Assembly (NCBI GenBank): GCA_013140805.1
Contig: JABFRW010000013.1
Span: 1-33,153 of the forward strand
Direction: 5' to 3'
From: Candidatus Eisenbacteria bacterium
GTDB taxonomy: Bacteria > Eisenbacteria > RBG-16-71-46
Length of the DNA: 33,153 bases
In this document: positions 1 through 33,153 of the stretch, one piece after another
Layout of the letters: each line of letters starts with the position of its first letter
How positions within the stretch are numbered: position 1 is the first letter of the stretch
Notes under the pieces: generated by a model
The model's database searches: none
Told to the model about the DNA's origin: nothing
What the model saw: the letters and a program-made list of their open reading frames with translations, nothing else
Translations under genes and position numbers: made by a program

Positions 1-62
1 CCACGAGTGAGGCGCGAGCGAGGTGCCGGTCGGAACGCCGTACGCCCGCGCCTCACTCGTGG
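1..62. repeat. Perfect 16-bp inverted repeat at the window edge
   Basis: Positions 1-16 are the exact reverse complement of 47-62, with a 30-base spacer. Both arms lie inside the CHAT coding frame. The left arm may continue beyond the window. Confidence 0.7.
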
Positions 63-2127
63 TCAGCGCGAGCACGATGGTGGTGTCGGGGGAGGTGTAG
101 AGGTCGAGCAGGAGTTCGCCGGGCTTGAGGACGCGCTGCTGCAGCTGGGTGGCGGTTGCGAGGCGTGCCTCGCGGGTACCCGCGCTCGGGCGCGCTCCGA
201 GCCGCTCGGACACGGTGCGTGCCCGGAATCGCTGCACGCCGTCGAATGCGGCGCGCACCCGCGCGTCCGAGTCGAGTCCGGGTCGCGGCGTCAACAGCGC
301 GGCGAGGTATTCGCACGTGAACCGGCCCGAGAAGTCGTCGAAGACCTGCAGCCACAGTTCGTTGTTCGTCGAACTCCGCCAGCGCTCCCACACCTGCGCG
401 GCGCGATCGAACCACAGCCGCGCGGAGTCCGCATCGCCGAGCTGGCGATAACAACTCGCAAGCCGCGTGAGTTGCGTCAGTCGGTCCGCCCCTTGGATGC
501 CCAGCGGGGGCTCCCGCCACGAGAGCGCGGCGTTGCGGAGCGCGGGCAGGGCCGCGCGCGGCCGCCCGAGCCGGTGTTGCAGCATCGCTCGGCTCACTTC
601 GAGGTCGAGCAGAATCGTCGATGCGACACGCCCGCGGAGCCGCTCGACCTGGGCATCGAGCAACGCGACCGCCGAATCCGGCTGGTCGAGTCGAACCAGC
701 GTGGCGACAAGCGGGGCGGTGATGCGGGCCGCGCCCTCACCCGAGATCGAGTCCGAGAGCGCGATCGCCCGGCGACCGAACGCGGCCGCCTCGCGCAGCC
801 GCCCGCGTTCGCGACGAACCACCCCGAGCTCGCTCAAGATGAGCGCCCGCGGCTCGAGGCTGTTGAGCCGCATCGCGTCGGGGAGCACTTGCAGAAGGAC
901 CGAGTCGGCTTCGTCGTAGCGGCCGAGGTTCACGTACACGAGCGCGAGGTTGTAAATCGGGGTGAGCGTCGCCGAAGTCATTCCGAGCTCGCGATACGCG
1001 ATCAGCGCCGTCCGGTAGTGACTCGCGGCCTTGGAGGGGTCGCCGTTCGCGTGTTCGAGCGCGCCGACGTTCGACGACACTTCGGCAACAGACATGCGAT
1101 CCCGACGCGCGCTGGCACGAGCGAGCGCGTCGGCGTAGAGCTCGCGAGCTTCGTCGATCTCGCCCAGCGCTCTGACGGATCGCGCGAGCGCGATGCGCGT
1201 GAACAACTGCCCGCGCCCGTCCATGGCAAGGTCGGCGATCGCGACCGCCTGCCGGCTCAGTCGCGCCGACTCGGCATAGCGGCCGCTGCCCCGGGCGATC
1301 GAGGCGAGGCCGAGGAGCGCCCAGCTCTGCTCGGCGGGCTGGCGCGCCGAGCGCGCGTAGCCGAGCGCTCGCTCGTAGCCGCTGCGCGCCTCCGTGGCAC
1401 GGCCGCGCAGCTCGGCGGCTCGCGCGAGATAGCGGGTCGCACGCGAGAGCCCGACGGCGTCGCGTGAGTGCCGCAGATCCGGAAGCACCGAGCGCACCTC
1501 GCGCTCGGCTTCGTCGATCCTTTGCGTGTTCAGATGGGCGACGGCGCGCCCCAGCATCGCGACGACCCGCAGGTCGGCACTCTCACGCTGAGAGGCGAGC
1601 ACCAGCATCGAGTCGAGCAACGCGAAACCGGCCCGGGACGCGCCCACCCGCTGGAGGCTGTCGGCGGTCGCGAGCAACGGCGCATAGCGCTGCCAGCGAT
1701 CCGAGGCGGCCAACGCGACGTTCGCGCCGAACAGCATGAGCGCTGCGAGCGCAAGGCCCGCGAAGGTTCGAATCACGCCCGCGCACCACAGTTCCGCGCC
1801 TCGCGACTCGATCACCAGCCGGGTGAGTCGCGCGCCTCGACACGGACCTTCGAAGCACTCGCCGCTGTCGGGGCGGTAGCGGGCCCCGTGGTGACAGCAC
1901 ACCAGCGCGTCGTAAGTCTCGTCGAAGAAATGCGAGTCACCGAAGTCGAGCGGCAGCGACTGATGCCGGCAGGTGTTGACGTACGCGTAGGCTTCGCCCT
2001 TCCAGCGGACGGCGAATGCATCGCGCGAAACCCCGTCGATCGTCACGGAGAATCGCACGGCCGTGCCTTCGCCGAGTCGCGAGGCGTCGGCGATCACGCG
2101 CACGGGTGTGAGGTCCTCTCGAGTCAC
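1..2127 (-). CDS. Rieske [2Fe-2S] - TPR - CHAT protein, partial (C-terminus off the window)
   Basis: Seen: an uninterrupted minus frame of 709 codons from GTG 2127 to the left edge. Residues 1-115 are a Rieske domain with C53-x-H55 and C77-x-x-H80 (CCHHG), the four cluster ligands. Residues 118-141 are a hydrophobic stretch ending in ALAA that looks like a signal peptide or membrane anchor. About 150-640 are helical TPR-type repeats. From about 655 a segment reading GELLLDLY...TTIVLALT resembles the start of a CHAT (caspase-like) domain; its His/Cys dyad would lie outside the window. Odd: GTG at 1776, in frame, would be a natural start for a separate secreted TPR-CHAT protein, and TGA at 1775-1773 overlaps it. 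Removing one G from the GGG run just before it would end the Rieske protein there. So this is either a true fusion or two genes joined by an indel. Known: CHAT proteins are often TPR-linked proteases. The substrate is unknown. Confidence 0.75.
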   Translation of the reverse strand, partial: MTREDLTPVRVIADASRLGEGTAVRFSVTIDGVSRDAFAVRWKGEAYAYVNTCRHQSLPLDFGDSHFFDETYDALVCCHHGARYRPDSGECFEGPCRGARLTRLVIESRGAELWCAGVIRTFAGLALAALMLFGANVALAASDRWQRYAPLLATADSLQRVGASRAGFALLDSMLVLASQRESADLRVVAMLGRAVAHLNTQRIDEAEREVRSVLPDLRHSRDAVGLSRATRYLARAAELRGRATEARSGYERALGYARSARQPAEQSWALLGLASIARGSGRYAESARLSRQAVAIADLAMDGRGQLFTRIALARSVRALGEIDEARELYADALARASARRDRMSVAEVSSNVGALEHANGDPSKAASHYRTALIAYRELGMTSATLTPIYNLALVYVNLGRYDEADSVLLQVLPDAMRLNSLEPRALILSELGVVRRERGRLREAAAFGRRAIALSDSISGEGAARITAPLVATLVRLDQPDSAVALLDAQVERLRGRVASTILLDLEVSRAMLQHRLGRPRAALPALRNAALSWREPPLGIQGADRLTQLTRLASCYRQLGDADSARLWFDRAAQVWERWRSSTNNELWLQVFDDFSGRFTCEYLAALLTPRPGLDSDARVRAAFDGVQRFRARTVSERLGARPSAGTREARLATATQLQQRVLKPGELLLDLYTSPDTTIVLALTTSEARAYGVPTGTSLAPHSW

Positions 2128-2181
2128 GGGCGCACGATAGCGCGGTAGCCGCTCGCGCGCATCCGTGGCAGGATCGGCGCC

Positions 2182-2730
2182 ATGCGCACCTCACCCCGTC
2201 CGCAGATCGCCGTGTTCGGCTCCAGTACCGCGCGCGAGTCCGACCCGGCGTATCGCGTCGCCTACGAGCTCGGACGCGAGCTGGCGACCGCGGGTGCCGA
2301 TGTGATGACGGGCGGATACTCGGGAGTGATGGAAGCGTGCTCGCGCGGCGCCCACGAGGCGGGCGGACAGGTCGTGGGCGTGACCGTCGAGCTGTTCGAG
2401 AAGCGGGGCCCGGCCAATCGCTGGGTCACCGAGCGCGTGCACACGCGAACGCTGTTCGAACGCCTCGAACACCTGATCACTCGAGCCGACGGGTTCGTGG
2501 TTGCGACCGGAAGCGTCGGCACCCTGGCGGAACTCATGCTGACGTGGAATCTGCTCGCCGCCGGCGGCCGCCCACCGGCTCCGCTGGTGCTCATGGGCCG
2601 CCACTGGCACGCCTGGATCGACGCGCACCGGGAGCCGGATCTGGTGCTGGCAGAGCTCTTCCGGCACCTCATGGTGGCCGATACGCCGGCCGAGGCGGCC
2701 CGCCTCGCGTTGGGCTCCCGGGAAGTCTAG
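2182..2730 (+). CDS. LOG/SLOG-family nucleotide-binding protein (TIGR00725/00730-like)
   Basis: A 182-residue Rossmann-like protein. Residues 9-14 (IAVFGS) form the first strand and turn. GGYSGVMEA near residue 38 matches the family's glycine-rich nucleotide loop. ATGSVGTLAE around residues 108-117 sits where LOG cytokinin-riboside phosphoribohydrolases have PGGxGTxxE; here the Pro and second Gly are replaced by Thr and Ser, while G, T and E remain. LOG enzymes cleave nucleoside 5'-monophosphates to free base and ribose phosphate. With the altered loop I would not assert that reaction. Start ATG 2182 has an AGGA-like sequence about 10 bases upstream. It is divergent from the Rieske-TPR-CHAT gene with 54 bases between starts, and is followed by a decayed kinase gene, so it is probably monocistronic. 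Confidence 0.8.
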   Translation: MRTSPRPQIAVFGSSTARESDPAYRVAYELGRELATAGADVMTGGYSGVMEACSRGAHEAGGQVVGVTVELFEKRGPANRWVTERVHTRTLFERLEHLITRADGFVVATGSVGTLAELMLTWNLLAAGGRPPAPLVLMGRHWHAWIDAHREPDLVLAELFRHLMVADTPAEAARLALGSREV

Positions 2731-2772
2731 CCGCCGACTCTCAACTCCGGCCACGTTCGACCGAGGCCCTAG

Positions 2773-3949
2773 CCGGGCCCGGACCTCCAGGTGCTGTTCG
2801 AGTCCGAACCCGGGCTCTATCGGGTGCTGACTCCCAATCTGCGGATCGTGGCGGCGAGCGAGCCTACCTGGCCGCCACCAAGACGCGTCGGACCCAGATC
2901 ATCGGCCGACAGCTGTTCGACGTACTCCCGGACAACCCGGACGACTCGTCAGCGACCGGGGTGAGCAACCTGAAGGCCTGGATGGGTCGTGCGATTCGGA
3001 CGCGCGCGGCCGAGTCGATGGCGGTGCAGAAGTACGACATCCAGCGCCCGGACTCCGAGGGGGTGGCTTCGAGGAGCGCTACTGGAGCCCCATCAACGCG
3101 CCGGTGCTCGATCGATAGGGCGGCTCGAGTTCATCATTCACCGGGTCGAGGACGTCACCGAGTTCGTCGGGCTCAGCCTTCAGCCGCGACCAGGAGTTCG
3201 GACACGTGAAGGCGGACCTGAGCCAGATGGAGCAGGTCTTCATGAACCTTGCCTCAACGCCCGCGATGCGATGCCCGACGGCGGATCGCTGCGCATCGAA
3301 GTGTCGAACATTGAGCTCAAAGTCGACCAACGCCCACCCGAGCCTTCGCTGCGCTACGGGCACGACGTCGTGGTGACAGTCGCCGACACCGGAATCGGGA
3401 TGAACGAGGAGGTGCGCAGTCGCATCTTCGAGCCGTTCTTCACCACGAAAGCGACCGGCAAAGGCACCGGGCTCGGGCTCTCGACCGTCTACGGCATCGT
3501 GAAGCAGACCGGAGGGCAGGTCGTGGTGCGAAGCTCGCCCGATTGCGGCTCGAGCTTTCGCCTCTATCTTCCGCGCGCCGATGGCGTCCCCAGGGCGATC
3601 GAGAGCCGTCCGGTCAAGCTCCAGCTGCCGAGGGGCGCCGGCCGGCAGTGCGGCCCTCGAGATCCTGCTTGGATTCGACGGTCCGCTCGATCTGCTGCCC
3701 AACGATGTCGTGATGCCCGGAATGAATGGCCGCGTGCTGTCGCAGCGGGTGGCGGCGATCCACCCCTCGGCTCGACTGTTGCTGATGTCCGGATTCGCAG
3801 GCGACGCGCTGCTCATGCCGGGCACGACCGGTCCGCAGCCCGAGTTCCTGCAGAAGCCATTTACACTCGCTGAGCTGGCACGCCGGGTGCGGGAGGTGCT
3901 CGATGCGGCATCGCCCGACTTCGGAGCGAGCGAGTCGCAGGCGGCCTAA
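2773..3949 (+). pseudogene. Decayed PAS - histidine kinase - receiver hybrid protein
   Basis: Fragments of one hybrid kinase lie in order but in shifting frames. A PAS start (2773-2865, VLFESEPGLYRVLTPNLRIV) loses frame at about 2863, where one base is missing, and continues as AYLAATKTRR...MAVQKYDIQRPDSEG to about 3060. It shifts again into FEERYWSPINAPVLDR, which meets TAG 3116-3118. It then resumes as EFIIHRVEDVTEFV. The HisKA region with the phospho-acceptor His is absent: the sequence jumps at about 3200 to the ATPase N-box (QMEQVFMNLA), with another one-base loss near 3253. The HATPase part ([14 protein letters not shown]) runs to about 3580. The receiver has lost its first strands and resumes at about 3647 with DVVMPGMNG and a QKPF lysine, ending at TAA 3947-3949. 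No start codon fits. Many separate lesions make real decay more likely than sequencing error. Confidence 0.88.
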
Positions 3950-3959
3950 ACCGCCTGCG
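3936..3959 (+). terminator. Perfect 9-bp hairpin over the pseudogene stop codon
   Basis: CGCAGGCGG (3936-3944) and CCGCCTGCG (3951-3959) pair perfectly around a 6-base loop that holds the TAA stop of the receiver remnant. There is no following T tract, so it is an unusual terminator candidate. The stem lies only 25 bases upstream of the next gene's ATG. Confidence 0.45.
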
Positions 3960-3972
3960 CGCCCGAGTGTGG

Positions 3973-3978
3973 CAGAAT
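3973..3978 (+). promoter_or_regulatory. Possible -10 element CAGAAT placed for a leaderless transcript
   Basis: CAGAAT ends 6 bases before ATG 3985. No good Shine-Dalgarno sequence precedes that ATG and no convincing -35 is visible. The spacing matches a -10 box whose transcript would begin at or near the start codon. Inference only. Confidence 0.25.
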
Positions 3979-3984
3979 CACGCC

Positions 3985-5160
3985 ATGAAACCCGCGCTCG
4001 ACACCTCGACTGATCCGCTTCTGACACACCGGGAGCAGTTCCCGACCCTCGAGCACACGCTGCACTTCATCTCCCATTCGCTCGGGGCCATGCCACGAGG
4101 CGTCGAAGAGTCGCTCGCGGGCTATGCGCGCACCTGGCGAGAGCGCAGCATCCGCGCCTGGGAAGAAGAGTGGTTCGAGCTGCCGACCCGGATCGGCGAT
4201 CTGCTCGCCGGGATCTTGAATGCGCCGGTCGGCAGCGTCTCGATGCACGGCAACGTGTCCGAAGCGCAGGCGCTGTTCCTCTCGGCGCTCGACTTCGCAC
4301 CGCCGCGCAATCGACTGGTGTGCGGCGCCGAAGACTTTCCGTCGATGCTGTACCTGTACGAGGGGCTGGCGCGTCGCGGAGTGGAAGTGGTGCGGGTGTC
4401 GGCGCGTGAGGGCCGCCACGTGCAGGTCGAGGACCTGGTCGAGGCGATCGACGAGCGCACCGCGGTCGTGGCGATCTCCCATGTCATGTTCCGCACGGCG
4501 CAGGTGCTGGATCTGGCGCCGATCACGGCGCGAGCGCACGCCGCGGGCGCGCTGACGCTGATCGACGCGTACCAGTCGGTCGGCACCGTTCCGGTCGACG
4601 TCTCGGCACTCGGTGTGGATGCGCTGACCGGCGGCTCGGTCAAGTGGCTGTGCGGAGGACCCGGGGCCGGCTATCTGTATGTCGCCCCGCGCGTCGCCGC
4701 AGGACTGAGTCCGGCGGTCACGGGTTGGATGGCGCATGAGAATCCGTTCGACTTCGACTCGGGTCCGATGCGGCGGCACGCGGGGGCGAGGCGCTTCTGG
4801 ACGGGTACCCCATCGATTCCGTCCTACCTCGCGGCGCGTCCCGGATACGAGTTGGTGGCGAGTGCGGGCGTGACGACGATTCGCGCCAAGTCGCTTCGCC
4901 AGACTGCGCGCATGATCGCGTGGGCGGACGAGTTCGGTATGCGGGTCAGCTCGCCACGCGACGCCGCCGCGCGCGGCGGGACCGTGGTGCTCGACGTACC
5001 CGGAGCTGCTCGTGCATGCGCCGCGTTGCTCGCGCGTGACGTGCTGCTCGACTTTCGACCTGGAGTGGGCTTGCGCCTCGCGCCGCACTTCTACACCCGA
5101 GACGCTGAGGTGGACCAGGTGATGCGGCAGGTGCGCGATGAGGTGCGAGGGGCCGGCTGA
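3985..5160 (+). CDS. Kynureninase-like PLP-dependent enzyme (class V aminotransferase fold)
   Basis: A 391-residue fold-type I PLP protein. The N-terminus HFISHSLGAMP is the class V/kynureninase opening loop. SMHGNVSEAQALF near residue 85-97 is the cofactor-phosphate region. DAYQSVGTVPVDV carries the Asp that contacts the PLP ring nitrogen. GGSVKWLCGGPGAGYLYV has the Schiff-base lysine K220. Kynureninases cleave L-kynurenine or 3-hydroxykynurenine to an anthranilate and alanine. Class V members also include cysteine desulfurases and aminotransferases, and no other tryptophan-degradation gene is nearby, so the substrate is open. A GTG at 3967 would add six residues (ending at the Met); I prefer ATG 3985. 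It follows the pseudogene hairpin and is followed by a long foldback, so it looks monocistronic. Confidence 0.82.
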   Translation: MKPALDTSTDPLLTHREQFPTLEHTLHFISHSLGAMPRGVEESLAGYARTWRERSIRAWEEEWFELPTRIGDLLAGILNAPVGSVSMHGNVSEAQALFLSALDFAPPRNRLVCGAEDFPSMLYLYEGLARRGVEVVRVSAREGRHVQVEDLVEAIDERTAVVAISHVMFRTAQVLDLAPITARAHAAGALTLIDAYQSVGTVPVDVSALGVDALTGGSVKWLCGGPGAGYLYVAPRVAAGLSPAVTGWMAHENPFDFDSGPMRRHAGARRFWTGTPSIPSYLAARPGYELVASAGVTTIRAKSLRQTARMIAWADEFGMRVSSPRDAAARGGTVVLDVPGAARACAALLARDVLLDFRPGVGLRLAPHFYTRDAEVDQVMRQVRDEVRGAG

Positions 5161-5195
5161 GGTGCATCGCCGGCCACGTCTCAGAGCCCGCGGAT

Positions 5196-5276
5196 CGAGA
5201 CGGGGCGGCTCAGGGCTGGTCGCCGCGTGGCGACCCTGAGCGCCACCCCGCCCGAACCGTCTCGGGCTGTGCCCGA
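5196..5276 (+). terminator. Long compound stem-loop after the kynureninase-like gene
   Basis: Nested pairing: CGAGACGG 5196-5203 with CCGTCTCG 5257-5264; GGCGG 5204-5208 with CCGCC 5248-5252; CTCAGGG 5209-5215 with CCCTGAG 5234-5240; TCGCC 5220-5224 with GGCGA 5229-5233 around a GCGT loop. A smaller alternative hairpin, TCGGGC/GCCCGA (5262-5276), overlaps the right arm. It begins 35 bases after the stop codon. Role as terminator or structured RNA is inference; there is no T tract. Confidence 0.5.
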
Positions 5277-5447
5277 AGTGTCAGTGCCAACACGTTGCTG
5301 CACAGTGAAGTACATGGCCGAGCGAATTCGCCACTCGGGCGCCCGGTCACGGCAGGCCACTTGCTCCCTTCCAGTGTGAGCCGCTGCCCGGCCGACCGGC
5401 GCGATCTGCTTCCGGGGCCTTTAGAGGCGCGGTGTCAGGGAGGACTC

Positions 5448-5672
5448 ATGAAGAGCCGTTATGCAGTGACCTGGGCTCGCATCGACGGAACCCAGGTGCC
5501 GATCGAAGAATTGCCGCTCGAGGAGCTGCGCGATGCGCGGCTCGCGCTGATGCGTGAGGACCTCGAGGACGCGATGACGATGTCGTTGTTCGACGCGATC
5601 TCCGCGGAGCTCGCGCGCCAGACCTCGCCAAACGGCAAGCACCCTCGCGACGCGTGGCCGATGGCGGCCTGA
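5448..5672 (+). CDS. Small hypothetical protein, 74 residues
   Basis: Start ATG 5448 is set by a strong GGGAGG Shine-Dalgarno sequence ending five bases upstream. An in-frame ATG at 5295 has no such site and the extension looks non-coding. The product begins MKSRYAVTWARIDG, then an acidic, leucine-rich segment (about 20-58) likely to form one or two amphipathic helices, then a short polar tail. There is no signal peptide, membrane segment, Cys or metal motif. I do not recognise a family. A hairpin with a short T run follows, so it is probably transcribed alone. It could be a small regulatory or adaptor protein, but nothing in the sequence fixes that. Confidence 0.65.
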   Translation: MKSRYAVTWARIDGTQVPIEELPLEELRDARLALMREDLEDAMTMSLFDAISAELARQTSPNGKHPRDAWPMAA

Positions 5673-5705
5673 CGCGACGCAGCATTCGAGTTCGCGCCGA
5701 CGCCC

Positions 5706-5724
5706 CGCCCCGTGCGGGGCGTTT
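5706..5724 (+). terminator. Rho-independent terminator-like hairpin
   Basis: CGCCCC (5706-5711), loop GTGC, GGGGCG (5716-5721), followed by TTT. It lies 34 bases after the stop of the 74-residue gene. Confidence 0.6.
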
Positions 5725-5830
5725 CGCGTTGCGGACCGGGGAGTTGCCGCCGCACCCGGCCGCGTCGCGAATCCCGCTCCGCTCACGCCTCGACCTCTGG
5801 TAGATTCCGGACGGCATCGAAGTACCCGCA

Positions 5831-5873
5831 CGCCTCACTCGTGCTCGCACGAGGCCGCGCGATGACTCGTGCG
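5831..5873. repeat. Inverted and direct repeats of ACTCGTGC in the thyX leader
   Basis: CTCGTGC (5838-5844) and GCACGAG (5847-5853) form a near-palindrome with a 2-base centre. A second ACTCGTGC copy follows at 5866-5873. This could be an operator or RNA hairpin ahead of thyX. The 13-mer CGCCTCACTCGTG at 5831-5843 also occurs at 49-61, and inverted at 2-14. Confidence 0.4.
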
Positions 5874-5920
5874 ACGGCGCGTGCCCCCTCGCAACCTCTC
5901 GCATGACGGAGCCCTCACGC

Positions 5921-6721
5921 ATGGACGCCGCCACGATGACCTCGCGCCGACCGCTGCGCACGATCCAGGAGCCAAGCGTCTACCTGGTCGGACGCCAGAC
6001 GCTCGACACGGACGCGATCGACGAGTTTCTCGCCGACCACGAAGTGAGCTGGAAGACCGACACCGAAGTCGGCGCCGAGGCGCTCGCCGAGATGGCAGGG
6101 CGCGTGTGCTACATGAGCTACGGCAAGGGCCGCCGAACCAATGCGGAGTTCATCGGCCACATCGTCGAAGTCGGCCATGGTTCGGTGCTCGAGCACGGGG
6201 TGTGGAGCTTCATGATCACCGGTGTATCGCGATCGTTCACGCACGAGTTGATCCGCCATCGCCATTTCTCGTACTCGCAGCTGTCGCAGCGTTACGTCAA
6301 CGAGTCGGATTCGGCGTTCGTGATCCCCGATCCGATCGCGGCCGATCCCGCGCTGAGAGCGGTGTGGAGCGAGGCCGTCGAGGCCGCGCGCATGGCCTAC
6401 GACCAGCTGGTCGATGGCCTTCAGGCCAGGTTCACCGACATCCCCGACGCCACGTTGCGCCGCAAGCTCGCACGCCAGGCGGCGCGGTCGGTGCTGCCGA
6501 ACGCGACCGAGACCAAGATCTTCATGACCGGCAACGCGCGCGCGCTGCGTCACTTCATCGAACTGCGCGGGAGCGAGCACGCCGACGTCGAGATTCGCAA
6601 GGTCGCAGTCGAGGTGCTCAAGCTCATGCAGGTCGAGGCGCCGAACATCTTCGCGGACTACACGCTGGTGCCGCTCGGCGACGGAACGCTGGCGACCCGC
6701 ACCGAGCACCCGAAAGTCTGA
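5921..6721 (+). CDS. thyX: Flavin-dependent thymidylate synthase ThyX
   Basis: ThyX methylates dUMP to dTMP using methylenetetrahydrofolate, FAD and NADPH, replacing ThyA. The ThyX signature RHRxxSxxxxSxR is present as RHRHFSYSQLSQR from R112. CYMSYGKG, HGSVLEHGVWSF and LRHFIELRGSEHADVEIR (late substrate-binding segment) all match the family, and 266 residues is within the normal range. Start: ATG 5921 has GGAG nine bases upstream; ATG 5903 (six residues longer) has no Shine-Dalgarno site and is the alternative. fdhD follows after 8 bases, so the two are likely co-transcribed, with the kinase pair behind them. The leader carries ACTCGTGC repeats. No thyA is present in the window. Confidence 0.96.
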   Translation: MDAATMTSRRPLRTIQEPSVYLVGRQTLDTDAIDEFLADHEVSWKTDTEVGAEALAEMAGRVCYMSYGKGRRTNAEFIGHIVEVGHGSVLEHGVWSFMITGVSRSFTHELIRHRHFSYSQLSQRYVNESDSAFVIPDPIAADPALRAVWSEAVEAARMAYDQLVDGLQARFTDIPDATLRRKLARQAARSVLPNATETKIFMTGNARALRHFIELRGSEHADVEIRKVAVEVLKLMQVEAPNIFADYTLVPLGDGTLATRTEHPKV

Positions 6722-6729
6722 GGGATCGG

Positions 6730-7542
6730 ATGGGCGAGCCGGCGCCGTCGGCGGCGACCCTCAAGCGTTCGATCGTGCGGGTGAGCGCGAGCGGGTGCTC
6801 AACTCTCGAAGACTCGGTCGCAGTCGAGCGGCCGCTGTCGATCCGGATCGAGGGCCGGGACCTGGCGGTCACGCTGCGCACGCCGGGGCACGATCTCGAA
6901 CTGGCGCTCGGATTCCTGGCGGGCGAGGGACTGATCACGAACCGCCATCAGGTGCGCTCGTCTCGAGAGACGCCCTCCGATTGCGCGGATGCACCCGACG
7001 TCATCGATCTGGCACTCGCGCCCGAGGTTCGATTCGACTGGACGCGCCTCGAACGCCACTTCTCCGCGACCGCCGCGTGCGGACTGTGCGGCCGTGCCCA
7101 CCTGGATGCGCTACGGGCAGGGCTCGCGCCGCTGGCGATGACCTCGCGCTTCGCGGTTGCGCCTCTGCTGGCGCTGCCTGCGCGGTTGCGCGAGCGGCAA
7201 CTGGCGTTCGCGCAGACCGGAGGCCTGCACGCGGCGGTGCTGTGCGACGAGGCGCTCGAGCCGCGCGTGGTGCGTGAAGACGTGGGGCGCCACAACGCGG
7301 TGGACAAGGTGATCGGGTGGCGACTCGATGCGGAGGATCGTAGCGAGCTGCTGTGGGTGAGCGGGCGCGCCGGTGCGGAGATCGTGCTCAAGGCCGCGCG
7401 CGCGCGGCTGGCGGTGCTGGCTGCGGTCGGGGCGCCGTCTTCGCTCGCGATCGAACTGGCCGAAGCCGCCGGGCTCACGCTGATCGGCTTCATGCGCGAC
7501 GCGCGCTTCAATGTCTACTCGGGCGTCGGGAGGATCGTGTGA
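6730..7542 (+). CDS. fdhD: FdhD, sulfurtransferase for formate dehydrogenase molybdenum cofactor
   Basis: FdhD transfers sulfur from a cysteine desulfurase to the Mo-bisPGD cofactor, which formate dehydrogenases need for activity. Seen: LALGFLAGEGLI near residue 60, the conserved CxxC pair C117-G-L-C120, the family signature VREDVGRHNAVDKVIG, WVSGRAGAEIVLKAA, and the C-terminal TLIGFMRDARFNVYSG. At 270 residues it is full length. ATG 6730 is chosen because the frame upstream only reads through thyX out of frame. It follows thyX by 8 bases and its TGA overlaps the GTG of the next gene by 4 bases (7539-7542). No formate dehydrogenase subunit or cofactor gene is in the window, so its client must be encoded elsewhere. 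Confidence 0.95.
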   Translation: MGEPAPSAATLKRSIVRVSASGCSTLEDSVAVERPLSIRIEGRDLAVTLRTPGHDLELALGFLAGEGLITNRHQVRSSRETPSDCADAPDVIDLALAPEVRFDWTRLERHFSATAACGLCGRAHLDALRAGLAPLAMTSRFAVAPLLALPARLRERQLAFAQTGGLHAAVLCDEALEPRVVREDVGRHNAVDKVIGWRLDAEDRSELLWVSGRAGAEIVLKAARARLAVLAAVGAPSSLAIELAEAAGLTLIGFMRDARFNVYSGVGRIV

Positions 7543-9221
7543 ACCCCGAACCTCACGAGCCCGACGTATTCCAGGTGCTGGTGCAGGTCGGCGCGCTGCT
7601 GCGCGACACCGGCGATCCCGACAAGATCGTGCGCGCATTCGTGCGCGCGGCGCACCTGCTGCTCGGCGCCGATGCGACCTGCGTGGTGAGCCGCACCGGC
7701 GAGGACTTCGGCACCCGGCTGCGGGTCTCTCAACCGCTCGATGCGAACTGGGACCTGCCGCAGCTCGACGGACTGCTCGGGGAGGACGACGTGCGCGCTC
7801 CGCTCGGACTCATGACCTCGCGGATCGAGCGGCGCGGCCGCGACTGGGGCCTGCTCGCGGTGCGGCGCGACAACGACACCTTCAGCACTCAACAGCGGCA
7901 CGACCTGATGCGGCTGGTGGCGGAGCTGAGCGCGCGGCTTCAGCGCGCCGACCGCGACCGGCTGTCCGAGGTGCGCGAGCGCATCGACACGAAGATCCTT
8001 CGCGACCTCGACCCCAAGGACCTCTACTACCAGGTGCTCGACGGTCTGCATCAGCTCACCCGCTACGACCACTCGGCATCGCTGTACGTGATGGACGCGA
8101 GCACTCGCCGGCTCGAACTGGTGGCCGAACAGATCGCGTGGCGCAAGAAGATGAAGAGCCCGCGCATCGGCGCGACTTCGAATCCGTCGCCGGATCTGGA
8201 GCGTCTGCTCGGGGAGGGCATGATTCATGGCGTCGATCGGCTCGACGGCGCGTGGCGCGAATGGACCAGCGACGGCGCGGCGGCGCTCGCCACCCTGCTC
8301 GATCCGATCCCGCACGGCCCCGAGGCCGCCGATGCTCCGACCATGGGTGCCATGCTGATCGCAGTGCTCGGTTCGCGTGCCGACGGGGTGGGCGTGCTGC
8401 AACTCGGCGCCCGGCGGCCCGGCTGGTTCGGTGCTCACGAGCTCGAGATCGTGAGGCGGTTCGTGCCCGCGATGTCGGTCGCCCTGCAACGCGCCCGCGC
8501 CACCGAGAGCATTCGGCGCAAGGTGGTGGATGTCGAACGGCGCGCGGTGTTCGCGCACCTGGCGCGCGGCGTGGCGCACGACGTCAACAACGCGCTCGGC
8601 GCGGTGGTGCCGCTGGTGCAGCAGATTCACGCGGATCTCGATGACGGCCGGCTCGACCCGGTGACGCTGCGCACCGATCTCGAACAGATCGAGCGCTCGC
8701 TCGAGGTCTGTCAGCGGATCTTCACCGGCATGCTTCGCTCGGCGCGCGGGGCCTCGACCCACACCGGGAGCTGCGACGTTCGGCGCGCGATTCGAAATGC
8801 CTGCGATCTGCTCGACGGGCCGTTGAGGCGCGCGGGAGTGGTGCTGGTGCTCGAGGTCGAGGAGACGATCCCCGACGTGCGCGGTGCGCTCGGCGAGATG
8901 GAGCAGCTGGTCCTGAACCTCGCCACCAACGCGCTCGAGGCGATGCCGCGCGGCGGTCGCCTGACGATCGCGACGCGTCGCGAGTCCGACGGCGTGCGGC
9001 TCGACGTGGTCGACACCGGTCGCGGGATTCCGGCGGAGCTGCTCGCCGAGGTCGATCAGCCGTTCGTGACCACGAAGGAGAACGGCACCGGGCTCGGACT
9101 TCCGACCTGCCGTTCGATCGTGTCGGGCGTCGGGGGGGAGCTCTCGATCGAGAGCGAAGTGGGCAAGGGCACGCGCGTGATCGTTCGGCTGGCACCCGCC
9201 AGCGCCGCGGTCGAGGCCTAG
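7539..9221 (+). CDS. GAF-domain sensor histidine kinase
   Basis: A 560-residue soluble kinase with no membrane segment. Two GAF-like sensor regions lie at about 10-145 and 160-325, linked by the helix ADRDRLSEVRERIDTKI. The dimerisation/phospho-acceptor helix VFAHLARGVAHDVNNALG has H347. The ATPase domain carries the N-box QLVLNLATNALEAM, G1 DTGRGIP and G2 ENGTGLGLP, closing with SEVGKGTRVIVRL. GTG 7539 overlaps the fdhD stop (GTGA) and is preceded by GGGAGG at the right distance. The receiver-SpoIIE gene starts two bases after its stop, so it is the obvious partner. GAF domains usually bind small molecules or sense redox or light; no ligand residue is recognisable here. Confidence 0.93.
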   Translation: MNPEPHEPDVFQVLVQVGALLRDTGDPDKIVRAFVRAAHLLLGADATCVVSRTGEDFGTRLRVSQPLDANWDLPQLDGLLGEDDVRAPLGLMTSRIERRGRDWGLLAVRRDNDTFSTQQRHDLMRLVAELSARLQRADRDRLSEVRERIDTKILRDLDPKDLYYQVLDGLHQLTRYDHSASLYVMDASTRRLELVAEQIAWRKKMKSPRIGATSNPSPDLERLLGEGMIHGVDRLDGAWREWTSDGAAALATLLDPIPHGPEAADAPTMGAMLIAVLGSRADGVGVLQLGARRPGWFGAHELEIVRRFVPAMSVALQRARATESIRRKVVDVERRAVFAHLARGVAHDVNNALGAVVPLVQQIHADLDDGRLDPVTLRTDLEQIERSLEVCQRIFTGMLRSARGASTHTGSCDVRRAIRNACDLLDGPLRRAGVVLVLEVEETIPDVRGALGEMEQLVLNLATNALEAMPRGGRLTIATRRESDGVRLDVVDTGRGIPAELLAEVDQPFVTTKENGTGLGLPTCRSIVSGVGGELSIESEVGKGTRVIVRLAPASAAVEA

Positions 9222-9223
9222 GC

Positions 9224-10357
9224 GTGGCGCGCCCCCGCATTCTGGTCGTTGATGACGACGCCGCGCACCGCCGCGCCGTCGAGCGCGTGCTCGAGGCGTC
9301 GAACGACCTCGAGGCGGTGGCGGGTGCCGCGGGTGCTCTGGCCGCGTGCGAGCGCGAGCGCTTCGATCTGGCGATTCTCGACATTCGCATGCCGGGCATG
9401 GACGGTTTCACGTTGATGGGAGAGCTCAAGACCGCCGACCCCGATCTCGATGTGATCCTGATGACGGGCAGCGCCTCCGACATCGACGCACGGCTCGCCC
9501 GCGCGGTGCGCGAACGCGCGTTCTACTTCATTCAGAAACCGTTTCACCGCGACGTGCTGCTCGCGCTGGTGGCACGGTGCCTCGAGATCCGGCGCCTCAA
9601 CCGAGAGCGCGCGGCGCACGCCTCGCGGCTCGCCGCCGAGCTCGAAGCGGCGCGCCGCTTTCAGGCCAGCATGCTGCCGGCGGCCACACTCGAGCGCGAT
9701 CGCTATGAACTCGCCGCGCTGTACGAGCCGTCACTCGAGCTGGGCGGTGACTTCTTCGACTACGCCGAACTGGGCGGCAGCGTGCTCGCACTGCTGGTCA
9801 GCGACGTCGCGGGTAAGGGAGCCGCGGCGGCGATGCTGACCGGCATGGTGAAGCAGGCGTTCCACGCCGCGGCCCCCGATCGCTATGCGCCGGCCACCGC
9901 CATGCAACGCGTCTTCGAGGCGGTGAAGCTGTTCCCCGACGATCGCTTCCTCACCGCGTTCTGCGCCCGCATCGATGCGCAGGCCGGGCTGATCGAGTAC
10001 ATCTGCACCGCCGGCCACCCGCCACCGCTGCTCAAGCGTCGCAGCGGGGAGCTGGAGCCGCTCGTGGTTTCGAGCGATGTGCTGCATCCCGCGTTCGACA
10101 TGATCCACTTCGAGCAGAAGATCCTCGAGGTGCAGGCCGGCGACGTTCTGATGGCGTTCACCGACGGACTCATGGAAGCACGACGCTCGGAGACCGAAGA
10201 GTGGTACGACTTCGAGGGGATCGAGCGCTCGTTCGCGAAGCTCCCGATCGAGCGCGCGCCACAAGTCGTGACGCACCTGCGCGAGGCGCTGCGTGAGTTC
10301 CAGGCCGGCCGCCCGCCCGAGGACGACCTGACGATCGTCGCGGTGGGGCTCAAGTAG
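9224..10357 (+). CDS. Response regulator with SpoIIE/RsbU-type PP2C phosphatase output
   Basis: A 377-residue protein. The receiver (about 4-120) has the acidic pocket D10-D12, phospho-acceptor D53 in LDIRMPGMDG and K105 in QKPF. A short coiled linker (120-145) leads to a SpoIIE phosphatase domain with GGDFFDY, SDVAGKGAAAAM, FTDGLMEA and PEDDLTIVAV, which hold the metal-binding aspartates. Such proteins dephosphorylate anti-anti-sigma (STAS) factors and so release sigma factors. GTG 9224 lies two bases after the kinase stop. Phosphorylation by the upstream GAF kinase probably controls the phosphatase. No STAS or anti-sigma kinase gene is nearby. Confidence 0.94.
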   Translation: MARPRILVVDDDAAHRRAVERVLEASNDLEAVAGAAGALAACERERFDLAILDIRMPGMDGFTLMGELKTADPDLDVILMTGSASDIDARLARAVRERAFYFIQKPFHRDVLLALVARCLEIRRLNRERAAHASRLAAELEAARRFQASMLPAATLERDRYELAALYEPSLELGGDFFDYAELGGSVLALLVSDVAGKGAAAAMLTGMVKQAFHAAAPDRYAPATAMQRVFEAVKLFPDDRFLTAFCARIDAQAGLIEYICTAGHPPPLLKRRSGELEPLVVSSDVLHPAFDMIHFEQKILEVQAGDVLMAFTDGLMEARRSETEEWYDFEGIERSFAKLPIERAPQVVTHLREALREFQAGRPPEDDLTIVAVGLK

Positions 10358-10403
10358 CGGGGTTCCCGGGGGTTCCACGCGGCGAATCGTCTCGAGTCGA
10401 CGC

Positions 10404-10432
10404 TGGACCCGATCGCGGGTGGGGGCTACGCT
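10404..10432 (+). promoter_or_regulatory. Possible sigma-70-like promoter TGGACC-17-TACGCT
   Basis: TGGACC (10404-10409), a 17-base spacer and TACGCT (10427-10432) lie in the gap ahead of the beta-propeller gene. The GGCTACGCT around the -10 also occurs at 26811-26819 ahead of the gamma-glutamyltransferase gene. Matches to consensus are partial. Confidence 0.3.
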
Positions 10433-10509
10433 TCGAGCCACGCTTCGCTGGGCGCGGCGGTTCGATGCTCGAGTCAACCGGTGTCCCCCGTCAGGACGGA
10501 TCGATCGTG

Positions 10510-13125
10510 ATGTGGCACCCGCTTCGAGTGGGTCGCGCTGCGAGTCGCGCGATGATTTCGGCGATCTTGATGGTTCACCTCGCGATCGTCGCTGCCGTGT
10601 CGCCACCACGCGCCGTGGCGCGGCCGCGAGCCGCCGCGGCCCATGAGACCTCGCCCGCGTTTCGGCTCGCGGTCGAGCGTTTGCAACGACACCGCGCGGA
10701 GGTCGTGAGTCGCGCGAGTTTGCGCTCGCGCGCGGACGGACTCGCTTCCTCACCGGAAGCAGCGCCGCCTCGCGCCGGGCTGGGCGAGCCTCTCTACATC
10801 CCCGGCAGCCCGACCGACGACGTGCGCTGGTCCGGAGAATTCGCCGACGTCGACCTCGACGGGCCGATTCGCGATCTCGCGAGTTACCGTGGGGGGCTCG
10901 CGGCGAGCGGGTACTTTCGAATCGCGGGTGGCGTTCGCTGCAATGGGTTGGCATTTTGGGACGGCACGACCTGGTCGAGATTCGGTGTCGGCGCGATTCC
11001 GTATCCCGGCGCACTCGCGACAGTCGGTGACGATCTGTACGTCGGGGCCGCTGACGACACCACCGGCGGGATCCTGATTGCCAGATGGAACGGCGCGGCG
11101 TGGACCGATCGGTCCGAGAACCTCGCCGGCGCTTATGTATCGACACTGTTCGGGTGGAACGGCGCCGTGTACGCCGGCGGCGTCTTCGAACTCCAGAACG
11201 GCACCCGCGCGAATCTGATTCGCAATGCCGGTGCCGGCTGGGAGACGATCGCCGGTGCTCCCGAAGGCTTCGTCTGGGACTTCGAGAGTGACGGCGCGAC
11301 CCTGCTGGTGGCAGGACAGTTGGGGGCATCCGCAGAGTTCGACGTGCCGATCCTGATGCGCTGGAACACTGTGGGGTGGGACACGCTCGGCCGTGCCGAT
11401 GGCGACCGCTTCGCGCCGCTCGCGACCACGGTGGCGAAGCTCGGCTCCGACACCTGGGTGGGAGGGCTGTTCAAGTCCGTCGATGGGGTGGCGTGCGATG
11501 GCCTCGCGTACCGGACCGCCGCGCAGTGGCACGGCCTGGTGCCCGAGTTCGGTGCTCTGATCTTCGCGATCGTGCCGGATGCGGGCGGGATCGCGATTGC
11601 TGGCGGGCTCTCGCAATCGGTGTTGTTGTGGAACGGCTCGCAGTTCGTGAGCTACGGCCCGGGACTTTACGGGAGCGCGGCGACGCTTGCGTCGATGAAT
11701 GGCAGACTGAGCGTCGGCGGCAGCTTTACCGTCGACGGTCAGGGAACCCCAGTTCGATTCAGCGCGCAGTGGGATGGCGCCCACTGGTCGGAACTGCGTC
11801 CCGCCCCACGGTCTGGCGCGAGCGGGCTCACCGGCACGTCGAATGTTCGCGCGCTGCTCGCGTTTGACGGGCGGCTGGTTGCCGCCGGAGCGCTCATGAC
11901 CGGCGGACCGCTCCTCGAGGACCTCCATCGTCCACTGGCGCTGCAGTGGGACGGCACCCGATGGAGTCCGCTCGGAACCGTCGAGATCAACGGTGCGACG
12001 GAGGTGCTGGGCATCTATCGCGGCGAGCTGATCGCGGGGGGGCTCATGGGCCTCTACACCAATCCACCGTGGACCGGGGCCGTCACCCGCTGGGATGGCG
12101 AGGCGTGGCTCCCGATCGCGAACGGTCCGGACCGACGCGTGTTCGCACTGCTCGAGCACGGGAGCGACCTGATCGTGGGCGGCGACTTTGGCAACGTGAA
12201 TCATCTCCTGGCCAGCGGGGTCGCGAAATGGAATGGGCAATCGTGGACTCCGATGAACGCTCGCATCAGCATCGGACCGGCACCCGAGATCCGAGCGCTC
12301 GCGAGTTACGGCGATCGGGTGATCGCGGCCGGTGACTTCGGCGACTTCGACGGCGCTCCGCTCGCGAACATCGCGAGCTGGAACGGCAGCGCGTGGTCGC
12401 CGCTCGGAGCCGGCCTCGACGGCACGGTGCTGGCGCTCGAAGTACACGGGAACGATCTCTACGCCGCGGGAATGTTCCTTCACGCCGGCGGTCTCGATTC
12501 CCCCGGCATCGCGAGGTGGGACGGCCAGGAGTGGCATGCGGTTCCGGGAGCCCCGAGCCCCTCGGTTTCGGATCTGCGGTGGAGTGACGGTGCGCTCTAC
12601 GCGACAGGAATGTGGTTCATCGACGGTCAGGCGACCGATCAGATCGCTCGATTCGACGGTCAGTCCTGGCGCGGTCTCGGCACCGGCATCCTCCCCGACG
12701 ACTACTACGTGTCGCCGCAGGTTTCCACGCTGGCCGAATACGACGGCGATCTGTTCGTCGGTGGCTACTTCATGATCGCGGGCGGCAAGAGCTCGAAGCG
12801 GATCGCACGCTGGGACCTCGGAGGTGCACCCGGGGTCGCGCCGGGTCAGGTCGCGTGGCGTTCGAGCCGGCCCAACCCGTTCGCCGATCGCGTGGTGCTG
12901 CGATTCGAAGTCGCGAGTCCGACGCGCGGCAGCCTTCGCATCTTCGATCTGCGAGGTCGCGAAGTCGCGCGTCCGCGCGACGGCGAGTGGCCCGCCGGCC
13001 TCGCCGCGGTGGCGTGGGACGGCCGTGATCGCGACGGACGGAGCCTGCCGTCGGGGCTCTACTTCGCGCGGCTCAAGCTCGCGAACGGGAGCGAATCGAG
13101 CACCCGGCTGGTGCTCACCCGTTGA
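10510..13125 (+). CDS. Secreted beta-propeller-like repeat protein with FlgD-type C-terminal sorting tail
   Basis: About 871 residues. The N-terminus has a basic start and a hydrophobic core (MISAILMVHLAIVAAV), a signal peptide. Residues about 100-780 hold more than ten degenerate repeats of the type WDG..W..LG...G.V.AL..Y.G.L.AGG.F, as in kelch/galactose-oxidase-like propellers; examples are WNGSAWSPLGAGLDGTVLAL and ARWDGQEWHAV. The last 75 residues (RPNPFADRVVLRFEV...IFDLRGREV...GLYFARLKL) are the FlgD-like Ig fold used as a C-terminal sorting signal in FCB-group bacteria. It is likely exported and surface-attached; the ligand is unknown. Start: ATG 10510, with GTG 10507 adjacent and ATG 10465 possible; GGA at 10498-10500 favours 10507/10510. 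It is a single gene, with a possible promoter upstream and a hairpin downstream. Confidence 0.88.
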   Translation: MWHPLRVGRAASRAMISAILMVHLAIVAAVSPPRAVARPRAAAAHETSPAFRLAVERLQRHRAEVVSRASLRSRADGLASSPEAAPPRAGLGEPLYIPGSPTDDVRWSGEFADVDLDGPIRDLASYRGGLAASGYFRIAGGVRCNGLAFWDGTTWSRFGVGAIPYPGALATVGDDLYVGAADDTTGGILIARWNGAAWTDRSENLAGAYVSTLFGWNGAVYAGGVFELQNGTRANLIRNAGAGWETIAGAPEGFVWDFESDGATLLVAGQLGASAEFDVPILMRWNTVGWDTLGRADGDRFAPLATTVAKLGSDTWVGGLFKSVDGVACDGLAYRTAAQWHGLVPEFGALIFAIVPDAGGIAIAGGLSQSVLLWNGSQFVSYGPGLYGSAATLASMNGRLSVGGSFTVDGQGTPVRFSAQWDGAHWSELRPAPRSGASGLTGTSNVRALLAFDGRLVAAGALMTGGPLLEDLHRPLALQWDGTRWSPLGTVEINGATEVLGIYRGELIAGGLMGLYTNPPWTGAVTRWDGEAWLPIANGPDRRVFALLEHGSDLIVGGDFGNVNHLLASGVAKWNGQSWTPMNARISIGPAPEIRALASYGDRVIAAGDFGDFDGAPLANIASWNGSAWSPLGAGLDGTVLALEVHGNDLYAAGMFLHAGGLDSPGIARWDGQEWHAVPGAPSPSVSDLRWSDGALYATGMWFIDGQATDQIARFDGQSWRGLGTGILPDDYYVSPQVSTLAEYDGDLFVGGYFMIAGGKSSKRIARWDLGGAPGVAPGQVAWRSSRPNPFADRVVLRFEVASPTRGSLRIFDLRGREVARPRDGEWPAGLAAVAWDGRDRDGRSLPSGLYFARLKLANGSESSTRLVLTR

Positions 13126-13129
13126 CCGT

Positions 13130-13148
13130 GCGCGGCCTCGCGCCGCGC
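13130..13148. terminator. GC hairpin between convergent genes
   Basis: GCGCGGC (13130-13136) and GCCGCGC (13142-13148) with loop CTCGC form a 7-bp stem in the 33-base gap between the converging beta-propeller and MFS genes. It could serve both directions; neither side has a T tract. Confidence 0.4.
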
Positions 13149-13158
13149 CCGGTGTTAC

Positions 13159-14466
13159 CTAGTGACCGCCGCTCTTGCGTGGCCGCGCGTTCCACAGCGT
13201 GAGCATCAGGATGCCGCCGATCGCCGAGAAGCCCATCATGCTCGGTCCCCACACGCTCCAGCCGTAGTGGTCGAGCAGCCAGCCCATCCCGACACCCATC
13301 ACCGAGCCACCCACGTACTGCATGCCGTCGAACAATCCGGCGGCGGTGGCGGCGGCGCGCTTGCCGCCGAAGTCCATCGAGGCGGTGCCGGAGAGCATCG
13401 AGTGCACCATCGAGATCGCCAGTGAGTTGAGCATGAAGGCGATCACCACCGCGTTGACGCCGGGTGCTTTCCACACCACGAACAGGCACACCACCTGGAT
13501 CGCGTAGCCGATGAACGCGACCGGCGCGCGGCGATGGCCGAACACCTTGTCGGAGGCGTAGCCCGCGATGAACGCGCCCGCGATGCCGGCGCCGACGATC
13601 GCCAGCGCGTTGCGCTGGAAAATCGGATTCGAAAGCTCGAGGTGCTGCACTTCCTGCATGTAGCGCGGGAACCACTCCTCGAAGCCCTTGCGCACCAGTC
13701 CGGTGCAGAACTCCGCGATCGCGATCGTGATCGCGATCGGATTGGTGAACACCTTGCGCGCGACATAGCTGAATGTAATCGCCTCGGTGTCGCCGCTGCT
13801 CGCATCCTCGGGATCGAACTCCCCGAGCCCCGCGTCTTTGGGCGAATCCTGCACCACGCGCCAGGTGACGAACCACATGACCGCGACCACCACCGACGGA
13901 ATGAAGAACTTCCACTGCCAGGGCAGCAGCGCGATCATCGGCAAGCCGAGCAACAGGAACACCAGGAAGCGGCCGCTCTGGATCATCGAGCCGAAGATCG
14001 CCGAGAACACGCCGCGCTCGCTGACGTGGAACCAGCCCGAGTTCACCTTGATGAGAGCCAGCGCGCTGTAACTCTGGAAGTACATGTTGAGCGCCCACAC
14101 CGCCGAGAAGTAGGCGAGCATCACGGCGGGGGTGCCGACCACGCCGAGATAGGCGCCGAAGCCGAACACCAGATTGAAGAAGAACGCACCGCCGGCGCCG
14201 ATCAGCATCGCCTTGCGCCCACCCAGCCGGTCCGCGATCGGCCCGTTGAAGATCGCGGAGAGGCCGTAGATCAGCGTGCTGATCGTGATGATCGTGCCGA
14301 CCTGCGTCTTCGAGAATCCATAGGCGTCCGACAGCGCCTTGTTGGCGAGCGGAAAGTTGTAGCGCGCCATGTACATCGCGGCGTAAGTGAAGCCGAGCGC
14401 GAGCCAGTTCTGGGTGCGACGCTGCGAGAACTGGGGCGAGTGTTTCAGGGGCGCGGTCGCAGCCAT
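13159..14466 (-). CDS. OPA-family MFS transporter (GlpT/UhpT-like organophosphate antiporter)
   Basis: A 435-residue integral membrane protein with about 12 hydrophobic helices in two halves, split by a charged loop near residues 205-230 (DSPKDAGLGEFDPEDAS). The first helix region, MYMARYNFPLANKALSDAYGFSKTQVG, carries the RYNF motif of the organophosphate:phosphate antiporter family (GlpT, UhpT, PgtP). GPIADRLGGRKAM is the MFS loop 2-3 motif, and TASMDFGGKRAAATAAG late in the protein is also typical. These carriers exchange sugar or glycerol phosphates for phosphate at the inner membrane; the actual substrate cannot be read here. ATG 14466 has GAGGA about 8 bases upstream. The next gene on this strand ends 108 bases away, past a hairpin, so it probably has its own promoter. 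Confidence 0.92.
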   Translation of the reverse strand: MAATAPLKHSPQFSQRRTQNWLALGFTYAAMYMARYNFPLANKALSDAYGFSKTQVGTIITISTLIYGLSAIFNGPIADRLGGRKAMLIGAGGAFFFNLVFGFGAYLGVVGTPAVMLAYFSAVWALNMYFQSYSALALIKVNSGWFHVSERGVFSAIFGSMIQSGRFLVFLLLGLPMIALLPWQWKFFIPSVVVAVMWFVTWRVVQDSPKDAGLGEFDPEDASSGDTEAITFSYVARKVFTNPIAITIAIAEFCTGLVRKGFEEWFPRYMQEVQHLELSNPIFQRNALAIVGAGIAGAFIAGYASDKVFGHRRAPVAFIGYAIQVVCLFVVWKAPGVNAVVIAFMLNSLAISMVHSMLSGTASMDFGGKRAAATAAGLFDGMQYVGGSVMGVGMGWLLDHYGWSVWGPSMMGFSAIGGILMLTLWNARPRKSGGH

Positions 14467-14548
14467 GGCAGGGTCCTCATGGAGTGGAGCAGTGAGGGCT
14501 CGAGTCGACGACGAGGCTTGTAACCCGCGCCGCCGGGCCGGTCAAGCG

Positions 14549-14567
14549 CGCCCCGACCGGCGGGGCG
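14549..14567 (-). terminator. Hairpin after the LytTR regulator gene
   Basis: CGCCCCG (14549-14555) and CGGGGCG (14561-14567) pair around a 5-base loop, 8 bases past the LytTR stop codon. There is no T tract. It probably ends the kinase-TPR-TonB-LytTR unit. Confidence 0.5.
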
Positions 14568-14574
14568 GGTGCTC

Positions 14575-15393
14575 CTAGCGGGCGCCGAGGCGCTCGCGCA
14601 GCGGACGGGCGCGGGTGCGACTCACCGGAACCTCGGTGCGGGCGGTATCCCGGAGCGTCAGGCGCCAGGTACCCGCGAACGCCGGGCGCAGCTCGAGCGC
14701 GTGATCCAGGTTGACGATCGCGCCGCGGTGAACGCGCAGGAAGCGGCGCGCATCGAGGCGGGCTTCGAGCTGGTCGAGCGTGAAGTTGATCCAGAATCGA
14801 TCGCCCTCGATCGCCACGAACACCAGCTTGTCCTCGGCGCCGAACCACAGAATCTCCTCGGCTCGCAGGATGCGCTGGCGCACGCCGACCCGGACGGTCA
14901 GTCGCTCGAGCGGCGCCAGCTCGGAGGTCGCGGCGGTCGTCGTTGGCGTCGCCGAGGTGCGCGTGTGCGAACGCTCCGCGGCCAGCGCGTCGAGCAGCTC
15001 GCGCATGCGCGCGTCGAGCGACTCGGGACCCGCCCGTGCGGCGCGCACGCGATCGAGCGCTTCGGCGAGCCGCTCGGCACGAAACGGCTTGAGCAGATAG
15101 TCGATCGCGCGCTCTTCGAATGCCTGCACCGCGTAGTGGTCGAACGCGGTTGCGAAGATCACCGCCGGCCGCTCGGCCAGTGTGCGCAGAAGCTCGAAGC
15201 CGTCCTCGCCCGGCATCTGGATGTCGAGCAGCAGCAGGTCCGGGGTGAGTGCGGCGATGCGTTCGCGCGCTTCCGCGGCCGAGCCGGCCTCGCCCACGAT
15301 TTCGAGGTCGGGCAGCGCCTCGAGCAGCCGCCGCGCGCGGGCGCGCGCAGGGGCTTCGTCGTCGACGATCAGGACGCGCAGGATTCGAGGCAT
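14575..15393 (-). CDS. LytTR-family response regulator
   Basis: A 272-residue regulator. The receiver domain (about 6-120) has DDE at 11-13, phospho-acceptor D57 in LLLLDIQMPG and a lysine in LLKPF. A Ser/Thr/Ala-rich linker (SHTRTSATPTTTAATS) leads to a LytTR DNA-binding domain (about 165-270), recognisable by ILRAEEILWFGAEDKLVFV and FLRVHRGAIVNLDHA. LytTR regulators bind direct repeats ahead of target genes. ATG 15393 is chosen so the protein begins MPRILRVLIVDDE; GTG 15405 would add four residues. It sits 44 bases downstream of the TonB receptor gene. The LytS-type kinase heading the same run of genes is its natural partner. Confidence 0.94.
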   Translation of the reverse strand: MPRILRVLIVDDEAPARARARRLLEALPDLEIVGEAGSAAEARERIAALTPDLLLLDIQMPGEDGFELLRTLAERPAVIFATAFDHYAVQAFEERAIDYLLKPFRAERLAEALDRVRAARAGPESLDARMRELLDALAAERSHTRTSATPTTTAATSELAPLERLTVRVGVRQRILRAEEILWFGAEDKLVFVAIEGDRFWINFTLDQLEARLDARRFLRVHRGAIVNLDHALELRPAFAGTWRLTLRDTARTEVPVSRTRARPLRERLGAR

Positions 15394-15437
15394 GGAAGCG
15401 AGCACCCCAGAGTCCGAAACACCGCCATGGCGTGCGG

Positions 15438-17657
15438 CTACCAGGTCAGCGAGAAGCCGGCCACCAGCAGCCGGCGGCTGAAGTACGAATCGCGCTCATA
15501 GCGTCGCGAATAGTCGCTGTTGTACACGTACTCGAGGGTGTTGTCGATTGCGAGCACGTTCAACCCCTCGACGTACACCACGCACGGCCCGCTCTGCGGC
15601 AGCGCCGCCCAGGCCGGCATCGAGAACAGTCGCGAGTAGCGAACGTCGAGCCGGTGATAGTCGGGCATGTTCGCGGATTGGCGCGCCCCCTCGACCGGGT
15701 GCCACACCTCGCGGCCCGGGTCGTAGAACCGTCCGACTACCGGCGTGTAGGGCCGCCCGCTCGAGGCGCTGTATCGGAACCCGAGCGTGGTCGCGGAGTT
15801 GAGGTGATACTGGCCGACCAGTGTGATCGAGTGGGCGACTCCGTAGGGCGACGGCACTCGTTCACCTGCATCGCCCTCGCGGCGGCGGCTGTCGAGATAG
15901 CCGTACGAGACCCAGCCGGACAGCCAGCGATAGGTGCCCTGGAGGAACACGTCGACGCCGCGTGCAAACCCGTGGCCGTCGTTCGCGAAGAAGCGGGTGG
16001 AATCCGTCGTCAGGAGCCCGCGATAGTCCTTGCGATAACCCTCGACGCGCAGATTGCCGAACTCTGACTTCCACTCGTAGCCGGCGATCACGTGGTCGGC
16101 GCGCAGTGGCTCGAGGTCGGGATTGCCGTACACCGGATCGAGCGTGCGTGGATCGGCGAGCTGGTGGTAGCGGCCCGCCGCCACGCGCGCGGTCTGGTGG
16201 TCGTCGATGCGCCACGCGACAGCACCGCGCGGATCCGCGGTCCATACGCCGGGCTCCGAGGCATAGTCGAAACGACCGCCGAGCGTGGCGTAGACCGGGC
16301 CCCATACCCGCACCTTGTCTTCGAGGTAGAGGCCGGGATTCATGAGCGTGACGTCGGTGTCGTGCTGCCGCGAAGGAGCGCCGCTGACGATGTCGGTGCT
16401 GTCGGCCGCGAACGAACCGCGGATCTCGGTCGCGGGCCGGCGCAGATTGGCGCCGAACGAGACTTCGTGTCGGGGACTCGCCGACCACACGGCGTCGAGG
16501 TTCGCCTGCCCGTTGCGTTCGGTGGTCGAGGCGCCGAGTGTTCCAAAGCTCCAGCGCGAGCGGTAGTACTGCCCCGACATCTGGCCACGCAGCGCGAGCT
16601 GCTTGCCGATCAGCGCGCTGCCGTTGAGCGCCACGGTGTGATTGCGCGCGTGCTCGACGTAGAGCTCGCGCGCGTTGAGCGCCTCGGCATGGAGTGCCAC
16701 GTCGTCTCCGGAATCGAGGTACGAGAGTGACAGCCGGCTCGCAGCGCTCGGGCGCCACAGCAATCGGGAGAACAGATTCGCGCTCGAGGGCGCGGCCTCG
16801 TACTCGCTGACGCTGCCGTAGAGCCGGAACAGCAGTTCCGGGAAGGAGCGACTCACGCTGCCGATCAACGACAGCTTGCCGGGCACCAGGGCCCACGAGG
16901 ACGAAGCGCTCATGCCCGCGAGATTGGCGCCCAGCGAGACCGTGCGCAGATCGAGCGGGTCCTGGGTCTCCACGTCGAGAACGCCCGACAGCGCCCCGCC
17001 GTATTTCGAGCTGAATCCACCGCTCGAGAAGAACGCGCTCTTGATCATGTAGCTGTCGATGGTCGAGAACAGCCCGCCCGAGGCCCCCTCGTAGTGGTAG
17101 GGGTGACCCAGCTCGCCGGAGTCCACGCGGATCAGCGTCTCGCTGGGGTCGCCGCCGCGCACGTAGACCGCGGCGCCTTCGTTGGGCGCGTTGATGCCCG
17201 GCAACGCGCGCAAGGCCTGGAACACGTCCGCGGCACCACCCGGTGTGGTCAACACGTCGATGCGGCGCAGCACCGCGCCTTCGCTCTTGCCGGCTTTGCC
17301 GAACGACGAGGCGGCGACGGTGACCTCGGCGACCGGCACCGGCTCCTCGGCGAGAACCACTCTCAGATCGGCAGTCCCGACCGACGCCGCGACATTCAGG
17401 CGCACGCGCTGGTAACCGATCTGCGAGACCTCGAGCACTTGCGGGCCATCAGGCAGCTCGAGCGTGAAGCGTCCCTCGGTGTCGGTGACCGCGCCGCGCT
17501 TGAGTGCCGGAACCTGGACGTTCGCGAATTCGATCGCGCGTCCGGCGCGGTCGACCACGCGGCCGCGCAGGGTCGCCGCACTCGCGACACCGGGAGCGAT
17601 GAACAGGCACGCGACCAGCAATAGCCGCCGCGACAAGTCCAAGGCGTGCGGGCTCAC
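15438..17657 (-). CDS. TonB-dependent outer-membrane receptor with carboxypeptidase-regulatory-like domain
   Basis: A 739-residue outer-membrane protein. A signal peptide (RLLLVACLFIAPGVASAA) is followed by a CarboxypepD_reg-like beta-sandwich at about 29-110 (RGRVVDRAGRAIEFANVQV...GRFTLELPDG). The plug domain lies at about 115-245 (VFQALRALPGINAPNEGAAVYVRGGDPSETLIRVD, GGFSSKYGGALSGVLDV). The rest is a beta-barrel with repeated aromatic strand ends, finishing AGFSLTW. Such receptors import a ligand using TonB energy. GTG 17657 overlaps the stop of the upstream TPR gene by 4 bases. The gene order kinase-TPR-receptor-LytTR suggests that expression is tied to the ligand or transport state. The ligand is not identifiable. 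Confidence 0.93.
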   Translation of the reverse strand: MSPHALDLSRRLLLVACLFIAPGVASAATLRGRVVDRAGRAIEFANVQVPALKRGAVTDTEGRFTLELPDGPQVLEVSQIGYQRVRLNVAASVGTADLRVVLAEEPVPVAEVTVAASSFGKAGKSEGAVLRRIDVLTTPGGAADVFQALRALPGINAPNEGAAVYVRGGDPSETLIRVDSGELGHPYHYEGASGGLFSTIDSYMIKSAFFSSGGFSSKYGGALSGVLDVETQDPLDLRTVSLGANLAGMSASSSWALVPGKLSLIGSVSRSFPELLFRLYGSVSEYEAAPSSANLFSRLLWRPSAASRLSLSYLDSGDDVALHAEALNARELYVEHARNHTVALNGSALIGKQLALRGQMSGQYYRSRWSFGTLGASTTERNGQANLDAVWSASPRHEVSFGANLRRPATEIRGSFAADSTDIVSGAPSRQHDTDVTLMNPGLYLEDKVRVWGPVYATLGGRFDYASEPGVWTADPRGAVAWRIDDHQTARVAAGRYHQLADPRTLDPVYGNPDLEPLRADHVIAGYEWKSEFGNLRVEGYRKDYRGLLTTDSTRFFANDGHGFARGVDVFLQGTYRWLSGWVSYGYLDSRRREGDAGERVPSPYGVAHSITLVGQYHLNSATTLGFRYSASSGRPYTPVVGRFYDPGREVWHPVEGARQSANMPDYHRLDVRYSRLFSMPAWAALPQSGPCVVYVEGLNVLAIDNTLEYVYNSDYSRRYERDSYFSRRLLVAGFSLTW

Positions 17658-18484
17658 GACGTCCGACCTCCGCGCTTGCCGCCCGCCGAGCCCTTCGCCG
17701 TGCTCGACTTGCGCGTTTCGTCGAGCAGCTTGCGCGCCCAGCCCATCTCGGGGTTGACGACCAGCGCGCGCTCGTAGAAGGCGATCGCCCGCGCCGGATC
17801 GTCGAGCTTGCGCGCCGCGTTGCCGGCCCAGACGTGTGCGTCGTCACGTCCCCAGTCGGCGGTGCGCGCGTCGGTCGCCGACGCGGCTTCGAACGCCGCG
17901 ATCGCCTGCTCCAGGATCGGCAGTGCCTTCTTGGCGCCGCCGCCGATGAACGCCGGCCGATGGAGCGTCATCATGCCGCGCAGCAGCAGCACGCGTGGAT
18001 TGGCGGGCGCAAGCGTCTCGGCGCGCTCCTCGAGCCGCGCCATCTCGGGTCCCAGCGTCATGCCGAGCGCCATGCCGCCGAACTGGATCTTGAAGCCGAG
18101 CAATGCGGACTTGAGCGCATGGTTCTCGGCGAAGCCGGGTTCTTTCTCGATCGCACGATCGACCTCGACGAGCGCGGACTCGAGCAAGTCCTCCGAGACC
18201 CGGCGTTGCTTGTCGTCTCGCATGAAGCCGATCGCGCGCCATGCCGAGAGCGCGCTCCAGTACGAGAGCCGCGCGTCTTCGGGGGTCGCGGCCGCCAGCG
18301 ATTGAAAGTCCTGCCTCACCGCGAGGACCTGATCGGTACGTGCCGCATTGACCGCGGCCTGAAGGCGGCCGCGTAGCGTCGCCAGCGAGTCCGCGCTCGC
18401 GGCCCTCGCGGGAGTCACAGGGCTCAGGAGGGCGAGCAGCGCAAGCGCACCCGCAGTGACGATTGAAACGTGACGAGTCGACAT
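17654..18484 (-). CDS. Secreted TPR-repeat protein paired with a TonB receptor
   Basis: A 276-residue protein with a clear signal peptide (IVTAGALALLALLSPVTPARA). Helical tetratricopeptide-like pairs include ALVEVDRAIEKEPGFAENHALKS, LPILEQAIAAFEAAS and the canonical PARAIAFYERALVVNPEMGWA near residues 228-248. The last 20 residues are basic and Ser/Gly/Lys-rich. It is probably periplasmic and a protein-interaction scaffold. It starts 3 bases after the kinase stop and overlaps the receptor start by 4 bases, so the three are translationally coupled. A direct role with the receptor (assembly, ligand delivery or signalling) is inferred from coupling only. Confidence 0.88.
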   Translation of the reverse strand: MSTRHVSIVTAGALALLALLSPVTPARAASADSLATLRGRLQAAVNAARTDQVLAVRQDFQSLAAATPEDARLSYWSALSAWRAIGFMRDDKQRRVSEDLLESALVEVDRAIEKEPGFAENHALKSALLGFKIQFGGMALGMTLGPEMARLEERAETLAPANPRVLLLRGMMTLHRPAFIGGGAKKALPILEQAIAAFEAASATDARTADWGRDDAHVWAGNAARKLDDPARAIAFYERALVVNPEMGWARKLLDETRKSSTAKGSAGGKRGGRTS

Positions 18485-18487
18485 GGG

Positions 18488-19609
18488 TCAGCCTTTCGGT
18501 TGCGGGTGAACGGCAGGTGCCGATGCGATCGGCAGCGTCAGGTGGATGCGCGTGCCGCGATCGGGTGCGGATTCGATTTCGATCGCGTGCGGCGGCCCCG
18601 CGGTCAGCATGCGTTCGCGCACCGAGTGGAGCCCGAAGCCTTCGCCGAGCGGGGCCGCTCCCGGGCGTATGCCGGGGCCGTCGTCGGCGATGGTGATGCG
18701 CATGCATTCGCCGTCAAGTCGCGCGGTGATCGTCACCGTGCCGCCGTCGGCGAGCTGGGCGACGCCGTGGCGGACCGCGTTCTCGACCAGCGGCTGTAAC
18801 AGCAGTGACGGCAGCGTGGTCTCGAGCAGCGCCGGATCCACTTGCTCGACGACGCGCAGGCGTTCGCCGAAGCGGGCGCGTTCGATCTCGAGGTAGTTGC
18901 GCACGAACGACAGCTCGTCGGCGAGCGACGAGGCCTCGCGCTCGGAGGCGCGCAGCGTGTAGCGAAACAGGTCGGCGAGCCGCGTGGTGGTGTCCTCGGC
19001 CGCCTCCGGATCGCTGCGAACCAGCGCGGCAATGGTATTGAGCGTGTTGAACAGGAAGTGCGGGTGGACCTGAGCCCGCAGTGCGCGCAACTCGGCCGAC
19101 GCGAGATCGGCGCGCATGCGCTGGACCGCCTCGGCACGCGCGATCGCCTGTGCGTAGAAGATGCGTGCGTAGATGATCCCCGTGAACAGCGTGGTGAAGG
19201 TGAGCGAGTACATCAGACTGATGAGCAGGTCGCGCGGCGTCTCCAGAAAGCCGGGCAGCACGCTGGCGTTGACGATCACGGCGGCCAGCAGTGCGGATGC
19301 GACGGCGGTGCCCCCGTAGAGACCGGCTTGAATCCACAGCGGCGTGCGTCCGCCCTGGTAGCGCGCGGGGCTCAGGTGCGGCATGACCCAGGTTTCGAGC
19401 GCCCACAGCCCGAGGCCGATCGAGTACGCGAACACCAGGGCGATCTGATACGAGCGGAGGTAGGACCGTCCGTTGTTCCCGAACAGGATCCCGAAGAATA
19501 TCGCGAACGGCAGGGCCCAGAGTGGTTGTTGCCACACGATGCGCACCAGCGCCCGGCCGCGGTGGCGCGTGGGCGGGCGGGTTCCGAGAGTCGACGTGCG
19601 GAGTTTCAT
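18488..19609 (-). CDS. LytS/YehU-type membrane histidine kinase
   Basis: A 373-residue kinase. Residues about 24-155 form four hydrophobic helices with short loops (ALPFAIFFGILFG, IALVFAYSIGLGLWAL, AVASALLAAVIVNASV, LISLMYSLTFTTLFTGIIYA). The His_kinase domain has QVHPHFLFNTLNTIAAL with H184 the likely phospho-acceptor. The ATPase domain includes LLQPLVENAVRHG, ADDGPGI and GFGLHSVRERM. The membrane module closely resembles that of the SpoIIE phosphatase just upstream. It heads a tight cluster with the TPR, TonB and LytTR genes; LytS kinases normally pair with LytTR regulators. There are 88 bases between it and the phosphatase stop, including a CCGACC/GGTCGG hairpin, so it may have its own promoter. 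Confidence 0.94.
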   Translation of the reverse strand: MKLRTSTLGTRPPTRHRGRALVRIVWQQPLWALPFAIFFGILFGNNGRSYLRSYQIALVFAYSIGLGLWALETWVMPHLSPARYQGGRTPLWIQAGLYGGTAVASALLAAVIVNASVLPGFLETPRDLLISLMYSLTFTTLFTGIIYARIFYAQAIARAEAVQRMRADLASAELRALRAQVHPHFLFNTLNTIAALVRSDPEAAEDTTTRLADLFRYTLRASEREASSLADELSFVRNYLEIERARFGERLRVVEQVDPALLETTLPSLLLQPLVENAVRHGVAQLADGGTVTITARLDGECMRITIADDGPGIRPGAAPLGEGFGLHSVRERMLTAGPPHAIEIESAPDRGTRIHLTLPIASAPAVHPQPKG

Positions 19610-19697
19610 GGAGGGATCATCGGTGGGGCGTGGTCGCAGCAGAAGGCCCGACCGGATGAAAGGTCGGCGCCGGCCGATGAACGGTTGCGCCGGGCGA

Positions 19698-20903
19698 CTA
19701 ACCGCGCGGATCGGGGTCCAGCACCCGCAGCGTCAGCAGCGTCACGTCATCGCCGGCTTCGCGGTCGGCGAGGTGGCGATCGAGGTCCTTCAACACCCGC
19801 TCGAGTAGTTCGCGAGCACTCAGCGCGGACGGCAACGCACCCAGGAAGGCCGTCAGCCGCTCCTCGCCATACTGTTCACCGTCCGGCGCCTCGGCCTCGG
19901 TGAGGCCGTCCGAGTAGATGAGCAGCCGATCGCCGGGGCCCAGCGCGAGCGTCTCCTGCGCGTAACGCACCTCGGGGAGGATGCCGACCACGGTGCCGCC
20001 GCAGTCGAGCGTTCGGCACTCACCGTTCGAGCGCCACAGCAGCGGCGGATTGTGGCCGGCGTTGCAGTACTCGAGCGTGAGTTTCTGCTCGTCGAGGCGC
20101 GCGAGGAAGAAGGTCGCGAACTGATGCACGCTGGTGCTTCGATGCGCGACGCCGTTCACGATCTCGAGGATCTCCGACACCGGCGCCGCACCCGCCGCCT
20201 GGGTGCGCACCGAGGCCTGAAGCATGGAGGTCAGAAGTGCCGCGGGTACGCCCTTGCCCGCGACATCGGCGACCGCGAGCAGCAATCCCGTCGCGCCCGA
20301 CGGCACCACGTCGTAGAAATCGCCGCTCACCTCGCGCGAGCTGCGGTTGTAGGCGTGAATCTCGAAGCGCGGGCTGTCGGGGAACTGGCTGATCAGGAAC
20401 GAGCGCTGAATCCGGCGCGCCATCTCGAGCTCCTGCTCGGAACGCGCCTTGTCGAGTGACTGGTGATAGAACACCCAGGCATAGACGGCGCCGATCACCA
20501 GCACGCTGAACAGGATCGAGTACATCGCGATCACCAGCAGGCCACGCATGCTGCCCATCAGCCCCGGCATCACCGTCGAGTTGACGATCATGGCGCCGAT
20601 CATCGCGGCCCCGATCGAGGTGCCGAGCCGCACGGCGATGCCGGCCCACAGCGGAAGTCCTCTGGCACCGCCGAAACGCCGCTGGAGCTGCGGAACCAGC
20701 GCGCGTTCGGAGGCCATCACGGCGACCGCGATCACCGCCGAGAACACCAGCGAGGCCTGGTAGGAGCGCACGTAGCCGCTCCAGCTGCTGCCGTAGACGG
20801 TGCCGAAGAACAGCGCGAATGGAATCGCGGACACCGGCACCAGCCACAGCTGGCGCAAAAGTGTGCTGGAAAGCGGCTCGGGGCCGCTCGACTTAGGGCT
20901 CAT
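19698..20903 (-). CDS. Membrane-anchored SpoIIE/RsbU-type PP2C phosphatase
   Basis: A 401-residue protein. Residues about 12-150 form a four-helix membrane module (SAIPFALFFGTVYG, SYQASLVFSAVIAVAV, AAMIGAMIVNSTVMPG, IAMYSILFSVLVIGAVYAWVFY). A short signalling helix (LDKARSEQELEMARRIQRSF) follows, then a SpoIIE phosphatase domain with SGDFYDVV, ADVAGKGVPAALL, NAGHNPPLLW, YSDGLTEAE and AGDDVTLLTLR. All expected metal-binding aspartates are present. It probably dephosphorylates a STAS-type target in response to a membrane signal; no such target is nearby. ATG 20903 lies 7 bases after the pdxH stop with no clear Shine-Dalgarno site. Its membrane part is homologous to the next gene's kinase sensor. 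Confidence 0.93.
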   Translation of the reverse strand: MSPKSSGPEPLSSTLLRQLWLVPVSAIPFALFFGTVYGSSWSGYVRSYQASLVFSAVIAVAVMASERALVPQLQRRFGGARGLPLWAGIAVRLGTSIGAAMIGAMIVNSTVMPGLMGSMRGLLVIAMYSILFSVLVIGAVYAWVFYHQSLDKARSEQELEMARRIQRSFLISQFPDSPRFEIHAYNRSSREVSGDFYDVVPSGATGLLLAVADVAGKGVPAALLTSMLQASVRTQAAGAAPVSEILEIVNGVAHRSTSVHQFATFFLARLDEQKLTLEYCNAGHNPPLLWRSNGECRTLDCGGTVVGILPEVRYAQETLALGPGDRLLIYSDGLTEAEAPDGEQYGEERLTAFLGALPSALSARELLERVLKDLDRHLADREAGDDVTLLTLRVLDPDPRG

Positions 20904-20910
20904 CGCGGGC

Positions 20911-21561
20911 TCACGGCGCCAGCCGCTCGCGCATCCAGCCGCCCGCTTCGCGCCGATAGCGCACGCGGTCGTGCAGCCGATGGTTCCCGGCCTGCCAGAA
21001 CTCGAATGTGTCGGGCACCAGGCGATAGCCGCCCCAGTGCGCCGGGCATTCGCGCTCGGGGTGCGCCGGGTCGGCCACGAGTTCGCGCAATCGCTGCTCG
21101 AGCGAGGCGCGATCGGCGATCACGCGACTCTGGGGCGAAGCGATCGCGGACAACCGGCTGCCGACCGGCCGCGATAGGAAGTAGGCACGCGAGGTCGCGG
21201 CATCGGTGCGCTCGACCGCACCTTCGATCCGAACCTGACGATGCATGGGTGGCCAGTGAAACAGCAGCGCCGCGCATGGATTGGTCGCCAGCTCGTCCGC
21301 CTTGCGGCTTTCGTAGTTGCTGAAGAACTGAAAGCCGCTCGCATCGAACGCCTTCATGAGCACCATGCGGACCGAGGGGCGACCGCTCGCATCCGCGGTC
21401 GCGAGCGCCATCGCATTCGGATCCTCGGGCGTGACGCGGCCTGCATCCTCGAACCACGAACGAAACGCAGCGAGCGGATCGGCGGGCAGAGTCGCGGGAT
21501 CGAGCGCGCGAGCGCGCGCATGGCGTTCGGCGTCAGGCGGCGCCTTGGGGAGCGGGTCCAT
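20911..21561 (-). CDS. pdxH: Pyridoxamine/pyridoxine 5'-phosphate oxidase
   Basis: PdxH uses FMN and oxygen to convert PNP or PMP to pyridoxal 5'-phosphate. The 216-residue protein matches along its length: [25 protein letters not shown] (FMN phosphate contacts), [52 protein letters not shown], and the C-terminal signature [16 protein letters not shown]...[11 protein letters not shown] 21561 gives the usual length. It lies 51 bases downstream of the porin gene and 7 bases upstream of the SpoIIE phosphatase, all on one strand, so read-through is plausible. The link to its neighbours is probably not functional. Confidence 0.95.
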
Positions 21562-21612
21562 GGCGCGCGAGAATGGAGAATCGGACGCGCTTTCGCCAGT
21601 CGCCTCCCGCGA

Positions 21613-22806
21613 TCAGAATCGAATCGAGAGCTGCGTTCCGATCAGGTCGTTGTCGCGATCACCGTTCACGGTGCTCCAGGTGTTGCGCTGATAGACGCCC
21701 TTGAGCATCAGCTGAACCGCCGGGCGCCAGCCGAGCCCGACCTCGAGGCGTTCGCGGTCGCAGTCCCACGGGAGCGCGGGGCCGGAGCTGCCCTGGATCT
21801 CGTCGAAGCGCAGCACGTCGTAGCGAACCGCCGCGTGGAGCCCGGCACGCACCGTGATTCGGGCCTCGCCGTAGCCGCCGGTCGCATCGAGGTTCCCGAT
21901 CGTCGGGGTCTCGAAACGATTCTGGAATCCCTCGGCCCTCAGTTCGAGCGGGCCCGACATGAACTCGAGATCCGCCATGGTCAGTACCTGATTGAAGTCG
22001 TCGACGTCGGTGCCGGGAGCGAGCGACGGCTCGATCGCATTGGCGAGATACGAACCGTAGGCGCCCGACACTCCGACTCGCAGTTCCGGAATCGGGGCGA
22101 GCCCGAGACGCCCGACCACGCTCTTGCCGTCGTTCGTGTCGGTGTCGAGCGACTGCGTGGAAGGAGTGCCCTGCTGCACTCCGATCGAATACTCGAACGG
22201 GCGGCGGCTGCCCTGGACGACGACCCCGTAGTCCCAGCAGCGGTCGTAGACAAACGGCATGCCCTTGGAGCCTACGCCGGTACCGTAGTTGGGGCCCACC
22301 TGCCCGGTGCCACGCGCCGCGAGCAGCGCATCACGCGTGGCCGGCACCGCATCCGAGCGCAGCGACGAGTGGTAGAAGTACATCAACGGCGTGCCCATCA
22401 GCGGGTTCTCGTCCGAGTAGGTGCGCGGCGCGAAGGTGCCGATCGTCCACGGCACGACTCCGGCCATCAGGTGGAGATCCAGCTCGGGCTTGGGTGTCCA
22501 GCGCGCGTAGGCGCCATACACGCGCGGATTGTTCACCTCGGCGAACATCAGCTGCAGGAACACCTCGACGCCGCTCCCCGCATCGCCGTCAAAGAACAGG
22601 CGGACCCGGTAAGGGTCGAATGACGAGTCGCTCTGATTGAGCCAGTTGTCGCGGATCGCCTCGCCACCTGCGGCATATGCGAAATCGGCGAGACCGTGAA
22701 CATGGATCTCGGCGGAGTGAGCGGTGGCCGCCGACGTCAGGCTGATCGCACACGCCACGACGGCGGTCGCCGCGAGCACCCGGTGGTTCGGAGCCCGGAG
22801 CGTCAT
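21613..22806 (-). CDS. Putative outer-membrane porin-like beta-barrel protein
   Basis: A 397-residue protein. ATG 22806 overlaps the kinase stop (ATGA), and the frame upstream of it is non-coding read-through. The signal peptide (VLAATAVVACAISLTSAATAHSAEIH) is followed by alternating hydrophobic/polar strands with aromatic girdle residues: DPYRVRLFFDGDAGSGVEVFLQLMF, VYGAYARWTPKPELDLHLMAGVV, LQLMLKGVYQRNTW and a final GTQLSIRF ending in Phe, as outer-membrane barrels do. I do not recognise the exact family; the layout resembles phosphate-selective-porin-like or uncharacterised porins. It is the last gene of the cupredoxin-kinase-porin cluster, so it may be the channel for whatever the kinase senses. 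Confidence 0.8.
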   Translation of the reverse strand: MTLRAPNHRVLAATAVVACAISLTSAATAHSAEIHVHGLADFAYAAGGEAIRDNWLNQSDSSFDPYRVRLFFDGDAGSGVEVFLQLMFAEVNNPRVYGAYARWTPKPELDLHLMAGVVPWTIGTFAPRTYSDENPLMGTPLMYFYHSSLRSDAVPATRDALLAARGTGQVGPNYGTGVGSKGMPFVYDRCWDYGVVVQGSRRPFEYSIGVQQGTPSTQSLDTDTNDGKSVVGRLGLAPIPELRVGVSGAYGSYLANAIEPSLAPGTDVDDFNQVLTMADLEFMSGPLELRAEGFQNRFETPTIGNLDATGGYGEARITVRAGLHAAVRYDVLRFDEIQGSSGPALPWDCDRERLEVGLGWRPAVQLMLKGVYQRNTWSTVNGDRDNDLIGTQLSIRF

Positions 22807-24626
22807 GCCGCCTCCTTCAATTGCATCAGGGCGACCGGGATGCGAAGCGTCACGACGGTTCCGTGGCCGAGTCGACTCGCCAGCGTCAGCGTCCCGCGAT
22901 GGTGTTCGACGATGCCGCGTGCGATCGCGAGGCCCAGTCCGAGTCCGGCGGAATTGAACTCGAGCGCGCCCGACGAGTGATGGTGCGAGGCGTCGTGGAC
23001 CACCACCGATCGGTCGGCGAGCTGCGCGATGCGCTCCTCGCTCATGCCATTGCCGGTGTCGCGGACCTCGAGCTCGAGCCACTCGGCTTCGCGCCGCGCC
23101 GTGAGCGTCACGCTGCCGCCATCGGGGGTGAAGCGCACGCCGTTCGAAATCAACTGTGAGATCGCGTGCGCGAACCGCGCACCATCGACCTGGATGCGTC
23201 CCGGATCGCCGAGCGGTTGGATCTCGATGCTGACGCGGCGGTCCGGCGCCGTCGCTCGCACCTCGGAGGCGGCGCGCTCGAGCAGCGCGATCGCGTCCTC
23301 GTCGGCGTATTCGAGTTCCAGGCGCGCGCTCTCGATCTGCGCCATGCGAGTCGCATTTTCGGCCGTGCGGGTGAGCGTCTTGACCGCGCGGCCGATCGCG
23401 TCGACGGCGGTCTGCTGTTGCGAGGTGACAGGGCCGAGCTGGCCGGTGGCGAGCAGCTCCTGATAGGCGTTGACCACGCTGATCGGGGTGCGAAGCTCGT
23501 GCGAGGCCACGCTGATGAACTCGGTCTTGAGTCGCGCCACGGATTCGAGGCTGCGCACGTAGCTGCGCAGGCGCTGCCGCATCTCGACGAAGCGCGCCGT
23601 CAGGTAGCCCACCTCGTCGCTGTCGCTCCCCGCGAGCGGAAAGTCGTAGTTACCGCGCTCCATCTCCTCGGCGCCACGCACCAGCCGCAGCAGTGGAGCC
23701 GTGATGCGCTCCGCGATGAAGTAGCCGGCGATCAGCGACAGCAGGATCGCCAGCAGTCCGAGTTCGACCAGGTGCGTCTGCATTTCGCGCAGCCAGGTCG
23801 TCTCGGTATCGAGCGCACGTTGCAGTACGTAGAGCTGGCCACTGCCGGGTACCGCGTCGGGCAGTTCGCGCGCCAGGGTCAGGAACACATGCCGGCCGGC
23901 GCGTACCTCGGTCACGGTGCCGCTGCGCGACTGGGCCCCTCCGCCGACCGACTCGGCCTGCAGCGAGGACAGAACGAGCTGGCGTTCCTCGGCATTCTCG
24001 AGCGTGCTCCCGGTCGACAGCGAGCCCGAGAAGAAGCTCACCTCACTGCGGGTCAGCGAGCGCAACTCCTCGGCCAGCTCGCGCCCGATACGGTCGCCGA
24101 GCAGCAGCGACCCCACGACCCGACCACCGACGTACACCGGAGTGACGGCGACCTGGTAGTGCGCCTGCGGATCGATCAGCACTCCGGTCACCGCACGCCC
24201 CTCAAGCGCGCTGCGAACGTGTTCGGAGCGTCCGCTGCGGCTCGAGAAGTCGGGGCCGACGGAAGCGAGCAGCTCGCCCTCGGCGTTGAAGACTTCGAAC
24301 AGGTCGGGGCCGGTGATGGTTCCGAACTCGCTCGCCACGCCGCTGACGGTCGCGCGCAGCTGAGGGTCCGCGGCCGTGCCGGGCAGCGTGAGCGTCGAGA
24401 AGAAGCGCGGATCGGCGACGATCACGCGCGCCGTGACCGCGAGCCGGTCGCTGCGCGCCGAGAGCAGGGTCTCGAACACCGCTGCCGCGCGACGCAGATC
24501 GTCACGCAGGCTCTCGTGCACTCGCCGGGCGATGTTGCGATCCACCACGATCAGCCCGCCGACCGCCAGCGCCACCAGCGGCGCGGTGGTCGCGAGCAGG
24601 ATCTTCCAGCGGACGCGCAGCTTCAT
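22803..24626 (-). CDS. Membrane sensor histidine kinase with periplasmic Cache-like domain and HAMP
   Basis: A 607-residue kinase. TM1 (ILLATTAPLVALAVGGLIVV) and TM2 (LVELGLLAILLSLIAGYFIA, about 280-300) flank a periplasmic domain of about 245 residues. That domain has Cache-like features: LFEVFNAEGELLASVG, YQVAVTPVYVGGRVVGSLLLG and an IGRELAEEL helix. HAMP follows (TAPLLRLVRGAEEMERGNYDF), then HisKA with H376 in SVASHELRTPIS, N-box HAISQLISNGVRF, G1 DTGNGMS and G2 AGLGLGLAIARGIV. The stretch VVVHDASHHHSSGALEF in the ATP lid is His-rich. It starts 2 bases after the cupredoxin stop and overlaps the porin start. No response regulator is adjacent. Confidence 0.94.
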   Translation of the reverse strand: MKLRVRWKILLATTAPLVALAVGGLIVVDRNIARRVHESLRDDLRRAAAVFETLLSARSDRLAVTARVIVADPRFFSTLTLPGTAADPQLRATVSGVASEFGTITGPDLFEVFNAEGELLASVGPDFSSRSGRSEHVRSALEGRAVTGVLIDPQAHYQVAVTPVYVGGRVVGSLLLGDRIGRELAEELRSLTRSEVSFFSGSLSTGSTLENAEERQLVLSSLQAESVGGGAQSRSGTVTEVRAGRHVFLTLARELPDAVPGSGQLYVLQRALDTETTWLREMQTHLVELGLLAILLSLIAGYFIAERITAPLLRLVRGAEEMERGNYDFPLAGSDSDEVGYLTARFVEMRQRLRSYVRSLESVARLKTEFISVASHELRTPISVVNAYQELLATGQLGPVTSQQQTAVDAIGRAVKTLTRTAENATRMAQIESARLELEYADEDAIALLERAASEVRATAPDRRVSIEIQPLGDPGRIQVDGARFAHAISQLISNGVRFTPDGGSVTLTARREAEWLELEVRDTGNGMSEERIAQLADRSVVVHDASHHHSSGALEFNSAGLGLGLAIARGIVEHHRGTLTLASRLGHGTVVTLRIPVALMQLKEAA

Positions 24627-24628
24627 GA

Positions 24629-25312
24629 TCAGAACCTCAACTCGACCGTGGCCCCACCCGCGGGAATCGTCACTTCGCGGGTCACGGTCGGGAGATCGGG
24701 ATGCCACGCGACCACCCGATAGCTTCCGGGTGGCACGTCGGGCAGCGCGAATGAGCCATCGGCAGCCGGCCGCGTGAACCAGGGATGCGCGACCACCACG
24801 ATCCACGCCGCCATCGAGCTGTGGATGTCGCAATACACGTTCACGACTCCGGCCTTGCGAAACGTCACTTGCCGCGAGCGGCCCTTGGGGTACTTGCCGA
24901 GATCGAAGTGGCAGGCCGGCGAGACGCTGAAGACGTTGTGGAAGATCGGGTCCATGTTCGGAAAGTCGACCGCGGCGCCGACCGGGATCGCGAGCACCCG
25001 CGGCACGAATGCCTGATCGCGCTGCGCCAGGGTGCGACCTCGATCGGAGTTCTCGGGAAGCGTGCCGGCGGGTGTCTCCTCGAAGTAGATGACGGCGTCG
25101 GTCACCGCTCCGACCCGCGTTTCGTGGCGGCCCGGCAGCGAGTTCGCACGACCCGCGTAGGCATTCGCCGTCGACCGGGCGGAACCACCGTCGTTCGGCG
25201 TGTGCACGAAGCCCGAAAGCACCGCGGCATGCGCGGGCACGCTCGACCATGCGATCGCCAGCACGGCGATCGCAGCGCTCCACCCTCCATGGTCGAAACG
25301 GCGTCGGGTCAT
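24629..25312 (-). CDS. Periplasmic cupredoxin-like protein with carboxypeptidase-regulatory-like tail
   Basis: A 227-residue exported protein with signal peptide AAIAVLAIAWSSVPAHAA. Residues about 95-180 form a cupredoxin domain: FPNMDPIFHNVFS and VVNVYCDIHSSM provide the type-1 copper set H125, C161, H164, M167. The C-terminal 50 residues (PAADGSFALPDVPPGSYRVVAWHPD) match a carboxypeptidase-regulatory-like beta-sandwich. Related proteins are often labelled methylamine-utilization or plastocyanin-like, but no amine-oxidation gene is present. The likely role is electron transfer or copper binding in the periplasm. It heads a three-gene unit with the kinase and porin, 125 bases downstream of the acyl-CoA dehydrogenase gene. 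Confidence 0.9.
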   Translation of the reverse strand: MTRRRFDHGGWSAAIAVLAIAWSSVPAHAAVLSGFVHTPNDGGSARSTANAYAGRANSLPGRHETRVGAVTDAVIYFEETPAGTLPENSDRGRTLAQRDQAFVPRVLAIPVGAAVDFPNMDPIFHNVFSVSPACHFDLGKYPKGRSRQVTFRKAGVVNVYCDIHSSMAAWIVVVAHPWFTRPAADGSFALPDVPPGSYRVVAWHPDLPTVTREVTIPAGGATVELRF

Positions 25313-25437
25313 CGTCGGTGCTTCCGGGTCGGAGAAGGACTGCCGGGGTTATCGACCACCCGTCCGCCAGCCTTCACTCGTCGCGTCGACCGCGCCCGCC
25401 CCCCGATGGGTCGGGACTGGGGCGCCGGGGAGGGACC

Positions 25438-26625
25438 CTACCGATACGCGGCGAGGCCCGTGACCGCTTCCCCGAGCACCAGCGTGTGGATGTTGTGCGT
25501 GCCCTCGTAAGTCTTGACCGACTCGAGGTTGCACATGTGGCGCATCACCGGGTACTCGGCCGTGATGCCGTTCGCACCCAGGATGTCGCGCGCGCGCCGC
25601 GCGATGTCGAGCGCGATCTCGCAGTTGTTGCGCTTGGCGAGCGAAACCTGATGCGGTTCCGCCTTTCCGCGCTCCTTGAGCCGGCCGAGCTGGATACACA
25701 GCAACTGCGCCTTGGTGATCTCGGTCACCATGTCGGCCAGTTCCGACTGCACAAGCTGGTAACCACCGATCGGCTTGCCGAACATCACACGGACCTTCGA
25801 ATACTCGGCCGCCGAATGGAAGCACGCCATCGCGGCACCCACCACTCCGAACGCGATGCCGAAGCGCGCCTGCGAGAGGCAGCCGAGCGGGCCCTTCAGG
25901 CCCTCGACATTCGGCAGCAGTCCTTCCTCGGGGACGAACACGTCCTGAAGGATCAGCTCGCTCGTCACCGAGGCGCGCAGCGAGTGTTTGCGCTTCTGCT
26001 CAGGGGCGGAGAAGCCCTTCGAATTCGTCTCGACGATGAAACCGCGAATCACGTCCTTGCCGCTCGCCTCGTTCTTGAGCTTCGCCCACACAATCGCGAG
26101 CTGCGAGACGGTGCCGTTCGTGATCCACATCTTGGCGCCGTTGAGCACGTAGCCGCCGTCGACCTTCTTCGCGCGCGTGATCATGCCGCCGGGGTCGGAC
26201 CCGAAGTCGGGTTCGGTCAGGCCGAAGCAGCCGATCACCTCGCCCTTCGCCATCCTGGGCAGCCACTTCATGCGCTGCTCCTCGGTGCCGTAGGCGTAGA
26301 TCGGATACATCGCGAGCGAGCCTTGCACCGACGCGAACGAGCGCAGGCCCGAATCACCGCGCTCGAGTTCCTGCATGGCGAGGCCGTAGGCGGTCGCGGA
26401 CACTCCCGCGCAACCGTACTTTTCGGGGAGCGAGGCCCCGAGCAGTCCCATCTCGGCGACTTCGGGAATGACTTCGGCCGGAAAGTAGGCGTTCTCGTAG
26501 GCGTCCTCGACCAGCGGCAGGTAGCGGTCCTCGACCCAGTCGCGAACGTGATTGCGAATCGCGCGCTCGTCGTCGTTGAGCAGCGAATCGATGTCGTAGA
26601 AATCGACGCCGGTGAAGCGCGCCAT
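25438..26625 (-). CDS. gcdH: Glutaryl-CoA dehydrogenase-type acyl-CoA dehydrogenase
   Basis: A 395-residue FAD enzyme of the acyl-CoA dehydrogenase family. Glutaryl-CoA dehydrogenase oxidises and decarboxylates glutaryl-CoA to crotonyl-CoA in lysine and tryptophan breakdown. Seen: RSFASVQGSLAMYPIYAYGTEEQ, the segment holding the glutaryl-carboxylate-binding Arg in this subgroup; FGLTEPDFGSDPGGM and MWITNG (flavin site); QARFGIAFGVVGAA; and TYEGTHNIHTLVLGEAVTG with catalytic base E374. ATG 26625 has GGGAG seven bases upstream. It is divergent from the gamma-glutamyltransferase gene, with 234 bases between. The kynureninase-like gene far upstream could belong to the same pathway, but they are not linked. 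The substrate call rests on sequence resemblance. Confidence 0.88.
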   Translation of the reverse strand: MARFTGVDFYDIDSLLNDDERAIRNHVRDWVEDRYLPLVEDAYENAYFPAEVIPEVAEMGLLGASLPEKYGCAGVSATAYGLAMQELERGDSGLRSFASVQGSLAMYPIYAYGTEEQRMKWLPRMAKGEVIGCFGLTEPDFGSDPGGMITRAKKVDGGYVLNGAKMWITNGTVSQLAIVWAKLKNEASGKDVIRGFIVETNSKGFSAPEQKRKHSLRASVTSELILQDVFVPEEGLLPNVEGLKGPLGCLSQARFGIAFGVVGAAMACFHSAAEYSKVRVMFGKPIGGYQLVQSELADMVTEITKAQLLCIQLGRLKERGKAEPHQVSLAKRNNCEIALDIARRARDILGANGITAEYPVMRHMCNLESVKTYEGTHNIHTLVLGEAVTGLAAYR

Positions 26626-26859
26626 GCGATGACTCCCGAGGCTGAGGGTCGCTCGTCGTGGAGCGTCCCGGACGCACCGCGCAGAGGATCGCGCGCGTGC
26701 AGAGATGAGGTGGTGAGCGCCGGCGAGTCTAGGGGAGCGTCACGAACGCGACAACTCCGCCGACCGCGGCGATCGGCGCAACGCACAGGTGGCGAAGCGC
26801 GCGGTCGAGCGGCTACGCTGCGCCGCCATGCCTCGCCGACCCCGACTGGAGATCCCGCC

Positions 26860-28566
26860 ATGCTTCGATCGCTCGCCGCATTTGCATTCGTCGTCGCGCT
26901 GGCTGGTCTCGCGATGAGCGTACAGGACAGCTCGGCCGCGCGCGGACAGGCTTCGCGTTCCATGGTGTGGGCGCCTCACGGCATGGTGTGTGCGGCGCAG
27001 CCGCTGGCGGCGCAGGCGGGGCTCGAAGTGCTCAAGGCCGGCGGCAGCGCGGTCGACGCCGCGATCGCCGTGAATGCCTGCCTCGGCTTGATGGAGCCGA
27101 CCGCGAACGGGATGGGTGGCGATCTGTTCGCGATCGTATGGGATCCCAGGACCCGCAAGCTCCACGGTCTCAATGCGTGCGGTCGCTCGCCGTTCGGACT
27201 CGAGGCGGCACAGATCCCGCCCGAAAAAGACGGGACGATTCCGCTCTACTCACCCTATGCGTGGAGCGTGCCCGGATGCGTCGACGGCTGGGCCGAGCTG
27301 CACGCGAAGTTCGGCAAGCTGCCGCTCGCGCGCGTGCTCGAGCCGGCGATTCACTATGCCGAGAGTGGCTTTCCGCTTTCGCCGGTGATCGCCGGTGACT
27401 GGGAACGCTCGACGCGTGTGTTCAAGGACAAACCAGGATTCGCCGAGGTCTTCATGCCGGGAGGGCGCGCACCGCGCGAAGGGGAGACCTTCCGCAATCC
27501 GGCGCTCGCGAAGACCCTGCGGATGATCGCGCAGAAGGGGCGTGACGCTTACTACCGCGGACCGATCGCCGAGGCGCTGGTGCGCTATTCCAAAGCGAAC
27601 GGCGGCTTCTTCGCACTCGAGGACTTCGCGAAGCATCGCTCGGAGTGGATCGATCCGGTCTCGACGAACTATCACGGAGTCGAAGTCTGGGAGCTGCCGC
27701 CGCCGGGGCAGGGAATCGCGGCGCTGCAGTTGTTGAATCTGATCGAGAACTTCGATCTGAAGGCGATGGGACGCGAGTCGGCGGACTACTGGCACGTCTT
27801 CACCGAGGCCAAGAAGATCGCGTTCGCGGATCGTGCCCGCTACTACGCCGACCCCGAGTTCGCCAGGGTCCCGGTCGCCGAGCTGATCTCCAAGCCGTAC
27901 GCAAAGCAGCGCGCGGCGGCGATCGATATGAACCGCGCCGCCACCGCCGACGTGCCCGGAGATCCGGTCGCGCTGAACCGGCGCGAGACCACCTATCTGT
28001 GCACCGCCGACGCGAACGGCATGATGGTGTCGCTGATCCAGAGCAACTACACCGGATTCGGCAGCGGCTACGTGGTTCCCGAGCTCGGCTTCGGACTGCA
28101 GGACCGCGGCAATCTGTTCGACCTGCAGCCCGGCAAGCCGAACTCGTATGCGCCCGGCAAGCGTCCGTTCCATACCATCATCCCCGCATTTCTCACTCGC
28201 GACGGTGCGCCGCTGATGGCGTTCGGTCTGATGGGCGGCGACATGCAGCCGCAGGGCCACGCGCAGATCGTGGTCAACCTGATCGACTTCGAGATGAACC
28301 TCCAGGAAGCCGGCGACGCGATTCGATTCCATCACTCGGGCTCGAGCGAGCCGACCGGCACGACCATGAAAGAGGGCGGCGTGCTGCACATCGAAGACGG
28401 GTTGCCCGCTGCGGTGCTCACGGAGTTGAAGCGGCGGGGCCATCGGATCGAGCCCGAGTCGGTCGGCTCCTACGGCGGCTACCAGGCGATCTGGCGCGAT
28501 CCCAAGACCGGCGCCTACGGGGGCGCTACCGAGAAACGCAAGGACGGCTGCGCGGTGGGGTACTGA
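26860..28566 (+). CDS. Gamma-glutamyltransferase family protein (Ntn hydrolase)
   Basis: A 568-residue precursor. It has a signal peptide (SLAAFAFVVALAGLAMSVQDSSA), so it is exported. The large-subunit part includes GMVCAAQPLAAQAGLEVLKAGGSAVDAAIAVNA and NGMGGDLFAIVWD, which are family signatures. Self-cleavage would occur before T377 in RRETTYLCTADANGMMVSL, giving the N-terminal Thr nucleophile of the small subunit. FGLMGGDMQPQGHAQ and the C-terminal GSYGGYQAI are the oxyanion and substrate regions. The family hydrolyses or transfers gamma-glutamyl groups, as in glutathione breakdown; some members are acylases. ATG 26860 has GGAG eight bases upstream. The PIG-L gene starts 2 bases after its stop. 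Confidence 0.92.
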   Translation: MLRSLAAFAFVVALAGLAMSVQDSSAARGQASRSMVWAPHGMVCAAQPLAAQAGLEVLKAGGSAVDAAIAVNACLGLMEPTANGMGGDLFAIVWDPRTRKLHGLNACGRSPFGLEAAQIPPEKDGTIPLYSPYAWSVPGCVDGWAELHAKFGKLPLARVLEPAIHYAESGFPLSPVIAGDWERSTRVFKDKPGFAEVFMPGGRAPREGETFRNPALAKTLRMIAQKGRDAYYRGPIAEALVRYSKANGGFFALEDFAKHRSEWIDPVSTNYHGVEVWELPPPGQGIAALQLLNLIENFDLKAMGRESADYWHVFTEAKKIAFADRARYYADPEFARVPVAELISKPYAKQRAAAIDMNRAATADVPGDPVALNRRETTYLCTADANGMMVSLIQSNYTGFGSGYVVPELGFGLQDRGNLFDLQPGKPNSYAPGKRPFHTIIPAFLTRDGAPLMAFGLMGGDMQPQGHAQIVVNLIDFEMNLQEAGDAIRFHHSGSSEPTGTTMKEGGVLHIEDGLPAAVLTELKRRGHRIEPESVGSYGGYQAIWRDPKTGAYGGATEKRKDGCAVGY

Positions 28567-28568
28567 GC

Positions 28569-31217
28569 GTGCGCGACCGGATGCTGGCCCTCTTGCTCGT
28601 GCTCATGTCGTTCGCCGCCCGCGCCGCGCACGCCGATCCCAATCCGGCGGTTCCGCTCGACGCCGCGCGGCTGCGACTCACGCTCGAGAAGCTGCAGGTG
28701 ATGGGCAGCGCGCTGTTCGTCGCCGCGCACCCCGACGACGAGAACACCGCGTTTCTCGCGTGGCTCGCGAACGGTCGCAAGGTGCGCACCGGCTACCTGT
28801 CGATCACGCGCGGTGACGGCGGGCAGAACCTGATCGGCTCGGACGTCGGCGAGCGTCTCGGCGCGATCCGGACGCAGGAGCTGCTGGCCGCGCGTCGCAT
28901 CGACGGCGCCGAGCAGATGTTCACGCGGGCGATCGACTTCGGTTACTCGAAGGGGCCCGACGAGACGCTCGAGATCTGGGGTCGCGAGGCGATTCTCTCG
29001 GACGTCGTACGTGCCATCCGCCGCTTTCGCCCCGATGTGATCGTGACGCGTTTCCCGACCGACGGTGGTGGGGGCCACGGGCACCACACCGCGTCCGCGA
29101 TCCTCGCCGAGGAGGCGTTCGCGGCCGCGGCCGATCCCGCGCGCTTCCCCGAACAAATCGCGGAGGGTCTCACGCCGTGGGGTGCGAAGCGCCTGGTCTG
29201 GAACGCATTTCGATTCGGCGCGTCCGGTCCTGACACGACGCGTGGGCGGCTGCGCGTCGACGTCGGCGCCTACGACGCGCTGCTCGCGCGCTCCTACACC
29301 GAGCTGGCGGGCGAGAGCCGCAGCATGCACAAGAGCCAGGGCTTCGGTTCCGCCGAGCGCCGCGGCGCGTGGGAGAACACCTTCGAGCATCGGCTCGGAA
29401 GTCGCGCGACGACCGAACTCTTCGAGGGAGTGGATCTGAGCTGGAAGCGCGTCGCCGGCGGCGAACGCGTCGCCGCGGCGCTGGCACGCGCGCTCAAGAG
29501 CTTCGATCCGGCGCATCCGCGTGCCTCCCTGCCGGCGCTGCTCGATGCGCGCGAGGCAATGGCGAAGTTGCCCGATGATCCTCTCGTCGAGAGCCGGCGC
29601 CGTCTGCTCGACGAAGCGATCCGTGGCGCGGCGGGACTCTGGATCGACGCGATCGCCGCGCGCCCGCTGGCATCACCCGGTTCTACCGTCCGCGTGGTGT
29701 TGTCGGTGCTGGATCGCGGTGGCGTGGGGGTGAAGGTTGCAAAGGTTTCGGTGGTGTCGGGGGAACTCATTCGACCGAAGGGCGTCACGCTGTCGCCGCG
29801 TTCAACATGGATTGACACGCTTACACACTCGCCCGACGCCGCGCTGACGCCGAACGTGGCGTGGAACGATACGTTCACGGTCCTCATCTCGGCTGGCGCA
29901 GCGCTCAGCCAGCCCTACTGGCTGGCGTCTCCGCCCATCCGTGGCGCTTCGGTGGTTCGCGAAGCCTCACTCATCGGCACGCCCGAATCAGCACCGGCAA
30001 CCCGCGCGATGTTTGAGCTCGAGATTCTCGGCCATCGGCTGGCGTTTGAGCAGCCAGTTGTTCATCGCTGGACAGATCCCGTACAGGGCGAACGCTACCG
30101 TACATTCGACGTGGCGCCGCCAGTACGACTGCGATTCGATCGGGACGTCGAGCGTTTCGCGGCGGACGGAACGGCGCTTTTGAAAGTCGTCGTGGGGCCT
30201 GGAGATGTGCCCGTGGAAGGCTCGCTCGACCTGAGCTACGAAGCCAATCTCGAGGGCGATGCGGTTGCCACGAGGACGCTGCACCGATCGCTGGATCAGG
30301 CAGGCGACTCCGTGACCGAATTCGGAGGAGAGGTCAGGGGTACCAGTCTGGCCCAATTGACCCCTTCTCGACGGATTCGAGTGGTGCCCGGGTCCCCGGA
30401 CACCACGCTCGAGTTCAGGATTCAAGTGGGCGATGGGCCCAAAGCCGCAACTACGCGAGTCGTGTACGCGACGTTCTTGACGAACGATCGCCTCTACAAC
30501 TCACGTGTCGTGGAGCTCGACTACGCGCACATTCCGATTCAGACGCTCGCGCCTCCGGCGTCGATCAAGCTGGTGCAGGCGGACATCGCGATGACCGCGC
30601 GCCGAGTCGGCTACGTGATGGGCTCCGGTGACTTCGGCGCAGATGCGCTGCGTGAACTCGGCGCCGAGGTGACGCTGCTCACGGACAAGGATCTCGAGAG
30701 CGCCCCGCTCCAGAACTTCGACGCGATCGTGATCGGCGTGCGCGCCTACAACACACGGCCGCGAGTGCTGGCGCTGCAGCCGCGTCTGCTCGACTACGTC
30801 GCGGCCGGCGGGCGACTGGTCACGCAGTACCAGACCGCAGACAACGCGATGAACGATCGGCTCGGCCCGTTTCCGTTTCGAATCTCTCGCGACCGCGTCA
30901 CGGTCGAAGGCGCTGAGATCCGCATGCCGAAGCCGGATCACGCACTGCTCTCCAAACCGAATCGCATCGGCGCCGCCGACTTCGACGGCTGGGTTCAGGA
31001 ACGCGGACTCTACTTCGCGAGTCCATTCGATCCGCGCTACGACGCGGTGCTGGCTTCGAACGATCCCGGCGAGCCATCGAGAGACGGCGGACTGCTCTAC
31101 GCGCGTCACGGTAAGGGCGTGTTCATCTACGCCGCCTACGCGTTCTTCCGCCAGCTGCCCGCGGGGGTACCGGGGGCGTGGCGCCTGTTCGCGAATCTCG
31201 TGAGCCCGGAGCGTTAA
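28569..31217 (+). CDS. Secreted PIG-L/LmbE deacetylase fused to a glutamine-amidotransferase-like domain
   Basis: An 882-residue protein with a signal peptide (MLALLLVLMSFAARAAHA). The PIG-L domain (about 45-300) has the zinc motif H54-P-D-D-E and the downstream GHGHHTAS histidines. PIG-L enzymes remove N-acetyl groups from amino-sugar conjugates. A beta-rich middle part (about 370-650) includes STVRVVLSVLDRGGVGVKV, like bacterial Ig/NEW3 spacers. The end (about 670-875) has an amidotransferase/ThuA-like alpha/beta fold: RVGYVMGSGDFGADALRELG, FDAIVIGVRAY, YVAAGGRLVTQYQ; I see no catalytic Cys. GTG 28569 (or ATG 28581) starts 2 bases after the GGT stop. Codon use in 29.7-30.5 kb looks less GC-rich at third positions. 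The likely role is envelope or extracellular amino-sugar metabolism, by inference. Confidence 0.9.
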   Translation: MRDRMLALLLVLMSFAARAAHADPNPAVPLDAARLRLTLEKLQVMGSALFVAAHPDDENTAFLAWLANGRKVRTGYLSITRGDGGQNLIGSDVGERLGAIRTQELLAARRIDGAEQMFTRAIDFGYSKGPDETLEIWGREAILSDVVRAIRRFRPDVIVTRFPTDGGGGHGHHTASAILAEEAFAAAADPARFPEQIAEGLTPWGAKRLVWNAFRFGASGPDTTRGRLRVDVGAYDALLARSYTELAGESRSMHKSQGFGSAERRGAWENTFEHRLGSRATTELFEGVDLSWKRVAGGERVAAALARALKSFDPAHPRASLPALLDAREAMAKLPDDPLVESRRRLLDEAIRGAAGLWIDAIAARPLASPGSTVRVVLSVLDRGGVGVKVAKVSVVSGELIRPKGVTLSPRSTWIDTLTHSPDAALTPNVAWNDTFTVLISAGAALSQPYWLASPPIRGASVVREASLIGTPESAPATRAMFELEILGHRLAFEQPVVHRWTDPVQGERYRTFDVAPPVRLRFDRDVERFAADGTALLKVVVGPGDVPVEGSLDLSYEANLEGDAVATRTLHRSLDQAGDSVTEFGGEVRGTSLAQLTPSRRIRVVPGSPDTTLEFRIQVGDGPKAATTRVVYATFLTNDRLYNSRVVELDYAHIPIQTLAPPASIKLVQADIAMTARRVGYVMGSGDFGADALRELGAEVTLLTDKDLESAPLQNFDAIVIGVRAYNTRPRVLALQPRLLDYVAAGGRLVTQYQTADNAMNDRLGPFPFRISRDRVTVEGAEIRMPKPDHALLSKPNRIGAADFDGWVQERGLYFASPFDPRYDAVLASNDPGEPSRDGGLLYARHGKGVFIYAAYAFFRQLPAGVPGAWRLFANLVSPER

Positions 31218-31221
31218 CCCC

Positions 31222-31350
31222 TTGAGCCAGAACGCAGACGAGCGGCCGCCATTCTTAGGCTCGTGGCCGGCGCTGTACGCCGTCGTCATCGCCGGACTGC
31301 TGGCGATGATCGGAGTGTGCGCGCTGGTGACGCGCTGGGGATCGCGGTGA
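31222..31350 (+). CDS. Small single-pass membrane protein, 42 residues, TTG start
   Basis: TTG 31222 opens a 42-codon frame ending at TGA 31348. The product is MSQNADERPPFLGSWPALY, then a hydrophobic helix (AVVIAGLLAMIGVCALV), then the basic tail TRWGSR. The charge pattern predicts the tail inside the cell. It starts 4 bases after the PIG-L stop and ends 37 bases before the symporter ATG, so it sits in frame order within one transcription unit. Translation is plausible but unproven, as no strong Shine-Dalgarno site is visible. It may be a small partner of the symporter; I do not know a named family. Confidence 0.6.
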   Translation: MSQNADERPPFLGSWPALYAVVIAGLLAMIGVCALVTRWGSR

Positions 31351-31387
31351 GGCGCCGCTCTCGGCGCGTGCCGAGCGCGAGCCGGCG

Positions 31388-33153
31388 ATGAGCACGGTCG
31401 ACTGGGTGGTGCTGTTCGGTACGCTCGCGTTCTTCGTCGGCTACGGCGTGTGGCGCGGTCGCGGCGAGCGAAATCTCTCCGACTTCCTGCTCGCGGGTCG
31501 TTCGATGCCGTGGGGCATGGTCGCGCTCTCGGTGATGGCGACCCAGGCGAGTGCGGTGACGTTTCTCGCCACGCCGGGTCAGGGGTTCACGGACGGTCTG
31601 CGCTTCGTGCAGTTCTACTTCGGACTGCCGCTCGCCATGATCGTGATCTGCGTGCTGGCGATCCCGATCTACCACCGGCTCAAAGTGTTCACCGCGTACG
31701 AGTACCTGGAGCAGCGCTTCGACGGCAAGACGCGCTCGCTCGCCGCGGCGCTGTTTCTGATCCAGCGCGGGCTCGCCGCGGGCATCACGATCTACGCCCC
31801 GTCACTGGTGCTGTCAGTGGTACTGGGTTGGGAGCTGCGCACCACCTGCGCTCTGATCGGCGGACTGGTGGTGATCTACACCGTGACGGGCGGCAGCAAA
31901 GCCGTGAGCCATACGCAGGCGCTGCAGTTCTCGATCATCCTCGGAACCATGACGGTGGCGTTCGTCCTGATCGCGCGCGCGCTGCCGAGCGGCGTCTCGC
32001 TCGGCGACGCCGCCTCGCTGGCCGGGGTGCTGGGCCGACTGAACGCGCTCGAAACGCGCTTCGATCCGAACGACCGCTACAACCTGTGGTCCGGACTGCT
32101 GGGCGGATTCTTCCTGCAGCTTTCGTACTTCGGAACCGATCAGTCGCAGGTCGGCCGCTATCTGACCGGCGCTTCGGTGACTCAGAGTCGGCTCGGGCTG
32201 CTGTTCAACGGACTCATGAAGATCCCGATGCAGTTCGCGATCCTGTCGCTCGGGGTACTCATCTTCGCTTTCTACCTGTTCGCTCCGCCGCCGCTGCACT
32301 TCGATCCGGTCGGGCGTGCGCGCATCGCGAACGGGCCCACCGCACCCGCCTACGAAGCGCTCGAGGTACGGCACCGCGAGTCGTGGCAGGCGCGCCGCGC
32401 GAGCGCGGAGGCGGTGCTCGCGGCGCGACACGCCGGTGACGCGAGCGCGGTGGCGCGCTCGCAGGTGGAGCTGCGCGATCGTCAGGCTGCGTTGACCGAA
32501 GTTCAGAAGGACAAGGTGGCGTTGATCAAGTCGCATGATCCGCGCGCGGCCACCAGCGACACCAACTACGTGTTCCTCACCTTCGTCCTCGCGAATCTCC
32601 CGGTCGGGTTGATCGGGCTGGTGTTCGCCGCGGTGTTCGCAGCATCGATGAACTCGACCGCCGCCGAGCTCAGCGCACTCACCTCGACCACGGTGGTCGA
32701 TGTCCTGAAGCGCATCACGGGGCGCGCGCGTCGCACCGGCGCCGCCGTCGTGGAGGGCATCACGTCGTCAGGCTCCGCGGCCACGGGTGCGCTCGAGGCT
32801 GGTCGTCGAGATGTCTGGACCGCGCGCGCGGTCACGGTCGGCTGGGCGCTGTTCGCGGTCGGATTCGCGGATGCGGCGAGCCGGCTCGGTTCGCTGATCG
32901 AGGCGGTGAACATCCTGGGCTCGCTGTTCTACGGAACCATCCTGGGAATCTTCATGACCGCGTTCCTGCTGCGCTCGGTGCGAGGGACCGCGGTGTTCGT
33001 CGCAGCGCTGATCGCCGAGGCGATGATCCTGGCGTGCTTCCGATTCACCGCGATCTCGTTCCTCTGGTACAACCTGATCGGCTGCGTGGCGGTGATGATC
33101 GTGGCGTGGTTGATCCAGCGGCTGCTCGACGCGCGAGCGCCTCGCGCCACTGC
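31388..33153 (+). CDS. Sodium:solute symporter (SSS family), partial, runs off the right edge
   Basis: ATG 31388 opens a frame that stays open to the window edge (588 codons visible). The first helices (STVDWVVLFGTLAFFVGYGVW), NLSDFLLAGRSMPWGMVALSVMATQASAVTFLATPGQ and the YTVTGGSKAVSHTQALQF segment are typical SSS features. GTDQSQVGRYLTG and FAASMNSTAAELSALTSTTVVDV match the core and the sodium-site region of helix 8. An insert of about 90 charged residues (about 301-392) separates two membrane helices; it includes a coiled-coil-like stretch rich in Ala, Arg and Glu. The substrate could be a sugar, amino acid or organic acid. It is the last visible member of the GGT-PIG-L-small peptide cluster, which suggests uptake of a product of those exported enzymes. 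Confidence 0.93.
   Translation, partial: MSTVDWVVLFGTLAFFVGYGVWRGRGERNLSDFLLAGRSMPWGMVALSVMATQASAVTFLATPGQGFTDGLRFVQFYFGLPLAMIVICVLAIPIYHRLKVFTAYEYLEQRFDGKTRSLAAALFLIQRGLAAGITIYAPSLVLSVVLGWELRTTCALIGGLVVIYTVTGGSKAVSHTQALQFSIILGTMTVAFVLIARALPSGVSLGDAASLAGVLGRLNALETRFDPNDRYNLWSGLLGGFFLQLSYFGTDQSQVGRYLTGASVTQSRLGLLFNGLMKIPMQFAILSLGVLIFAFYLFAPPPLHFDPVGRARIANGPTAPAYEALEVRHRESWQARRASAEAVLAARHAGDASAVARSQVELRDRQAALTEVQKDKVALIKSHDPRAATSDTNYVFLTFVLANLPVGLIGLVFAAVFAASMNSTAAELSALTSTTVVDVLKRITGRARRTGAAVVEGITSSGSAATGALEAGRRDVWTARAVTVGWALFAVGFADAASRLGSLIEAVNILGSLFYGTILGIFMTAFLLRSVRGTAVFVAALIAEAMILACFRFTAISFLWYNLIGCVAVMIVAWLIQRLLDARAPRAT

Follow-up and report, generated by a model that had tools for sequence, protein, structure and literature searches.

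The window, by which we mean the whole stretch of 33,153 nucleotides analysed here, contains two adjacent minus-strand genes that begin alike and end in different enzymes. The upstream gene (19698..20903) encodes a SpoIIE/RsbU-type PP2C phosphatase of 401 aa (PF07228 SpoIIE, E 4e-50) with a complete set of PP2C motifs, SGDFYD, ADVAGKG, SDGLTEA and DDVTLL (metal-binding SGD, AD, SDG and DD), and with the xxIQxxL linker start; no GAF, PAS or HAMP domain was found between its membrane module and the PP2C domain. The downstream gene (18488..19609) encodes a LytS-type (PF06580) sensor histidine kinase of 373 aa (His_kinase, E 2e-28; HATPase_c, 2.5e-13), which carries an HPHFLFN motif at position 182 with H184 as the conserved histidine. 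Both genes lie where the initial annotation had placed them, and Pfam and motif analysis agreed with its view that the two outputs differ (PF06580 plus HATPase_c versus PF07228). Each protein starts with a four-helix membrane module, delimited by homology, profile matches and AlphaFold2 helices, which spans residues 21-165 of the kinase (19115..19549, minus strand) and residues 15-159 of the phosphatase (20427..20861, minus strand).

The pair forms part of a run of minus-strand genes that opens with a pdxH-like pyridoxamine-phosphate oxidase (20911..21561), a conserved neighbour located 7 bp upstream of the phosphatase. Downstream, and likewise assigned with Pfam, follow a TPR protein whose N-terminus resembles a signal peptide (17654..18484), found in the same operon across phyla; a TonB-dependent receptor with CarboxypepD_reg (15438..17657), also in conserved linkage; a LytTR response regulator (14575..15405; Response_reg, E 1.4e-23; LytTR, 2.6e-21); and a GlpT/UhpT-like MFS transporter (13159..14466; MFS_1), the last conserved gene of the block. 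From pdxH to the LytTR regulator the successive intergenic gaps are 7 bp, 88 bp, 3 bp (kinase to TPR gene), an overlap (TPR to receptor gene) and 33 bp. The whole block recurs in four other genomes (G001, G003, G004 and G019) and parts of it elsewhere in the family of the window (f1). The regulator, which is presumed to be the partner of the kinase, adjoins the kinase operon in other genomes too. A TonB-TPR-LytS-LytTR operon is also present in f64, a family of another phylum, and in G125, G183 and G108, with a similar cluster in G373; in these last four genomes the kinases have unrelated four-helix N-termini. As the kinase part of the operon is present in other phyla, the phosphatase is therefore a latecomer to an older kinase operon.

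The N-termini of the two proteins (kinase residues 21-166, phosphatase residues 15-160) align with 39% identity and 65% positives over 147 residues in BLASTP (114 bits, two-sequence E 1e-32). All the recurring motifs listed in the initial annotation appear in order in both proteins; its claim that the two N-termini are alike held as to homology, the motifs RSYQ, IVN and MYS being particular to this pair and not family-wide. The signature kept throughout the family is A32-x-P34-F35-A36-x-F38-F39, G44, F60, P77, a polar residue at 114, R126, F138, L141, G144 and A148. The objection raised there, that the similarity might not extend beyond hydrophobicity, was addressed by shuffling the kinase N-terminus 2000 times while preserving its hydrophobic/polar/charged pattern. 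The real pair reached a local alignment score of 287, compared with maxima of 88 for the pattern-keeping shuffles and 65 for full shuffles, and because 287 exceeds all pattern-keeping shuffles, the similarity represents homology and not hydrophobicity. Profiles built from kinase-type copies find phosphatase-type copies and vice versa (E < 1e-38), and a profile match to the kinase module reached E 4.9e-56 (with A2). A chance or generic resemblance between two unrelated four-helix N-termini, both of them hydrophobic, is hardly credible in the face of these sequence comparisons and of the lack of a match to the four-helix N-termini of other LytS kinases, syntenic ones included (0.7-6.6% probability), and is counted as already refuted.

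Searches with Pfam and NCBIfam models found none that covers the module. The 5TMR-LYT domain (PF07694) is absent, kinase residues 1-170 have no Pfam match, and the other copies of the module gave nothing beyond single chance matches against Pfam. A structure search of the PDB returned no relative by fold (best E 0.54), and the sequence search returned none either, with aquaporin-like matches at E 0.09 or worse. We rejected the idea that the module is the generic four-helix N-terminus of LytS proteins: against five other kinases of the same genome the comparison gave 37% probability over TM3-4 and the linker only, and with the linker removed this fell to 6.6%, with the reversed control at 2.6%, so that similarity was not detectable. 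Kinase N-termini from the syntenic operons of G125, G183, G373 and G108 were likewise discarded as relatives (0.7%), and weak profile matches in G400 and G298 turned out to be unrelated membrane proteins.

Profile searches located the module in 23 of the 47 genomes of the phylum Candidatus Eisenbacteria: 16 of 20 in f1, 7 of 9 in f5 and none in the rest of the phylum. The genome of the window has exactly two copies. A nine-row alignment of the module, searched against genome contigs, retrieved 8 loci, all from Eisenbacteria. Outside the phylum, where several hundred genomes were sampled around each of three centres, f64 was the sole group with the module (seven genomes, all kinases). The f64 and Eisenbacteria modules match over their whole length (hhalign probability 97.8%, E 5e-12; reversed control, 0.0%) and are, on this profile comparison, truly homologous. 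The initial annotation had suggested searching for other outputs fused to the module and asking whether the gene pair co-occurs. All copies with a readable output carried either a PF06580 kinase or a SpoIIE phosphatase, the latter being the only type in f5; an apparent third output in G012 (L097 / L035), a copy of 261 aa, proved to be a SpoIIE phosphatase gene that the assembly interrupts with an ambiguous base and a stretch of Ns. Co-occurrence of the two types did not reach significance (one-sided p 0.22, or 0.17 for genomes at least 90% complete, many f1 genomes being incomplete). Among the 20 f1 genomes both types are found in 9, the kinase only in 5, the phosphatase only in 2 and neither in 4; overall, the phosphatase occurs without the kinase in 9 genomes and the kinase without the phosphatase in 5. 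The two genes are adjacent in 5 of the 9 genomes that have both (G000, G001, G003, G004 and G019) and apart in the other four (G006, G008, G015 and G017), the partner being missing at the pdxH site or the genes lying on different contigs.

A tree was built from 36 modules, 17 of them from phosphatases, with the kinases of Eisenbacteria and f64. All 17 phosphatase modules fall into one clade (98/96; 98% of bootstrap trees), with every kinase on the other side, and the same split was recovered in a tree without f64 (96/92). When the tree is rooted on the f64 kinases the phosphatase modules nest inside the kinases, which points to a single copying event, probably from kinase to phosphatase; the reverse direction is possible, as this root sits on the long f64 branch (2.3 changes per column). 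The module was thus copied onto the other output once, long ago. The duplication and domain swap put forward in the initial annotation is upheld insofar as one module came to sit on two outputs through a single exchange, and has to be revised in its timing: a recent duplication in the genome of the window was rejected, since the two modules of the window are not sisters and the phosphatase modules all group together in a single clade.

AlphaFold2 models of the two modules (12 rows each, mean pLDDT 82) predict helices at 14-43, 47-79, 91-117 and 125-177 in the kinase and at 11-37, 41-77, 85-110 and 119-172 in the phosphatase, which correspond after a shift of 6; in both models the fourth helix continues into the linker. 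Seven Lys/Arg residues precede TM1 and loop 2 is Arg-rich, a charge distribution that suggests that both ends of the module lie inside. The outer loops are short (approximately 3-7 residues), and therefore a signal would have to be perceived inside the membrane or relayed by a partner protein. Module position 114, in TM3, is H, N, D or Q in every one of the 30 Eisenbacteria copies, kinases and phosphatases alike; in the window it corresponds to N114 of the kinase (codon 19268..19270, minus strand) and to its equivalent N108 of the phosphatase (codon 20580-20582, minus strand). Where TM4 begins, R126 is retained in 23 of these 30 copies, again in both types. The spacing between A148, at the end of TM4, and the catalytic domain is also constrained: the phospho-accepting His follows at exactly 36 residues in 19 of 19 kinases from two phyla, and the PP2C GD motif at exactly 52 residues in 10 of 10 f1 phosphatases, with 60 or 56 residues (+8 or +4) in those of f5. 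Such fixed linker lengths fit signal transmission along a helical linker, as has been proposed for PPM phosphatases and histidine kinases alike (PMC12143880), although it may instead be the conserved PF06580 and SpoIIE domains that hold the spacing constant.

We consider it likely that this is an uncatalogued module that resided ancestrally on the LytS-type kinase of a TonB-TPR-kinase-LytTR operon, was copied once in Eisenbacteria onto a neighbouring RsbU-type SpoIIE phosphatase, and signals through its linker. Under this proposal the module would dimerise in the membrane, with the fourth helix running unbroken as a helical linker into the output domain, and a change in the membrane bundle would alter the packing of the linker pair. 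In the kinase, the linker would switch autophosphorylation of H184, with subsequent phosphotransfer to the LytTR regulator (14575-15405). In the phosphatase, it would set the metal-binding switch of the PP2C domain, the putative substrate being a phosphorylated STAS protein encoded elsewhere. Candidate partners for the signal are the TonB receptor, the TPR protein or the transporter of the operon. The initial annotation had the phosphatase driving a partner-switching pathway, a role that is at most putative, as no STAS or RsbW-like gene was detected near the phosphatase, either in the neighbourhood in the window or in the related neighbourhoods examined. STAS and HATPase_c_2 genes do exist elsewhere in the genome of the window (C112, C89, C163 and C194), which encodes a total of 11 SpoIIE domains.

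To ask whether kinase and phosphatase respond to a common signal, we compared module identities. These were 31.7% within genomes and 31.3% between genomes (permutation p 0.37), so that the pair showed no sign of concerted evolution or of matched divergence. A matched, bifurcating pair, in which both modules sense one signal and set LytTR transcription and partner switching together, appears possible but doubtful. Its two genes share one operon, are neighbours in over half of the genomes that have both and are both retained where they are apart, and the polar residue at 114 and R126 are conserved across the two types. Against this reading stand the lack of a within-genome excess of similarity, the genomes with one type only and the non-significant co-occurrence, together with the finding that the phosphatase modules are as distant from each other as from the kinases (identities of 32% among phosphatases, 31% between phosphatases and kinases and 40% among kinases). 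On these grounds, and with no partner-switching gene close by, the idea that one membrane signal drives both outputs, raised when the pair was first noticed, was not sustained. Co-transcription, adjacency and the polar TM3 residue are compatible with a common signal; the negative identity test is compatible with one as well while lending it nothing, and only the operon and the polar site hint at it. A more specific version, with a novel intramembrane signal read at the polar TM3 site by two co-transcribed paralogous sensors and passed simultaneously to LytTR transcription and PP2C partner switching, seems rather unlikely.

Two further alternatives concern what the module does. It could be a plain dimerising membrane anchor with no sensory role, the signal entering elsewhere, and the tiny loops and the conserved residues, which are mostly Gly, Pro, Ala and aromatic, would suit such a role; the fully conserved polar position in TM3, the Arg that both types conserve where TM4 begins and the fixed register of the linker make it unlikely. 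Hetero-oligomers, in which the membrane modules pair and kinase and phosphatase control each other with no common signal reported, would agree with two paralogous, membrane-embedded proteins co-expressed from one operon, and yet each type is also found without the other and no covariation is seen within genomes, which leaves this arrangement improbable.

The sharing of input domains by these two classes of enzyme is itself known. 7TMR-DISM and MASE1 occur with histidine kinase and SpoIIE-type outputs. Cache domains occur on histidine kinases as well as on SpoIIE-type phosphatases (PMC4822843), PAS, receiver, GAF and RsbU N-terminal domains are common to kinases and PPM phosphatases (PMC12143880), and S-helix and 7TMR-DISM proteins with kinase and SpoIIE outputs have been described (PMC1592074); recently, PPM phosphatases and histidine kinases were proposed to share a mechanism based on a coiled-coil linker (PMC12143880). 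The suggestion that a pairing of this kind was undescribed does not stand beside the Cache, PAS, receiver and 7TMR-DISM precedents. In the literature library searched, no paper combined MASE1 with SpoIIE, or Eisenbacteria with SpoIIE. Like the known shared sensors, the module is one input on kinases and SpoIIE-type phosphatases with a helical linker; unlike them, it is an all-membrane four-helix unit with no Pfam model, is found in Eisenbacteria and one foreign family, has two outputs only, and its paralogues can adjoin in one operon. The novelty lies in the module and in an exchange that clearly happened once and whose two products are neighbours.

Comparison with individual systems gives a similar picture. 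UhpABC combines a kinase bearing a multi-helix membrane domain with a GlpT-family transporter, and the locus resembles it in that the genes of a membrane kinase and a regulator are accompanied by a GlpT-family MFS gene; this likeness comes from gene layout and not from comparison of the membrane domains, and the regulator is of the LytTR type here and of the LuxR type there. With the LytS/LytTR systems BtsS/BtsR and YpdA/YpdB (PMC5936718) the locus shares a LytTR regulator, a nearby MFS transporter and a PF06580 kinase whose N-terminus is a membrane domain; however, BtsS has a six-helix LYT domain and a GAF domain (PMC5936718), whereas the Eisenbacteria kinase has four helices and no GAF, and other four-helix LytS N-termini of its own genome show no profile similarity to the module. 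The phosphatase is like RsbU/SpoIIE partner-switching phosphatases in its PP2C motifs and xxIQxxL linker start, and differs in that the membrane module replaces the RsbU/PAS/GAF input and no STAS/anti-sigma gene is nearby. The locus bears on the question of how one sensory domain can drive histidine kinases as well as serine phosphatases. It offers a single, datable exchange, with both enzymes in one operon and linker lengths fixed on each side; as the same module is joined to both enzymes through fixed linkers, the linker idea becomes testable at a defined joint (around residue 163 of the kinase and 157 of the phosphatase). The locus also adds an uncatalogued membrane module and draws attention to a TonB receptor-TPR-LytS-LytTR operon of several phyla.

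We know of no description of that operon. A TonB receptor-TPR-four-helix LytS arrangement, mostly with LytTR, was seen in several phyla (L098, L124-L126, L148-L150 and L153), the kinases bearing different membrane N-termini. In f64, an ABC-2 type permease-like gene and an ABC ATPase gene, named from sequence, lie between the kinase and the TonB/TPR genes (L098 3831-5711; L126 8721-10597). The GlpT-type transporter is 69-78% identical across genomes, far above the adjoining sensors (L079, L081, L083 and L096), and is still at the pdxH site in G006, where the kinase is gone. The window also encodes a second SpoIIE phosphatase, fused to a receiver domain (9224-10357, plus strand) and adjoined by a histidine kinase (7353-9221, plus strand), an RssB-like arrangement with ordinary input. 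Finally, a HAMP/dCache_3 histidine kinase (22803-25312, minus strand) is preceded by a carboxypeptidase-regulatory-like protein, and both of these genes are also found next to the pair in G001, G008 and G017.
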